DNA of 64,000 bases from Pseudomonadota bacterium (GTDB taxonomy: Bacteria > Pseudomonadota > Alphaproteobacteria > GCA-2746255), in assembly GCA_040752895.1 (NCBI GenBank), contig JBFMHN010000004.1, forward strand, positions 186,001-250,000. Reading direction: 5' to 3'. The position numbers were made by a program, and so were the translations under genes. Under the pieces are notes generated by a model. The model had not been told where the DNA came from. It made no database searches and was given only the letters and a program-made list of their open reading frames with translations. Below, piece by piece: positions 1 through 64,000 of the stretch (position 1 is its first letter; each line of letters starts with the position of its first letter).

Positions 1-683
1 TCGGTGCCGTCTTTCAGCCGAACGGCGCTGACGCGATCTTCGCCCAATATCGCCTCGGTCTCGGCCGGCATGTGGAAGACAATCTTGCGGGCTTCGAGGG
101 ATTGCCGGAGCATGCCGCCCGCGATCGGGTCGAGCTGGCGCTCCATCAGCGTATCCATCAAGTGGACGACGGTCACCGCCATGCCCCGTTTCAGAAGGCC
201 ATAGGCAGCCTCGAGGCCCAGCAACCCCCCGCCGATGACGACGGCCCGGCGATAGCGTTCGGCGGCCAACCGCATAGCCTCGACATCGGCGATGTCGCGG
301 AAGGTCACAACGCCCGGCAGGTTCCTGCCGGGCAACGGCAGAACGATCGGATCGGAACCCGTCGCCAGCAACAGCCGGTCATATTCGGCGAAAGTTCCAT
401 CGGAGGCGACGACGCGCCGCCGCTTCCGGTCGATCTCGACCGCTGCCTTGCCTTTGTGCAAAGCGATGCCGTGTTCGGCATACCAGTCTTCGTCGTTGAG
501 CGTGACCTCTTCCAGGCTCTTGTCGCCCGCCAGAACCGACGAGAGCAGAATCCGGTTGTAGTTGCCATGCGGCTCAGCCGAAAAAACCGCGATGTCATAG
601 AGATCGGGCGCGATGGCCAGCAACTCTTCGACCGTCCGCATTCCGGCCATTCCGTTGCCGATGACGACGAGACGCTGCTTCAC
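1..683 (-). CDS. nirB: Assimilatory nitrite reductase [NAD(P)H] large subunit, N-terminal part (cut by window edge)
   Basis: The frame is open to the left edge, giving 227 codons of the FAD/NAD(P)-binding half of NirB, which feeds electrons to the sirohaem/Fe-S part that reduces nitrite to ammonium in the cytoplasm. Visible motifs are the FAD-binding VIGNGMAG at residues 6-13, the family-typical NYNRILLSSVL, a GSDP segment and a second dinucleotide fold VVIGGGLLGLEAA. The start is a GTG at 681-683 (V-K-Q-R-L-V-V-I-G) with GGAG about nine bases upstream; no ATG fits better. It diverges from the nitrate transporter at 1052 and has its own -24/-12 promoter. The Fe-S, sirohaem and NirD parts lie outside the window, so the full NirB identity rests on the N-terminus and context. 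Confidence 0.85.
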   Translation of the reverse strand, partial: MKQRLVVIGNGMAGMRTVEELLAIAPDLYDIAVFSAEPHGNYNRILLSSVLAGDKSLEEVTLNDEDWYAEHGIALHKGKAAVEIDRKRRRVVASDGTFAEYDRLLLATGSDPIVLPLPGRNLPGVVTFRDIADVEAMRLAAERYRRAVVIGGGLLGLEAAYGLLKRGMAVTVVHLMDTLMERQLDPIAGGMLRQSLEARKIVFHMPAETEAILGEDRVSAVRLKDGT

Positions 684-777
684 TGGGGCAATCTCCGCGC
701 TTCGTGTTCGAGCCTTTCGCGATGGGCGCCGGTCATTCAGGGGCGGCACGCTCGCGAACAACTTTCAGAAAACATCA

Positions 778-793
778 CGCAAGCTTCGTGCCA
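778..793 (-). promoter_or_regulatory. Sigma-54 (-24/-12) promoter for nirB
   Basis: On the minus strand this reads TGGCACGAAGCTTGCG, matching the RpoN consensus TGGCAC-R-N4-TTGCW except at the last base. The invariant GG and GC are 12 bases apart. Transcription would start near 767, leaving a leader of about 85 nt before the GTG start of nirB at 683. RpoN promoters of nitrate/nitrite assimilation genes are commonly NtrC-activated; I did not find a convincing NtrC enhancer pair. Confidence 0.7.
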
Positions 794-999
794 TTCCCGG
801 CATTCCGGTAAAGCTTTGGTAGAATAAGGACTTAGCTGGGCCGTGCCGGCAAAATGAACGGTGCGCCCGGCCTATTTATTGAGCAGCGCAATAATTATCG
901 CCCAGATTACGATCAATTATCTTTAGTGCACTATTTTTGATCAACTTAATAACGCCATGATTTACAAGGAAAAAACCAATTTTATCGCAAATTATAGGC

Positions 1000-1015
1000 T
1001 GGCATGCCCCTTGCT
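1000..1015 (+). promoter_or_regulatory. Sigma-54 (-24/-12) promoter for the nitrate transporter
   Basis: The sequence TGGCATGCCCCTTGCT fits the RpoN consensus TGGCAY-R-N4-TTGCW with GG at 1001-1002 and GC at 1013-1014, exactly 12 bases apart. The predicted start point near 1026 lies just before the GGAG (1041-1044) and ATG (1052) of the transporter gene. The AT-rich stretch 880-1000 upstream is where activator sites would be expected; it holds the palindrome TAGTGCACTA near 927-937 but no clear NtrC dyad. Confidence 0.75.
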
Positions 1016-1051
1016 TGTTGCACTGCAAGAAAGACAAGAAGGAGCAAACGG

Positions 1052-2326
1052 ATGGGACCGATGGATTTTCGCGATTTCCGCAAGGCCGGGCATTGGCCAA
1101 CGCTGCTGGCGGCGTTCCTGTATTTCGATTTCAGCTTCATGGTCTGGGTCACGCTTGGACCGCTGATCATCTACATCTCGCGCGATCTCAATATCGCGAT
1201 GGAGGAAAAATTCACTCTGGTGGCGATTCCGATATTGGCTGGCGCGTTGTGGCGATTGCCGGTCGGTATGCTGGCGGATCATTTCGGCGGAAAGCGCACC
1301 GCTACCGTCGCGCAATCGCTGGTCATCGCCGCCATGGCGTACGCATGGATTTTTGGCTTGAACAGCAAGCTCGACGTTCAGCTTCTTGGCGTCGTGTTGG
1401 GGATCGCCGGCGCTTCTTTCGCGGTCGCCTTGCCGCAAGCGAGCCGCTGGTATCCGCCGCATTATCAGGGCATTGTCATGGGTATTGCCGGGGCTGGTAA
1501 TTCGGGGGTAGTGCTGAATACTTTGATCGTGCCCTCGCTTGCCGAAACGTATGGCTGGCAAAACGTGTTCGGCTTTTTGCTGATCCCTCTGCTGGTGGTA
1601 TTTGCGGTTTATCTGTTGCTGGCCAAAGATGCGCCAAACGCCCGCCGGCCGGTGAATTGGCAAAGCTACCGCGCGCTGCTTGGCGATCGAGATAGCTGGT
1701 GGTTTATGTTCTTTTACTTCATCACCTTCGGCGGTTTTGTCGGGCTTGCCAGCGCCTTGCCGGTTTACTTCACGGTGCAATATCACGTCTCGGGCGTGGC
1801 GGCAGGGCTTATGGTCGCCATCATCGTCTTGTGCGGCTCCTGCTTTCGCCCCGTCGGCGGCTTTGTCGCCGATCGCTTTGGCGGCATCCGCAGTTTGCTT
1901 ATTTTATTCACCGTGGTCGCGGCGGCTTATTGCATCATCGCGAATATGCCGGGTGGCCCCGCCCCCGACACGGCGGCCGGCGCGTCTTGGGCCATTACCG
2001 ATATGCCGCCGATCGCCTGGGCGTCGGTTTTGCTTTTTTCAACCGGCATGCTGGCGCTGGGCATGGGCAATGGCGCGATCTTTCAGCTCATTCCGCAACG
2101 CTTCCGCCAAGAAATCGGCACCCTGACCGGCTTGGTCGGTTGTGCGGGCGGCATCGGCGGGTTTTTTCTTGCCAAGACGCTGGGCCTGTCGCAGGCATGG
2201 AGCGGCAGCTTTAGCGGCGGCTTCCTGGTTTTTGCGTTATTGGCGCTTCTGGGGCTTGGCGGGCTCGTCACCGTCAAGCGCCGCTGGCGGACCACCTGGG
2301 GTGCGCGCTCGGGCGCGCAGATCTGA
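1052..2326 (+). CDS. narK: NarK/NasA-type MFS nitrate/nitrite transporter
   Basis: This 424-residue inner-membrane protein of the nitrate/nitrite porter family of the major facilitator superfamily should import nitrate for assimilation. It has about twelve hydrophobic segments and both glycine-rich nitrate signatures: AGAGNSG near residues 145-151 and GLVGCAGGIGGFF near residue 360, plus the MFS loop motif GMLADHFGGKR. The start at 1052 is chosen because GGAG lies eight bases upstream and just after the sigma-54 start point; an in-frame start at 1004 would fall inside the promoter. It diverges from nirB and is followed 32 bases later by the kinase/phosphatase gene, so the two are probably co-transcribed. 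Confidence 0.92.
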   Translation: MGPMDFRDFRKAGHWPTLLAAFLYFDFSFMVWVTLGPLIIYISRDLNIAMEEKFTLVAIPILAGALWRLPVGMLADHFGGKRTATVAQSLVIAAMAYAWIFGLNSKLDVQLLGVVLGIAGASFAVALPQASRWYPPHYQGIVMGIAGAGNSGVVLNTLIVPSLAETYGWQNVFGFLLIPLLVVFAVYLLLAKDAPNARRPVNWQSYRALLGDRDSWWFMFFYFITFGGFVGLASALPVYFTVQYHVSGVAAGLMVAIIVLCGSCFRPVGGFVADRFGGIRSLLILFTVVAAAYCIIANMPGGPAPDTAAGASWAITDMPPIAWASVLLFSTGMLALGMGNGAIFQLIPQRFRQEIGTLTGLVGCAGGIGGFFLAKTLGLSQAWSGSFSGGFLVFALLALLGLGGLVTVKRRWRTTWGARSGAQI

Positions 2327-2358
2327 TCGATCCGCGCCAGAAAGGAACGGATTTATCG

Positions 2359-4059
2359 GTGCAGTTTTGCAACGATCTTCATGTGCGGGTCGGCTTTGCC
2401 AGCGAGCGGGGGGCGCGCGCGCGTAACGAAGATTTTCTTGCGGCCTATACCGGCACGGCCAAGGAGCGCGCGAGCCATGGCCTGGTGGCGGCGATCGCCG
2501 ATGGCGTCGGCGGCGCCAAGGGCGGGCGGGAAGCGGCGGAGATTGCGGTCCGGGACTTCATCGAGGGCTATCTAAGCCAACCCGCGACCTTGAGCGTCGA
2601 ACGGGCGGCGGCCCGGGTGCTGGAAGCAACGAACCGCTGGGTATTCGCGCAAGGGCGCGGGGATGCGAACCTGCAGGGCATGGCGACCACGCTGAGCGCG
2701 CTGATCCTGCTCGGCCGCAAGGCGCATGCGATCCATGTCGGTGACAGCCGCGTCTACCGTTTCAGCCGCAATCGTTTGCAGCGGCTGACCGAAGATCACG
2801 TTCATCGCCATCCCGATCTGTCGCATGTGCTGTACCGCGCCATCGGCGTCGAGGAGGCCTTGCGCCTCGATCACTTGTCGCTTGGCCTGGAAGCCCATGA
2901 CCGCTTTCTGCTGTGCACCGATGGTGTGCATGGCGCGCTGTCGGACGCGCGCATCGCCGAACAGCTTGGACGCGGCGCGGCGGCGGACGAAACCGCGCGC
3001 AGTCTGGTGGTGGCGGCGCTGACGGCTGGCAGCCAGGACAATGCCAGCGCCCTGGTACTCGACGTGATCGCATTGCCATCACTCGATTGGGCCGGCGTCG
3101 AAAGCGAAGTTGGCGATCTGCCGATCGGCGAACTGCCCAAACCCGGCGATGAAATCGACGGGTTTCGACTAGGCCCAGTTCTTTCGGATGGCCGTTACTG
3201 TCGGCTCTATCGGGCGTACGACCCAGCTTCGGCGCGAGAGGTCGTGCTTAAATTTCCGCGCCCGCGTGTCGCCGACGATGCGGTCTATCGCGTCGCCTTT
3301 GCGCGCGAAACTTTGGTCGCCAGCCAAACGCGCAGTCCCTGGCTCGGCGAGATCGTTCCGCTGTTGCCCGAGCGGCGATCGCGGCTTTATCTGGCGATGC
3401 CGTTTTACGATGGCGAAACGCTGGAAGCGCGGCTCGCGCGCCGTCCGCAGGTCACGCTGGCCGAGGGTGTCGGGATCGGCATCGCGCTCGCCAAGGCGGT
3501 GGTGGCGCTGCATCGTGCCGGCATTATTCATCGTGACATCAAGCCCGATAACGTCATGGTGCTCAAGGGCGGCGGTCTCAGGCTGCTTGATTTCGGGGTG
3601 GCGCGTATGGCCAAGGCCGAAGACCCCAGTGTGGAAGCGATCCCCGGAACGCCGAGCTTCATGGCGCCGGAAATGCGCGAAGGCAGCAACGGCGACGAGT
3701 CGACCGATCTTTATGCCCTTGGCGTGACGCTCTATCGCGCCTTTAGCGGACACTATCCCTACGGCGAGATCGAACCTTTTTCCCATCCACGGTTGAAGCC
3801 GCCCGTGCCGCTGTCGCGTTACCGTCCCGATCTGCCGGCCTGGCTCGACTTTGCTTTAGGCCGCGCTTTCGCCATCGATCGCGGTCAACGTCATGGGGAC
3901 GTGCTGGAGTTTGCCTTCGAGATCGAGAACGGCCTGGCGCGTGGCGGCATAACGGCAGAGTCGCGGCGACCCCTGTACGAGCGCAACCCGCTGCTGTTCT
4001 GGCAGGTGGTTAGCCTGTTGCTGCTGGGGCTGCTGGCGCTTTCCTGGGGCGTTCGCTAA
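2359..4059 (+). CDS. PP2C-family Ser/Thr phosphatase fused to Ser/Thr protein kinase, C-terminally membrane anchored
   Basis: A 566-residue bifunctional protein. Residues 1-240 are a PP2C phosphatase with metal-binding motifs RNED (D25), ADGVGG (D48), HVGDSRVYRF, CTDGVHG and SQDN. Residues about 265-530 are a Hanks-type kinase with the ATP lysine in VVLKF (K298), HRDIKPDN (catalytic D393) and DFG (D411); the glycine loop (LSDGRYCRLYRA) is degenerate. A single hydrophobic helix near residues 543-563 would tether it to the inner membrane, catalytic domains inside. It starts at GTG 2359 behind AAAGGAA and follows the nitrate transporter by 32 bases. Such fusions are known beside nitrate-assimilation genes; its substrate cannot be told from sequence, though post-translational control of nitrate uptake or reduction is a reasonable inference. 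Confidence 0.88.
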   Translation: MQFCNDLHVRVGFASERGARARNEDFLAAYTGTAKERASHGLVAAIADGVGGAKGGREAAEIAVRDFIEGYLSQPATLSVERAAARVLEATNRWVFAQGRGDANLQGMATTLSALILLGRKAHAIHVGDSRVYRFSRNRLQRLTEDHVHRHPDLSHVLYRAIGVEEALRLDHLSLGLEAHDRFLLCTDGVHGALSDARIAEQLGRGAAADETARSLVVAALTAGSQDNASALVLDVIALPSLDWAGVESEVGDLPIGELPKPGDEIDGFRLGPVLSDGRYCRLYRAYDPASAREVVLKFPRPRVADDAVYRVAFARETLVASQTRSPWLGEIVPLLPERRSRLYLAMPFYDGETLEARLARRPQVTLAEGVGIGIALAKAVVALHRAGIIHRDIKPDNVMVLKGGGLRLLDFGVARMAKAEDPSVEAIPGTPSFMAPEMREGSNGDESTDLYALGVTLYRAFSGHYPYGEIEPFSHPRLKPPVPLSRYRPDLPAWLDFALGRAFAIDRGQRHGDVLEFAFEIENGLARGGITAESRRPLYERNPLLFWQVVSLLLLGLLALSWGVR

Positions 4060-4170
4060 TAGCCGCCGTGGCCCAAGGGGATTGCTATCCCGGGTAATTC
4101 GCGAAATTTCCCCGTGTTTTTCCCATTAAACAGGGCAATCGGCGGGGACGGTGCCCTTCGCTACGCTTCT

Positions 4171-5604
4171 CTAGCGGTGCGCGGAGGGCGCGATTGTCTG
4201 CGTAATGCTGGACATACAGTTGATGCCCCGGGTCTTGTCGTAGAAACAATGATCGAAGATCGCGCGGACGTTAACGTCGAACTCCTCCCAGTAGCCCGTG
4301 GCGTCGTCCGTGATGCGGATCTTCCGGCTGCCGTCTCGGATCCGCAGACCGAGTTCCTTGCCGCTGCCCTTCGCATAACCCAGCATGGTGCCGACCACCG
4401 TTCCGTCCACACGGATAGTGTAGGTCGGTGAGATCGTGGTCTCGTAAGCGTAGAGAATGAAATTGGCGTGGTGTTCGATCGGCCCGTCGGGATGCGGCAC
4501 GGTGAACACTTGCACAACCTTGCCCTTGCCCCAGGGGTTGGGCGCGACCTTGACGCTGATGCGGTCGGCGATCGGGATCGCGTCGCGGTGCTTGGCATAG
4601 TCGAAGTCGTACTCATAGTAATCGACATAGCCGAGCGGCTTGAACTGCCAGCGCTCCGCCGGCCTGTCCATCGGCGAACAGTCGGAGAACGGGTCGTCCG
4701 GATCCTCCGCGCAGTCGGGGCCGGGGTTGAAGTGGAAGCTGTCGTCGGTCGCGATCCAGCGCGGGGCGCCGCCGTCGAGGGCGAGCGCGCGGCGGATGCG
4801 CGGCAACAGATCGTCGGGGCCGGCGGCCGGTCCCTCGAAGATGCAGACGTACTGCCGCAGCGCCTTGTCGGTCTCGTCGACGATTCCGCAGCTGGAAGCG
4901 CCCGGCAGCGCGTAACGCGCGTCGGCCACCTTGTTCGCGTTGAACGCGCCCGCGGTCAGCATCTTGAAGTCGCGCTCGGCGTCGGCGATGGCCAGCCGGA
5001 GGACGGCGCAGAAGCCTTCGCGGCAGGGTGGGTCACGCGGCAGGCGGTCGAGCACGGGCAGGAAGTCGTCGACGAACGGATCCCTGCCAACGGCGGCGCG
5101 CAGCCACTTCTCGCCCTCGGCCATGTCCACCGGCACGCCATCGCCCACCAGCAGTTGGGTGCCGAGTTCCACCTGCGCGTAAGCCCAGCCCTGTGTTGCC
5201 GATGCGCGGTACAGCCCGGCCGCCTTCGGTTTGTCGATGGGGGTGTCCGCGATGCCGTAGCGGTAGAAGTCGCCGGCCCATGCCTGCGCCGGCGCAAAAC
5301 CCCGCGCGGCGGAGCGGTCATACCAGCGCAGCGCGGCGGGGACATCCTGCGTGACTCCGAAACCGTTTTGGAGCCGGACGCCGATCAAGAACTGATGCCG
5401 AGCCGAGAGCGAACCATCGTCGGCGCTGGGAATCGGGCCGCTCAGTTTTTCGGCGGCGGCAATCAAATCCTGAAAGGTCTCGGCGACGGGCTTGGTCGGC
5501 ACAGCCGGCTTCGCGTCTGGTGGGGCCTCGGCGGGCGGGGCCGCCATTGCGCCGAGCGATGCGCCAACGAGCAGCGCGAAGAACGTGAACATCAGGCGTC
5601 GCAT
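4171..5604 (-). CDS. Exported Sel1-repeat protein
   Basis: A 477-residue protein with a signal peptide (MRRLMFTFFALLVGASLGAMA, probable cleavage after AMA), a Pro/Ala/Lys-rich linker, then three or so Sel1/TPR-like repeats (motifs such as LQNGFGV, ALRWYDRSAARGFAPAQ, KWLRAAVGRDP) in residues about 60-180. The C-terminal half has cysteines (CREGFC, CAEDPDDPFSDC) and no domain I recognise. Sel1 repeats are protein-interaction scaffolds, here probably periplasmic. The start is the ATG at 5604; a TTG fifteen bases upstream is also in frame. Its 3' end converges with the kinase/phosphatase gene, 111 bases apart; no functional link is shown. Confidence 0.75.
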   Translation of the reverse strand: MRRLMFTFFALLVGASLGAMAAPPAEAPPDAKPAVPTKPVAETFQDLIAAAEKLSGPIPSADDGSLSARHQFLIGVRLQNGFGVTQDVPAALRWYDRSAARGFAPAQAWAGDFYRYGIADTPIDKPKAAGLYRASATQGWAYAQVELGTQLLVGDGVPVDMAEGEKWLRAAVGRDPFVDDFLPVLDRLPRDPPCREGFCAVLRLAIADAERDFKMLTAGAFNANKVADARYALPGASSCGIVDETDKALRQYVCIFEGPAAGPDDLLPRIRRALALDGGAPRWIATDDSFHFNPGPDCAEDPDDPFSDCSPMDRPAERWQFKPLGYVDYYEYDFDYAKHRDAIPIADRISVKVAPNPWGKGKVVQVFTVPHPDGPIEHHANFILYAYETTISPTYTIRVDGTVVGTMLGYAKGSGKELGLRIRDGSRKIRITDDATGYWEEFDVNVRAIFDHCFYDKTRGINCMSSITQTIAPSAHR

Positions 5605-5743
5605 CGGGCGGGTTCTCAAGCTGTCGGTGAGCGTCGTAGCCTGTTCTTATCTTTGCTTGATTGCAAGAGCCAACAAGCCGACCCCGCCGCTCTATTTCCG
5701 ATGAACGCCCTGCGCCGGCCGGAGGCTCGGGCACACAATCCCG

Positions 5744-6712
5744 TCAGACCCAGCGCAGTTTGCGGAAGAGCCAAAGCTCGAAAAGGCCGACGGCAAGCAG
5801 GGCTCCGCAGACGGCGACGAAGGCCCACGGCGTCTCCGCGCCCGGGATGCCGGCCACGTTGATGCCGAGAAGTCCGGTGATGAAGCTTAAGGGCAGGAAG
5901 ATGCCGGCGACGAGGGATAGCGCGTACATCGTGCGGTTCATCTGCTCGGAGAGCCGGTTCGTCAATTCGTCCTGAATAACGGCGGCCCGCTCGCGCGCCG
6001 CATCCAAATCTTCAACGTAGCGGACGACCTGATCGGCGACATCGCGAAGCTTGGCTCGGCGCCTGGCGTCCAGCCATGGCGTGTCGAGCGTTGCAAGCTG
6101 GCCGAGCGCTTCGCGCTGGGGTGCGAGGTAACGCCGAAGCGCGATCGCCTCGCGCCGAAGCTCCCCAAGGCGGGAGCGCAGCGCGCCGCTTTGGACGACA
6201 AGGATTTCGTCCTCCAGCGCATCCACGTTGTCGTCCAGCTCGGTGATGACGAAGGCCATACGGTCGACGAGACGTTCGGCCAGATCGGCGACGAAGTCGC
6301 CGGCCGTGCGCGGCCCCCGACCGGCCCCGAGCGCGTCCGCAATGTCTTGGGTGGCGATGACTCGCCTCCCGCGTGTCGTCACGATGCGCGTCGGCTCGAC
6401 CCAGGCCCGAACCGCGACCATGTCCTCCGGGTCGGCGCCCGGGTTCAGGTTGACGCCGCGCAAGGTCAGTATCGCGCCGTCGTTATGGCGGGTGCAGCGG
6501 GGCCGCGCCTCCTCGGCGAGCAACGCCTCGCCGACGTCCGGGTCGAGCCCGCTTGCCTCGCTGATCCATTGCCGCGCGGCCTGGGATTGGCGGTTCAGGT
6601 GCACCCAGAGGAGGCCCTCGCCAGGCTTTCCGATGTCGTGCCAGTCAACCGCTTCGCCACCCCCCGCGCCATCCAGCCGGAAGGCAGCGATCAAGCCTTC
6701 GCTTTTATCCAT
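5744..6712 (-). CDS. zntB: CorA/ZntB-family divalent metal transporter
   Basis: A 322-residue member of the CorA superfamily. The soluble N-terminal domain (WVHLNRQSQAARQW, EARPRC, LRGVNLNPGAD) and long helices lead to two C-terminal membrane helices (residues about 265-285 and 296-316) joined by a loop containing the signature GINVAGIPG. The IPG after GxN is ZntB-like rather than classical CorA GMN-MPEL, so zinc transport is favoured but not proven. Start ATG 6712 has GAGG seven bases upstream; an earlier in-frame ATG at 6748 lacks a ribosome-binding site. It is divergent from the next gene by 134 bases and stands alone on this strand. Confidence 0.85.
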   Translation of the reverse strand: MDKSEGLIAAFRLDGAGGGEAVDWHDIGKPGEGLLWVHLNRQSQAARQWISEASGLDPDVGEALLAEEARPRCTRHNDGAILTLRGVNLNPGADPEDMVAVRAWVEPTRIVTTRGRRVIATQDIADALGAGRGPRTAGDFVADLAERLVDRMAFVITELDDNVDALEDEILVVQSGALRSRLGELRREAIALRRYLAPQREALGQLATLDTPWLDARRRAKLRDVADQVVRYVEDLDAARERAAVIQDELTNRLSEQMNRTMYALSLVAGIFLPLSFITGLLGINVAGIPGAETPWAFVAVCGALLAVGLFELWLFRKLRWV

Positions 6713-6846
6713 GGTTGCCTCGTCCGTTTGTCCCTGCGGTATCAACATGATAGCAGACCGGCGGCGGCGAAGGGGGCGCGATATCTTCCTTGCGGCAGCG
6801 GCACGCAGCCGGTAGTTTCGCGCGGCCGGTTGACAGAGGGGCGCCC

Positions 6847-7512
6847 ATGTCGAACCAGAAAATCCACGTTCCAGTCAGCCCGATGACTGCCGTCTCGCCT
6901 TCTCCCAGCCTTTCTTCCGTTCAGCACCGCCGCAAGCGTGCCATCTTGGGGGTCGGCCTTCTTCTTCTGCCCACCGGCCTCTTCACGCAATCCTGGTGGA
7001 CTCCGGGAGGGGCCTGGCACGAGGGCCTCGAAATCCTTGGCCTGTTTCTTATCGGGTTTTGCGTCCTCGGACGGGCCTGGTGCAGCATGTATATCGGCGG
7101 GCAGAAAAACGCGACGGTCATCCACAGCGGTCCCTATTCGGTCGTGCGCAACCCACTTTACGTGTTCTCGGTCATCGCCGCCGGTGGCGTGGGGTTTCTG
7201 GTCGGCAGCGGCGTCGTTGGCGTGCTGTTCGCGTTTCTCATTTTTCTGATTTTCAATGGCGTCAGCCGAAAAGAAGAAGCGTTTCTGTCGGTCAAACTTG
7301 GCGAGTCCTACCGCGCCTATCTGGCCGAGGTTCCGCGTTGGCTGCCGCGCTGGCGGCTGTGGAAGAACGCCGAGACGCTTGTCGTGCGGCCGTCGCTCGT
7401 TTGGATCACATTCCGGGACTCCTGCCTTTTCTACCTCGCCCTGCCGCTTTTCGAAGGGATCGAAAAGCTGCAACTGGCCGGTTACCTGCCGGTCTATCTA
7501 TGGCTTCCTTAA
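6847..7512 (+). CDS. Isoprenylcysteine carboxyl methyltransferase (ICMT)/PEMT-like membrane methyltransferase
   Basis: A 221-residue integral membrane protein with about four or five hydrophobic helices. It carries the hallmark of the ICMT/phospholipid methyltransferase fold: SGPYSVVRNPLYVFSV followed by EEAFLSVKLGESYRAYLAEVPRWLPR (the latter the SAM-binding EE-x-x-L...Y-x-x-Y-x-x-x-V-x-R-W-x-P pattern). Bacterial members methylate varied lipid or small-molecule acceptors, so the substrate is unknown. The start ATG 6847 is chosen over an upstream in-frame codon because homologous sequence begins after it. It converges on a small membrane protein gene 30 bases downstream. Confidence 0.8.
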   Translation: MSNQKIHVPVSPMTAVSPSPSLSSVQHRRKRAILGVGLLLLPTGLFTQSWWTPGGAWHEGLEILGLFLIGFCVLGRAWCSMYIGGQKNATVIHSGPYSVVRNPLYVFSVIAAGGVGFLVGSGVVGVLFAFLIFLIFNGVSRKEEAFLSVKLGESYRAYLAEVPRWLPRWRLWKNAETLVVRPSLVWITFRDSCLFYLALPLFEGIEKLQLAGYLPVYLWLP

Positions 7513-7542
7513 GCCCTTCGGGATGGGGTTCGGGCGGCGGTT

Positions 7543-7779
7543 TCAGTCGTTGAAGGAAAAGCGGAGCATCCCCATCAGGTGGGCGAAAATCCCGGTGACG
7601 AAGGACCCCACGACCATCCATTCCAGCCAGCCGACGCTTCGCACCGGTGCCATGAAGAGCGAATAGAGCCAGCCGAACATGTGCGCCGCCCAAAGAAACC
7701 CAAGGCCAAACATCCCGCCGATGACAATTTTCAAGGTTGATCGGTAGATACCCGTCTTTTCCGCTTTCTTTTCCATCAT
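7543..7779 (-). CDS. Small two-helix membrane protein of unknown function
   Basis: A 78-residue protein with two strongly hydrophobic helices (IVIGGMFGLGFLWAAHMFGW and WMVVGSFVTGIFAHLMGML) after a charged N-terminus MMEKKAEKTGIYR. The open frame extends upstream to 8064 but the extra 95 residues are Pro/Arg/His-rich and look untranslated, so the double ATG at 7779/7776 is the likely start; its ribosome-binding site is weak. I do not recognise a family. The 23-residue membrane peptide at 7890-7961 is encoded on the same strand 110 bases upstream, suggesting a small membrane-protein locus. Confidence 0.55.
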   Translation of the reverse strand: MMEKKAEKTGIYRSTLKIVIGGMFGLGFLWAAHMFGWLYSLFMAPVRSVGWLEWMVVGSFVTGIFAHLMGMLRFSFND

Positions 7780-7889
7780 CGCGTTGCTGCTTTCTGTTTT
7801 TTCCAAGCTTCCTCCACCGGGGTACGCCAAAAAGCCTTGCGGTTTCGGAACCGGTTGCGCCGACTCGGCCGGACGGGCAGCAAGCCGGG

Positions 7890-7961
7890 CTAGCCGCCGG
7901 TCCAAACGGTCAGTGCCATGAGGAAGAAGATGACGAGGGCCGAAAAAAGTTTGAGGAGCAT
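7890..7961 (-). CDS. Possible 23-residue single-helix membrane peptide
   Basis: An ATG at 7961 with GGGAG six bases upstream opens a 23-codon frame ending in TAG at 7890-7892. It encodes MLLKLF then one uninterrupted hydrophobic helix (SALVIFFLMALTVW) and TGG. A strong ribosome-binding site, a lysine before the helix and a clean stop argue for a real small protein, but length alone gives little power. It lies upstream of, and in a different frame from, the small membrane protein at 7543-7779 on the same strand. Function unknown. Confidence 0.4.
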   Translation of the reverse strand: MLLKLFSALVIFFLMALTVWTGG

Positions 7962-8298
7962 GACTGTCTCCCGGGTGGGCAGAAGCTAAGGTTGCGTTCG
8001 GCAAGCCGGCCTTCCGCTTTTTCGTGCTTCCGCTCTTCCGTCTGGTTTCGGATGGGAAAAGCATCGCCCGTCCGTTCGGCGTTGTCGAATCACAACCGGC
8101 GTTTCGTTTTGCAATGCGAAAGGAAAAACGCCGCTTTAATCCGTCCTCCGGCGGCTGTTTTGGGTTGCGGTGCGAAATTCATCCACAAGAATCGATTATG
8201 CCATATTGACCTAATATGCCGCACTCGATGTCGGGCGTGGTTAAATTGCCTGACTGGGGCGGGGCGGGCTAGTGTGGGGCGAAGCCTTTCGGAAAGGC
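7962..8298 (+). other. Intergenic stretch without a recognised gene
   Basis: No supported coding frame on either strand. It contains an imperfect dyad CATATT-gacct-AATATG at 8202-8218, within an AT-richer patch, which could be an operator or promoter region for the gene at 8363. Nothing else was recognised. Confidence 0.5.
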
Positions 8299-8346
8299 AA
8301 GAGAACAAGAGAACAAGAGAGCAAGAGAGCAAGAGAGCAAGAGAGC
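8299..8346 (+). repeat. Six tandem copies of an 8-bp purine-rich unit
   Basis: Two copies of AAGAGAAC are followed by four of AAGAGAGC without interruption. The array ends 16 bases before the ATG at 8363, just upstream of its AGGGA ribosome-binding site. The 8-bp unit is not a multiple of three and lies in the untranslated leader, where copy-number change would alter promoter-to-gene or leader spacing. Confidence 0.95.
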
Positions 8347-8362
8347 AGGGAAGAAGATAATC

Positions 8363-8776
8363 ATGACGACTTATAAGGGCGGCTGCATGTGCGGCGCCAT
8401 CCGTTACGAGATCGCGGGCGAACCCATGCTTGCCGGCAATTGCCATTGCCGCGACTGCCAGAAGGCGTCGGGCGGCGGCTCTGCCGCGGTGGCGGTTTTC
8501 CCGAAGGCGAACGCCAAGTTTCTTAAGGGCGAGGCAAAATATTATACCGTCGCCGCGGACAGCGGGCGGAAGATAAGCCGCGGCTTTTGTCCGAATTGCG
8601 GGGCGCCGGTGTTCTCTAAACTCGAGATGCTGCCGGACGCCATCGTCATCAAGGCATCTAGCCTCGACGACCCAGGCCTCTACAAGCCGACCATGCATCT
8701 CTATACGGCGAGCGCCCAGCCATGGGACACCCTTCCCGACGACGGGTTGGCACGGTTCCCGAAGATGCCGGAATAA
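8363..8776 (+). CDS. GFA-family (glutathione-dependent formaldehyde-activating enzyme-like) zinc protein
   Basis: A 137-residue single-domain protein with the full GFA/CENP-V zinc pattern: GGCMCG (C8, C10), GNCHCRDCQKASGG (C27, C29, C32) and FCPNCGAPVF (C76, C79), which bind two zinc ions. The founding member condenses glutathione with formaldehyde, but most short members have no proven activity, so the substrate is unknown. AGGGA at 8347-8351 is a somewhat distant ribosome-binding site and sits directly against the 8-bp tandem repeat. It appears to be monocistronic. Confidence 0.88.
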   Translation: MTTYKGGCMCGAIRYEIAGEPMLAGNCHCRDCQKASGGGSAAVAVFPKANAKFLKGEAKYYTVAADSGRKISRGFCPNCGAPVFSKLEMLPDAIVIKASSLDDPGLYKPTMHLYTASAQPWDTLPDDGLARFPKMPE

Positions 8777-8841
8777 ACGGGGCGTTCGTTATCGTCCGCC
8801 GTCCGCTTTTTTTCACATAGGAAAAGCGGCCCCCGGTTGAT

Positions 8842-9576
8842 ATGTTGCCGGCCATGTCAAAAAAGGCGTGCCTTGAGCCCAAACACTTTCGCCACGTTTA
8901 CGACCGGTTCCAAACGGCCGTTTCGCGTTACGATTGCGGAAAGAAGTGCGCGCCGCTGAACGGCGGCGAGCCGGTGTGCTGTACGACCCAGGACGCCGTT
9001 CCCGTCGCCCACAAGGCGGAATGGGAACTGCTGAAATCGCGGACCGATCTGTGGCACCGCTTCAAGCCCTACGATGCCGCCACGCGCCGCATCGTCGAAG
9101 AGACGGCGGGCGACTGCCGGACGATCGAATGCAAGGGGGCGCGCTTCTGCGAGCGGGAGAACCGCACGCTTGCCTGCCGGGCCTTTCCCTTCTTTCCTTA
9201 CATCACGCTGGAGGGCGAATTCCTGGGCCTGGGCTATTTCTGGGAATTCGAGGACCGTTGCTGGGTGATCTCGAATCTGCGGGTCGTTACCCGCTCGTTC
9301 GTGCGGGAATTCGTTGAGGCGCAGGAGTATCTTTTTGCCCGGGACCCGCAGGAAAAGTCCTACGCCCACGAGCATTCCATCACGGCGCGCCGCGTGTTCT
9401 CGCGGTGGAACCGCCCGATCCCCCTGATCGGCCGCGATGGCGGCTACTTCAAGGTATTGCCCCATGGGGGCGGCCTTGTGAAGGCAAAGCTTTCCGAGTT
9501 CCGCGCCCACGGGCCCTACGTTTCGGAGAAAGCCTACCGCCAGGCGATCGAAGAGGACGCCGCCCGTCGCCGGTAA
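8842..9576 (+). CDS. Cysteine-rich protein resembling YkgJ-type metal-chelating proteins
   Basis: A 244-residue soluble protein whose cysteines are clustered as CGKKC, VCC, DCRTIEC, FC and LACRAFPFFPY. The C-x3-C...CC...C...C-R-x-F-P arrangement resembles the YkgJ-like zinc/iron-chelating domain, but spacing is unusual, so this is a tentative family call. The C-terminal part has no motif I recognise. Start is ATG 8842 or the in-frame ATG 8854 (MSKKACL); neither has a strong ribosome-binding site. It converges on the receiver gene with only five bases between stops. Confidence 0.6.
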   Translation: MLPAMSKKACLEPKHFRHVYDRFQTAVSRYDCGKKCAPLNGGEPVCCTTQDAVPVAHKAEWELLKSRTDLWHRFKPYDAATRRIVEETAGDCRTIECKGARFCERENRTLACRAFPFFPYITLEGEFLGLGYFWEFEDRCWVISNLRVVTRSFVREFVEAQEYLFARDPQEKSYAHEHSITARRVFSRWNRPIPLIGRDGGYFKVLPHGGGLVKAKLSEFRAHGPYVSEKAYRQAIEEDAARRR

Positions 9577-9581
9577 ACGGC

Positions 9582-9950
9582 CTAGTCCATCAATTTCTGT
9601 TCGATGAAGCGCTTCAGCGCGCGCAAGGGGATCGGTTTGTCGATGACGCCGAAGACGTTGATCTCGGCGCTGTTGGCGTCGTGGATGCAATCGGCGTGCC
9701 CGGACATGAGGATGACGGAAGGTTTCGGCGAAAGCCTGTCAATGAGGCGGGCCACCTCGATCCCGTCCAGCCCGGGCATCTTGATGTCGAGCAGGACAAT
9801 GTCGGGGTGGTTTTTCTTGATGCTGCTGAGGGCGCCGTAGCCGTTCTGTTCTTGTAGGCAGTCGATGTTCAGGGTTGCCAGGAAGTCCGCCAATTCCTTC
9901 AGTTGTAGCGGATCGTCATCAACGACGAGTATGGATTTTCGCTTTTCCAT
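9582..9950 (-). CDS. Single-domain response regulator (CheY-like receiver)
   Basis: A 122-residue stand-alone receiver. It has the acidic pocket VVDDD (residues 9-13), phosphoacceptor D55 in LLDIKMPG, the switch Ser in LMSGH and the lysine in DKPIP. There is no output domain, so it must act through a partner or as a phosphate shuttle. It lies 53 bases downstream of the histidine kinase on the same strand, whose soluble end has no receiver of its own, so the two very probably form one signalling pair. The signal is unknown. Confidence 0.9.
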   Translation of the reverse strand: MEKRKSILVVDDDPLQLKELADFLATLNIDCLQEQNGYGALSSIKKNHPDIVLLDIKMPGLDGIEVARLIDRLSPKPSVILMSGHADCIHDANSAEINVFGVIDKPIPLRALKRFIEQKLMD

Positions 9951-10003
9951 TGTTTTCCGCGTTTCCTTTCCCTGAGACTGCTCCCTGAGACTGGCCCCGC
10001 AGC

Positions 10004-11605
10004 TTACAGGTTTTTTTCAGAATCCGCTTGCGGAAGTTTGATCTCGAAGCAGGTCCCCGCGGGGGTGTTTGCGGCGACGATCTGCCCGCCCATGGCGTTA
10101 ACTATGTTTTGCGAGACGGCGAGTCCAAGCCCCGTTCCCTTGCCAACCGCCTTCGTCGTGAAGAAAGGATCGAAGAGACGGGCGAGATTGGCGGACGGGA
10201 TGCCGATGCCGTTGTCGGTGACACGGAGCCTGATTTGGGTCGCCGGGGGATCGGGGGGCTTTGAGCCCGAGGTCAGGATCTCAAGCGTGATCCGGCCCTT
10301 CTCCGCCGCCGGTGCGTTCGGGGGCGCCCCGCGTTCCTGGATGGCGTCCCGGGCGTTATTCAGGAGGTTCAAGAGGGCGTGCTCGATCTGGTTTGGATGC
10401 CCGCGCACCTCAAGCGGCGTTGCCGGCAAGTGGACATCCAATTCGATGCCATCGGCATCGAATTGGTCGCGGAGCAGGTCGGCGGCCTGCTGAGCGACGG
10501 CGACAAGGTCAAAAACTTCCGTATGGGTCTTGTCGAGACGGCTGAACGATCGCAAATGATTGATGATCTTGCCCATCCGTTCCGATTGCTTCGAGATGGT
10601 CGCCAGCTTTTCCTCCGTATAGGCGGCGTCCAGGCCGTCCGCCTGCCGCCGCAGGAGCGCGTTCTCCGCCGCCATGCGGATGACGTTCAAGGGCTGGTTC
10701 AGCTCGTGGGCGATGCCGGCCGACATCTGTCCGAGGGTAGCCAGTTTCGACGCTTGCAGGAGTTGGACCTGCAGGGCTTTCTGCTCGGTGATATCGCGCA
10801 CGATTACGATGTGCAACTCCTCGCCGCCATAGGTCATGCGGCTTGTGGCGATGTCCGCCAGGAAGGTGGCGCCGTCCCTTCGCTTCGCGATAAGTTCACG
10901 GGCGGAAGTGGCCACTCCCCATCTCCAAGGCGATGCCGAGGTACTTTCTTTCTCCTCGGTGGCCACGTTGTATTCGGTCGGCACGAGGTCCCCGAAGAAC
11001 ACCTTTCCGACGCACGCGTCTGGCGGATAGCCGAATAGTTTCCCGGCCGCCGAATTTGCAGATTTGACGCGGCCGTCTTGACCGATGGTCACGATACCGT
11101 CGAAAACGTTGTCCATGATTCCGCGAAGGCGTTCCTGCAACGAGATGATGTCCACGAAGGTTTGTCCGATTCGCAGGCTGACCATAAGAATGGCCACGCA
11201 ATAAAAGGCGATCATGGCTGCCATCGTCAGATGGATGGGCTCGCCAAGCAGGAGGATGCGGATGCCAACCGGCGGCAGACTGGTCAGAAAGAAAGCGTGA
11301 AAGGCCTGGATGTGGTGGCTGGAGATGACGAGCGCGCCGGTCGCCATGCCGCCGATGACGAAAAGAAGAAAGGTGTACAGAAGCGGGTTGTCGGGAACGA
11401 AGAGAAGAACGCCGGCCAGTCCCCAGATGCTGCCGGCCAAGCCGGCACTTAAGGTGAGCCGGTTTGCCCATCGCCTGGCGTTCGTAGTGTCGATGCGGGC
11501 CTTCCGGAACCGCGCCCAGATGGCCAGCCGTAAGAGGCCGACGGCGACGAGGCCGATAAACCAGTAGACCGAGCGTGTTCCTGGCGACGGCGCTCTCCAG
11601 CACAA
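10004..11605 (-). CDS. Membrane sensor histidine kinase with PAS domain (N-terminus probably frameshifted)
   Basis: The open frame gives 533 residues: about five membrane helices in residues 12-145, a PAS domain at about 160-280 (MDNVFDGIVTIGQDGRVKSAN to IVRDITEQ), a HisKA domain with phosphoacceptor H300 in AGIAHELNQP, and an HATPase domain with LLNNARDA, VTDNGIGI and GKGTGLGL. It should autophosphorylate and pass phosphate to the receiver at 9582. No good start exists in this frame: the first residues (MCWRAPSPGT) are from a TTG and do not look native, whereas the overlapping +1 frame from ATG 11714 supplies a plausible first membrane helix. This suggests one base too many near 11575-11600, either a real mutation or an assembly error. 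Confidence 0.82.
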   Translation of the reverse strand: MCWRAPSPGTRSVYWFIGLVAVGLLRLAIWARFRKARIDTTNARRWANRLTLSAGLAGSIWGLAGVLLFVPDNPLLYTFLLFVIGGMATGALVISSHHIQAFHAFFLTSLPPVGIRILLLGEPIHLTMAAMIAFYCVAILMVSLRIGQTFVDIISLQERLRGIMDNVFDGIVTIGQDGRVKSANSAAGKLFGYPPDACVGKVFFGDLVPTEYNVATEEKESTSASPWRWGVATSARELIAKRRDGATFLADIATSRMTYGGEELHIVIVRDITEQKALQVQLLQASKLATLGQMSAGIAHELNQPLNVIRMAAENALLRRQADGLDAAYTEEKLATISKQSERMGKIINHLRSFSRLDKTHTEVFDLVAVAQQAADLLRDQFDADGIELDVHLPATPLEVRGHPNQIEHALLNLLNNARDAIQERGAPPNAPAAEKGRITLEILTSGSKPPDPPATQIRLRVTDNGIGIPSANLARLFDPFFTTKAVGKGTGLGLAVSQNIVNAMGGQIVAANTPAGTCFEIKLPQADSEKNL

Positions 11606-11714
11606 GGACGACGAGACCGGCGTTCAATAGGTTGAGGGTCACCGCGAGCGGAACGCCGCGATAGGCGTGAGGAAGAAGTATGGCTAGGGCGTGGTTAGAG
11701 CGGTGGCTCGGCAT
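11606..11714 (-). pseudogene. Displaced N-terminal segment of the histidine kinase (out of frame)
   Basis: From ATG 11714 this frame reads MPSHRSNHALAILLPHAYRG and then a hydrophobic helix (VTLNLLNAGLVVLVLESAVA). In the adjoining frame the next residues (VYWFIGLVAVGLLRLAIW) supply a second helix and the rest of the kinase. Joining the two gives a sensible N-terminus with an even run of membrane helices. The frames are offset by one base, and the exact crossover cannot be fixed because both remain open across 11575-11605. Confidence 0.55.
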
Positions 11715-11877
11715 GGCGTTCGTCCAGCGGTGGCTCCGCGCAGGGTAGCACGTTTCGGACCCAAGGCCCGTCCTGCGCCCGCGGAGGGTCCCGGCGGCTT
11801 TCCGGCCCGTCGTTGCTCGCGTCTTTCACGCCGCCGTTCCGGGCGGGGATTGCCCCGATTTCCCGGGGGAAGGCCTT

Positions 11878-12534
11878 TCAGGAGGCGCCGGAAAGACTCC
11901 GGTTCACGCCCTCCGTTTTCTTGCGCAGAATTTCAAGCAAGCCATCGATCCCACTGCCAGCGCGCTGGATGACGGCGGCAAATTCGTTGCGGTGGGTCAA
12001 CACCATGCTCAAGCCCTCGATGGAGACATCGATAACCTTGATGCCGGCGTTCGGCTCGTGAACCCGCCAGTCCACGCGAACCGACGGCGCCGTGCGCCGG
12101 ATAATGCGCGTATAAACGATGGCGTCTTCCCCGCCATCCTGCCGCACGTCGTTCACTTCGAAGGTTTCGTCGTTGTATTCCTTGAATCGGCTGGAATAGG
12201 CCAGCACGATGTAATCCTCCAGAAGAGACTGGAATTCCTTTTTCTGCGCCTCCGTGGCTTGCGACCAATAGCGCCCAAGAACGAAACGGGCGATGATCGG
12301 CAAGTCGAAATTTTCCTCGAAAAGCTTGCGGAAACGGGCCTGGCGGGTCGAATCTTCCAGCGTCGGTTCCGTTAGCATGGTGATGGCCTTGCCGCCGAGG
12401 CCATTGATGAAGCTGGTCGCCTTGTTGGCTTCTAGGGCCGCCAGCGGACTGCTCGGAAGCGTCAGAACAAGGATTAGAAATACAATCCGGTAGAAACGCG
12501 ATGCGGGATTTTTTGACACAGGATTTAATGGCAT
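11878..12534 (-). CDS. mlaC: MlaC/Ttg2D-family phospholipid-binding periplasmic protein
   Basis: A 218-residue exported protein with an N-terminal signal segment (FYRIVFLILVLTLPSSPLAALEA). The body matches the MlaC/Ttg2D toluene-tolerance family: FRKLFEENFDLPIIARFVLGRYW, EFQSLLEDYIVLAYSSRFKEY, and VRVDWRVHEPNAGIKVIDVSIEGLS. MlaC shuttles phospholipids between the outer-membrane MlaA complex and the inner-membrane MlaFEDB transporter. No other mla genes are nearby, so it is an isolated copy here; related orphan copies often sit with hopanoid or other lipid genes, but none is seen. Confidence 0.85.
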   Translation of the reverse strand: MPLNPVSKNPASRFYRIVFLILVLTLPSSPLAALEANKATSFINGLGGKAITMLTEPTLEDSTRQARFRKLFEENFDLPIIARFVLGRYWSQATEAQKKEFQSLLEDYIVLAYSSRFKEYNDETFEVNDVRQDGGEDAIVYTRIIRRTAPSVRVDWRVHEPNAGIKVIDVSIEGLSMVLTHRNEFAAVIQRAGSGIDGLLEILRKKTEGVNRSLSGAS

Positions 12535-12924
12535 GGCTTGTTCGGCGACCGAAGCGCTCCCTTCAAGTGGTGGACGTTCTTTGCTGCTTGTTACGGTCTC
12601 TTGTCGTTTTAAAGCGCGCCGAAAGGGAGGGAAAATCGAAGACGACCGACCGTCACGAATTCTATCCTACCGGCGCAGGCGGTATAAGGTACGCACCGCT
12701 GCGTAGAAATCAACCAGCTTCTCCTTACTTAATCCTTACTCGCTGTTCGCATAGGAAACACGCCGTATCCTGCCGATCAAGCCTGGTGAATGGCCGTTCG
12801 GGAAAAGAATACCCATCCACACCGTCACGGGCGTTTCCCGTGTTGCGTCCGAGGCGAAGGAAAAAAGGGAAAGAAAAGCTTGCCAACACCTTCGGCGCGC
12901 TGCCGGAATGGGCGACTTGATAAC
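12535..12924 (+). other. Intergenic stretch without a recognised gene
   Basis: This divergent region between mlaC and the ArsR-type regulator shows no convincing gene. A 139-codon plus-strand frame (12501-12920) overlaps mlaC's start, lacks a ribosome-binding site and has Arg/Ser/Pro-rich shadow composition. The regulatory dyad of the methionine operon begins at its right edge. Confidence 0.5.
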
Positions 12925-12946
12925 AATATAAAGATATGTTTATATT
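12925..12946 (+). promoter_or_regulatory. 22-bp near-perfect palindrome, likely operator of the ArsR-type regulator
   Basis: AATATAAA (12925-12932) and TTTATATT (12939-12946) are exact inverted copies, and the central ATAT continues the symmetry; only the G/G pair at 12933/12938 breaks it. It is an AT-rich island in GC-rich DNA, 40 bases before the regulator's ATG. ArsR-family winged-helix dimers bind such dyads, so autoregulation of the regulator-metF-metH operon is the natural inference. Confidence 0.7.
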
Positions 12947-12986
12947 ATAGGCAAAGTCGGGAATTTTGGCGTCCGTGAGAGCAAGC

Positions 12987-13958
12987 ATGAAAAACCTGTC
13001 GCAGTTTCTAAACGGCTTGCGCGCGACGGCGGAACCGACGCGGCTTCGCCTGCTTGCGCTGTGCGCCGAGGGCGAATTGACGGTGAGCGAGCTTACCCAG
13101 ATCCTCGGCCAGAGCCAGCCCCGCATCTCGCGCCATTTGAAACTGCTTTCGGAGGCTGGCTTGCTCGAACGTTTCCGGGAAGGTAGCTGGACCTTCTACC
13201 GCCTGGCTTCGGAAGGCGCTGGAGCGGAACTGGCCGCCCGCGTTCTGGCGCTGCTTCCCTCCGATCTCGAACTGCGCCGTGACCGCGAGCGTTTCGCAGA
13301 CATCAAGCGCGCCCGGGCGCACGTGGCGGCCGACTACTTTCGCCGCAACGCCGCGGAGTGGAAAACGCTGCGAGCGCTTCATGTGCCGGAAGACCGCGTC
13401 GAGCAAGCCATGCAGGAACTTGCCTTGAAGGGGTTGCCGAAAAGTCGCCGCCGAAGCCTGCTCGACATCGGCACCGGCACCGGGCGTGTCCTCGAGGTCT
13501 TCGCACCCCATGTCGAACGCGCCCTCGGCGTTGATCTTTCCCACGAAATGCTGGCGATCGCCCGGGCCAATCTCGAAAAAGCCGGTCTCGGCCATTGCCA
13601 GGTTCGGCAAGCCGACATGTATCAGCTTCCGCTGGCGGATGGGGCATACGACCTCGTGACAATTCACCAGGTCCTTCACTACGCGGACCGTCCGGCCGAT
13701 GCGATTCGCGAAGCGGCCCGTGTCCTGAAACCCGAAGGCCGTCTCCTGATCGTCGATTTCGCCCCGCACGACCTCGAGGCGCTGCGGCACGAGCACGCCC
13801 ATCGCCGTCTCGGGTTTCGGGACGATGAAATGCAAGATTGGCTTGCCGCCGCCGGGCTGAAGGGGGCCTTGGGGAAAACGCTGCCGGGCAAGCCGCTAAC
13901 CGTCGTGCTGTGGCGGACGACGCGCGCCGCCGGCGCCAGGGAAGGAAAAGCCGCATGA
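12987..13958 (+). CDS. ArsR-family transcriptional regulator fused to a SAM-dependent methyltransferase domain
   Basis: A 323-residue fusion. Residues 1-95 are an ArsR winged helix (ELTVSELTQILGQSQPRISRHLKLLSEAGLL) without the metal-binding Cys motif of arsenic sensors. Residues about 140-320 are a class I methyltransferase with the SAM loop DIGTGTGRVLE, GVDLSHEML and VLKPEGRLLIVDF. This architecture next to metF/metH resembles the SahR-type regulators of methionine-cycle genes, suggesting it senses S-adenosylhomocysteine or SAM; that is inference. ATG 12987 is chosen over an upstream TTG (12966) and GTG (12975). Its TGA overlaps the metF ATG by four bases (ATGA), so the three genes are one operon. 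Confidence 0.85.
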   Translation: MKNLSQFLNGLRATAEPTRLRLLALCAEGELTVSELTQILGQSQPRISRHLKLLSEAGLLERFREGSWTFYRLASEGAGAELAARVLALLPSDLELRRDRERFADIKRARAHVAADYFRRNAAEWKTLRALHVPEDRVEQAMQELALKGLPKSRRRSLLDIGTGTGRVLEVFAPHVERALGVDLSHEMLAIARANLEKAGLGHCQVRQADMYQLPLADGAYDLVTIHQVLHYADRPADAIREAARVLKPEGRLLIVDFAPHDLEALRHEHAHRRLGFRDDEMQDWLAAAGLKGALGKTLPGKPLTVVLWRTTRAAGAREGKAA

Positions 13959-14889
13959 CGCCGCGAAACGCCAGCCCCTCGCCCGCGGTCCAGACGCCGC
14001 CGCTTCCCTTCACGCTCACCCGTCGCGCGGCGCCGAAGCTTTCCTTCGAGTTTTTTCCGCCGAAGACGGACACGATGGCGGAAAAACTTTGGGAGGCGAT
14101 CTTGAGGCTAGCCCCCCTCCGCCCGCGTTTCGTTTCGGTGACCTATGGGGCCGGCGGCGGCACGCGGGGGCGCACCCATGAGACGGTGACCCGCATCCGG
14201 CGCGAGACGGACCTTGAGCCGGCCGCCCATCTGACCTGCGTAGGCGCCACCCGGGAAGAGGTGGATGCGGTTGCGCGCTGCTATTGGGAATCGGGCATCC
14301 GCCACATCGTGGCGCTGCGTGGCGACCCGCCGGAGGGCACGGCGCGCTATGCGCCGCACCCGGGCGGTTACCCGTACGCGGCGGATCTCGTCCGGGGCCT
14401 GAAACGCGTCGCCGATTTCGAGATTTCCGTCGCCGCCTACCCGGAGACGCACCCGGAAGCGAAAAGTCCGGCCGCCGATCTCGACAACCTCAAGCGGAAA
14501 ATCGACGCCGGTGCTGCCCGCGCCATTACGCAATACTTTTTCGACGTTGATGTGTATTTCCGCTTTCTCGATCGCGTGCGCGCCGCCGGGATTACGGTTC
14601 CCATCGTGCCGGGCGTCATGCCGGTCTCGAATCTCGATCAGATCGTCCGGTTCAGCGCCGCGTGCGGGGCGACGGTCCCGGCCTGGCTTTGCGATCTCTT
14701 CGAAGGGCTGGAGAACGACCCGGAAACGCGCAAGCTGGTCGGTGCCACCGTCGCCGCCGAGCAATGCCGGCTTCTGCAGGCGCAAGGCCTTGACGAATTT
14801 CATTTCTATACGCTCAACCGGGCGGATCTCACCTATGCGATCAGCCACGTGCTCGGCGCCCGGCCAACGAAAAAGGAAAGCGAGAGCGC

Positions 14890-14893
<4 letters not shown>
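13955..14893 (+). CDS. metF: Methylenetetrahydrofolate reductase
   Basis: A 312-residue cytoplasmic FAD enzyme that reduces 5,10-methylene-THF to 5-methyl-THF, the methyl donor for MetH. Recognisable are [63 protein letters not shown] and ITQYFFDVD, all in the expected TIM-barrel order; length is normal. The ATG at 13955 overlaps the regulator's stop, with AGGGAAGG upstream, and its own stop overlaps the metH start (ATGA). Co-transcription with metH makes supply and use of methyl-THF respond to the same regulator. Confidence 0.95.
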
Positions 14894-18600
<3,707 letters not shown>

Positions 18601-18638
18601 TTTTCGCTATAGTCGCAAGCGGAGATCAAGGAGCACGC

Positions 18639-19145
18639 ATGGACAGCACCATTCTCGAGGCGCCCTACCGGGCCTACGCCGGCAAGGTCGAGCCAAGCTG
18701 GCTCGACTACAACGGCCACATGAACGTCGCTTACTACACGCAGGTCTTCGACGACGCGATCGACCGCTGGTGGGGCCATGTCGGCCTCGGCCCCAAATAT
18801 ATCGAAGCGAAGAAATGCTCGGCCTTCGCGGTTGAGGCGCATGTCATTTACAAGCGCGAGCTGCACGCCGGTGATTCCTTCGACGTCACGGCCCAACTTC
18901 TGGGTTTCGACGCGAAGCGCATGCACCTTTTCTTCGAGCTGCTCCACGCCGGGGAGGGCTTCGTTTCGGCGACGCAGGAGATGCTGGTCGTCCACGTGGA
19001 CATGACGAAGCGGGCCGCCGTTCCCTTTCCGGAGGCGATCGTGGGGCGGCTGCAGGAGGTTCTCGCCGTTCACGCAAAACTTCCGCAGCCGGCGGAAGTC
19101 GGCCGGCAGATCGCCATGAAATCGCGGCGGACAGGCGGAAACTAA
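18639..19145 (+). CDS. Acyl-CoA thioesterase, hot-dog fold (4-hydroxybenzoyl-CoA thioesterase-like)
   Basis: A 168-residue single-domain protein. The catalytic signature is SWLDYNGHMNVAYYTQVFDDA, with the active-site Asp in LDYNGHMN, followed by VIYKRELHAGDSF and an ATQEMLVVHVDM strand typical of this hot-dog family. It should hydrolyse an acyl-CoA of unknown chain type in the cytoplasm. AAGGAG precedes the ATG at 18639. It stands 38 bases after metH and before the helicase, with no clear functional tie to either. Confidence 0.82.
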   Translation: MDSTILEAPYRAYAGKVEPSWLDYNGHMNVAYYTQVFDDAIDRWWGHVGLGPKYIEAKKCSAFAVEAHVIYKRELHAGDSFDVTAQLLGFDAKRMHLFFELLHAGEGFVSATQEMLVVHVDMTKRAAVPFPEAIVGRLQEVLAVHAKLPQPAEVGRQIAMKSRRTGGN

Positions 19146-19183
19146 GACGGGCCAGCCGGAACAGCTATAGGTTATAAGACGTC

Positions 19184-21441
<2,258 letters not shown>

Positions 21442-21445
<4 letters not shown>

Positions 21446-22359
21446 GTACTTCCGCTCATCGGGCCGCTTTTGCGGTCGAGCTTTCGGTGCCGGCCGAAGC
21501 CGTCGCCATTTTTGAACGCGCGCTCGCCAGTCTCGCCGAAACCGTCGCCAGCTTCGAGGAGGGAGAGGAAGGACAAGCCTGGCGTCTTGCCGCCTATCTG
21601 GAAGCGCCCCCCGACCTCGGCCATCTTGCGACGGTGCTTCAGGTGGCCGCCGCCGCCACCGGGATCCCATCGCCGGAGCCTAAGGTAACGCGCCTTGCCG
21701 AATGCGACTGGGTGCGGGAATCCGAACGCCAGCGCCCGCCCGTCCGGGCGGGACGCTTCTTCATTCATGGCGCCCACGGCCGGGGGCTGGCGCCGGCCGG
21801 TGCCTTGGCCCTTGAGATCGAGGCGGGCCGCGCCTTTGGCAGCGGCGCCCACCCGACGACGGCGGCTTGCCTCCTGGCCCTCGATCGTCTTTCCCGCCGC
21901 CGCCGCTTCCGCCGGCCGCTCGATCTCGGCACCGGCTCCGGCGTTCTAGCGCTTGCCATGATCGGCTTATGGAAGGTGCCGGTGGTGGCTTCCGATTCCG
22001 ATCCGCTCGCCCTCGATGTCGCCCGCGGGAACGCCAGGAAAAACCGCCTTTCCCCTTTCCTTCGCACGGTCACGGCCGAGGGCTTCCGTCACCCCGCCTT
22101 TGCCCGCGCCTCTCCTTTCGATCTCGTCATGGCGAATCTTTATGCCCGCCCGCTTCGCGCCCTTGCCGAAGCGATGGCCGGCCATCTCGGGCGGGGCGGC
22201 GTCCTCGTGCTTTCCGGCCTGCTGGTGACGCAGGAGCGGGAAGTCCTCAACCGCTACCGCGAGGCCGGCTTCGCGCTTCTTCACCGCCTGCCGGTGGCCG
22301 AATGGATGACGCTTGTCCTTGTCAAGGGCGCCCTTGCCAGGCCGGGGCGGTCCGCCTAG
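21442..22359 (+). CDS. prmA: Ribosomal protein L11 methyltransferase
   Basis: A 305-residue SAM-dependent methyltransferase that trimethylates lysines and the N-terminus of ribosomal protein L11. The N-terminal substrate domain is followed by AFGSGAHPTTAACLLAL and the SAM-binding LDLGTGSGVLALA, then MANLYARPL in place of the usual ANILA-x-PL. It starts at GTG 21442, overlapping the helicase stop (GTGA). Identity is clear from the GSGxHPTT motif and overall order. It lies directly before aminopeptidase P. Confidence 0.9.
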
Positions 22360-22369
22360 CCTTGCGGCC

Positions 22370-24397
22370 ATGGCCCAGGGATTGAAGGAACAGAGCGAAG
22401 GCCCGGACCCGCTGGCGGTATTTCTTGCCGAAGCGGGGATGGCCGTTTCGGTCGAGGAAATCCGCGAACTTGTGGCGGGCGTTGCGGCGGCCCCCAAGGG
22501 GATCGAGCCGGAAGCCTGGCTTGGGCTTTTGCCGCAGGCGCCGACGGCGGCCTTGCGCCAGGCCCTGGTCTCCCTCGAAGCGGAATTTCGCACCACCTTT
22601 CGGGCGGAGCGGGCGGCGGTCGTGACGCCGGAGCGGCTGGACCGGCTTCGCGCCGCGCTGGCGTGCGCCCGCCTCGACGGCTTTCTCGTGCCGCGCGCCG
22701 ACGAGCACCAGGGCGAATACGTGCCGCGCGCCGCCGCCAGGCTGCAATGGCTTACCGGATTTTCCGGCTCGGCCGGTCTCGCCATCGTGCTGCGGGAGAA
22801 GGCGGCGATCTTCGTGGACGGGCGGTATACGCTTCAGGTGGCCGCGCAAGTGCCGACCGACCGTTTCACGCCGCTCCACCTGACGCAGAACCCGCCCGCG
22901 GCGTGGTTGAAGGCGGCGGTGACGCCGGGCATGCGAATCGGGTTCGATCCGTGGCTGCACACGCCGTCGGGCCTCAAGGCCTTTTCGCAGGCCTGCGAGG
23001 AAGCGCAGGCCCTGCTCGTGCCGTGCCGGGAAAACCCGATCGACGGCGTCTGGGACGACCGTCCGCCGCCGCCCATTTCGCCGGCGGTCGCGCACGCGCT
23101 GGGTTTCTCGGGGCAGTCTAGCGCGGAGAAGCGCCAGGTAGTAGCCGCTACCCTGGAAGGGGCGGCAGCGGGCTTTCTCGCCCAGCCGGATTCGATTGCC
23201 TGGCTTCTCAACGTGCGCGGCGGCGATCTTGCGCACACCCCGCTTTGCCTTTCCTTCGCCCTCCTTTACCGTGACGGCACGGTGGACTGGTTCGTCGATC
23301 CCCGCAAGGTGCCCGCCGCGGTGAAGGCCGATCTCGGCGTCGGCGTGCGGGTGCGGCCAAGGCAAAGCCTAGGGGAGGCGCTGGCAGGGCTCGGGCGCGG
23401 CGGCGCGGAGGTCCTGCTCGATCCGCAGACGACGCCGGTTTGGGTTGCAGCCACGCTTCGCGCCGCAGGCGCCAGGCTGCGCGAGGGCATGGACCCTTGC
23501 GCGCTTCCCAAGGCGTGCAAGAACGCGGTCGAGCTTGAAGGGATGCGTGCCGCCCATTTGCGGGACGGCGCGGCGCTCACGCGCTTTCTGGCTTTTCTTT
23601 CCGAAGAAGGACCGCAGGGGCGCCTGACGGAACTTTCCGCCGCCGACCACCTGGAAGCCTTGCGCGCTGAGAACGCGCATTTCCGGGGCTTGAGCTTTCC
23701 GACCATCTCCGGCGCCGGCGACCATGGCGCGATCGTGCATTACCGGGTGAGCCCGGCAACCGACCGGGCGCTCGCGCCGGGCATGCTTTACCTGGTCGAT
23801 TCCGGTGCCCAGTATCTCGATGGCACGACGGACGTTACGCGCACGCTTGCCATCGGCACGCCGACCGCCGAACAGCGCGACCGCTTCACGCGCGTGTTGA
23901 AGGGGCACATCGCCCTTGCCCGGGCGCGTTTTCCGGAAGGGACGACGGGCTCGCAGCTCGACGCTCTCGCCAGGCTTCCGCTCTGGCAGGCGGGCCTCGA
24001 CTACGACCACGGAACCGGCCACGGGGTCGGCTGCTATCTGGGGGTGCACGAAGGACCGCAACGCATATCGAAGCTGCCGAGCCCGGTCGCGCTTCGCCCC
24101 GGCATGGTCCTTTCGGATGAGCCCGGCTACTACAAGGAAGGCGCCTACGGCATCCGGATCGAAAGCCTGCTGGCCGTGACCCCGCCTTCCGCCGCCGCGA
24201 CGGGCGAGAAGGCAGTCCTCGGCTTCGAGGTGCTGACGCTGGCGCCGATCGACCGTTCCCTGGTCGAGCCGTCGCTGCTTGAGGCCGAAGAAAGGGCATG
24301 GCTCGACGCCTACCACGAACGCGTGCGAAGCGCGCTCTCCCCGCTTCTGGAAGCGGGGGAAAGGGCCTGGCTCGAAAGCGCGACGCGGCCGCTTTAG
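22370..24397 (+). CDS. pepP: Aminopeptidase P (Xaa-Pro aminopeptidase) with an N-terminal extension
   Basis: A 675-residue M24B metallopeptidase that removes N-terminal residues preceding proline. Core motifs: FLVPRADEHQGEYVP and LQWLTGFSGSAG in the N-terminal domain; metal ligands in LVDSGAQY and GTTDVTRT (two Asp), the catalytic His in GTGHGVGCYLGVHEGP, and DEPGYY and IRIESLL (two Glu). Family members of this class usually begin about 20-30 residues before FLVPRADEH; here roughly 85 extra residues (rich in Ala/Glu/Leu) precede, with no domain I recognise. Start ATG 22370 is favoured over 22313, which would lie inside prmA. Confidence 0.9.
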   Translation: MAQGLKEQSEGPDPLAVFLAEAGMAVSVEEIRELVAGVAAAPKGIEPEAWLGLLPQAPTAALRQALVSLEAEFRTTFRAERAAVVTPERLDRLRAALACARLDGFLVPRADEHQGEYVPRAAARLQWLTGFSGSAGLAIVLREKAAIFVDGRYTLQVAAQVPTDRFTPLHLTQNPPAAWLKAAVTPGMRIGFDPWLHTPSGLKAFSQACEEAQALLVPCRENPIDGVWDDRPPPPISPAVAHALGFSGQSSAEKRQVVAATLEGAAAGFLAQPDSIAWLLNVRGGDLAHTPLCLSFALLYRDGTVDWFVDPRKVPAAVKADLGVGVRVRPRQSLGEALAGLGRGGAEVLLDPQTTPVWVAATLRAAGARLREGMDPCALPKACKNAVELEGMRAAHLRDGAALTRFLAFLSEEGPQGRLTELSAADHLEALRAENAHFRGLSFPTISGAGDHGAIVHYRVSPATDRALAPGMLYLVDSGAQYLDGTTDVTRTLAIGTPTAEQRDRFTRVLKGHIALARARFPEGTTGSQLDALARLPLWQAGLDYDHGTGHGVGCYLGVHEGPQRISKLPSPVALRPGMVLSDEPGYYKEGAYGIRIESLLAVTPPSAAATGEKAVLGFEVLTLAPIDRSLVEPSLLEAEERAWLDAYHERVRSALSPLLEAGERAWLESATRPL

Positions 24398-24401
24398 CGC
24401 C

Positions 24402-28168
<3,767 letters not shown>

Positions 28169-28183
28169 CGGCGTTCGGACACC

Positions 28184-29017
28184 TCAATTTTTCGCTGCGT
28201 CGGAAGGGGGATTCGCCGCCACCATGGGCTGCAGCTTTTTCTTGGTAAGCAGATCGTAACTGTCCTGGTACCAAGGGCTTCCGGGGAAATTGTACCCAAG
28301 CACGGCCGCCGTCTTGCGCGCCTCGTCGAGGAGGCCAAGGGCGACATAGGACTCCGTCAGCCGATGCAACGCTTCGGCCACTTGTGCCGTGTTCTGGTAC
28401 CGCTCGACGACGTATCGAAACCGCTTGATCGCCGCGACATAGTTGTCCCGCCTCAAGTAGTAACGGCCGACCTCCATCTCCTGGCCGGCGAGCTGGTTAT
28501 GGGCGAACTCGATTTTGAGGCGGGCATCGCGCGCGTATTTGCTGTCCGGAAAGCGTCGCACGAGCACGTCGAACGCCTCGATCGCATGGAGGGTCATCGC
28601 CTGGTCGCGGCGGACGTTCGAAATCCGTTCATAGTAGCTGAGCGCCTTCAGGTAATAAGCATAGGGCGCGTCCGGGTTTCCAGGGTGAAGCTGAATAAAG
28701 CGATCGAGGGCATTGATTGCCTCGTCGTACTTGTTTCGCAGGTAAAAAGTATAGGCCACCATCAGCTTCGCCTTCGTCGCCCAGACCGAGTAAGGGTGCT
28801 GGCGCTCGACTTCGTTGAAGGCGTCGTTGGCGCTGCGGAGGTCGCCATCAAGGAGTTTGTTCATGGCTTCTGTGTAAAGCTCGGGCGCCGCCCGATCGAG
28901 GAAGATGTCCGTGCCGATCTGGGTGCCGCCCCTGTCGTCCGACGCGCAGGCGCCAAGCAGGAAAAGCGTCCCGAAAATCGCACAAAACCGTCGAAAAACG
29001 TGAAAAGACCTGGGCAT
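28184..29017 (-). CDS. bamD: Outer-membrane assembly lipoprotein BamD
   Basis: A 277-residue lipoprotein: signal sequence FCAIFGTLFLLGAC with the lipobox LGAC, then TPR repeats (ANDAFNEVERQHPYSVWATKAKLMVAY, EAINALDRFIQLHPGNPDAPYAYYLKAL, FDVLVRRFPDSKYARDA). BamD is the essential lipoprotein partner of BamA in inserting beta-barrel proteins. ATG 29017 is chosen because it gives a proper lipoprotein signal; the frame stays open to 29215 but the added residues are Arg/Pro-rich. It follows lpxC by 181 bases, after a terminator, so it probably has its own promoter. Confidence 0.93.
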   Translation of the reverse strand: MPRSFHVFRRFCAIFGTLFLLGACASDDRGGTQIGTDIFLDRAAPELYTEAMNKLLDGDLRSANDAFNEVERQHPYSVWATKAKLMVAYTFYLRNKYDEAINALDRFIQLHPGNPDAPYAYYLKALSYYERISNVRRDQAMTLHAIEAFDVLVRRFPDSKYARDARLKIEFAHNQLAGQEMEVGRYYLRRDNYVAAIKRFRYVVERYQNTAQVAEALHRLTESYVALGLLDEARKTAAVLGYNFPGSPWYQDSYDLLTKKKLQPMVAANPPSDAAKN

Positions 29018-29135
29018 CGGTGTGAATGGTATCGGGTTCCTGGCGGGCACAAAGGCGCCCCCCGCCTTGTCGGCGTAACTATAGCATGGGGTGCGCGTAT
29101 TCCCAGAGGCTTTCCGGGGCTTCGCGCCGCGCACG

Positions 29136-29161
29136 CAAAAACGCCGCCGGTTGCGGCGGCG
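29136..29161 (-). terminator. Rho-independent terminator after lpxC
   Basis: On the minus strand an 8-bp stem CGCCGCCG/CGGCGGCG with a CAAC loop is followed immediately by TTTTTG. It lies 38 bases past the lpxC stop and before bamD, so it likely ends the long division-cluster transcript. Confidence 0.8.
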
Positions 29162-29198
29162 GAAGGGTGGCGGCGAAATTCGGAGAAAGTGTCGGCGA

Positions 29199-30176
29199 TC
29201 AGGCTTCCATCGCACTCAGTGACGGTTCCCATGCCGCGTCCACATGGGGAATTTTTTCAGCCGGCACGCGGCGGAAGGCGTCTTTCTCGGAAAACAATTT
29301 GTGAAGCAACTGGTTGTTCAGCGTATGGCCGGAATAGGTGCCGCGGTAAAAACCGAGCACTGGCCCGCCGGCAAGGTACAGGTCGCCGATGCAATCGAGG
29401 GCTTTATGGCGAACGAATTCGTCTTCGTAGCGAAGCCCTTCTTCGTTCAGCACCTTGTCGCCGCTGACGACGACGGCATTTTTCAGCGATCCCCCGCGCG
29501 CCAGTCCGGCCGCACGGAGCTTGCTGACCTCGCTCTCGAAACCGAACGTCCGGGCCCGGCAAATATTCGACTTGAAGGTGCCGTTGGAAAGGTGGAAACG
29601 GCAACTCTGGCGGGCAATGGCTTGGCTTTCGAAGTGGATTTTGCACTCGACGGAGAAGATCGGCGAGGGCAGAAGCGCGGCGTGTCGGTTGCCGTCCTTG
29701 ACGAGGATCGGCTTGATGACCTCAATCGCCATCCGCGCCGCTTTCTGCTCCTGGATGCCGGCGCATTCAATCAGGAAGACGAAGGGGGCGGCGCTGCCGT
29801 CCATCACCGGCACTTCGGGTCCCGAAACGTCGATGACGGCGTTGTCGATCTCGCAGCCGTAGAGGGCCGCCATCAGATGTTCGACGGTGGCGAGCCGAAT
29901 GCCGCCGACGTTGCCAAGCGTCGTGCCCATCGTCGTATTGACGACGTAGTCCCACCGCGCCGGAAGCTTGGCCCCTGCGCCCGCGATATCGGTGCGCCGG
30001 AAGACGATGCCGGTATCCGGCCCGGCCGGGCGCATCGTCATCGTGACGTGGGCGCCGGTATGGAGGCCGGTTCCGGTGCAGGAGATTTCGCTGCGAAGGG
30101 TCTTTTGGGAAATCGTGTTCAACGCCAAGTTCTGATTTGAAGACTCGTTAAATGAGTTTTGCAGCGGATTAACCAT
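29199..30176 (-). CDS. lpxC: UDP-3-O-acyl-N-acetylglucosamine deacetylase
   Basis: A 325-residue zinc enzyme catalysing the committed step of lipid A synthesis. Zinc ligands are the His in [11 protein letters not shown] and the His and Asp of [15 protein letters not shown]; also visible are [29 protein letters not shown] and a GHTLNN loop with the general-acid His. The first 25 residues are a variable, non-conserved leader. ATG 30176 is the start; its GGAG ribosome-binding site lies in the arm of a strong hairpin (see 30181-30242), suggesting translational control. It is the last gene of the division cluster before a terminator. Confidence 0.96.
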
Positions 30177-30180
30177 CGCT

Positions 30181-30242
30181 TGAATGCTCCGGGGGGTGTA
30201 ACAACATCCCCCCGGGCATTCAAATCACGTTTTGTTACAAAA
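30181..30242 (-). promoter_or_regulatory. Structured leader covering the lpxC ribosome-binding site
   Basis: On the minus strand the ftsZ-lpxC gap forms a hairpin: TGAATGC+CCGGGGGG pairs with CCCCCCGG+A+GCATTCA, 15 base pairs with one bulged A, across 30181-30222. The lpxC Shine-Dalgarno GGAG is inside the 3' arm, so the closed form should block translation. The loop TTGTTACA (plus-strand 30197-30204) is the exact reverse complement of TGTAACAA 28 bases upstream (30232-30239), which itself is the core of the palindrome TTTTGTAACAAAA. Loop and upstream site could pair as a pseudoknot or alternative fold. No U-tract follows, so it is not a standard terminator. Confidence 0.6.
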
Positions 30243-30275
30243 TGTTACGAGCCATCCAGTCTGCCTTTCCGGTGG

Positions 30276-31940
30276 TTAATTTGCTTGCCGGCGCAGGAAG
30301 GCGGGGATCTCGAGAAGGTCCTCTTCCGGCCTTGCCGCTTCCGCCGGTCCGTCGGCGAGGTCTTCGAGATTTTCCGGCATGGCCGGGACGGTCGGGCGTT
30401 CGGCCTTGGCGGGTGCCGCCGGACGCTCCACCTTGACGGCCGGTGCCGCTGGACGCTCCACCTTGACGGCCGGTGCCGCTGGACGTTCCACCTTGACGGC
30501 CGGTGCCGCTGGCGAAGGGCCGCGGTTGATGGCGGGCATGGTCGGCGTCGCCCGCCTTTCGACGGCCGAAGGGGTCGCCCTCGGCGTTTCTTCGTTCTCC
30601 GACTGGCGGGCGCGGCCGGTTCCCGTCATACGCTCGAAGAGGCTGGGGCGGGATTCCGAGCGGCGGCCGTAAGCCCCGTTCGTTATCGCCGCGGCGGCGA
30701 AGGGATCCGCCTCCCGATTGCCGCCCGGCCGGGCTTCGGCCGGCTTCGGCGCGATGAAGGGCGGGTCTATCGTCGCGGCAGCGGTTTCCTGCACCGGTTC
30801 GGCCGAGGCTTGGGCTCCGGCTTCGGCCGTCTCGGCGGGGGGGAACGCGTCCTCGGCTGCGGCCTCGGCCGAGATGGCCGTGGCGGCGGGGTTGGCGGCG
30901 GCTTCCCGTGGTTGGATCGGCCGCCCGCGATCGGAGACCAGGCTGATCCGGTTCGGCTTCGGCGCCACTTCCGCTTCGAGATCAATGCCGGTGGCGACGA
31001 CCGAGACCCGCATGCGCCCTTCCAGCGCATCCTCGAAGGTGGAGCCGAAGATGATGTTGGCTTCCGGGTCCACTTCCTCGCGAATCCGGTTCGCCGCCTC
31101 GTCCACTTCAAACAGCGTCATGTCGTGTCCGCCGGTGATGTTGATGAGCACGCCGCGCGCACCCTTCATCGTCACGTCGTCGAGGAGCGGGTTGGAGATG
31201 GCGGCTTCGGCGGCCTTCAGTCCGCGCTGGTCGCCTTCCGCCTCGCCGGTGCCCATCATCGCCTTGCCCATCTCGCTCATCACGGTCCGGATGTCGGCGA
31301 AATCGAGGTTGATGAGGCCCGGCATGATCATGAGGTCGGTGACGCCGCGCACGCCCGATTGCAACACGTTATCGGCCATCTTGAAGGCGTCGGCGAACGT
31401 CGTCGTCTCATTCGCAACCCGGAAAAGGTTCTGATTCGGGATCACGATCAGGGTATCCACGTATTGTTGCAATTCCGCCATGCCCATCTCGGCGATCCGC
31501 ATCCGTTGCGTGCCTTCGAAGGCGAACGGCTTCGTCACGACGCCGACGGTCAGGATACCTCTCTCGCGGGCGATCCGGGCGATGACCGGCGCCGCGCCGG
31601 TGCCGGTGCCGCCGCCGAGGCCGGCGGTGATGAACGCCATGTTGCTGCCTTCCAGGTGATCGGCAATGTCCTGGATCGCCTCTTCGGCGGCGGCCCGGCC
31701 GATCTCCGGTCGTGAGCCGGAGCCAAGCCCTTGCGTGATGCCGATCCCCATCTGAAGCTTCCGGCTTGCCTTCGAATAGGCGAGGGACTGGGCGTCCGTG
31801 TTGACGACCAGGAACTCGACACCTTCCAGGCCGGAATCGATCATGTTATTGACCGCGTTGCCGCCGGCGCCACCGACGCCGATCACGGTGATGCGGGGCT
31901 TCAGTTCGTACGTCTCCGGTGATGTAAAATTAATTGTCAT
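30276..31940 (-). CDS. ftsZ: Cell division GTPase FtsZ with long repeat-bearing tail
   Basis: A 554-residue tubulin homologue forming the cytokinetic ring. The GTPase core has [14 protein letters not shown], the tubulin signature [13 protein letters not shown], and the synergy-loop region [18 protein letters not shown]. The tail after about residue 320 is long (over 200 residues), Ala/Pro-rich, and contains a tandem repeat ([10 protein letters not shown] three times). The C-terminal peptide is EIPAFLRRQ, the FtsA-binding motif. ATG 31940 is chosen: GGAGG lies five bases upstream and the protein then begins MTINFTSP; the frame runs up to 32090 but overlaps ftsA. Gap to ftsA is 91 bases and may hold an internal promoter. 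Confidence 0.97.
30421..30510 (-). repeat. Three tandem 30-bp repeats in the ftsZ tail
   Basis: Three head-to-tail 30-bp units (30421-30450, 30451-30480, 30481-30510) differ by only one base (C/T at position 6 of the unit in the third). Each encodes ten residues of the FtsZ linker ([10 protein letters not shown]). The near identity means recent amplification or active homogenisation. Confidence 0.95.
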
Positions 31941-32031
31941 CGTTGCCTCCAAGGTTATGCGTTTTCGTAAACGGTCGGCGTCCGCCGACGGGGGTTGTGG
32001 TGATTGCTTGCTCAAAGTCGGTCGTCTCCCA

Positions 32032-33282
32032 TTAGAAATTCTCGCGCAGCCATTGCCCAAGCCGCCCCGGACGGGCGGAGGTTCGCGCACTCGCGAAGGC
32101 GGATTTCCCGGCCCACTCGGTCGGGGTGCGGAGGGCGTAGCTCAAGAGGCCGGCGCAGGTGGCGAACGCCGGACCGCCGGTCGCTTCCGCCAGGCCGCGG
32201 ATGCGGATCGGGCGCCCGATCCGCACCTGCTTGCCGAGCACGCCGGCGGCCAATTCGCGGGCACCTTGCAACTGGCAGGCGCCGCCGGTCAGCACGGCCC
32301 GTCGGCCGGCGATGCGGCCGAAGCCGCTTGCCTCCAGGCGATTGCGGACCAGTTCGAAAGTTTCTTCCAGGCGGGGCTTGATGATTCCGGTCAGCATGGA
32401 ACGGGGCACGTGGTTAGCTTGGGCGTGCTCCTCCTCACCGACCGACGGCACGTCGATAAGCTCGCGGTCTTCCGTGTGGGAGGGCAGCGTGTTTCCATAA
32501 AGCGTTTTCAGCCTTTCGGCATGGAGGATCGGGGTCGAAAGCCCGCGCGCGATGTCGTTCGTGACGTGCCGTCCGCCGATCGGAAGGCTTTCCGTGTAAA
32601 CGGCGTTGCCTTCGGCGAAGACGGCGATCGAGGTCGTGCCGCCGCCCATGTCGATCAGGGTCGCGCCGAGTTTCATTTCGTCTTCGACCAGGCAAGCAAG
32701 ACCGGAGGCGTAAGCCGACTCGACGATCGTCTGGATGTCGAGGTGGCACCGCTCGACGCAGACGGATAGGTTCCGAACCACGCTTTCCATGGCGGTGACC
32801 AGGTTGATTTTGACGCTCAGGCGATGGCCGAACATGCCGCGCGGGTTGTCAATCCCGTTGCTGCCGTCAATGCCGTAGCCGACCGGGATCGTATGGATGG
32901 GGACACGTTCCTCCGGAATCTCGTAGGGGTAACCTTCCATGACGGCCCGGCGGATGTCGTGGTCGCCGATTTCGTCCCGCGTCAGCGGGATTTCGATATT
33001 GAAGACTTTCGAGCTTGGCGCGCCGCCGGAAAGATTGACGATAACCTCGCGGATCGTCTCGCCGGTCATTTCTTCCGCCGAGGTGATGGCGGCGAGTATC
33101 GATTCTTTGGCGGCTTCCATGTCCGTGATGGCGCCTGCTCGCAGGCCTTTCGAGACCCGGTGTCCGATTCCGGTAATGTTGAGAGCGTTATCCCCCTCGT
33201 AGCGTGCGATGAAGCAGCAGACCTTCGTCGTACCGATGTCGAGCGCCGTAACTAGGCCGCTACGTGGTTTTGCCAGTGCCAT
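32032..33282 (-). CDS. ftsA: Cell division protein FtsA
   Basis: A 416-residue actin-like ATPase that anchors FtsZ to the membrane and recruits later division proteins. Actin-fold motifs: phosphate-1 [13 protein letters not shown] at residues 14-26, [14 protein letters not shown], and [12 protein letters not shown]. The C-terminal segment ends [10 protein letters not shown], an amphipathic membrane-targeting helix. Start ATG 33282 has only a weak ribosome-binding site. It lies between ftsQ (27-base gap) and ftsZ on the minus strand. Confidence 0.96.
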
Positions 33283-33309
33283 ATTTTCAATCCCTACGTC
33301 TTCTGATCT

Positions 33310-34164
33310 CTACGTTTCGTTCTCGGCCCCGCCGCCCGGCCCGGTCTTGACCGGGGCCAGCCGAACGACGAGACGTCCCTTCAGCCGTAAGTCCAAGGCG
33401 GCGACCCGATGGCGCGTGGCGTCCTCGAGGCGATCGTATTCCGCGAGGTTTGCCCAGGCGGCGGCGACGTCGGTTTCCGGCAGGTAGACTTCGACGCCGC
33501 TCTTGAGGCCTACGTTCCACCGCCGATTGCCGATCAGCGTCGCCGTCGCGACCTGGGCGGCAAGCGCCGGCTGCGTCGCGAGAATCTCGAACAGCGCCTT
33601 TGCTTTCCCTGGCGCTTCTTCCCCGATGACGATGGGAAGCGCGCGGAACCGGCCAAGCTGGTCGCGTTGAACGACGACGCCTTGCTCGTCGACCAAGGAA
33701 AGCTTGCCGTTCCGCTGCCAAAGCGCGAGCGGTCGGCGTTCGATGAGGTCGAGGCGGATACGATCCGGCAAGTGGCGCTCGACGGTGGCCGAGCGGACCC
33801 AGGGCAGCGCCTCAAGTGCGCCCTTCGCCCGATCGGGCTCGAATTCGAGGATGGGATCGCCGGCCCGGGCCCCAAGCGCGGCAAGAATGGCGGCTCGGTC
33901 GGTTTCGGCGTGCCCCTGCACTTCGATTTCCCGGATGGCAAGCCCGGCATCGACGCTTTTTGCCATCGCCCAGGCGAGGGCTGCGTCGTGCTTCGCCGCC
34001 GCCCACCCCGACCACCACGCCCAGCCGCCGCCCGTCAGCAGTCCGACCAGGGTGGCGAGGAGAAAGGTGTTGCGAAGGGCCGAAGGTATCTTGCGTACTC
34101 CGCGGCGCTTGCGCGGGGACGCCTCCTTTCTTTTCGGGAGCAGACGGCTGATCAGCTTTCGCAT
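33310..34164 (-). CDS. ftsQ: Cell division protein FtsQ
   Basis: A 284-residue single-pass inner-membrane protein. A basic cytoplasmic tail (KRKEASPRKRRGVRK) precedes one helix (FLLATLVGLLTGGGWAWW, residues 33-50); the periplasmic part has the POTRA domain (IREIEVQGHAETDRAAILAALGA) and the FtsQ domain (LPWVRSATVERHLPDRIRLDLIERRPLALW). It bridges early and late divisome proteins. ATG 34164 is chosen because the upstream open frame lies within ddl; the genes overlap by 13 bases. Confidence 0.93.
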   Translation of the reverse strand: MRKLISRLLPKRKEASPRKRRGVRKIPSALRNTFLLATLVGLLTGGGWAWWSGWAAAKHDAALAWAMAKSVDAGLAIREIEVQGHAETDRAAILAALGARAGDPILEFEPDRAKGALEALPWVRSATVERHLPDRIRLDLIERRPLALWQRNGKLSLVDEQGVVVQRDQLGRFRALPIVIGEEAPGKAKALFEILATQPALAAQVATATLIGNRRWNVGLKSGVEVYLPETDVAAAWANLAEYDRLEDATRHRVAALDLRLKGRLVVRLAPVKTGPGGGAENET

Positions 34165-35069
34165 CGGGCGTTCTCCACCATCCAGGCAACAAGCTCGGGA
34201 AACGAGATGCCGGCATGGGCGGCCAGTTCCGGAACCAGAGAAAGCGGCGTCATGCCGGGCTGTGTGTTTACTTCGAGGACATAGAATTTGCCGGGCTCGC
34301 CCTGGCTGTCGTCGTAGCGAAGGTCGGTTCGCGTGACGCCACGGCAGCCCAGCGCCCGATGCGCTTCGAGGCCGAGCCGCAGGGCTTCTTGGTAGGCCTT
34401 CGGCACGATCGGCGCCGGCATCAGATGGGTGGCTTTGCCATCGGTGTATTTTGCCGCGTAGTCGTAAAAGCCCTCCTGCGGCCGGATCTCGATGGCGCCG
34501 ATGGCGATCTCGCCCATGACGGCGACGCAAATCTCGCGGCCCGGGATATAGCGTTCGACGAGAATCCTCTCGCCGTACGGCCACGCTCCGCCGCAGCCCG
34601 GCGCACCTTCCTTCTCAAGCACGAGACGCACGCCGACGCTTGACCCTTCGTTCACCGGTTTCAGTACGTAAGGCGGCGCCATGGGGTGCGCGTTTTCGAT
34701 CGCCTGGCGGCTGCAGACCATGCCTTCCGGGTGGGGAATGCCGGCGGCCGCGAACAGCCGCCGCGCCGTCGGCTTGTCCATCGCGGCGGCCGAAGCCAGC
34801 ACGCCGGAATGGGTATAGGGGATGCCGAGGATTTCAAGCAAGCCCTGAACGCAGCCGTCTTCGCCGAAGCGGCCGTGCAGGGCGTTGAAGACGGCGTCCG
34901 GCTTGGGGTTCAGATCGGCCAGCAGCGTCTTTATGTCGCGGGTGACGTCGAGAACGGTGACGGAATGCCCGCTTTCGGCAAGCGCTTTGGCGACGGCGCG
35001 GCCGCTTACCAGCGAGACCTCGCGTTCGGCCGACCACCCTCCCATCAGCACGGCGACGCGTTTCGTCAT
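34152..35069 (-). CDS. ddl: D-alanine--D-alanine ligase
   Basis: A 305-residue ATP-grasp enzyme making the D-Ala-D-Ala dipeptide for peptidoglycan. Visible: LMGGWSAEREVSLVSG, ALHGRFGEDGCVQGLLEILGIPYTHSGVLASAAAMDK, YVLKPVNEGSSVGV, and the C-terminal VLEVNTQPGMTPLSLVPELAA with metal and substrate residues. The ATG at 35069 overlaps the murB stop (ATGA) and the gene overlaps ftsQ by 13 bases, typical tight packing. Confidence 0.96.
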   Translation of the reverse strand: MTKRVAVLMGGWSAEREVSLVSGRAVAKALAESGHSVTVLDVTRDIKTLLADLNPKPDAVFNALHGRFGEDGCVQGLLEILGIPYTHSGVLASAAAMDKPTARRLFAAAGIPHPEGMVCSRQAIENAHPMAPPYVLKPVNEGSSVGVRLVLEKEGAPGCGGAWPYGERILVERYIPGREICVAVMGEIAIGAIEIRPQEGFYDYAAKYTDGKATHLMPAPIVPKAYQEALRLGLEAHRALGCRGVTRTDLRYDDSQGEPGKFYVLEVNTQPGMTPLSLVPELAAHAGISFPELVAWMVENARCES

Positions 35070-36004
35070 GGCGTACCCTCCGGCAGGGGCGCGCCGATCC
35101 GGCGGATTTCCCATTCCAGCCCGACGCCGGTTGCCTTGAGGACGCGGCGGCGGACCTCCTCGCCAAGCGCTTCGAGGTCGGCCGCGGTCGCGTTCCCGGT
35201 GTTGATCAGGAAATTGCAGTGCTTGTCGGAAACGGCGGCGCCGCCGATCTTGAGCCCTCGGCAGCCGGCCCGTTCGATCAATTCCCACGCCTTCATGCCG
35301 GGCGGATTCGTGAAGGTGCTGCCACCGGTGCGGGTGCGGATGGGCTGGGTTTCTTCACGAGCGCCGGCGATCTCGGCGATCCGCCGCCCAATCTCTTGGG
35401 GATCGCCCTTCTCGCCTACGAGGGTGGCGCTTGTGAAGACCCAGCCTTCCCCCACCGCCGTGTGCCGGTAGGAAAAACCAAGCTCGTCCAGGGCAAGTCG
35501 CCGCACGTTGCCGTTGGCGTCGAGCGCTTCGGCTTCGCGGACGACGTCCTTCATTTCCCGGCCATAGGCGCCGGCGTTCATGCGCAGCGTGCCGCCCAGC
35601 GTGCCGGGGATGCCGCTCAGGAATTCGAGGCCGGCGATGCCGGCGTCGCGGGCCGTCATGGCGATGGCGCGGGCATACGCGAAAGCCCCGGCCCGAATGG
35701 TAAGGCCGCTTGCCTCTTGGTGGGCGAAGGCGCGGCCCAGACGCACGACGACGCCCGGCACGCCGCCGTCGCGCACCAGGAGATTCGAGCCCAGGCCGAG
35801 AAGGGTAACCGGCACGTCAGCCGGCTTACCTTTCAAGAACGCGGCAAGGTCGTCGCGGTCGGCCGGAAGGTAAAGGACTTCGGCCGCGCCGCCGACCCGG
35901 AACCAGGTCATCGGCGCCAAAGGTGCGGCTTCCGTGTACGTGCCGCGGACCGCGGGCAGGCGGTCGCGCAGGCACCTCGCGGCGGGTTTCTTGGCGGCCA
36001 TCAT
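35066..36004 (-). CDS. murB: UDP-N-acetylenolpyruvoylglucosamine reductase
   Basis: A 312-residue FAD enzyme that reduces UDP-GlcNAc-enolpyruvate to UDP-MurNAc. Motifs: [84 protein letters not shown] and ISDKHCNF-like [16 protein letters not shown]. The double ATG at 36004/36001 follows GGTGGAGAG; the first ATG overlaps the murC stop, and the frame further upstream is a shadow of murC. Confidence 0.96.
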
Positions 36005-37437
36005 CTCTCCACCTCGGGCAGTTTGCCGAAGAGTTTCGCGAGCTGGTCGGGCAGCGCCTGCGCCCAGGCCGTCACGTCGCCGGCGCCGAGGCAGACGACG
36101 CAGTCGCCTTCCTCCGCGATTTCGTGAACCCGTTTGGCCAACGCCTCGGGCTCTTCGAGGGGCAACACCTGGCGATGGCCGTGGGCGCGCAGGCCCTCGA
36201 CGATGGCTTCCCGGTTGATGCCCGCGACCGGCGCTTCGCCCGCCGCGTAGATGTCGGAGACCAGCACGACATCGGCGTCGTTGAAGGCGGTGCAGAAGGC
36301 GTCGAAAAGATTTTGGACCCGACTGTAGCGGTGCGGCTGGAAGACGGCGATTACCCTGCCCGGTGTTACGGTGCGGGCGCCGCTGAGGACGGCGGCGATT
36401 TCGGCGGGGTGATGGCCATAGTCGTCGATGACGGTGACGCCGCCGACGGTGCCGATCCGCGTGAAGCGCCGCTTGACCCCGCTGAAGCCGGCCAGAGCCT
36501 TGCGCAGGGCCGCTTCCTCGATCCGCATCTCGTTGGCGAGGGCAACCATGGCGAGCGCGTTCTTCACGTTGTGAATGCCGGGCATCGGAAGCCGAAGGCC
36601 CGCAAACGTCGTCTCCTCGCCGCTGGTGCGGTCGGTGAATACAACGTCGAAGCGGGCGCCCTCCGGCGTGATCTCGACCTGGGTGCCGCGGACGTCGGCC
36701 TGCGGAGAAAGCCCGCAAGTCACGATTCGGCGGTCGGGGATTCGGGGAACGATGGCCTGGACCTCCGGGTCGTCGATGCAAAGGATCGCGAAGCCGTAGA
36801 ACGGGATGTTCTCGACGAAGCGGACAAAGGCGTTTCGCAACTCCGCGAAGGAGCCGTAGAAGTCGAGGTGCTCACGGTCGATGTTTGTGATGACGGCGAT
36901 CGTTGCCGGCAATTTGACGAAGGTGCCGTCCGATTCGTCGGCCTCGACGACTATCCAGTCGCCGCCGCCAAGCCGCGCGTTCGTGCCATAGGCGTTGATG
37001 ATCCCGCCGTTGATGACAGTGGGGTCCATGCCGGCGCCATCGAGCAGGGCGGCGATCAGCGAGGTGGTCGTTGTCTTGCCGTGGGAGCCGCCAACGGCGA
37101 TCGACCATTTGAGACGCATCAGCTCGCCAAGCATCTCAGCGCGCCGCACGATCGGCAGGTGCCGGGCGCGCGCCGCCGCCACTTCCGGGTTGGGTGCCTT
37201 GACGGCGGAAGAGACGACGACGACTTCGGCGTCCTGCAGGTTTTCGGGCGCATGCCCGATGGCGATGGGAACGCCAAGCCGGCGGAGCCGCAGAACGTTC
37301 GCGTTTTCGCTTACATCGCTGCCCTGCACGCCGTAGCCGAGGTTGTGCAGGATTTCGGCGATGCCGCTCATGCCGATGCCGCCGATGCCGACGAAGTGAA
37401 TCCGGCCAAGGGAAAGCGGAAGATGGAACGCCTTCAT
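36001..37437 (-). CDS. murC: UDP-N-acetylmuramate--L-alanine ligase
   Basis: A 478-residue Mur ligase adding L-Ala to UDP-MurNAc. Motifs: [17 protein letters not shown], the ATP loop [49 protein letters not shown] and VFQPHRYSR. It overlaps murG and murB by four bases on each side. Length and all Mur signatures are normal. Confidence 0.97.
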
Positions 37438-38591
37438 GCCAAGGCTCCCTTCGTGCTTCGGCGATTCACGGCGCCGCCGTTGGCGGTGGCATCGGGCAGG
37501 AGTTCGGCGACGGCGTCCACCAGCCGTTCCGCCGCCTCCGCCTTGCCCAGGCCGCGCGCGCTCTTGGCGGCTTTGTCCAGAATGACCGGCGTTTCGAGGA
37601 AGGATTCGATTCGTGCCGCCAGCGCCTCCGGCGTGAAGGCGGCTTCCGGCATCAACCAGGCCGCGCCCGCTTCGTCCAGCGCACGGGCATTCGCCGTCTG
37701 GTGATCGTCCGTTGCAGCGGGGTAGGGCACCAGAATGGCGGGCCGCCCGGCCGCCGTGAGTTCGGCCACCGTCGAGGCGCCGGCCCTCGAGACGACAAGG
37801 TGGGCTTGCCCCATCCGTTCCGGCACGTCTTCGAAGAAGGTGGCGGTGTCGGCTTCGATCCCGAGGCTTTCATAGGTGTTCCGCACGGCCTCCCGATCCT
37901 CCGGGCGGCATTGCTGATGGACGCGCAGGCGAAGACGCATCTCCGCCGAAAGCGCCGCCAGTGCTTTCGGCACGATGCGGCCGAAGACCCGCGCGCCCTG
38001 GCTTCCGCCAAGCACCAGAAGGACGAAGGGTTCCCCCGGTTCGAGTGCTGGGTAAGAACGTTCCCGCACCTCCCGGAAAGCCCTGCGCACCGGGTTGCCG
38101 GTGATTCTTACCTTGCCGGCGTCGGCCGGCCGCACATGGCCGGTCGCCGGAAAGGCGGTGGCGATCGTCGTGACCAGGGGGGCAAGCAGCCGGTTGGCGC
38201 GGCCAAGAATCGCGTTCTGCTCATGCAGAATGGTCGGCACGCGCAGCCAGCGCGCGGCCAGCATGGTCGGCACCGAGGCGTAGCCGCCGAAGCCGACAAC
38301 GACCTTGGGTTTCAATCGGCGCAGCAGGCGGTAAGCCTGACAGAACCCAAGCGCGAGCGCGACAGTCGCCCGGACAAGCTGCCAGACCTTGCGTCCGGCC
38401 ACCTGGGCGGCGCGGATGCGGTACACGTCAAGATTGGCCAGCGCGCCGCGGTAGGCATGGCCGCGCCGGTCCGTCACCAGCGCCAGCCGCACGCCGCGCC
38501 GGCCGAGCGCCTCCGCCAGCGCCTCCGCCGGAAAGACGTGGCCGCCGGTGCCGCCCGTCGCAAGGAAAACGAAAGGGGGTGAGGCCGGCAT
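37434..38591 (-). CDS. murG: UDP-GlcNAc:undecaprenyl-pyrophosphoryl-MurNAc-pentapeptide GlcNAc transferase
   Basis: A 385-residue peripheral inner-membrane glycosyltransferase that converts lipid I to lipid II. Motifs: [19 protein letters not shown] at the N-terminus, [42 protein letters not shown] and [27 protein letters not shown] 38591 overlaps the ftsW TGA by one step (ATGA); the frame upstream is a shadow of ftsW. Confidence 0.97.
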
Positions 38592-39715
38592 CAGAATTTC
38601 TCCCGGAAGTGCGCGTGGCGGCGGGTGAAGGCGAGAATCAGCCCCATCGTGAAGGCAAGGGCAATGAGCGACGAACCGCCGTAGGAAATGAAGGGAAGCG
38701 TCATCCCCTTTGTCGGTATCAGGTTCACGGCCGATGCCAGGTTGATGAGCGCCTGCAGCGCGAATTGCAGCAGCAGGCCCGCCACGGCGATAAAAATGAA
38801 AAGATTTTCCTCCCGCATCATGCGGGCGAACCCGCGCAGCAGGATGAAGCCAAAGAGGCCGACGATAAGGAGGCAGACAAGCAACCCGAATTCCTCGCCG
38901 GCGACGGCGAAGATAAAGTCCGTATGGGCGTCCGGGATCAATTCTTTGATGCGTCCCTCGCCGGGCCCGCGGCCAAAGAAGCCCCCGTTTCCGAACGCTT
39001 CCATCGCCCGCGCCACCTGATAGCTGTTGGCGGAGGCCGGATCGAGAAAGCCTTCGACGCGCTGGGCGACATGGGGGAAGGCGAAGTAAGCGCCGACCAT
39101 GCCGAGGATCCCGAGGACCAGCAGAAGCGCGGCCCAGAAAAAAGGCAGACCGGCCAGCACGAACTGGGCGCACCACGTCGCGGAGACGACGAAAGTCATG
39201 CCGAGGTCGGGCTGGGCGAGCAGCAGCAGGACGACGAGGCCATACAGTGCGATGGCAATCGCCCGGCCCGAGAACTCGCGATTCAACCGCTGCTCGGCGA
39301 ACATCCAGGCCGCCAGCACGGCGAAGCCGGGCTTGATGAATTCGGACGGCTGCAGCGAATAGCCGGCAATCCAAATCCACCGCTTCGCCCCCTTGACCTC
39401 GGCGCCGATGAAAGGCAGCAGCACCAGCAGCACAAGAGAGACGAGGAAGACGAAGATGGCCAGGCGCCGCGCCGGGCGGGGGGTAAGCAGCGAAACCAGG
39501 AAAAGAACGCCGACGGCCACCGGCAGGTAGGCCAGATGGCGCTGGACGAAATAAAAGGAATCGAGACCGAGCCGCTCGGCAACCGGGGGGCTCGCGGCCA
39601 AGGTCAGGAGGGCGCCGATGCCGATGAGCAGCGCCAGCGCCGCCAGCATCCAGCGGTCCACCGTCCACCACCAGCGGCTCAGGATGCTCGTATCGGCGCG
39701 CGCGAAGCTCGTCAT
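38591..39715 (-). CDS. ftsW: Septal lipid II polymerase FtsW (SEDS family)
   Basis: A 374-residue polytopic membrane protein with about ten helices. SEDS motifs include WIWIAGYSLQPSEFIKPGFAVLAAW, LLLAQPDLGMTFVV, GRGPGEGRIKELIPDAHTDFIFAVAGEEFGL and KGMTLPFISYGGSSLIAL. It polymerises glycan strands at the septum with FtsI. ATG 39715 is chosen because it overlaps the murD stop (ATGA). Confidence 0.96.
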   Translation of the reverse strand: MTSFARADTSILSRWWWTVDRWMLAALALLIGIGALLTLAASPPVAERLGLDSFYFVQRHLAYLPVAVGVLFLVSLLTPRPARRLAIFVFLVSLVLLVLLPFIGAEVKGAKRWIWIAGYSLQPSEFIKPGFAVLAAWMFAEQRLNREFSGRAIAIALYGLVVLLLLAQPDLGMTFVVSATWCAQFVLAGLPFFWAALLLVLGILGMVGAYFAFPHVAQRVEGFLDPASANSYQVARAMEAFGNGGFFGRGPGEGRIKELIPDAHTDFIFAVAGEEFGLLVCLLIVGLFGFILLRGFARMMREENLFIFIAVAGLLLQFALQALINLASAVNLIPTKGMTLPFISYGGSSLIALAFTMGLILAFTRRHAHFREKF

Positions 39716-41121
39716 GAAAGGTTTCCTCCGCCGGTGCGAACGATCGGCTGGGCGTCCGGCAATTTGAGGACAAGCGTGCGAAAGGCGTCGCCCCGTTCCT
39801 CGAAGTTCTTCCACTGGTCGTAGGAAGCGCAGGCCGGCGACAAGAGGACGACCGCCGTTTTTTCGCCGGCGGCCTCGGCCATTCCACGCGCCGCTTCCAG
39901 CGCCGTATGGAGGTCGCCCGCGCGCGTGAAGGGCACATCGGCGCTTAAGGTTTCGGCAAACCGCTCGGTTGCCTCGCCGATCAGGAAAGCGTGGCGGACG
40001 TGCGAGAAATAGGGCTTGAGGGGCGCGATGCCTTCCGCTTTCGGGCGGCCGCCGACAATCCAGTAAACGGCGTCGAACGCGGCGAGCGCCATGGCCGTGG
40101 CGGTGGCGTTCGTCGCCTTGCTGTCGTTCACGTAAGCGATGCCGTTCACGACGGCGACGAGTTCCTGGCGATGAGGAAGGCCGGCGAAGCTTTCCAGCCC
40201 GTGCGCGGTGCGTTCCGGCTCGACTCCCAGCGCCCGGACGGCTGCCCAGGCGGCTGCCGCGTTCTGCCAGTTGTGCTTGCCGTGAAAGACTGCAAGCCTG
40301 CGCAGGTTAAAGGGGGGAATGCGCGTGCCCAGCCGTTCGACCAGTTGGCCATCCGCCGCGCTGACGCCGCGATCCAATACCTTTTCCGCCGAGATCGGGA
40401 TCAGGCGGGCGACCCGCGGCGCGATCGCGCCCCGGATCGTCTCCGTGTGGCTGTCGTCAATCCCTAGAATGGCCGTCCCGCCTTGGCGCAGGCAGTCGAA
40501 GATCCGCCGTTTGGCTGCGATGTAGCCCGCGAGGTCACCGTGCCGGTCGAGGTGGTCCGGGGTGATGTTGAGAAGGACGGCGACGTCCAGGAAGGGCATG
40601 CGCAGGAGATCGAGCTGGAAGGAAGAAAGTTCGAGCACGTAAGTGCCGTCGGCGCCGAGGGGGGCGAGTTTTAGCGCCGGCGCGCCCAGATTGCCGCCAA
40701 GTTCGACGCGGTGGCCCGCTGCCTTGAGCAAATGGCCGATCAGCGAGGTTGTTGTCGATTTGCCGTTGGTGCCGGTGATGCCGACATAGCGGGCTTCCGT
40801 TTGCGTGCGGGCCAGGAGTTCGATGTCGCCCAGGATTTCACAGCCCGCCTCGCGCGCTTTGCGGACGACGGGGTGGGGTTTCGGATGGGTGAGGGGGATG
40901 CCCGGGCTGGGCACCAGGGCGTCGACGTGCGACCAGTCGAGCCGCTCCGGGTCGGTCAGGGGAAAACCTTCCTTCCTTGCCTCCTCGCGCGCGCGCGCGT
41001 CGTCGTCCCAGGCCACGACCGCCGCCCCTCCTTCGCGCAGGCCCGCCGCCGTGGCCAGGCCGGAACGGCCAAGCCCCAGCACCATGACGGCGCGACCCCG
41101 GTAGGCGGTGACTTCGATCAT
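39712..41121 (-). CDS. murD: UDP-N-acetylmuramoyl-L-alanine--D-glutamate ligase
   Basis: A 469-residue Mur ligase adding D-Glu. Motifs: VMVLGLGRSGLATAAGL, the ATP loop GITGTNGKSTTTSLIGHLL, ELSSFQLD, NITPDHLDRHGDLAGY, FHGKHNWQNAAAAWAAVRA, LPHRQELVA, NDSKATNATAT and LLSPACASYDQW. It lies four bases after mraY and overlaps ftsW. Confidence 0.97.
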   Translation of the reverse strand: MIEVTAYRGRAVMVLGLGRSGLATAAGLREGGAAVVAWDDDARAREEARKEGFPLTDPERLDWSHVDALVPSPGIPLTHPKPHPVVRKAREAGCEILGDIELLARTQTEARYVGITGTNGKSTTTSLIGHLLKAAGHRVELGGNLGAPALKLAPLGADGTYVLELSSFQLDLLRMPFLDVAVLLNITPDHLDRHGDLAGYIAAKRRIFDCLRQGGTAILGIDDSHTETIRGAIAPRVARLIPISAEKVLDRGVSAADGQLVERLGTRIPPFNLRRLAVFHGKHNWQNAAAAWAAVRALGVEPERTAHGLESFAGLPHRQELVAVVNGIAYVNDSKATNATATAMALAAFDAVYWIVGGRPKAEGIAPLKPYFSHVRHAFLIGEATERFAETLSADVPFTRAGDLHTALEAARGMAEAAGEKTAVVLLSPACASYDQWKNFEERGDAFRTLVLKLPDAQPIVRTGGGNLS

Positions 41122-41125
41122 GCCC

Positions 41126-42214
41126 TTACCTCAGTTTCAGGGTCGAAAGGCCGATGAGGGCCAGAATCGACGCGATGATCCAGAAACGAATGACGATGGT
41201 GGGCTCCTTCCATCCCTTCTTCTCGAAGTGATGATGAAGGGGTGCCATGCGGAAGACGCGCTTGCCCGTCAGCTTGAAGGAAGCGACTTGAACGATGACG
41301 GAGACGGTTTCCAGCACGAAAAGCCCGCCGATGATGGCCAGCACAAGCTCGTGCTTGGTGACGACGCTGATGGCGCCAAGGGCGGCCCCTACGGAAAGCG
41401 AACCGGTGTCTCCCATGAAGACCATGGCGGGCGGTGCGTTGAACCACAGGAACCCGAGGGAGGCTCCCAGCAGCGCCCCGCACAGCACCGTGAGTTCGCC
41501 AGCGCCCGGCACGCCGTGAATCTGGAGGTAGCCGGCAAAGACGGCGTTGCCGACCAGATAGGCGATAAGCGCGAAGCAGGCGGTTGCGATCATCACCGGC
41601 ACGATGGCGAGACCGTCAAGCCCATCGGTCAAATTCACCGCGTTCGAGGCTCCGATGATGACGAAGGCCGCGAAGGGAAGAAAAAACCAGCCGAGATTAA
41701 AGAGCACGCCCTTCAGGAATGGCAAGGCGAGGCTGTAGGCGAGCGGCGGGTGTGCAATTTCCGCGATGGCGTAGCTCGCCGCAAGCGCGATGACCGCCTG
41801 CAGCAGGAATTTTACTTTTGCCGGCATGCCGCGGGACGACCGCCGGCGGACTTTCAGGTAGTCGTCAACGAACCCAATGACACCGAAGCCGGTCGTCACG
41901 CCGAGGACCGCCCAAATGTATGGGTTCGCGAGGTCGGCCCACAGAAGCGTGGAGGTCAGCATGCCGAGCAGGATTAGAAAGCCGCCCATCGTCGGCGTAC
42001 CGGCCTTCTGAATGAGATGACTCTCCGGGCCCTCCTTTCGGATCGGCTGGCCCTCTTTCTGGCGCGCTTTGAGCCAGCGGATGATGGCCGGCCCGAAGAC
42101 GAAGCTGATGAGCAGCGCGGTCAGAATGGCGCCGCCGGTCCGGAAGGTGAGGTAGCGGAACAGATTCAGCACGGGCAACTGATCCGAGAACGGAAAAAGA
42201 AAGTTGTAAAGCAT
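41126..42214 (-). CDS. mraY: Phospho-MurNAc-pentapeptide transferase
   Basis: A 362-residue integral membrane enzyme with about ten helices that makes lipid I. Motifs: [11 protein letters not shown], the catalytic-region [10 protein letters not shown] and [40 protein letters not shown] and [20 protein letters not shown] is well spaced before the ATG at 42214. Gap to murF is 12 bases. Confidence 0.97.
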
Positions 42215-42226
42215 TCAGCGGCTCCC

Positions 42227-43654
42227 TCAGCGTCCGTTCGCCGCGCTCGCCACGCCGTCTTCGGCGTGGAGCAAGGCTTCGATGATGTGGCTCATGTGCA
42301 TCGCGCGCGAGCCTTTCACGGCGACGATATCGCTGCCGTGCAACTCGGCCAGCAGGGTGGGCACGAGCCCTTCCGCCGTCTCCGCGTGGCCGCCCCGCAT
42401 GTGCGGCGGCAATTCCCGGTCGAGGTGTTCCATGAGCTTGCCCACCGTGAACACGAGGTCGATCTTGTTCCGGATGAGGTCGCCGGCCAGGTTCGCGTGC
42501 ATGCGGGGGGCGTCCTTGCCGAGTTCCAGCATGTCGCCGAGGATGACGATGCGGCGACCGACCGGGCCCGCCGGGGCGGCGGCCAGTGTGTCGAAGGTGG
42601 CGCGCATCGAGGCCGGATTCGCGTTGTAGCTTTCGTCAATGATCTCGACGGTGCCGCTCGGCAGCGTGGCGCGGACGCGCCGGCCGCGCCCAATCGGCGC
42701 GGTAAGATTGCCAAGTCGCGCCGCCGCGCGCTGGACGTTGGCGCCGACGGCGTCAACGGCGGCCAGCACCGCCAGGCTGTTCGTCACCCAGTGGCGGCCA
42801 GGAACGCCCACGCGGTAGTGGATCTCGACACCGCCGATCTCGGCGACGACGTTGCTGGAAAAAGCGTGGCACGTGCAGTTGATGAGGCGCGCCTGGGCCT
42901 CGGGGTGTTCACCGAAACCCACGATGCGGGAGATGCCTTGCGCCCTTGCCGCCGCCGTCAGCCGCTGGAAGTACGGGTTGTCGCGGTTGAGGATCGCGAA
43001 GCCGTCAGCGTTCATGCCTTCGAATATCTCGGCCTTTGCGTCGGCGATTTCCGCGACGGAACGGAAATGCGCCATGTGCACGGCCTCGACGTTCGTGATG
43101 ATACCAATTTCCGGCCGTAGGAGCGTGGCAAGGGCGCCGATCTCGCCGGGGTGGTTCATGCCGAGCTCGAAAACGCCGTAGTCCGCGTCCCGCGGCAGGC
43201 GCGCAAGGCTTAAAGGAACGCCGTATGCGTTGTTGAGGTTGCCGACCGTCGCCGTGACCGTGCCGCTTTCGGCGAGCGCCAGGCGCAACGCTTCCTTCGT
43301 GCCGGTTTTCCCGACGCTGCCCGTCACCGCAAGGATACGGGCGGTGCTGCGCTCGCGGGCGGCGCGCGCCAGGGCGCGCAAGGCTTCGAACGTATTGTCG
43401 ACGAGCAGAAGCGGGGCGCGCTTCAAGACCCCCTTCGGCCGCTCCTCGACGACGGCCGCCGCCGCGCCCTTCTGGAAAGCCTTGCGGACGTAATCGTGCC
43501 CGTCGCGGCGTGGCCCGCGAATCGCTATGAAGAGATCGCCCGGCTCGACCTGGCGGCTGTCGATCGAGACGCCGCTTGCCTCCCATGGCGCGGGGCTTGT
43601 TCCACCGGTGGCGCGCACCGCCTCGTCCGACGTCCAAAGCGGTTTCGACGTCAT
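42227..43654 (-). CDS. murF: UDP-MurNAc-tripeptide--D-alanyl-D-alanine ligase
   Basis: A 475-residue Mur ligase that adds the D-Ala-D-Ala made by Ddl. Motifs: GVSIDSRQVEPGDLFIAI, the ATP loop VTGSVGKTGTKEALRLAL, ELGMNHPGEI, NVEAVHMAHF, ATLPSGTVEIIDESYNANPASM and LGDMLELG. The ATG overlaps the murE stop by four bases (ATGA). Confidence 0.96.
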   Translation of the reverse strand: MTSKPLWTSDEAVRATGGTSPAPWEASGVSIDSRQVEPGDLFIAIRGPRRDGHDYVRKAFQKGAAAAVVEERPKGVLKRAPLLLVDNTFEALRALARAARERSTARILAVTGSVGKTGTKEALRLALAESGTVTATVGNLNNAYGVPLSLARLPRDADYGVFELGMNHPGEIGALATLLRPEIGIITNVEAVHMAHFRSVAEIADAKAEIFEGMNADGFAILNRDNPYFQRLTAAARAQGISRIVGFGEHPEAQARLINCTCHAFSSNVVAEIGGVEIHYRVGVPGRHWVTNSLAVLAAVDAVGANVQRAAARLGNLTAPIGRGRRVRATLPSGTVEIIDESYNANPASMRATFDTLAAAPAGPVGRRIVILGDMLELGKDAPRMHANLAGDLIRNKIDLVFTVGKLMEHLDRELPPHMRGGHAETAEGLVPTLLAELHGSDIVAVKGSRAMHMSHIIEALLHAEDGVASAANGR

Positions 43655-45126
43655 GGGTTGTCTCCGGCGCGCCGCAGCGTGGCTTTTGCAAATTCCCGGT
43701 CATCGAAGGGAAGAACGCGCGTGCCCACGATCTGACCCCGTTCGTGGCCCTTGCCGGCGATCAGCAGAACGTCCCCGGCTTCCAGGCTTGCGATCGCGGC
43801 CTGGATGGCTTCCCCGCGATCGGCGATCTCTTGTCCTTTCCGGGAGGCGAGCAGAATTTCCCGCCGGATGGCGGCAGCGTCCTCGTTCCTGGGGTTGTCG
43901 TCCGTGACGAAAACCGTATCGGCCAGCGCGTCGGCGATGGCGCCCATCTCGGGGCGCTTGCCGCGGTCCCGGTTGCCGCCGCAGCCGAAGACGACGCAAA
44001 GCCGCCGCTTCGCATAAGGCTTGAGGGCGCGCAGCGCGTGGGCAAGGGCGTCCGGCGTGTGGGCGTAGTCCACGAAGACGCGCCCGCCGTTCGGCAGGCG
44101 GCCGACACCTTCCATGCGGCCGGCGATGCCGCGAAGGCCGGGCAGGATCGCCAGCGCCTTTGCCATGTCCCCACCCGCCGCCAGCACGGCGCCGAGAGCG
44201 GCCAGCACGTTCTTGGCTTGAAAGACGCCGACCAGGGGAAGATGGAACGCCTTTTTTTTGCCGAGAATCTCGCAAACCACGTCCTGGCCGTCATCCGAAG
44301 GCGTGCTTTCGAGCAGGCGGAGGTCGCGGCCCTTCTCGCCGTAGCGGAGGATCTTGATCTTGCGTTCCGCGCAGGCCGCCGCGAAGGCGTCGCACGCCGC
44401 GTCGTCCGCGTTGAGGACGGCGGTTCCCTTCTCGGCCAGCAGTTCCCGGAACAGACGCAGTTTGGCGTTGAGGTAAGCCGCCATCGAGCCGTGGTAGTCG
44501 AGATGATCCCGGGAAAGCGTCGTGAAGATAGCGATCCGGATGCGAACCCCGTCGAGCCGGAATTGTTCAAGGCCGTGGCTTGAGGCTTCCATCGCCAGAT
44601 GGTCGATCTTCCGCCCGGCCAGTTCGGCGAGCAGGTGGTGAAGAAGGACGGGATCTGGTGTCGTCAGCGAAAGGCCCGCCGTTTCGGCAAGCGCCGGCTC
44701 CAGGCCAAGCGTTCCGAGGCTTGCCGCGGGCAGGCCGAGGCCTTCCCAGATCTGGCGGGCGAAACCGGCGACCGAGCTTTTCCCGTTGGTGCCGGTGACG
44801 GCGGCGACCGTCTCGGGCTGGGCGGCGTAGAAACGGGCGGCCAGCGTGGCGAAGGCCCGGCGCGGGTTTTCCGCGACGAGGAGGGCGGCGTTCTTCGGTG
44901 GCGCTTCTTTCAGTTTTGGCGCGCCGAGGATGGCGACAGCGCCCCGTCGCAAGGCTTCCGGGATGAACCGCGCACCGTCGGTTTGCGTGCCGGGAAGGGC
45001 GGCGAACAAAAAGCCGGGCGCGACGTGGCGGGAGTCGGCCGCAAGGCCGGTAATTGCCACGTCTTTTCCCATTCCTTCCAACATTTTCATTCCTTCTTGG
45101 CCGCCCAGGAGGTCAGTAAGACGCAA
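43651..45126 (-). CDS. murE: UDP-MurNAc-L-Ala-D-Glu--meso-diaminopimelate ligase
   Basis: A 491-residue Mur ligase. Motifs: LAADSRHVAPGFLFAALPG, ATP loop VTGTNGKSSVAGFARQ, MEASSHGLEQFRLDG, SRDHLDYHGSM, VDYAHTPDALAHAL, and the DNPR motif in VTDDNPRNE that marks meso-diaminopimelate rather than lysine as substrate. I take the TTG at 45126 as start: GAGGAGG stands eight bases upstream and the protein then begins MRLTDLLGG like family members; ATG 45090 is the alternative. It overlaps ftsI by 14 bases. Confidence 0.95.
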   Translation of the reverse strand: MRLTDLLGGQEGMKMLEGMGKDVAITGLAADSRHVAPGFLFAALPGTQTDGARFIPEALRRGAVAILGAPKLKEAPPKNAALLVAENPRRAFATLAARFYAAQPETVAAVTGTNGKSSVAGFARQIWEGLGLPAASLGTLGLEPALAETAGLSLTTPDPVLLHHLLAELAGRKIDHLAMEASSHGLEQFRLDGVRIRIAIFTTLSRDHLDYHGSMAAYLNAKLRLFRELLAEKGTAVLNADDAACDAFAAACAERKIKILRYGEKGRDLRLLESTPSDDGQDVVCEILGKKKAFHLPLVGVFQAKNVLAALGAVLAAGGDMAKALAILPGLRGIAGRMEGVGRLPNGGRVFVDYAHTPDALAHALRALKPYAKRRLCVVFGCGGNRDRGKRPEMGAIADALADTVFVTDDNPRNEDAAAIRREILLASRKGQEIADRGEAIQAAIASLEAGDVLLIAGKGHERGQIVGTRVLPFDDREFAKATLRRAGDNP

Positions 45127-46807
45127 GCGCGTGTCCTCCTCGATAGGTTGCCTCGGCCGACGGCAGGTTATCCGTCGCCGGCGCCTCGTCGTTTGCAGGC
45201 GGAATGCCGACCAGCGGCGCCATGCGGGTGATCACGCGGCTCACCACCGGGGCGGCGACCCAGCCGCCGGTGGCGTAGCCAAACGTCTTTTCGTCCCCCT
45301 TCGGCTCGTCCAAGAGGACGAGAACGACGTAGCGCGGCGCCTCGATTGGAAAAACGCCGACGAAGGAGGACAAGAGCGTCTTCGATTCGTAACCGCTGAG
45401 ATTGCTCTTTTCGGCGGTGCCGGTCTTGCCGCCCACGCGGTAACCCGTGGCCGCGCCATGCCCGCCAGTGCCCTCTTCGACGATGAGGCGGAGCAGCCAC
45501 CGCATCTTCTCCGACGTCGATTCCGAAAGGACGCGTTCGCCGCCGGCCGGCCCGTCCGGCCGCCGCAAAAGCGTGGCGGGGTAGGCGACGCCGCCGTTTA
45601 CGACCGTGGCAACGGCGCTCGCGAGCTGGAGGGGCGATACCGCAAGGCCGTGGCCATAGGAGATCGTCATCAGGTTGATTTCCCGCCACGGGTCCGGCAG
45701 AAGTGGCGCGCCGATCTCCGGCAATTCGATGGCCGGACGGTCAAGCAACCCAAACTTCGCAAGGTATGTTCGCTGGCGGCTGACGCCGACTTGCATCGCC
45801 ATTTTCGCGGCGCCGATGTTCGATGAGTATTTGAGGATTTCCGGCACCGATAGCCAGCGGTTTTTTGGCTTGTAGTCCTCGATGAGAAAACGCGAAATGT
45901 GAATCGGCGTGGAGGCGTCGTACGTACTGTTCAGCGTTGCCGTGCCGCTATCCAGCGCCATCGCCGCCGTGAAAATCTTGAAGGTCGAACCCATTTCATA
46001 GGTGCCGAGCGTCGCCTGGTTGAAGGCGGCCTTGGACGATGTCTTGCCGGGGCGATTCGGATCGAAGTCGGGCAAGGAGACAAGGCCGATCACCTCGCCG
46101 TTCGTTACATCCATCACCACTCCGCTGGCGCCGGTCGCGCGGAAGCGCCGCATCGCCTTTGCCACCTCGTCGACGAGCAGGTGCTGAACCCGGAGGTCAA
46201 TGGAAAGCCGAAGCGGCCCGTCTCCGGCGCGCAGCGCCGCATCGAAGGATTTCTCGATGCCGACCAGACCGCGGTTGTCGGTGCCGGTGAACCCGACGAC
46301 ATGGGCGGCAAGATGCCCCTGGGGATAGACCCGGCGTTCTTCTTGCTGAAAGTAAAGCCCGGGGATGCCGAGGCGGTTGACGGCGTATTGCTGCTGCGGC
46401 GTCAGGTGTCGGCGAATCCAAACGAACCGGCGCTTCGCGGTCAATCGCACAAGCGTATCGTCGCGGTTCAGATCCGGCAGGCTGCGCGCCAGGCGGCTGG
46501 CTGCCGCCTTGGGGTCCGACACCTGCGTCGGGTCGGCGTAAAGCGAGGCGGTGCGCAGGCTGGTCGCCAGGATCTCGCCGTTGCGGTCCAGGATTTCGGC
46601 GCGTTCGGTCTGCCAGGCGGCGGGCGGCGCGGTCTCGGCAAGCCGGGGCTCGCCCGCCTCTTGCAGCACCATGAGGTCGACGAGCCGGGCGCCGACGGCT
46701 AAGAAGGCGAGCAGGGCGAGCGTACCCATCAGGGCAAGCCGCGTGCGCCCGGTTTCGATGGCCTGACGGTGGGCGCGGGCGGCCTGGTGGCGGTGCTGCG
46801 GGTTCAT
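45113..46807 (-). CDS. ftsI: Peptidoglycan D,D-transpeptidase FtsI (PBP3)
   Basis: A 564-residue class B penicillin-binding protein that cross-links septal peptidoglycan with FtsW. One N-terminal helix (LALMGTLALLAFLAVGARLV), a pedestal domain (AEILDRNGEILATSL), then the transpeptidase with catalytic SxxK in MGSTFKIFTAAM, SxN in YSSNIGA and KTG in VGGKTGTAEKSN. ATG 46807 overlaps the ftsL stop by four bases; upstream in-frame codons fall in ftsL. Confidence 0.95.
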   Translation of the reverse strand: MNPQHRHQAARAHRQAIETGRTRLALMGTLALLAFLAVGARLVDLMVLQEAGEPRLAETAPPAAWQTERAEILDRNGEILATSLRTASLYADPTQVSDPKAAASRLARSLPDLNRDDTLVRLTAKRRFVWIRRHLTPQQQYAVNRLGIPGLYFQQEERRVYPQGHLAAHVVGFTGTDNRGLVGIEKSFDAALRAGDGPLRLSIDLRVQHLLVDEVAKAMRRFRATGASGVVMDVTNGEVIGLVSLPDFDPNRPGKTSSKAAFNQATLGTYEMGSTFKIFTAAMALDSGTATLNSTYDASTPIHISRFLIEDYKPKNRWLSVPEILKYSSNIGAAKMAMQVGVSRQRTYLAKFGLLDRPAIELPEIGAPLLPDPWREINLMTISYGHGLAVSPLQLASAVATVVNGGVAYPATLLRRPDGPAGGERVLSESTSEKMRWLLRLIVEEGTGGHGAATGYRVGGKTGTAEKSNLSGYESKTLLSSFVGVFPIEAPRYVVLVLLDEPKGDEKTFGYATGGWVAAPVVSRVITRMAPLVGIPPANDEAPATDNLPSAEATYRGGHALASY

Positions 46808-47121
46808 TCTGATCCCCCAAGGCGGGCCGATTCCCCAAGACGGACAAAGCTGGGGGGAAGTTCCTGGGCCGTGCCGATATGTTCCACCGCCACGGGGCGA
46901 AGATCGAGAAGGCGCTCGCTCAAACTCTGGATGCGTTCCGGGCGGCTTAGGTAGGCCCATTCCGCCTGGAGCACGTGAATCTCTTCCTGGCGTGCGAGGA
47001 TTATTCGGTTGAGGGACGCGAGCTCGGCCTCCAGTGTCTGCACTTCGTACTTCGCGAGGAAAAGGCCGAAGCAGACGCTGGCGGCGATCGGGAGCCAGAG
47101 GAAAGTAAGGCCGCGTTTCAT
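46804..47121 (-). CDS. ftsL: Cell division protein FtsL
   Basis: A 105-residue bitopic protein: short N-terminus, one helix (LTFLWLPIAASVCFGLFLA) and a periplasmic leucine-zipper coiled coil (YEVQTLEAELASLNRIILARQEEIHVLQAEW) ending in the family-typical AYLSRPERIQSLSERLL. It forms the FtsQLB complex. Sequence divergence is high in this family; position between rsmH and ftsI and the coiled coil make the call. ATG 47121 overlaps rsmH by four bases. Confidence 0.9.
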   Translation of the reverse strand: MKRGLTFLWLPIAASVCFGLFLAKYEVQTLEAELASLNRIILARQEEIHVLQAEWAYLSRPERIQSLSERLLDLRPVAVEHIGTAQELPPSFVRLGESARLGGSE

Positions 47122-48104
47122 GCGGGCATCTCCCACGGCGGGGCGGCCGTGCGTTCCGCTGCCCGCAGGCGCGCCGACCGCGCGCGCGGATTGGCGGCGA
47201 GCTCGGCCGCCGTCGGACGGATTGCCCGCCGGCTGAGCAGGCGAAAGCTTGGCGCTTGTGCCGTCTCGTGCCGAACGGGAAGGTGGCGGGAAGGGTGCCT
47301 GCCTTCCTCGCTTCGCAAGCGGAAGAAGGTTTTCACGGGGCGGTCTTCCAGCGAGTGAAAGGCGACGACGGCTATGCGCGCGGCCGGCTTCAGCAGGACC
47401 TCCGCCGCGCGAAGCCCGCGTTCGATCTCGCCCAACTCGTCGTTCACATAGATGCGGAGCGCCTGAAAGGTGCGTGTCGCCGGGTTGGTCCCATTCGGGG
47501 TCGGTTTCACGACGCTGGCGACAAGCTCGGCCAATTCGCGCGTCCGGGTGATGGGCTGGCGCACCCGCGCCTCGACGATGCGGCGGGCGATCCGGCGCGC
47601 TTTTCGTTCCTCGCCGTATTTCAGGAGGATGGCGACGAGTGTCTGTTCGTCCTCCTGGTTTACGACGTCGGCGGCGGAACGGCCCGCCTTCTCCATCCGC
47701 ATGTCAAGCGGGCCATCCTCGCGAAAGGAAAAGCCGCGATCGGGTTGGTCGAGTTGCATCGAGGAAACGCCGAGGTCGAGCGCGATTCCGTCCACCCGGG
47801 TGACGCCTTTCTCCCGGAGAAGGGCTGCCATCTCTCCGAAGCGGCCCTGAAGAAGGTGCAAGCGCCGGCCGAAGGATTGGGCCAGCACGGCGCCGCTGGC
47901 GATCGCTTCCGGGTCGCGGTCAATTCCCCATACCGTGCAATTGGCCGTTTCCAGCAGTGCCTTCGCATAGCCGCCGCCGCCGAAGGTGCCGTCGATATAG
48001 GTTGCCCCATCCACCGGAGCGAGGGCGTCGAGCGTTTCGTCTAGAAGGACGGGTCGATGGCCCCCGCGCGCCTGCTTTTCTTGTGGCCGCGTCCGGGAAG
48101 GCAT
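47118..48104 (-). CDS. rsmH: 16S rRNA (cytosine1402-N4)-methyltransferase
   Basis: A 328-residue SAM-dependent enzyme. Motifs: GGHRPVLLDETLDAL, YIDGTFGGGGYAKALLE (SAM loop), GIDRDPEAIASG, LDLGVSSMQLDQPDRGFSFREDGPLDMRM, NPATRTFQALRIYVNDELGEIERGL and VVAFHSLEDRPVK. It fine-tunes the ribosomal P site. It follows mraZ by one base and overlaps ftsL. Confidence 0.97.
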   Translation of the reverse strand: MPSRTRPQEKQARGGHRPVLLDETLDALAPVDGATYIDGTFGGGGYAKALLETANCTVWGIDRDPEAIASGAVLAQSFGRRLHLLQGRFGEMAALLREKGVTRVDGIALDLGVSSMQLDQPDRGFSFREDGPLDMRMEKAGRSAADVVNQEDEQTLVAILLKYGEERKARRIARRIVEARVRQPITRTRELAELVASVVKPTPNGTNPATRTFQALRIYVNDELGEIERGLRAAEVLLKPAARIAVVAFHSLEDRPVKTFFRLRSEEGRHPSRHLPVRHETAQAPSFRLLSRRAIRPTAAELAANPRARSARLRAAERTAAPPWEMPA

Positions 48105-48105
48105 G

Positions 48106-48576
48106 TCAGTCGCCTCCCGGTGCGTCGGTGGGGCCCAAGCGAAGTGTCATGCCGCGGTCGAGGGCGCGCTTGCGCGCTTGCGCTTGATGGGCTTGGAAGG
48201 CTTGCGGCTCCCAAATCTGAAACGTCGTCCCCCGCCCGACGAAGGCGGCCTCCCCGCCGATCTTCGCATGCTCCGCCAATTCCTTGGACAGCAGGATGCG
48301 GCCTTCGCCATCGAAGGGAAGAGGCCGCGAATCGGCGAAGATCGTCGCAGCGAGATCGTCCTGGATGTCGGAGAAGAGGTCGAGAGCGTCGAGCCCGGCG
48401 CTCAGGCGTTCCATGCGGTCGATCGAGAACGCCTCAATCGCCGGCACCCGGTAGGAACGAAAAGCGACGATGCCGTGAAAATTCCGCCCGCCGACCGCGG
48501 CCCGAAAGGATGCCGGCACCGACACGCGGCCTTTTTTGTCGACCTTGTTCGTATATGTCGAAAGAAACAATGCCAT
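48106..48576 (-). CDS. mraZ: Transcriptional regulator MraZ
   Basis: A 156-residue AbrB-like (SpoVT) DNA-binding protein with two tandem swapped-hairpin domains: LSTYTNKVDKKGRVSVPASFRAAV and FDGEGRILLSKELAEHAKI, each with the DxKGR-type motif. In E. coli MraZ represses its own promoter and the division cluster through TGGGN direct repeats; matching repeats lie upstream here. First gene of the minus-strand cluster. Confidence 0.95.
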   Translation of the reverse strand: MALFLSTYTNKVDKKGRVSVPASFRAAVGGRNFHGIVAFRSYRVPAIEAFSIDRMERLSAGLDALDLFSDIQDDLAATIFADSRPLPFDGEGRILLSKELAEHAKIGGEAAFVGRGTTFQIWEPQAFQAHQAQARKRALDRGMTLRLGPTDAPGGD

Positions 48577-48670
48577 GCCGGCCCCCCGTTCGCCGGTTCC
48601 CCTGGGCTGGTCGGCGCCCCTGGGCGGCGGGGAAATCCGGCACGGCCCGAATCGGGCATGGGCGCCCGAT

Positions 48671-48711
48671 ATGGGAAATTATGGGATAACATGGGTCTAC
48701 ATGGGTGTCAA
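48671..48711 (-). promoter_or_regulatory. MraZ-box repeats overlapping the mra promoter
   Basis: Four plus-strand ATGGG repeats start at 48671, 48681, 48691 and 48701, exactly one every ten bases; a fifth ATGGG at 48658 is out of register. This matches the TGGGN-N5 direct-repeat site described for MraZ. On the minus strand the same DNA contains -35 TTGACA (48706-48711) and, 17 bases on, an extended -10 TG-T-TATCCC (48683-48688), so MraZ would cover the polymerase site. Relative to the gene the repeats read on the non-coding strand. Confidence 0.75.
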
Positions 48712-48905
48712 CGATATGGCGCAGTAAGACCTTCGTTCAAAAGGAAAAATCAAGATCACGCGGAAGTAGAGCGAAGTCGCTGTCAAAAGATTTGGACGGC
48801 GCTCTAGTTATGAGTACTGGATGAATGAAAAAACCGCCCGATTTTTAGAACATAAAGTGAACAAACTTTGTTTTCTGGCGAAGAAAGAAAAAGAAAAAGA
48901 AAAAA

Positions 48906-49280
<375 letters not shown>

Positions 49281-49285
49281 CTCTC

Positions 49286-49314
49286 TAGCTAGGCGCAAGG
49301 GCAGGGTCGGTCAA
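49286..49314 (-). promoter_or_regulatory. Sigma-70-type promoter of rnpB
   Basis: On the minus strand TTGACC (49309-49314) and TAGCTA (49286-49291) are 17 bases apart, placing the start near 49280, exactly at the predicted 5' end of P1. The -35 box overlaps the stop codon of the upstream amidase gene. Confidence 0.75.
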
Positions 49315-50018
49315 GGCTTCGCTTCCAGAAGGGCATAGAGGCGGGCGCAGGTTTCAGGATCGGCGACGCCGTCCACGCGGGTAGGGCGAAAGTGGCGCTG
49401 GAAAGCCAGGATCACGGCCTTTGTCTCCGGGTCCGCCCGCCCGGAAAGCGGGACGTCATAGCCGAAGCGGCGCAAAAGCCGTTGAATTTCGTCCATGGCA
49501 AGAGGGGGGGGCGTCTCCAAAGCCTCCGGCCAGCGCCCGATCCCGGCTCGCGCCAGTCGCGCCCAATCGAAGCGCTCGCCCGGGTCCTGCTTGCGGCCGG
49601 GTGCTATGTCGGAATGGCCGAGCACGCGTTCGGACGGGATCGGATGGCGGGCGAGGACGGCCTTCGCCAGCGCCTCGAGGGCCGCCATCTGGACTTCTGG
49701 GAAGGGGCGGTAGCCGAATTCGTGACCGGGGTTGACGAGTTCGATCCCGATCGAACGGTCGTTCAGGTTCCGCGCGCTCTGCCAGCAGGCTTCGCCCGCG
49801 TGCCAGGCCCGACGGTCTTCCGGCACCAGGGCGTAAGTGGCGCCGTCCTCATCGATCACGTAATGGGCGCTCACCTTGGCTTGCGGGGCGCAAAGCCGAT
49901 CGAGCGCCTCTTGCGCCGTCTTCATGCCGGTGTAGTGGAAGATAAGGGTATCGATTGCGATCCCTTCCGGTCTCGGTTCGTGATTGGGCGACGGACACGG
50001 GCGGATCGCGATCGGCAT
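49311..50018 (-). CDS. ampD: N-acetylmuramoyl-L-alanine amidase (AmpD-type) with peptidoglycan-binding domain
   Basis: A 235-residue amidase_2 protein. Zinc ligands: His in LIFHYTGMK, His in GHSDIAPGRKQDPG, with the acidic partner in the same loop; substrate region NDRSIGIELVNPG. Residues about 165-235 form a PG_binding_1 domain (EIQRLLRRFGYDVPLSGRADPETKAVILAFQRHF). There is no signal peptide from ATG 50018, so it is probably cytoplasmic and recycles anhydro-muropeptides, as AmpD does; AmiD-like use cannot be excluded because AmpD usually lacks the PG-binding domain. Confidence 0.85.
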   Translation of the reverse strand: MPIAIRPCPSPNHEPRPEGIAIDTLIFHYTGMKTAQEALDRLCAPQAKVSAHYVIDEDGATYALVPEDRRAWHAGEACWQSARNLNDRSIGIELVNPGHEFGYRPFPEVQMAALEALAKAVLARHPIPSERVLGHSDIAPGRKQDPGERFDWARLARAGIGRWPEALETPPPLAMDEIQRLLRRFGYDVPLSGRADPETKAVILAFQRHFRPTRVDGVADPETCARLYALLEAKP

Positions 50019-50019
50019 G

Positions 50020-50886
50020 CTAAACCCCGGCCTCGACAACGTCTGGACGACGCAGAACGATAATAGCGACCCCGGCAAGCGTGGCAATCCCGCCCACGAT
50101 CGTCCGCAGGCTTAAGGTTTCGTCCAACACGAGCACACCCGCCACGACGCCGAAGACCGGCATGAGCAGCGTAAAGGGCATCACCTGGTTGACCGGGTAG
50201 AGACTTATCAGGCGGTACCACAAGGCGAAGGTGCCGACGGTAACGACCCCAGCCAGGAAGAAAAGCGCCACCCACGCCCGCCAGTCGGCCGCCTGGACGG
50301 CCGCCATCTGGCCGGACTCCAGGAAGAAGGAGACGAGAAAAATCTGCGGAGTCATGAAGACGGCAATCCAGCCGTTGATCATGCTGCCGTCCATCAGCTT
50401 GAAATGCCGGATCTGCACGTTGCCGGCCGCCCAGAAGAAGATTCCGGTCAGGATAAGCAGCATGGGAAGAATTTCCGCTCGCATGTCGGGCTCGCCGATA
50501 ATCAGCAGGATGCCGAAGAAGGCAATGACAAGACCCAAAATGCGCCGCCAACCGATCCGTTCGCCCAGAAACACGACGGCCAGCAGGACGGCGAAGGGGG
50601 CTTGCATCATGACGAGGATAATCGCCAGCGACGCGTCGACGTTTTGCAGGCCGACGAAGACCAGAGAATAATGCAGCGTGCCTATCCCAACCGACAGCAG
50701 CAGCAATTGACGAATATGTCCGCGGGGGATGTGCAGAAAGGGCAACAGGAACAGCGCGACGAGGGTGGAGCGCAGACCCGTGAAGAAGATGGGCGGGATT
50801 TGATTGACGCCGATCTTGCCGGCGACGAAGGCGAAACCCCAAACCGTCATGATGACAAGCGCAAGTATGAAATGCGCGGGTTTCAT
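50020..50886 (-). CDS. EamA/DMT-superfamily transporter
   Basis: A 288-residue inner-membrane protein with ten helices in two EamA repeats (first: FILALVIMTVWGFAFVAGKIGVNQIPPIFFTGLR; second: TVGTFALWYRLISLYPVNQVMPFTLLMPVFGVVAGVLVLDE). Such proteins export amino acids or other metabolites; the substrate is not deducible. It is separated by two bases from the DjlA-like gene upstream and one from the amidase downstream, so the three are likely one operon. Confidence 0.85.
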   Translation of the reverse strand: MKPAHFILALVIMTVWGFAFVAGKIGVNQIPPIFFTGLRSTLVALFLLPFLHIPRGHIRQLLLLSVGIGTLHYSLVFVGLQNVDASLAIILVMMQAPFAVLLAVVFLGERIGWRRILGLVIAFFGILLIIGEPDMRAEILPMLLILTGIFFWAAGNVQIRHFKLMDGSMINGWIAVFMTPQIFLVSFFLESGQMAAVQAADWRAWVALFFLAGVVTVGTFALWYRLISLYPVNQVMPFTLLMPVFGVVAGVLVLDETLSLRTIVGGIATLAGVAIIVLRRPDVVEAGV

Positions 50887-50888
50887 GC

Positions 50889-51641
50889 TTACGCCTGCCC
50901 GCGCCGTTTCTGGATCGCTGCGTAGGCGTCGTTGATGCGGGCCATTTTTTCATTCGCCACCGCGATGAATTCCGGCGGCATGCCTTGGGCGATCAGGCGG
51001 TCGGGGTGGTTCTCGCGGATGAGGCGGCGGTAGGCCTTCTTCAAGTCCTCGTTCGAGATATCGGCAGGGACGCCAAGAATTTCGTAAGGATCGCCTGTGG
51101 TGTCGTCGAGATGGCCGGCGGCGATCCGTTCGAAGGCGCTGCCTGCGAACCCGAAAATCTGCGCCACCTTTTTCAGATAGGCGATCTCTTCCGGGCTTAC
51201 CCGGCCGTCGGCACGCGCGATATGGAAAAGGCCGTCGAGCAAATCCTCAAGCACGACCCGGTTGTGCGCAAAAAGAACGGCGATCTGATGGGCATAGGGT
51301 TCGAACCCGGCCGTTTCTTCCCGCGCCTGGTTGAAGAGTTTCCCGATATCCACCTCCGCTTCCTTCGGGACAGGAAAGATTTGACGGAAGGCGTGTATCT
51401 CGTCCTTCGTGACAACACCGTCCGCCTTTGCCATCTTCGCGGCCAGCACGACAACGGCAGTGGTGAAGGCGGCCTGGCGGGCGGCGATCGTATCCGTGAA
51501 ACCCCGGCGGTAAGGTCCGCCGTGGCCATCCGCCTTCGAGCGGTCATAGGCGTGGCCGGCGATCGTGCCGAGGATGGCACCCAGCGGGCCGCCGAGGGCG
51601 AAACCGGCGGCTCCCCCGATCAATTTTCCCCAGATTCCCAT
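50889..51641 (-). CDS. djlA: DjlA/TerB-type co-chaperone with J domain
   Basis: A 250-residue protein: a glycine-rich N-terminal membrane segment (LIGGAAGFALGGPLGAILGTIAGHAYD), a TerB-like helical domain (residues 55-165; MAKADGVVTKDEIHAFRQIF and ARADGRVSPEEIAYL repeats) and a C-terminal J domain (DPYEILGVPADISNEDLKKAYRRLIRENHPDRL) with the HPD tripeptide that stimulates DnaK. Architecture equals DjlA. ATG 51641 is chosen because it starts the glycine-rich segment; the open frame extends to 52007 without support. Confidence 0.88.
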   Translation of the reverse strand: MGIWGKLIGGAAGFALGGPLGAILGTIAGHAYDRSKADGHGGPYRRGFTDTIAARQAAFTTAVVVLAAKMAKADGVVTKDEIHAFRQIFPVPKEAEVDIGKLFNQAREETAGFEPYAHQIAVLFAHNRVVLEDLLDGLFHIARADGRVSPEEIAYLKKVAQIFGFAGSAFERIAAGHLDDTTGDPYEILGVPADISNEDLKKAYRRLIRENHPDRLIAQGMPPEFIAVANEKMARINDAYAAIQKRRGQA

Positions 51642-51861
51642 GGCGGCTTTCTTGAAAAAATCGTGGCGGCGAACATAGACCGGATTGTTCACCCGCACCA
51701 GTGCAAGCAAGACGGCCAGGCCGCCGGCTTGCGCGTCGTCGCGTCCGTAACATTTTTCCCGGATGGGTGGAAAGGGCCCTTCGGCGGCGGCTTCGGAAAG
51801 AAAGCTTAAGGTAACCTCTTGGTATCGGGTAGGCTTGCGTGGAGGGGGGAGGAGCGCACCC

Positions 51862-53025
51862 ATGTTTGGTCGGCAGATCACGCTTTTTCGCTTGCTTGGC
51901 TTCCGGGTCGGCATCGACTGGAGCTGGCTTGTTCTCGCCATTCTCATCACCTGGACGCTGGCGGTGGGATTCTTTCCCACCCTCTTTCCAGATCTCGAGG
52001 CGACCACCTATTGGTCGATGGGAATCGTCGGCGCGCTCGGTCTTTTCTTTTCGATCGTCTTTCACGAGCTTTCTCACTCGCTGGTGTCGCGTCGCTTCGA
52101 CATGCCCATCCGCGGGATCACGCTTTTCATCTTCGGGGGTGTGGCCGAAATGGAAGGCGAACCAACAAGCCCGAAAGCGGAATTCCTGATGGCGATCGCA
52201 GGTCCGATCGCGAGCATGGTTCTCTCTGGTGGTTTCTTATTGGTGGGCTTGCTGGGCGATCGCATTGGCTGGCCGGTCGCCGTCGTCGGGGTGCTGTCTT
52301 ATCTGTACTGGGTCAACGGCCTTCTCGCGCTTTTCAATCTGGTGCCCGCCTTTCCCCTGGATGGAGGGCGGGTTCTGCGCGCCGCGCTTTGGGGCTGGAA
52401 AAAGGATTACCGCTGGGCAACCAAGATCGCGTCGAACACCGGTAGTTTTTTCGGCCTCCTTCTGATCGCCCTCGGCATCGTAAGTTTCGTGACCGGCAAT
52501 TTCGTGGGCGGGTTCTGGTGGTTTCTGCTTGGACTTTTCGTCCGCTTTGCGGCGAGTTCCTCTTATCACCAGGTCATCGTTCGGGAATCCTTAAGCGGCG
52601 TTCCGATCTCGGCCGTCATGACGTCGAATCCAATCGTCGTTCCGCCGTCGCTGACGGTGGCGGAGCTCGTCGAGGAGTATTTTTATCGCTACCATCACAA
52701 GATGTTTCCGGTGATGGAGAACGGCCGCTTCATGGGTGTGGTCAACCTGCGTAACGTGCAGGGATTGCCGCGCGCGTCTTGGGCGACGGCGCGGACCGCC
52801 GAAGTCCTGGAACCCCCTTCGGAAAAGACGGTTGTTTCTCTGCGGCTCGACGCGATGACGGTTCTTTCCTGGATGCAGAAGACGGGAAACGGCCGGCTTT
52901 GCGTCACCGACGGCGACCGTTTGGCCGGCGTCGTTACGCGCAAGGACGTGTTGGATCTGCTTGCGCTCAGGCTTGCCCTGGAGGAGGAAACGCACGGCCC
53001 GGCCCCCGGCTGGGGCCGGTCTTGA
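51862..53025 (+). CDS. Site-2-protease-family (M50) membrane metalloprotease with CBS domains
   Basis: A 387-residue rhomboid-unrelated intramembrane protease: zinc site HELSH in a helix at residues about 66-70 and the second motif FPLDGGRVL near residue 170, within five or six membrane helices. The C-terminal half holds two CBS domains (ISAVMTSNPIVVPPSLTVAEL; RTAEVLEPPSEKTVVSLRLDA), which may sense adenylates. Family members cleave membrane-bound regulators; the target is unknown. GGAGG stands just before ATG 51862. A possible small RNA gene follows. Confidence 0.9.
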   Translation: MFGRQITLFRLLGFRVGIDWSWLVLAILITWTLAVGFFPTLFPDLEATTYWSMGIVGALGLFFSIVFHELSHSLVSRRFDMPIRGITLFIFGGVAEMEGEPTSPKAEFLMAIAGPIASMVLSGGFLLVGLLGDRIGWPVAVVGVLSYLYWVNGLLALFNLVPAFPLDGGRVLRAALWGWKKDYRWATKIASNTGSFFGLLLIALGIVSFVTGNFVGGFWWFLLGLFVRFAASSSYHQVIVRESLSGVPISAVMTSNPIVVPPSLTVAELVEEYFYRYHHKMFPVMENGRFMGVVNLRNVQGLPRASWATARTAEVLEPPSEKTVVSLRLDAMTVLSWMQKTGNGRLCVTDGDRLAGVVTRKDVLDLLALRLALEEETHGPAPGWGRS

Positions 53026-53058
53026 GGCCGAAACCACCGGTAAATTCGTAGCAACTGT

Positions 53059-53087
53059 TTGATACGAAACAATTTTTAACATTACAA
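53059..53087 (+). promoter_or_regulatory. Candidate sigma-70 promoter of a small RNA
   Basis: TTGATA (53059-53064) and TTACAA (53082-53087) are separated by 17 bases inside a 55-base AT-rich patch between GC-rich sequences. The start point would be near 53095, about 190 bases before a strong terminator and with no good coding frame between. Confidence 0.5.
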
Positions 53088-53094
53088 AGAATTC

Positions 53095-53325
53095 ATCTTC
53101 CAGCCATCCCCCTGCAAGGTGGGGAGATATAAAAACTACGCTGAAGAACAGGTCCTCTACATCGAAGCGGTCCCTAAGCGCTTTCGATGGCAAGCCCCCT
53201 GCGGATGCAACAGCGCCTGCGGAGGTTCCGGGCCCTAAGCTTCGGCTCCCTTTGACCGGCCGTGGGGTCGACAGAAGGCTCGGATGGGCGGCCCGTGAAC
53301 TCCCTCACGGGCCGCCCTCGTTTTT
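53095..53325 (+). ncRNA. Putative structured small RNA, family not recognised
   Basis: A promoter-like element, about 230 nt without a convincing frame, and a strong terminator define a candidate RNA gene. A clean internal hairpin pairs CATCGAAGCG (53160-53169) with CGCTTTCGATG (53179-53189), one bulged base, nine-base loop. The motif CCCTAAGC occurs in this loop region (53173-53180) and again at 53233-53240, and CCTGCGGA occurs twice near 53198-53223. It could be 6S RNA or a trans-acting sRNA, but I could not match a known consensus. A 22-codon frame from ATG 53187 is the only coding alternative. Confidence 0.4.
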
Positions 53326-53326
53326 C
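53286..53326 (+). terminator. Strong Rho-independent terminator
   Basis: GGGCGGCCCGTGA (53286-53298) pairs perfectly with TCACGGGCCGCCC (53305-53317) around a six-base loop, followed by TCGTTTTTCTTT. It points along the plus strand, ending the putative small RNA and/or the M50 protease message, and insulates the converging histidine kinase gene. Confidence 0.92.
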
Positions 53327-53333
53327 TTTGGCT

Positions 53334-54785
53334 TTATTCGGCGGCTTCGCGAGCCGACTCGTCTTGCGCGGCGCGGCGGAAGGCGAGCGTGATGCGCAGG
53401 CCCGGCGCCTCACCCCCCGGCTCGCTATCGCCAAGTTCGCTATCGCAAAGCTCCAAGGTCGCCCGATGCAGTTTCGCCACCGCCGCAACGAGGCTTAAGC
53501 CCAAGCCGGTGCCGGGCGTGTCCGCGTCTTTCTCCAGCCGGACGAAACGCTGCAGCACGCGCTCGCGGTCCGCCGTCGGAATGCCGGGGCCGTTGTCTTC
53601 GATGATAAAAAGAACGCGTTCTTCGTTCGCCGTCACCTGGAGGCGGATTCGCCCGCCCCGAGGGGTATATTTGATGGTGTTGTCGAAAAGGTTGGTCAGC
53701 GCCTGGGCGAGGGTCTGGCGGTTTGCCAGCACGGGCGCGGTGGGGGCGAGCGTCGCTTCGAAGCGAAGGTCGCGCTCGTGCGCCACCGGCTCGTAAAGCT
53801 CAAGCAGCTCGGCGGCCAGTTCCGTTAAATCCAGCGGCCTCATCTCGAAGCGCAGACCGCCAGCCTCGGCGCGCGCGATGTTGATCAGCGCATCGAACGT
53901 CGAACGGATGTGGTCCGTTTCGTTGATCGCCTGCCGCAAGGTTGAACGGTAAGTTTCCATATCCGGCTTTCCGCGCAGCGTCATCTCGATCCGGTTTTTC
54001 AGGCGCGTCAGCGGCGCGCCCAGGTCGTGGGCCACGCTGTCGGTGACCGCCCGCATGCCAACGAGCAGGCGCTCGATCTGGTCCAGCATTTCGTTGAAAT
54101 TTTCCGAAACCCGGTCGAACTCGTCACCCGTGCCGCGCACCTTCACGCGTTGGGTAAGGTCGCCGTCAATGATCTGCCGGCTGGTTCGGGCGATGGCGTC
54201 CACCCGGCGCAGCATTTGGCGGCTTAGGAGCAATCCTCCGAAAAAGGCGAGCAGCACCGTGATGACGATCGACCAGGCCAGCGCAGCCCGGATCACTTCG
54301 CGGAAGCGTTCGCGTTCCTCGACGTCGCGGCCGATCAGCATGTGGTAGCCGCCCGGCAGGTCTATGACGCGCGCCCGCATCTGGCGGGATATCTTTTCCT
54401 CGCCCTGGCTGTGGCTGATGTCAAAATGAATCCAGATGCTATCCTCTTTGGCGATCAGCGGCGAATCGTCCGCATCGGCGGGCCAGGCGCTTAGGTTTCC
54501 GGTGAGGGGGTCGTAGCGTCGATTGACGAGCAGATAGATGGCGCCTGGCTCCTTCAGGTTCACGGAGCGGTGCTGGATAACGGCGGCAAGCCCTTGCAGG
54601 CCGAAGAGGCTGTATTGTTCGACGAGACCCTTCGTTTCAGCTTCGATGATCCGGTTCGTCTCGCGGTCGATCAACTCGACCGTCGTGTAGTAGATAAACC
54701 CCAGCAGGACGACGGCGGAAATACCGAAGAAGGCCATGTAAAGAACGGCCATTCGGAAGGTCGAGGTGCGGAAAAGCCTAGTCAT
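53334..54785 (-). CDS. HAMP-containing sensor histidine kinase (EnvZ/QseC-like class)
   Basis: A 483-residue inner-membrane kinase: helix 1 (residues 12-34), a periplasmic sensor of about 130 residues, helix 2 (169-189), HAMP (190-240), HisKA with phosphoacceptor H253 in VAHDLGAPLTRLK, and HATPase with NLFDNTIKY, IIEDNGPGIP and GTGLGLSLV. Its start overlaps the response regulator stop by eight bases (ATG 54785), so the two are translationally coupled. The stimulus is unknown; no regulated target can be named from position alone. Confidence 0.9.
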   Translation of the reverse strand: MTRLFRTSTFRMAVLYMAFFGISAVVLLGFIYYTTVELIDRETNRIIEAETKGLVEQYSLFGLQGLAAVIQHRSVNLKEPGAIYLLVNRRYDPLTGNLSAWPADADDSPLIAKEDSIWIHFDISHSQGEEKISRQMRARVIDLPGGYHMLIGRDVEERERFREVIRAALAWSIVITVLLAFFGGLLLSRQMLRRVDAIARTSRQIIDGDLTQRVKVRGTGDEFDRVSENFNEMLDQIERLLVGMRAVTDSVAHDLGAPLTRLKNRIEMTLRGKPDMETYRSTLRQAINETDHIRSTFDALINIARAEAGGLRFEMRPLDLTELAAELLELYEPVAHERDLRFEATLAPTAPVLANRQTLAQALTNLFDNTIKYTPRGGRIRLQVTANEERVLFIIEDNGPGIPTADRERVLQRFVRLEKDADTPGTGLGLSLVAAVAKLHRATLELCDSELGDSEPGGEAPGLRITLAFRRAAQDESAREAAE

Positions 54786-55455
54786 CTGCACGTAGCGAAT
54801 ACCCCGCGCCGCGGATCGTATGGATCAGCGGCTTGTCAAAGCCCTTGTCGATTTTCTGGCGCAGCCGGCTTACCTGTGCGTCGATCACGTTTGTCTGGGG
54901 ATCGAAGTGGTAGTCCCACACGCCTTCCAGCAGCATCGTCCGGGTGACGACCTGGCCGGCATGCCGCATCAAATATTCGAGCAACCGAAATTCCCGCGGC
55001 TTCAACTCGATCGTTCGGTCGGCCCGCTTCACGGTGCGGGTGATGAGATCCATTTCGAGGTCGCCGACGCTGAGGCGGCTTTGCTCGGCCCCCGGCTTCT
55101 CCCGCCGCAGTAACGCTTCGATTCGTGCGAGCAGTTCGGAAAAGGCATAGGGCTTGGAAAGGTAGTCGTCGGCGCCCGCCTTGAGGCCGGTCACGCGATC
55201 GTCCACCTGGCCGAGGGCGCTTAGGAGCAGGACACGGCTTTTCACGCCCTGTTCGCGCAGAAGCTTCACGATCGAGATGCCATCCGTGTTGGGAAGCATC
55301 CGGTCGACGATAAGCAGATCGAAATCTCCGGTCGCGGCCAGGAAAAGCCCCTCCCGGCCATCGGCGGCGTGGTCGACCGTATAGCCGTGCTCTTTCAGGC
55401 CCTTCATGAGATAGGCCGCCATCTCGCGGTCGTCTTCGATGATCAGAATATGCAT
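54778..55455 (-). CDS. OmpR/PhoB-family response regulator
   Basis: A 225-residue two-domain regulator. Receiver: acidic pair in IIEDD, phosphoacceptor D51 in LLIVDRMLPNTDG, conserved Lys in LSKPYAFSELLARIEALLRR. C-terminal winged helix: KPREFRLLEYLMRHAGQVVTRTMLLEGVWDYHFDPQTNVIDAQVSRLRQKID. ATG 55455 starts the canonical receiver; the frame upstream to 55692 is unsupported. A perfect TATAAT sits 40 bases upstream. Partner kinase overlaps its 3' end. Confidence 0.93.
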   Translation of the reverse strand: MHILIIEDDREMAAYLMKGLKEHGYTVDHAADGREGLFLAATGDFDLLIVDRMLPNTDGISIVKLLREQGVKSRVLLLSALGQVDDRVTGLKAGADDYLSKPYAFSELLARIEALLRREKPGAEQSRLSVGDLEMDLITRTVKRADRTIELKPREFRLLEYLMRHAGQVVTRTMLLEGVWDYHFDPQTNVIDAQVSRLRQKIDKGFDKPLIHTIRGAGYSLRADD

Positions 55456-55494
55456 CGGCCCTACTTTCGGCAGCGCGCGTTCTCCGGCCGCTGG

Positions 55495-55500
55495 ATTATA
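55495..55500 (-). promoter_or_regulatory. -10 box (TATAAT) of the two-component operon
   Basis: On the minus strand a perfect TATAAT lies 40 bases before the regulator ATG in GC-rich surroundings. The -35 region is poor (CTGCCT/TGCCTT at 17-18 bases), suggesting an activated promoter. It separates this operon from tupA, which ends 95 bases upstream on the same strand. Confidence 0.5.
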
Positions 55501-55595
55501 GAGGGTCGGGGGCGAGAAAGGCAGTCGGCTGGAAGCGCCTTCATAAAGGGGTTCCCGCTCCCTCCGGCGCGTCTTTCTGGCAAGCCATGGGGCGT

Positions 55596-56426
55596 TCAAG
55601 GGCCGGCCGGCTTCGCATTTGGAAAGAAAAGACGCTCGCCGTTCACCTTGAAGTCGCCGATCGCACGCTGGCCTTCCTCGGAGGTGATCCATTCAACGAA
55701 AGCCTGCGCCCCTTCCGCGTTGACGTGGGGGAAACGCACCGGATTGACCAGGATCACGCCGTAATAATTATAAAGGTGTGGATCGTTCTCGACGAGAAGA
55801 ACGAGGTCGCGGCGGTTCTGGAAGCTGAGCCAGGTGCCGCGGTCGGTGAGCGCGTAGGCGCCCATCGCGGCGGCCATGTTCAGTGTCGCCCCCATGCCGG
55901 AACCCGCCTCACGGTACCATGTACCGGAGGCCGATGTTACGTCGAGCCCCGCCTTCTTCCAAAGATCAAGTTCCATCTTGTGGGTGCCACTGTCGTCGCC
56001 GCGTGAAATGAAGGGGGCTTCCTTTTCGGCAATCCACTTCAACGCTTCGCTCGCCTTCTTCAATTTTCCGATGTTGGCCGGGTCGTTCCCGGGGCCGACA
56101 ACGATGAAGTCGTTGTACATGACGTCGCGGCGCCCGGTTCCGAAGCCGTCGGCAACGAATTTGTCTTCCGACGCGCGGTGATGAACAAGCAGCACGTCGG
56201 CATCCCCGCGCTCGGCGATCTTGATGGCTTGGCCGGTGCCGACGGCGACGACACGGACTCTGATTCCGGTCTTTGCCGTGAAGATGGGAAGCAGGTAATC
56301 GTAAAGCCCGGAATTCTCCGTCGAAGTCGTCGAGGAGAGCGTAATCGACGTTTCGGCTGCCCAAGCCTGGCCGAAAAGAAAAAGAAAAAAGCCGAACAGG
56401 CAAAGGGTCGCGTTGCGAAAGCGCAT
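55596..56426 (-). CDS. tupA: Tungstate ABC transporter, periplasmic binding protein TupA
   Basis: A 276-residue secreted protein: signal peptide (LCLFGFFLFLFGQAWA, cleaved before AE), then the TupA hallmark TLSSTTSTENSGLYDYLLPIF, VVAVGTGQAIKIAERGDADVLLVHHRASEDKFVADGFG, FISRGDDSGTHKMEL and YREAGSGMGATLNMAA. These are the oxyanion-binding segments of tungstate-specific receptors, distinct from ModA and WtpA. Start ATG 56426 has TGAGG five bases upstream. It is only 21 bases from the end of a tRNA-Gly on the same strand, so it is probably read from the tRNA promoter, and it is inverted relative to tupBC over 1.3 kb away. Confidence 0.92.
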   Translation of the reverse strand: MRFRNATLCLFGFFLFLFGQAWAAETSITLSSTTSTENSGLYDYLLPIFTAKTGIRVRVVAVGTGQAIKIAERGDADVLLVHHRASEDKFVADGFGTGRRDVMYNDFIVVGPGNDPANIGKLKKASEALKWIAEKEAPFISRGDDSGTHKMELDLWKKAGLDVTSASGTWYREAGSGMGATLNMAAAMGAYALTDRGTWLSFQNRRDLVLLVENDPHLYNYYGVILVNPVRFPHVNAEGAQAFVEWITSEEGQRAIGDFKVNGERLFFPNAKPAGP

Positions 56427-56447
56427 CGGGGCCTCAGGGGGAAAGGG

Positions 56448-56521
56448 TGGAGCGGGCGAGGGGAATCGAACCCCCATCTAAAGCTTGGGAAGCTTTCATT
56501 CTACCATTGAACTACGCCCGC
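56448..56521 (-). tRNA. tRNA-Gly (anticodon CCC), CCA encoded
   Basis: On the minus strand a 74-nt cloverleaf: acceptor GCGGGCG pairs with CGCCCGC, followed by discriminator T and an encoded CCA (56448-56450). The anticodon arm is AAAGC-TTCCCAA-GCTTT, giving anticodon CCC, and the T arm is GGGGG-TTCGATT-CCCCT. D-loop sequence TTCAATGGTAGAA is normal. It reads GGG glycine codons. Confidence 0.96.
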
Positions 56522-56532
56522 GAGAGCGGCTT

Positions 56533-56561
56533 ACTTTAGGCAGGGGGTCGGGGCTTCGCAA
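56533..56561 (-). promoter_or_regulatory. Promoter of tRNA-Gly (and probably tupA)
   Basis: On the minus strand TTGCGA (56556-56561) and TAAAGT (56533-56538) are 17 bases apart, putting the start just before the tRNA 5' end at 56521. No other promoter fits in the 21 bases between tRNA and tupA. Confidence 0.6.
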
Positions 56562-56629
56562 GAGGCGACAACGCCTTTGCCGGCCGCATGGCGGATCGCC
56601 CGTTTCCCGTCACGGGTCCAAACGACCCG

Positions 56630-56667
56630 GCCCTTTCCAGGCGCTGGAAAGGGCGGTAGGTTTTTTT
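56630..56667 (+). promoter_or_regulatory. 11-bp hairpin followed by a T-run ahead of the tupB relic
   Basis: GCCCTTTCCAG (56630-56640) pairs perfectly with CTGGAAAGGGC (56644-56654) over a three-base loop; seven T residues follow at 56661-56667. The shape is terminator-like but with a six-base gap before the Ts. It lies in the leader of the truncated tupB copy and could be an old attenuator; the intact tupB leader keeps the GTAGGTTTTT but not a strong stem. Confidence 0.5.
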
Positions 56668-56772
56668 CTCGACCCGGCGCCTGCAGGAGACCCTTTGAAC
56701 GGTTTTTCGTTCGCCTTCGCACTTGCCTTCGAAAGGATTGGCCCTTCGCCCGAACCCGGTAGAGTATTTTAG
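56656..56772 (+). pseudogene. Truncated, decayed copy of the tupB 5' end
   Basis: From GTAGG at 56656 this DNA aligns to the leader and first codons of intact tupB (from 57779); by hand about 57 of 74 positions match with a two-base gap. A ribosome-binding site AGGAG and TTG start (56695) are kept, and the frame begins L-N-G-F-S-F-AFALAF, against L-H-D-F-T-A-AFALAF in TupB, then loses similarity and stops at TAG 56770-56772 after 25 codons. It is a relic left by duplication or insertion, or one arm of an imperfect direct repeat. Confidence 0.65.
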
Positions 56773-56830
56773 AGGTGCCCCATGGAGAACCGCATTTTGA
56801 AATCCTTAGTTTTCCAAAAAGGAGTTCCAA

Positions 56831-57712
56831 ATGGGAATTGATATACACGCGTTAAATTTCTTGCTTTACGTAAAAACACTTCGCGATCTTGATGAGACGA
56901 TTACGCTTGGCAGACAAGAGATATATGTAATCGAGCCTCTTCTGCGCAAGGCCGTTAACGCCGATTCTAAATACAAAAACGACGCGTATTGCGAGCAGCT
57001 TCTGCAAGACTATCTTGGCGCCAATACAGTAGATTCAATGGATTTTTCACGCTACGAAAACGCTTCAATAATTCACGATATGAATCAACCGTTGCCATCA
57101 GATGTTCAGTCAAAATACGACACGGTTATTGATGGTGGGTTTTTGGAACACATCTACGACATACCCCAAGCCTTAAAAAATTGCTCCCTTTTATGTAAAC
57201 CTGGCGGGCAGATTCTTCATATCTTGCCAGCAAACAATTATTGCGGGCACGGTTTTTGGCAATTTTCTCCAGAACTATTTTTTTCTCTTTATTCAAATGA
57301 AAATGGGTATCAAGACACAGAGGTATTTTTAGTGAAATTTTCCAATGCGCGTAAATGGTTCAAGGTGAAGCCGCCAATGAATGGGCGGCGTGTAGAGGTT
57401 CACTCATCCACCGCACTATCTGTATTGGTTAGAACGGTTTTGAAGGGGGCGGATTTTTCACACGACAACGTTCAACAAAGCGATTACGTCCATGAATGGA
57501 CGGATAGTTCAACAAAGGCGGCGCGCGAAATAACATCACAAAATCTCAACAGAATAAAAAAGTTTATAAAACAATCTCAGCTTTTCTATGCTCTGCTGTC
57601 TCCCCCATATTCGTACTATTTGCGCATGAAGAAAGCGACGGTTTCGAGGTTGTCAAATTCCAACCCTAACCTTGTTGAAATAAATGTCGCGTCGCTTTTG
57701 AAATCAAACTAG
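56831..57712 (+). CDS. Probable SAM-dependent methyltransferase, AT-rich and likely acquired
   Basis: A 293-residue protein with the class I methyltransferase strands TVIDGGFLEHIYDIPQALKNC and LLCKPGGQILHILPANN, followed by GHGFWQFSPELFFSLYS, as in methyltransferases found in surface-polysaccharide gene clusters. The usual N-terminal G-x-G loop is not obvious, so binding of SAM is inferred. AAAGGAG stands before ATG 56831. Base composition is far poorer in GC than all neighbours and codons such as TTA, ATA and AAA are frequent, a clear sign of foreign origin. It splits the tup locus and sits near a tRNA gene. Substrate unknown. Confidence 0.6.
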   Translation: MGIDIHALNFLLYVKTLRDLDETITLGRQEIYVIEPLLRKAVNADSKYKNDAYCEQLLQDYLGANTVDSMDFSRYENASIIHDMNQPLPSDVQSKYDTVIDGGFLEHIYDIPQALKNCSLLCKPGGQILHILPANNYCGHGFWQFSPELFFSLYSNENGYQDTEVFLVKFSNARKWFKVKPPMNGRRVEVHSSTALSVLVRTVLKGADFSHDNVQQSDYVHEWTDSSTKAAREITSQNLNRIKKFIKQSQLFYALLSPPYSYYLRMKKATVSRLSNSNPNLVEINVASLLKSN

Positions 57713-57778
57713 CTGCAATTATTCGCGACGACCTGACTATGGCGGCGTGATATGACTTTCGGTGCGCCAAAAAGCACA

Positions 57779-57870
57779 GTAGGTTTTTCTAGGCCCAGGG
57801 CTTGAAGGAGGCCCCTTGCACGACTTCACGGCCGCCTTTGCCCTTGCCTTCGGGATGATCGGGGCGTTCG
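57779..57870 (+). repeat. Right copy of the imperfect direct repeat flanking the AT-rich gene
   Basis: Starts GTAGGTTTTT and runs through the tupB ribosome-binding site and first codons; the left copy begins at 56656. The two are in the same orientation, about 1.12 kb apart, and bracket the AT-rich methyltransferase gene. Confidence 0.65.
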
Positions 57871-58523
57871 ATGCCGAGCTCGTCGAGATCGTCCTCCTTT
57901 CTCTCAAGGTAAGTTTCGCGGCGGTGGGGTTTGCCGCCTTGATCGGCTTGCCGCTGGGGGCGGCCGTCGCCCTTTTCCGCTTTCCGGGTTCCGGCGCGTT
58001 GACCATTCTGCTGAACGCGATGATGGGCTTGCCGCCCGTCGTCGTCGGCCTCGTCGTCTATCTGCTGATTTCGCGGGCGGGGCCGCTTGGCGTACTTGGC
58101 CTGCTTTTTACGCCGACGGCGATGATCATCGCCCAGGTTCTGCTCGTCATGCCGATCGTTGCGGCGCTCACCCGCCAGGTGATTCTCGATCTGTGGGAGG
58201 AATATGGCGAGTTGCTGCGCTCTCTCGGCGTCGGCCGCGGAAGGGCAATCGGAACCCTGCTGTGGGACGGCCGCTTCCGGGTGCTGACGGTCATGCTGGC
58301 GGGCTTGGGCCGCGCGATGGGAGAGGTCGGCGCCGTCATGATCGTCGGCGGAAACATCAACCACGTCACCCGCGTCATGACGACAACGATCGCATTGGAG
58401 ACCAGCAAGGGAAATCTCACGCTGGCGTTGGCGCTCGGCATTGTCCTGCTCGTCCTTTCGCTCTTGATCAACGGCGCCATCTACCTCGTCGGCGAGACGG
58501 CGGCGCGGAGGGCGGCGGCGTGA
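57816..58523 (+). CDS. tupB: Tungstate ABC transporter permease TupB
   Basis: A 235-residue inner-membrane permease with five or six helices. The EAA loop that docks the ATPase is YGELLRSLGVGRGRAIGTLLW, and GRAMGEVGAVMIVGGNI follows, as in TupB/ModB-like permeases. It starts at TTG 57816 with AAGGAGG five bases upstream (a near-perfect site), and its TGA overlaps the GTG of tupC (GTGA). Upstream is the direct repeat shared with the tupB relic. Paired with tupA (inverted, 55596) and tupC. Confidence 0.9.
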   Translation: MHDFTAAFALAFGMIGAFDAELVEIVLLSLKVSFAAVGFAALIGLPLGAAVALFRFPGSGALTILLNAMMGLPPVVVGLVVYLLISRAGPLGVLGLLFTPTAMIIAQVLLVMPIVAALTRQVILDLWEEYGELLRSLGVGRGRAIGTLLWDGRFRVLTVMLAGLGRAMGEVGAVMIVGGNINHVTRVMTTTIALETSKGNLTLALALGIVLLVLSLLINGAIYLVGETAARRAAA

Positions 58524-59254
58524 ACGGGACGATCTTTCCCCTCGTGCTGAAGGACCTTGTCTACGCAGCGGGGAACCGGGCCTTGCTCTGCGGGATTACG
58601 GCCGAGATCGCGGCCGGCCCGCGCACGGTCATCCTCGGCCCGAACGGGGCCGGAAAAAGCCTTCTGCTTCGTGTCTGCCACGGGCTGCTGCGGCCGACTG
58701 CCGGCCGGATCGAATGGCGGGGGCGGGCGGGAGCGGGAGCGGATGGCGTGGACGTGATCCGGAAGCAGGCGATGGTCTTCCAGCGCCCCGTCATGCTGCG
58801 CCGCTCGGTGGCCGGCAATATCGCCTACGCGCTTGCCGTTCGCGGCGTTTCCGGCGCGGAGCGAACGCGCCGGGTCGCCGAGATGCTGGCCCGCACCGGG
58901 CTTGGGACCAGGGCGAAAGTGCCGGCGCGCGTCCTTTCCGGCGGCGAGCAGCAGCGCCTCGCGCTGGCGCGCGCCTGGGCGCTCAGGCCGGAGGTGCTGT
59001 TCCTCGACGAACCGACCGCAAGCCTGGACCCGGCGGCGACGCGGACGGTCGAGGCCGTCATCCTGGAGATTCAGGCGAGCGGCACGAAGATCGTCATGAC
59101 GACTCACGACTTGGGCCAGGCGCGCAGGCTCGGCGAGGAAATCCTCTTTCTTCACGACGGCCGCCTGGTTGAGCGGGGGCCGGCTGAGCGTTTCTTCGCC
59201 GGGCCGGAAAGCCCGGAGGCGGCGGCCTTTATCGAAGGGCGGCTTACGTGGTAG
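58520..59254 (+). CDS. tupC: Tungstate ABC transporter ATPase TupC
   Basis: A 244-residue ABC ATPase: Walker A GPNGAGKSLLLR, Q-loop VFQRPVMLRRSV, signature LSGGEQQRLALARA, Walker B VLFLDEPTASLDP and H-loop TTHDLGQA. It powers tungstate import through TupB. The GTG at 58520 overlapping the tupB stop is chosen as start; the longer open frame upstream is a shadow. moaA follows 116 bases downstream, with a short AGCGC/GCGCT stem in the gap but no convincing terminator. Confidence 0.92.
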   Translation: MNGTIFPLVLKDLVYAAGNRALLCGITAEIAAGPRTVILGPNGAGKSLLLRVCHGLLRPTAGRIEWRGRAGAGADGVDVIRKQAMVFQRPVMLRRSVAGNIAYALAVRGVSGAERTRRVAEMLARTGLGTRAKVPARVLSGGEQQRLALARAWALRPEVLFLDEPTASLDPAATRTVEAVILEIQASGTKIVMTTHDLGQARRLGEEILFLHDGRLVERGPAERFFAGPESPEAAAFIEGRLTW

Positions 59255-59370
59255 GTTTGAACCCAAGCCACATGGACTTTTAGGTAAAAAAGCGCTTTTT
59301 GGCGCTCGCGTGGCCCGTTTTGCCCCCATCTATAGGAAAAGGGCGAACCCCCGGGAGGAGAGAGGCCCCC

Positions 59371-60360
59371 ATGATCGACCCCTTCGGACGCGAGGTCACC
59401 TATCTGCGGGTTTCCGTCACGGACCGTTGCGACCTGCGCTGCGTTTATTGCATGTCGGAGGACATGGTCTTCCTGCCGAAGCGGGAGATTTTGACGCTGG
59501 AGGAGCTCGACCGTCTTTGCAGCGCCTTCGTTTCCCTGGGCGTGCGGAAGCTTCGCATTACCGGCGGCGAGCCCCTGGTGCGCCGCGACATCCTGACGCT
59601 TTTCCATAGTCTGGGCCGCCACTTGAAAACCGGCGCCCTTGCCGAACTGGCGCTGACGACGAACGGCAACCACCTCGCCAAACACGCCGCAGCACTTTTC
59701 GAGGCCGGCGTGCGCCGCGTCAACGTTTCGCTCGACACGTTGGATGCGGGCCGCTTCCGTGCCATCACGCGGTGGGGGAAGATCGAAACCGTCCTCGAAG
59801 GCATCCGGGCGGCGCAGGAAGCGGGGCTGAAGATAAAGATCAACACCGTCGCGCTAAAGGGTGTCAACGAGGACGAATTCGACGATTTGCTTGCCTGGTG
59901 CGGGGCGGAAGGGTTCGACTGGACGTTGATCGAAACGATGCCGATGGGTGAGATCGACGCCGACCGGATGGACCAATATCTTCCGCTTGGGGATGTACGC
60001 CGGCGGCTCGAACAGCGTTGGACATTGCGCGACAGCGACCACCGGAGCGGCGGTCCTGCCCGCTATGTCGAAATTGGCGAAACCGGCGGCCGGGTCGGCT
60101 TCATCACGCCGCTTTCCCATAATTTCTGCGAATCCTGCAACCGGGTGCGCCTCACCTGCACCGGCAGGCTTTATATGTGCCTGGGTCAGGAGGACAAGGC
60201 CGACTTGCGAACGCCGCTTCGCTCGAGCGAGGGCGACGCCGCACTTATCGCCGCCATCCATGAAGCGATCGGACGGAAACCGAAGGGCCACGACTTCATT
60301 ATTGAGCGCCGCGCCGCGCCGCCCACCGTTCGTCGCCATATGAGCGTTACCGGCGGTTAG
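59371..60360 (+). CDS. moaA: GTP 3',8-cyclase MoaA
   Basis: A 329-residue radical-SAM enzyme starting molybdopterin synthesis. N-terminal cluster C20-x3-C24-x2-C27 (CDLRCVYC), SAM region [13 protein letters not shown], the C-terminal cluster [18 protein letters not shown] and the essential GG tail (VTGG) are intact. GGAGGAGAG precedes ATG 59371. Its stop overlaps, tail to tail by four bases, the last gene of the AOR operon. Placed with tupBC and AOR, it may supply pterin mainly for the tungsten cofactor. Confidence 0.96.
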
Positions 60361-60677
60361 CCGCCACCGCGCTGCGTGCGAAGGAGAAAGTGCCGCAGGA
60401 AGGCGTCCGCTTCGATTTCCGTATAGCCGTGGAAGGTGAAGTGGATATTCGTATCCTGAAGCGTGAATACGGCGCCGAGGCGCCGCGTGCGTTCCGGCTC
60501 CAACTCGACAGCGATCTTCTTTCCGCCGTCTTCGGCCGTAAGCCGCGTGCCCTCGATCCGGACGGGCATGGGCGCGAAGATTCTCGGAAAGACGTTGAAG
60601 AGTTCGCGATGGCTGTAAGCGATCTCGATCGAACGTCGGAGGCCCGCGCTTCCCTCATCTGTCTTTTCGGTCGTCAC
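60357..60677 (-). CDS. Unrecognised 106-residue protein in the AOR operon
   Basis: It starts at GTG 60677, overlapping the MoaD-like stop by four bases (GTGA), so it is translationally coupled to the AOR operon. The protein is soluble, without cysteines or membrane helix; it has a charged beta-rich middle ([20 protein letters not shown]) and ends in [10 protein letters not shown], a C-terminal glycine run. I know no family for it. Coupling with moaD suggests a part in cofactor insertion, MoaD handling or AOR assembly; this is inference. Its 3' end overlaps moaA of the opposite strand by four bases. Confidence 0.6.
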
Positions 60678-60925
60678 CCACCCGCCAGCGGCGGCCACAT
60701 CGCCAAGGCGTCGCCGTCCTTGAGTTGTCGGGATGCAAAATCGCCGGGGGCCACATAGGCACCGTTCACCAAGGTCATGTGGACCATCTTCAAAGGGATA
60801 TTCAGCTTGTTGACGATATCCTGGACGGAGGCCGGGCTGTCGGCTTCCATTTCCACGACGTTATCTTCCGCGCCTGCCGGCAGGAAGTCGGCGAGCGTGC
60901 TGAAGAATTTCAGGGTGATTTTCAT
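60674..60925 (-). CDS. MoaD/ThiS-family sulfur carrier of the AOR operon
   Basis: An 83-residue ubiquitin-fold protein: MKITLKFFSTLADFLPAGAE at the start and [14 protein letters not shown] at the end. The terminal GG is the site of thiocarboxylation used to donate sulfur to the pterin dithiolene. AOR operons commonly carry such a dedicated MoaD copy, separate from the housekeeping one. ATG 60925 overlaps the stop of the FAD subunit gene (ATGA). Confidence 0.88.
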   Translation of the reverse strand: MKITLKFFSTLADFLPAGAEDNVVEMEADSPASVQDIVNKLNIPLKMVHMTLVNGAYVAPGDFASRQLKDGDALAMWPPLAGG

Positions 60926-62187
60926 GCCTTGGCCTGTGCCTGCGCTTGTGCCGTCGCCAGATAGGCGGGCATGATTTGGGTTGGATCGGCCATCAGTTTC
61001 TCCTTCCAAGGGCCCAGGTGGGTTTTCGTCTGAATGAGCCCCCGAAGGACGCCGATATGCTGGGTAAGTCCCAAAGCCTGGGCGCCGACCAGCACGTCGC
61101 CCTCAAACTCGAGGCGCAGATAGCGGAAGTTGTCCGCGTCCAGAAGCTCGGCGTGGTCGCCGCCCTCGACCCCCATCCACAGGCCGAAGGAGCTGGAGAT
61201 GAGGCCGACGGTGTCTAAGACGTTCATATTCAGCGACCCTGGATGCGGGGTCTTGAGACCGGCCATGTTCTGGGCGGCGATGCGGCCGTGCTCGGTGGCC
61301 GTCGGCTGGATCGCTTGGACCTCGTAGCCGCCGGTCGAGAAATCCCGCCCTTCGGCGCAGTCGCCGGCGGCATAGACATCGGGGACGCTTGTTTCCATGA
61401 ACGGGTTGATAAGGATGCCGCTGTTCATTTCGATGCCGCTTCCTTTGATGTAGGCAAGGGCGGGCGCTACCCCCGTCGAGGCGATGATGAGGTCGGCCTC
61501 CAGTTTCTTGCCATCCGCCGTGTGCAGAAGGTAGGCCGGCTTCTGGTCCTGCCGTTTCTCGATTTTGACGATCTTCGTCGAGGTGTGAACCCGGATGCCC
61601 TTTTCCTCGCACCAGCGCTTGATCAAGTTGCCGCACGTCTCGTTCATCATGCGTGGGACCATGCGGTCGCCCATCTCGACGATCGTAAGATCAACGCCGG
61701 TGAGCGCGATGGCCTCCATGATGATGCAGCCGATGAAGCCGGCACCCATCTGCACGACCTTCGTGCCTTTCTTGCATTTTTTGGCGATCAGGCGGGCGTC
61801 TTCGAGCGTCCAGCAGCCGGTGATGTCGGGGTCGTCGATGCCGGGGACCGGCGGCCGAATGGGGTAGGCGCCCGTCGCCAGCAGCAGCTTGTCGTAGCCC
61901 ACCTTCTTGCCGTCCTTCAGGTGGACTTCCTTTTTCTTGGGGTCGAGTTTCGTGACCCAGCCCTGCTGATAGTCGATCCGTTTTTCCTTGTAGTAGTTGG
62001 CGTCCGTCTTGAGGTGGGTACCCTCTTCCTTGACGTTCCCGATCAGGTAGTAGGGGATCGCCATGCGGGAATAGGGCGGCTCGGGCTCGCCGCCGATCAG
62101 CTTGATCTCGGTTTTCGGGTCGAGCTTGCGCAGCATGGCGGCGGCGACCACGCCTGCCGGACCGGCGCCCACGATGACGTATTTCAT
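60922..62187 (-). CDS. FAD-dependent pyridine nucleotide-disulfide oxidoreductase, AOR partner subunit
   Basis: A 421-residue flavoprotein: FAD-binding VIVGAGPAGVVAAAMLRKL at the N-terminus, NAD(P)-binding VVQMGAGFIGCIIMEAIAL near residue 145, and the second FAD motif VPDVYAAGDCAEG near residue 295. It matches the NADH-linked subunit (AorC-like) that couples AOR to NAD in Aromatoleum-type enzymes, which would let the enzyme exchange electrons with NAD(H). An Ala/Gln-rich tail (TAQAQAQAKA) ends it. GGGAGAAGGG precedes ATG 62187. Downstream of AOR by 110 bases containing a hairpin. Confidence 0.85.
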   Translation of the reverse strand: MKYVIVGAGPAGVVAAAMLRKLDPKTEIKLIGGEPEPPYSRMAIPYYLIGNVKEEGTHLKTDANYYKEKRIDYQQGWVTKLDPKKKEVHLKDGKKVGYDKLLLATGAYPIRPPVPGIDDPDITGCWTLEDARLIAKKCKKGTKVVQMGAGFIGCIIMEAIALTGVDLTIVEMGDRMVPRMMNETCGNLIKRWCEEKGIRVHTSTKIVKIEKRQDQKPAYLLHTADGKKLEADLIIASTGVAPALAYIKGSGIEMNSGILINPFMETSVPDVYAAGDCAEGRDFSTGGYEVQAIQPTATEHGRIAAQNMAGLKTPHPGSLNMNVLDTVGLISSSFGLWMGVEGGDHAELLDADNFRYLRLEFEGDVLVGAQALGLTQHIGVLRGLIQTKTHLGPWKEKLMADPTQIMPAYLATAQAQAQAKA

Positions 62188-62228
62188 GTTTTTTACCCTT
62201 CTCCCGCAGCTCTAGCCTATCCGCCGGA

Positions 62229-62275
62229 AACGAATCAGGGAAGGCGCGGCAAGGCACCTTCCCTGTTGTTTCGTT
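62229..62275 (-). promoter_or_regulatory. Hairpin between the AOR and FAD-subunit genes
   Basis: CAGGGAAGG (62236-62244) pairs perfectly with CCTTCCCTG (62257-62265) over a 12-base loop, and AACGAA/TTCGTT outside extend the stem after a small internal loop. On the coding (minus) strand no U-tract follows, so it looks like an RNA-processing or stability element between subunits rather than a terminator. Confidence 0.6.
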
Positions 62276-62297
62276 AGCCCAGACACCTGGAAAAGAT

Positions 62298-64000
62298 TTA
62301 GATGCTGAGCCGCTTCAACGTATCGTTCGATGGCCGTCCGTCCTTCGTCCAGCCGCGAATCTCGTAATATTCCGGCAGCATCTCGTCGAGTTTTGCCACC
62401 AGACCCTTGCCGGGGCCGGTTTTTGCCGGTTCCTTGAGCAGGCGCTGCGGCAGCGTATCGTCCGCCTTTGTCAGCCCCGCCCGATCGTTGAACATCCGTT
62501 CTAGGTTCCAGATCCGCTCGCCGGTCTCCAGCATCTTCTCCATGGACCAGTCGCCCTCGCAGGCGGCCTGGACCTGCTGCTGGTATTCGTCGAGCGTCCA
62601 GCAGAAATTCGGGAACATGCAAAGGCCGGTCGAATCGATGACCGACGTTGTGTCCTGGGCGATCTTCAAAACTTCGGGCTTGCCTTCCGTCGTCAACGGA
62701 TCGAGCTTGGCGCCGATGCCGAAGATTTCGACGGCGATCGTATAGCCGCGCAGGTGGCAGGCGCCGCGGTTGCTGGTCGCATAGGCCAGGGACATGCCTT
62801 GGGCGCCCCGCGGATCGTAGGCCGCGAATTCCTGGCCCTTGACGGTCATGGCGACTTCCGGGTGGCCGTATTTCTTGCAGAGAAGCCTCGACCCTAGGCC
62901 GATGTCGGCGCCGAAACCTTCACCCTTGCCGGTCAGTTCGACCGCCTGGACGAGGGCTTCCACCGAGCCGAAGTTGAGTTTGAGCCCGCCGGTTTCCTTT
63001 TCGGTGATGTAGCCCCGCTCGAAAAGTTCCATCGCCGCCGCCAGCGAAGCGCCGAAGGAGATCGTATCCATCCCCTGTTCGTTGCAGATGTAGTTCGCGT
63101 AGGTGAGCGCCTCGAGGTCGTCGACGCCGCAATCGCCACCCATCGCCCAGGAGGACTCGTATTCGAGACCGCCGGACGCGCCGTGGTAGCGCGGCTTGTC
63201 CTTCACGGAGAAGTGGCTCTTGTCGATCTTGGTGACCCGGCCGCAGGCGATCGTGCAGCCGAAACAGGCCGAGTTGCGGACCATGTTCGTCTGCCCGTCC
63301 GTCGGGCGCGGCTTGAACATCGCCTCGCCGCCAATCTTGTTGGCGCCTTCGAATTGGACGTCCTGGTGGTTGCGGGTCGGGTAAATGCCCGATTCGTTGA
63401 TGACGCTGGTCACGCCTTGCGTGCCGTAGGCCGGCAGGCCCTGGCCGGTGAAGGCGCTTTCCTTGAGCTGCTTCTTCGTGGCGGCGGCAATCTCCATGAA
63501 TTTCCGCGGGTTGGCCAACTTGACCCCCTTCGTGCCGCGGCAGGCGATTGCCTTCAAGTTTTTCGAGCCCATCACCGTGCCGACACCGGAACGGCCGGCC
63601 GCCCGATGCAGGTCGTTGACGACGCAGGCGTATTTCACGCCCTTCTCGCCGGAAATCCCGATCGAGGCGACGCGGATCAAGGGGTCCTGGTGGGTCTTCT
63701 TGATCCACTCTTCCGTATTCCAGACCGAGGTGCCCCAGATTTTGTCGGCCGGCAGCAGCTTCACTTCGTCGTCGTTGATCCAGAGGTAGACGGGCTTCGG
63801 CGCGCGGCCCTCCAGGATCACCATGTCGTAGCCCGCGAACTTGAGTTCGGCCCCGAAGAAACCGCCGGAGTTCGAGCAGGCGATTGCGTTGGTCAGCGCA
63901 CCCTTCGTCACCACCGTATAGCGGCCGGAGGTCGAAGCGCTGGTGCCGGTGAGAGGGCCGGTCGCGAAAAGAAGCTTGTTATCGGGAGAGAGCGGATCGA
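62298..64000 (-). CDS. aor: Tungsten-dependent aldehyde:ferredoxin oxidoreductase (5' end beyond window)
   Basis: The frame is open to the right edge (567 codons visible; an internal GTG at 63914 is not the start because conserved sequence precedes it: DPLSPDNKLLFATGPLTGT and SGRYTVVTKGA). The [4Fe-4S] cysteines are in ACFGCTIACG and the distal TGLCMFPNF. Also typical: ACRGTKGVKLANP and GRSGVGTVMGSKNLKAIA. AOR binds a bis-pterin tungsten (or molybdenum) cofactor and oxidises aldehydes to acids or runs in reverse. It is first (in view) of a four-gene minus-strand operon. The Fe-S electron-transfer subunit expected in Aor-type complexes would be upstream, outside the window. Confidence 0.93.
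   Translation of the reverse strand, partial: DPLSPDNKLLFATGPLTGTSASTSGRYTVVTKGALTNAIACSNSGGFFGAELKFAGYDMVILEGRAPKPVYLWINDDEVKLLPADKIWGTSVWNTEEWIKKTHQDPLIRVASIGISGEKGVKYACVVNDLHRAAGRSGVGTVMGSKNLKAIACRGTKGVKLANPRKFMEIAAATKKQLKESAFTGQGLPAYGTQGVTSVINESGIYPTRNHQDVQFEGANKIGGEAMFKPRPTDGQTNMVRNSACFGCTIACGRVTKIDKSHFSVKDKPRYHGASGGLEYESSWAMGGDCGVDDLEALTYANYICNEQGMDTISFGASLAAAMELFERGYITEKETGGLKLNFGSVEALVQAVELTGKGEGFGADIGLGSRLLCKKYGHPEVAMTVKGQEFAAYDPRGAQGMSLAYATSNRGACHLRGYTIAVEIFGIGAKLDPLTTEGKPEVLKIAQDTTSVIDSTGLCMFPNFCWTLDEYQQQVQAACEGDWSMEKMLETGERIWNLERMFNDRAGLTKADDTLPQRLLKEPAKTGPGKGLVAKLDEMLPEYYEIRGWTKDGRPSNDTLKRLSI

Follow-up and report, generated by a model that had tools for sequence, protein, structure and literature searches.

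The DNA between an M50 peptidase gene and a convergent histidine kinase gene raises the question of whether it holds an RNA gene of its own or only the end of the peptidase mRNA. The preliminary description of the window (the whole 64-kb stretch of DNA analyzed here) had placed an RNA gene with its own promoter and terminator between convergent coding genes, and this setting, with an M50/CBS protease gene on the plus strand and the kinase gene on the minus strand, is confirmed. The locus was compared between the genome of the window (G000) and three other genomes of the same genus (G001, G002, and G003). Conservation, covariation, and changing upstream neighbors support a gene with its own promoter region and terminator, but neither the specific promoter assigned to it nor the weight given to a duplicated motif, CCCTAAGC. 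The locus is very probably a stand-alone gene for a non-coding RNA, more likely than not a regulatory one, with a predicted transcript of about 185-190 nt (about 53140-53327, plus strand). We estimate the probability that it is a real RNA gene at about 85%; what the analysis shows directly is its conservation, its structure, and its independence from the upstream gene. The evidence for a gene is comparative, and transcription, the start site, the mode of action, the targets, and the regulator are all matters that we infer.

Positions 53078-53327 are non-coding and are conserved in all three of the other genomes of the genus at 73-81% DNA identity, as the preliminary description had suggested be checked in relatives. 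When 53059-53330 was compared by blastn with 96 genomes, the same-genus matches had E-values of 1.4e-52, 2.6e-36, and 3.4e-30; some match at E <= 1 was obtained in 78 of the 96, and those beyond the genus were short only (best E 0.007), which we take as chance. Mean pairwise identity among the four species follows a characteristic course. It is 0.36-0.48 upstream, 0.72-0.75 over about 53085-53124, and 0.28-0.44 over about 53125-53153 (two blocks, 0.44 and 0.28), after which it lies at 0.55-0.88 from 53154 through the terminator, being high up to 53322. In the 31 bases after the terminator it is 0.16 and 0.06, and then about 0.5-0.6 in the 3′ end of the kinase gene. Conservation therefore comprises a promoter-like block (53078-53134), free of indels from the operator-like box to the -10 element in the four species, then a variable spacer, and then a structured RNA (about 53140-53327). 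The indel-free first block is what would be expected of promoter or operator DNA, while the second, with length changes between helices, is what would be expected of a structured RNA. The features are collected in Table 1.

Table 1. Predicted elements of the RNA gene and the genes that flank it (positions in the window).
Feature	Position	Strand	Basis and remarks
M50 peptidase with CBS domain	51763-53025	+	Pfam; upstream neighbor, outside the RNA unit
Operator-like box CATTACAAAGAATTCATC (consensus CATTRCRAARAWTTCATS)	53080-53097	+	Aligned without indels in 4/4 species
Rest of promoter-like block	53098-53127	+	CAT 11 bp from the CAT of the box; GCAAGGT at 53114; constant spacing
Probable -10 element TATAAA	53128-53133	+	Alignment position kept; TATAGA, CTTAAA, and CTTAAA in relatives
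Variable spacer with putative transcription start (~53140)	53135-53153	+	Drop in identity
Hairpin H1, UCCCUAA (53171-53177) in apical loop	53160-53189	+	11 model pairs, 95.5% of cells paired, 2 double-change pairs
Hairpin H2 (CC.CUGC...GCGGAGG)	53196-53225	+	10 pairs, 2 double-change; lower helix 92.9% paired, upper 75%
Long-range helix P3 (53227-53234 with 53277-53284), enclosing H4	53227-53284	+	96.8% of cells paired over 8 pairs; one-sided variation in 3 pairs, two-sided in none
Hairpin H4 (UUCGGCUCCC / GGGGUCGA) with invariant GACCGGCCGUGG (53254-53265)	53241-53271	+	95% paired, no double changes; 12/12 bases of GACCGGCCGUGG identical across 4 species
Intrinsic terminator, 13-pair stem 53286-53317, 6-nt loop, U-rich tail TCGTTTTTCT	53286-53327	+	Terminator scan; helix 96.2% paired, 3 pairs with double changes; AACUCCCUC (53298-53306) across the loop invariant in 4 species
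Histidine kinase (HAMP, HisKA, HATPase_c)	53334-54791	-	Pfam; convergent, adjoins the RNA in 4/4 genomes
OmpR-type response regulator, CusR/CopR/SilR-like	54778-55467	-	Partner of the kinase; candidate regulator of the RNA

In the alignment of the four sequences, 94.2% of cells are paired in the consensus fold, as opposed to 37-47% when the structure is slid along the alignment, and seven pairs carry double changes against a shuffle mean of 3.0, a count that was matched or exceeded by one of 500 shuffles. The double changes are located in H1, at the top of H2, and in the terminator, with none in P3 or H4. Covariation support is modest because there are only four sequences, and the structural support that these provide is good but not overwhelming. 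With the terminator included, the predicted fold is more stable than that of shuffled sequences in G000 (z -3.47, 0/200 as good), G002 (z -4.79, 0/200), and G001 (z -2.62, 3/200); without the terminator, the G000 fold is no better than that of shuffles (z -0.68, 48/200). Two structures named in the preliminary description are recovered: the terminator with its 13-bp stem is called by the terminator scan, and the hairpin of about 10 bp corresponds to H1, which the consensus fold keeps in four of four species. The CCCTAAGC motif does occur twice in G000, at 53172 and 53233 with both strands of the window counted, but this duplication is private to that genome. While the UCCCUAA of the loop copy is kept in all four species, the second copy reads CCCCAAGC, CCCAGGC, and CTCTCACC in the relatives, and since it differs in every one of them, the duplication was rejected as a functional feature.

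How such an RNA would act is suggested by its loops. In the H1 and terminator loops, the cores are invariant in the four species and unpaired in all four predicted ensembles, whereas the H4 segment is only partly unpaired. UCCC loop motifs are typical of pairing sRNAs, and accessible, conserved UCCC loops, a feature of sRNAs that use C-rich loops to pair with Shine-Dalgarno sequences, are thus present here in the predicted ensembles. In the mechanism that we propose, transcription would start at a promoter that belongs to the RNA gene and is probably regulated (box at 53080-53097, -10 at 53128), the transcript would end at the terminator, and the product would be a chain of hairpins whose loops display the invariant C/U-rich or GC-rich segments UCCCUAA, GACCGGCCG, and AACUCCCUC. 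The UCCC loops may then pair in trans with Shine-Dalgarno-like AGGGA or GGGAG stretches of a few mRNAs and block their translation, with envelope proteins as the first candidate targets and the neighboring CusR/CopR-like response regulator as a plausible activator. Loop-based pairing in trans is the mode of action to which we incline, as somewhat the more probable one, over its main rival, a structural or protein-binding RNA.

In that rival explanation, the RNA serves as a sponge or scaffold, and its invariant loops are sites of protein binding or dimerization, CGGCCG being self-complementary. The high degree of structure, the length of about 190 nt, and the 12 invariant nucleotides GACCGGCCGUGG of H4 would suit such a role, as would the U-tails, which begin TCGTTTTTCT, TTCGTTTTAT, TTTATTTTTG, and TTTATTTGC in the four species and are short for an Hfq-type sRNA. 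The rival also gains from the genome-wide distribution of loop complements, which are not enriched before ATG. In the four genomes, TTAGGGA-N0-15-ATG, which contains the complement of the H1 loop, occurs at 63 sites against 58 for a reversed control (four of the 63 are the opposite strand of the RNA gene itself, and some sites overlap), and GAGGGAGT-N0-15-ATG occurs at 15 against 10, so that the enrichment looked for in a Shine-Dalgarno-pairing sRNA was not found. AGGGA is also an ordinary ribosome-binding sequence. Against a structural role stand the UCCC motifs in the loops and the lack of a credible Rfam match of any kind, and we regard it as a serious but rather unlikely alternative.

Under pairing in trans, the genes that carry TTAGGGA in their leaders are of interest. 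Among starts read as real genes, and with motif genes of single genomes left out, the motif recurs before genes for a DUF1302-type outer-membrane protein (G000, G002, and G003), MlaA (G000 and G003), a Porin_O_P porin (G002 and G003), a CtrA-like regulator (G000 and G003), a Tat-signal protein and a mutase-like protein (both G002 and G003), and GroES (G001 and G002). Pfam annotation was obtained for a single member of each of the DUF1302-type, MlaA, Porin_O_P, and CtrA-like groups (the last giving Response_reg only), and the other names were given by eye. Three of the seven recurrent orthologue groups are envelope proteins. In G000, the DUF1302 leader has extra pairing that a fraction of 0.004 of 253 background leaders equaled; this was not reproduced in G002 or G003, where 0.403 and 0.435 of the background were as good. 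The G000 mlaA leader, which was chosen by searching for those same motifs, offers one site to the H1 loop (-15.0 kcal/mol) and another, separate from it, to the terminator loop (-15.7 kcal/mol), and 0 of 333 sampled genes had a sum as good. The G003 mlaA leader is unremarkable, with 0.051 (H1) and 0.059 (terminator loop) of 253 background leaders as good. The candidate targets are thus leads only, and each one, taken singly, would probably turn out not to be a target. As a separate observation, in the Porin_O_P leaders of G003 and G002 (L108 and L118), a short way ahead of the start, a small CCGCC..GGCGG hairpin is kept and is followed directly by TTAGGGA, and both lie upstream of, and separate from, the likely ribosome-binding site.

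The surroundings of the RNA gene bear on two further explanations. The kinase and response regulator genes adjoin it in four of four genomes and occupy the same position in all three relatives, with 86-89% amino-acid identity for the regulator and 70-74% for the kinase. Kinase transcripts that read through would presumably be antisense to the RNA, and the element could accordingly be conceived of as a cis antisense element acting on the convergent kinase mRNA. Simple antisense overlap, however, would require less than the hairpins and invariant loops that are conserved here, and in G000 the last codon of the kinase lies a few bases past the U-tail, leaving the kinase coding region uncovered by the RNA; we consider this explanation improbable. 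Two observations on these neighboring genes may be recorded here. In G001, the normal frame of the kinase (L002 1578-1800) appears to be lost near its 3′ end, where the expected C-terminal residues continue in another frame (an ORF ending at 1744) and the long frame thereby runs on into the RNA gene, which could be an assembly error. A gene for a TupA-like tungstate-binding protein lies upstream of the regulator gene (55596-56477, minus strand) and in the same place in G003; it was looked for in the G001 and G002 regions but not found.

The second of these explanations is that the conserved DNA belongs to the M50 protease mRNA, either as its 3′ untranslated region and terminator or as the source of a 3′-derived sRNA processed from that mRNA. 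In G000 and G002 the protease gene does lie upstream in the same orientation, and in G000 it ends 52 bp before the conserved block. In G001, however, this place is taken by a hydantoinase A/B gene, and in G003 about 510 bp without a recognized co-oriented gene separate the RNA from a divergent TerB-DnaJ gene. A 158-aa frame in G003 that is co-oriented with the RNA is mostly antisense to the TerB-DnaJ gene and looks spurious. In G001 and G003, no M50 protease turned up within the 16-kb region surrounding the RNA. In addition, the conserved block begins inside intergenic DNA and is free of indels up to the -10-like element. As the upstream gene is swapped or missing while the kinase, regulator, and RNA stay together, the RNA is not simply the 3′ end or terminator of the protease gene; the linkage that persists within the genus is that of the RNA with the two-component system. 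A terminator merely ending the protease mRNA, which the preliminary description had named as the finding that would overturn it, is thus not borne out by G001 and G003, and this explanation is very improbable. The slot of the protease appears to be a variable spot beside the RNA gene: in G001 (L090 3782-7591) it holds a gene for a 1269-aa fused hydantoinase A/B-type protein, named by eye, and in G003 it is empty.

Membership of the RNA in a known family, whether as a divergent 6S, SRP, tmRNA, RNase P, or BjrC80 RNA or as another alphaproteobacterial sRNA, is highly improbable. No Rfam 15 family, riboswitches included, reached its gathering score at the RNA, and none below it was credible, in agreement with the preliminary description, which could match the gene to neither 6S, SRP, or tmRNA nor a riboswitch; Rfam cannot reveal a family that has not been described. 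What can be said for such membership is a weak match to BjrC80 (RF02354), the best below threshold (22.4 bits against a gathering cut-off of 80, E 0.036). BjrC80 is likewise a multi-hairpin RNA with a GC-rich terminator, but on our reading it is chiefly the terminator that carries the alignment, in which many pairs are broken. The other candidates gave no match here and are encoded elsewhere in the genome: 6S RNA (RF00013), which is of a similar size range, at G000:C6:41832-41990, and the alpha tmRNA (RF01849) and small SRP RNA (RF00169), all three over their cut-offs. RNase P RNA (RF00010) likewise did not match, and a class A RNase P RNA gene lies at 48904-49278 on the minus strand of the window (325.6 bits).

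A short peptide of 21-22 aa, with its ATG in the 3′ arm of H1, is the least credible explanation, given that the frame, although it ends at the same place in three of four species, is 36 aa long in G001, that the peptides differ at many positions, that the ATG forms part of a conserved stem and is preceded by no ribosome-binding sequence that we could see, and that on our reading no small frame looks conserved as protein in the four species.

The distribution of the RNA was followed with a covariance model, R1, built from the same four genus sequences; in the genome set, this genus makes up its entire order (n=4). R1 found the RNA at 158-181 bits in these four genomes, which are its own training genomes, and in the 381 other genomes of the class (385 in total) it gave only five weak matches of 20-24 bits. 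Upon rescanning (L036-L040), these were not accepted as homologues; the alignments of two rest mainly on a GC-rich hairpin, and L036 has, by eye, a terminator just 3′ of a coding region. A search of 41 genomes was positive in four, all in the genus. As the class-wide search scored seven candidates per genome and the 41-genome search at most 69, divergent homologues could be missed. Beside 26 related kinase loci of other families (L050-L075), R1 found nothing credible, and for 14 of these a second scan with the filters off reached no more than 12.0 bits (E 0.15). A match of 20.9 bits beside the L054 kinase could be traced to a terminator, that of a DegP-type protease gene whose end is at 1395. 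The RNA-kinase linkage is therefore known only within one genus. Apart from the RNA, an HtrA/DegP-type protease motif (G[ND]SGGP) was seen within two of the 26 loci (L054 1-1395 and L073 near 253), and in L054 the protease gene is convergent to the kinase gene and occupies the place that the RNA has in G000, which hints at an envelope role for the kinase family. In a collection of 84,980 species, the exact loop pattern returned the records of G001 and G002 together with one Bradyrhizobium match (L043), which lies inside a coding frame and is taken as chance; G000 and G003, both of which fit the pattern, were not returned, their records being missing or left out there.

The region upstream of the RNA gene points to a candidate promoter other than the one first proposed. 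The preliminary description had assigned it to TTGATA (53059) and TTACAA (53082) at a spacing of 17 bp, yet a sigma-70 scan gave no sites in 52500-54000. TTGATA lies outside the conserved block and TTACAA within the conserved operator-like box, so the proposed promoter is not the conserved one. Transcription probably starts near 53140, just after the TATAAA at 53128-53133, upstream of which no -35 element was recognized. Sigma-54 and Pho-box readings of the upstream block were weighed by eye and dropped. The consensus CATTRCRAARAWTTCATS, a pattern derived from the four sites themselves, has no other site in the four genomes at zero or one mismatch and eight at two, with none for the reversed pattern. 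One of these two-mismatch relatives (L089, G000:C4:124424-124441) lies beside TGCA-rich repeats, upstream of a gene that by eye looks like a phasin gene.

The adjacent response regulator is a candidate for the protein that binds this box. It scores 255 bits against TIGR01387, below the cut-off of 279, with the CzcR/SilR/CopR and CusR/HprR models closest, and its DNA-binding half matches PcoR (2jzy) at E 5e-23; the best NCBIfam subfamily of the kinase is TIGR01386, at 174 bits against a cut-off of 292. The box of the Escherichia coli CusR/HprR regulators is given as CATTACAAAATTGTAATG (PMC9302797). The box of the RNA gene matches it at 12, 12, 15, and 13 of 18 positions in the four species and is in each the best or tied-best such site in the scanned region, although 12 of 18 is not rare in G000, where the window has nine sites (its own included) and a 400-kb sample has 37 with 12 to 14. 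No such box was found before the regulator gene. Feedback on the leader of the regulator gene was considered and set aside, as the G000 and G001 leaders differ and the latter holds a tRNA-like sequence (by eye). Control of the RNA by the adjacent CusR/CopR-like regulator is therefore put forward tentatively, as a possibility that falls short of being probable.

Two groups of described sRNAs offer comparisons, which are made here on their published descriptions. The Caulobacter crescentus sRNA ChvR is described as controlled by ChvI-ChvG, Hfq-independent, and narrow in distribution, and as using two stem-loops to pair with two sites on the mRNA of one outer-membrane receptor (PMC6237742). The RNA presented here is likewise a putative alphaproteobacterial sRNA with a link to a two-component system and a proposed mode of stem-loop pairing, but its control and target are predicted whereas those of ChvR come from experiment, and the ChvR gene is at the recF/gyrB locus whereas this gene adjoins two-component genes. 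The likeness concerns described features only, and no homology to ChvR is claimed. The SisA-D (alpha-R8) sRNAs of Caulobacter are described as pairing through a single-stranded C/U-rich core, UUUCCUCCCU, with mRNAs that include one for a TonB-dependent receptor, and SisA is reported in Hfq pull-downs (PMC12559287). As described, this core is comparable to the UCCC loops, but it is one internal single strand rather than a set of hairpin loops. Among the titles and opening lines of abstracts returned by literature searches on small RNAs, CusR, copper, and two-component systems, none names an sRNA like this one.

Taken together, these observations describe a new, lineage-specific RNA family of an ordinary kind, its status as undescribed resting on Rfam and a few literature searches. 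A bolder proposal, which we hold to be unlikely, is that the RNA is the dedicated post-transcriptional arm of the adjacent two-component system, a multi-loop sRNA that a CusR/CopR/HprR-type regulator would drive through a box found only here and that would repress the DUF1302-type, MlaA, and Porin_O_P genes, more than one UCCC loop touching the ribosome-binding regions of their mRNAs; if this were true, the three genes for regulator, kinase, and RNA would form a single unit that stays together. An alphaproteobacterial order, represented by four genomes of one genus, gains a well-delimited RNA family that has no match in Rfam 15 and is in other respects an ordinary kind of bacterial gene. The linkage of this family to a two-component system of the metal- or oxidative-stress type suggests when the RNA may be made and, if that is so, it would parallel ChvR as a case of two-component control of the envelope through an sRNA.
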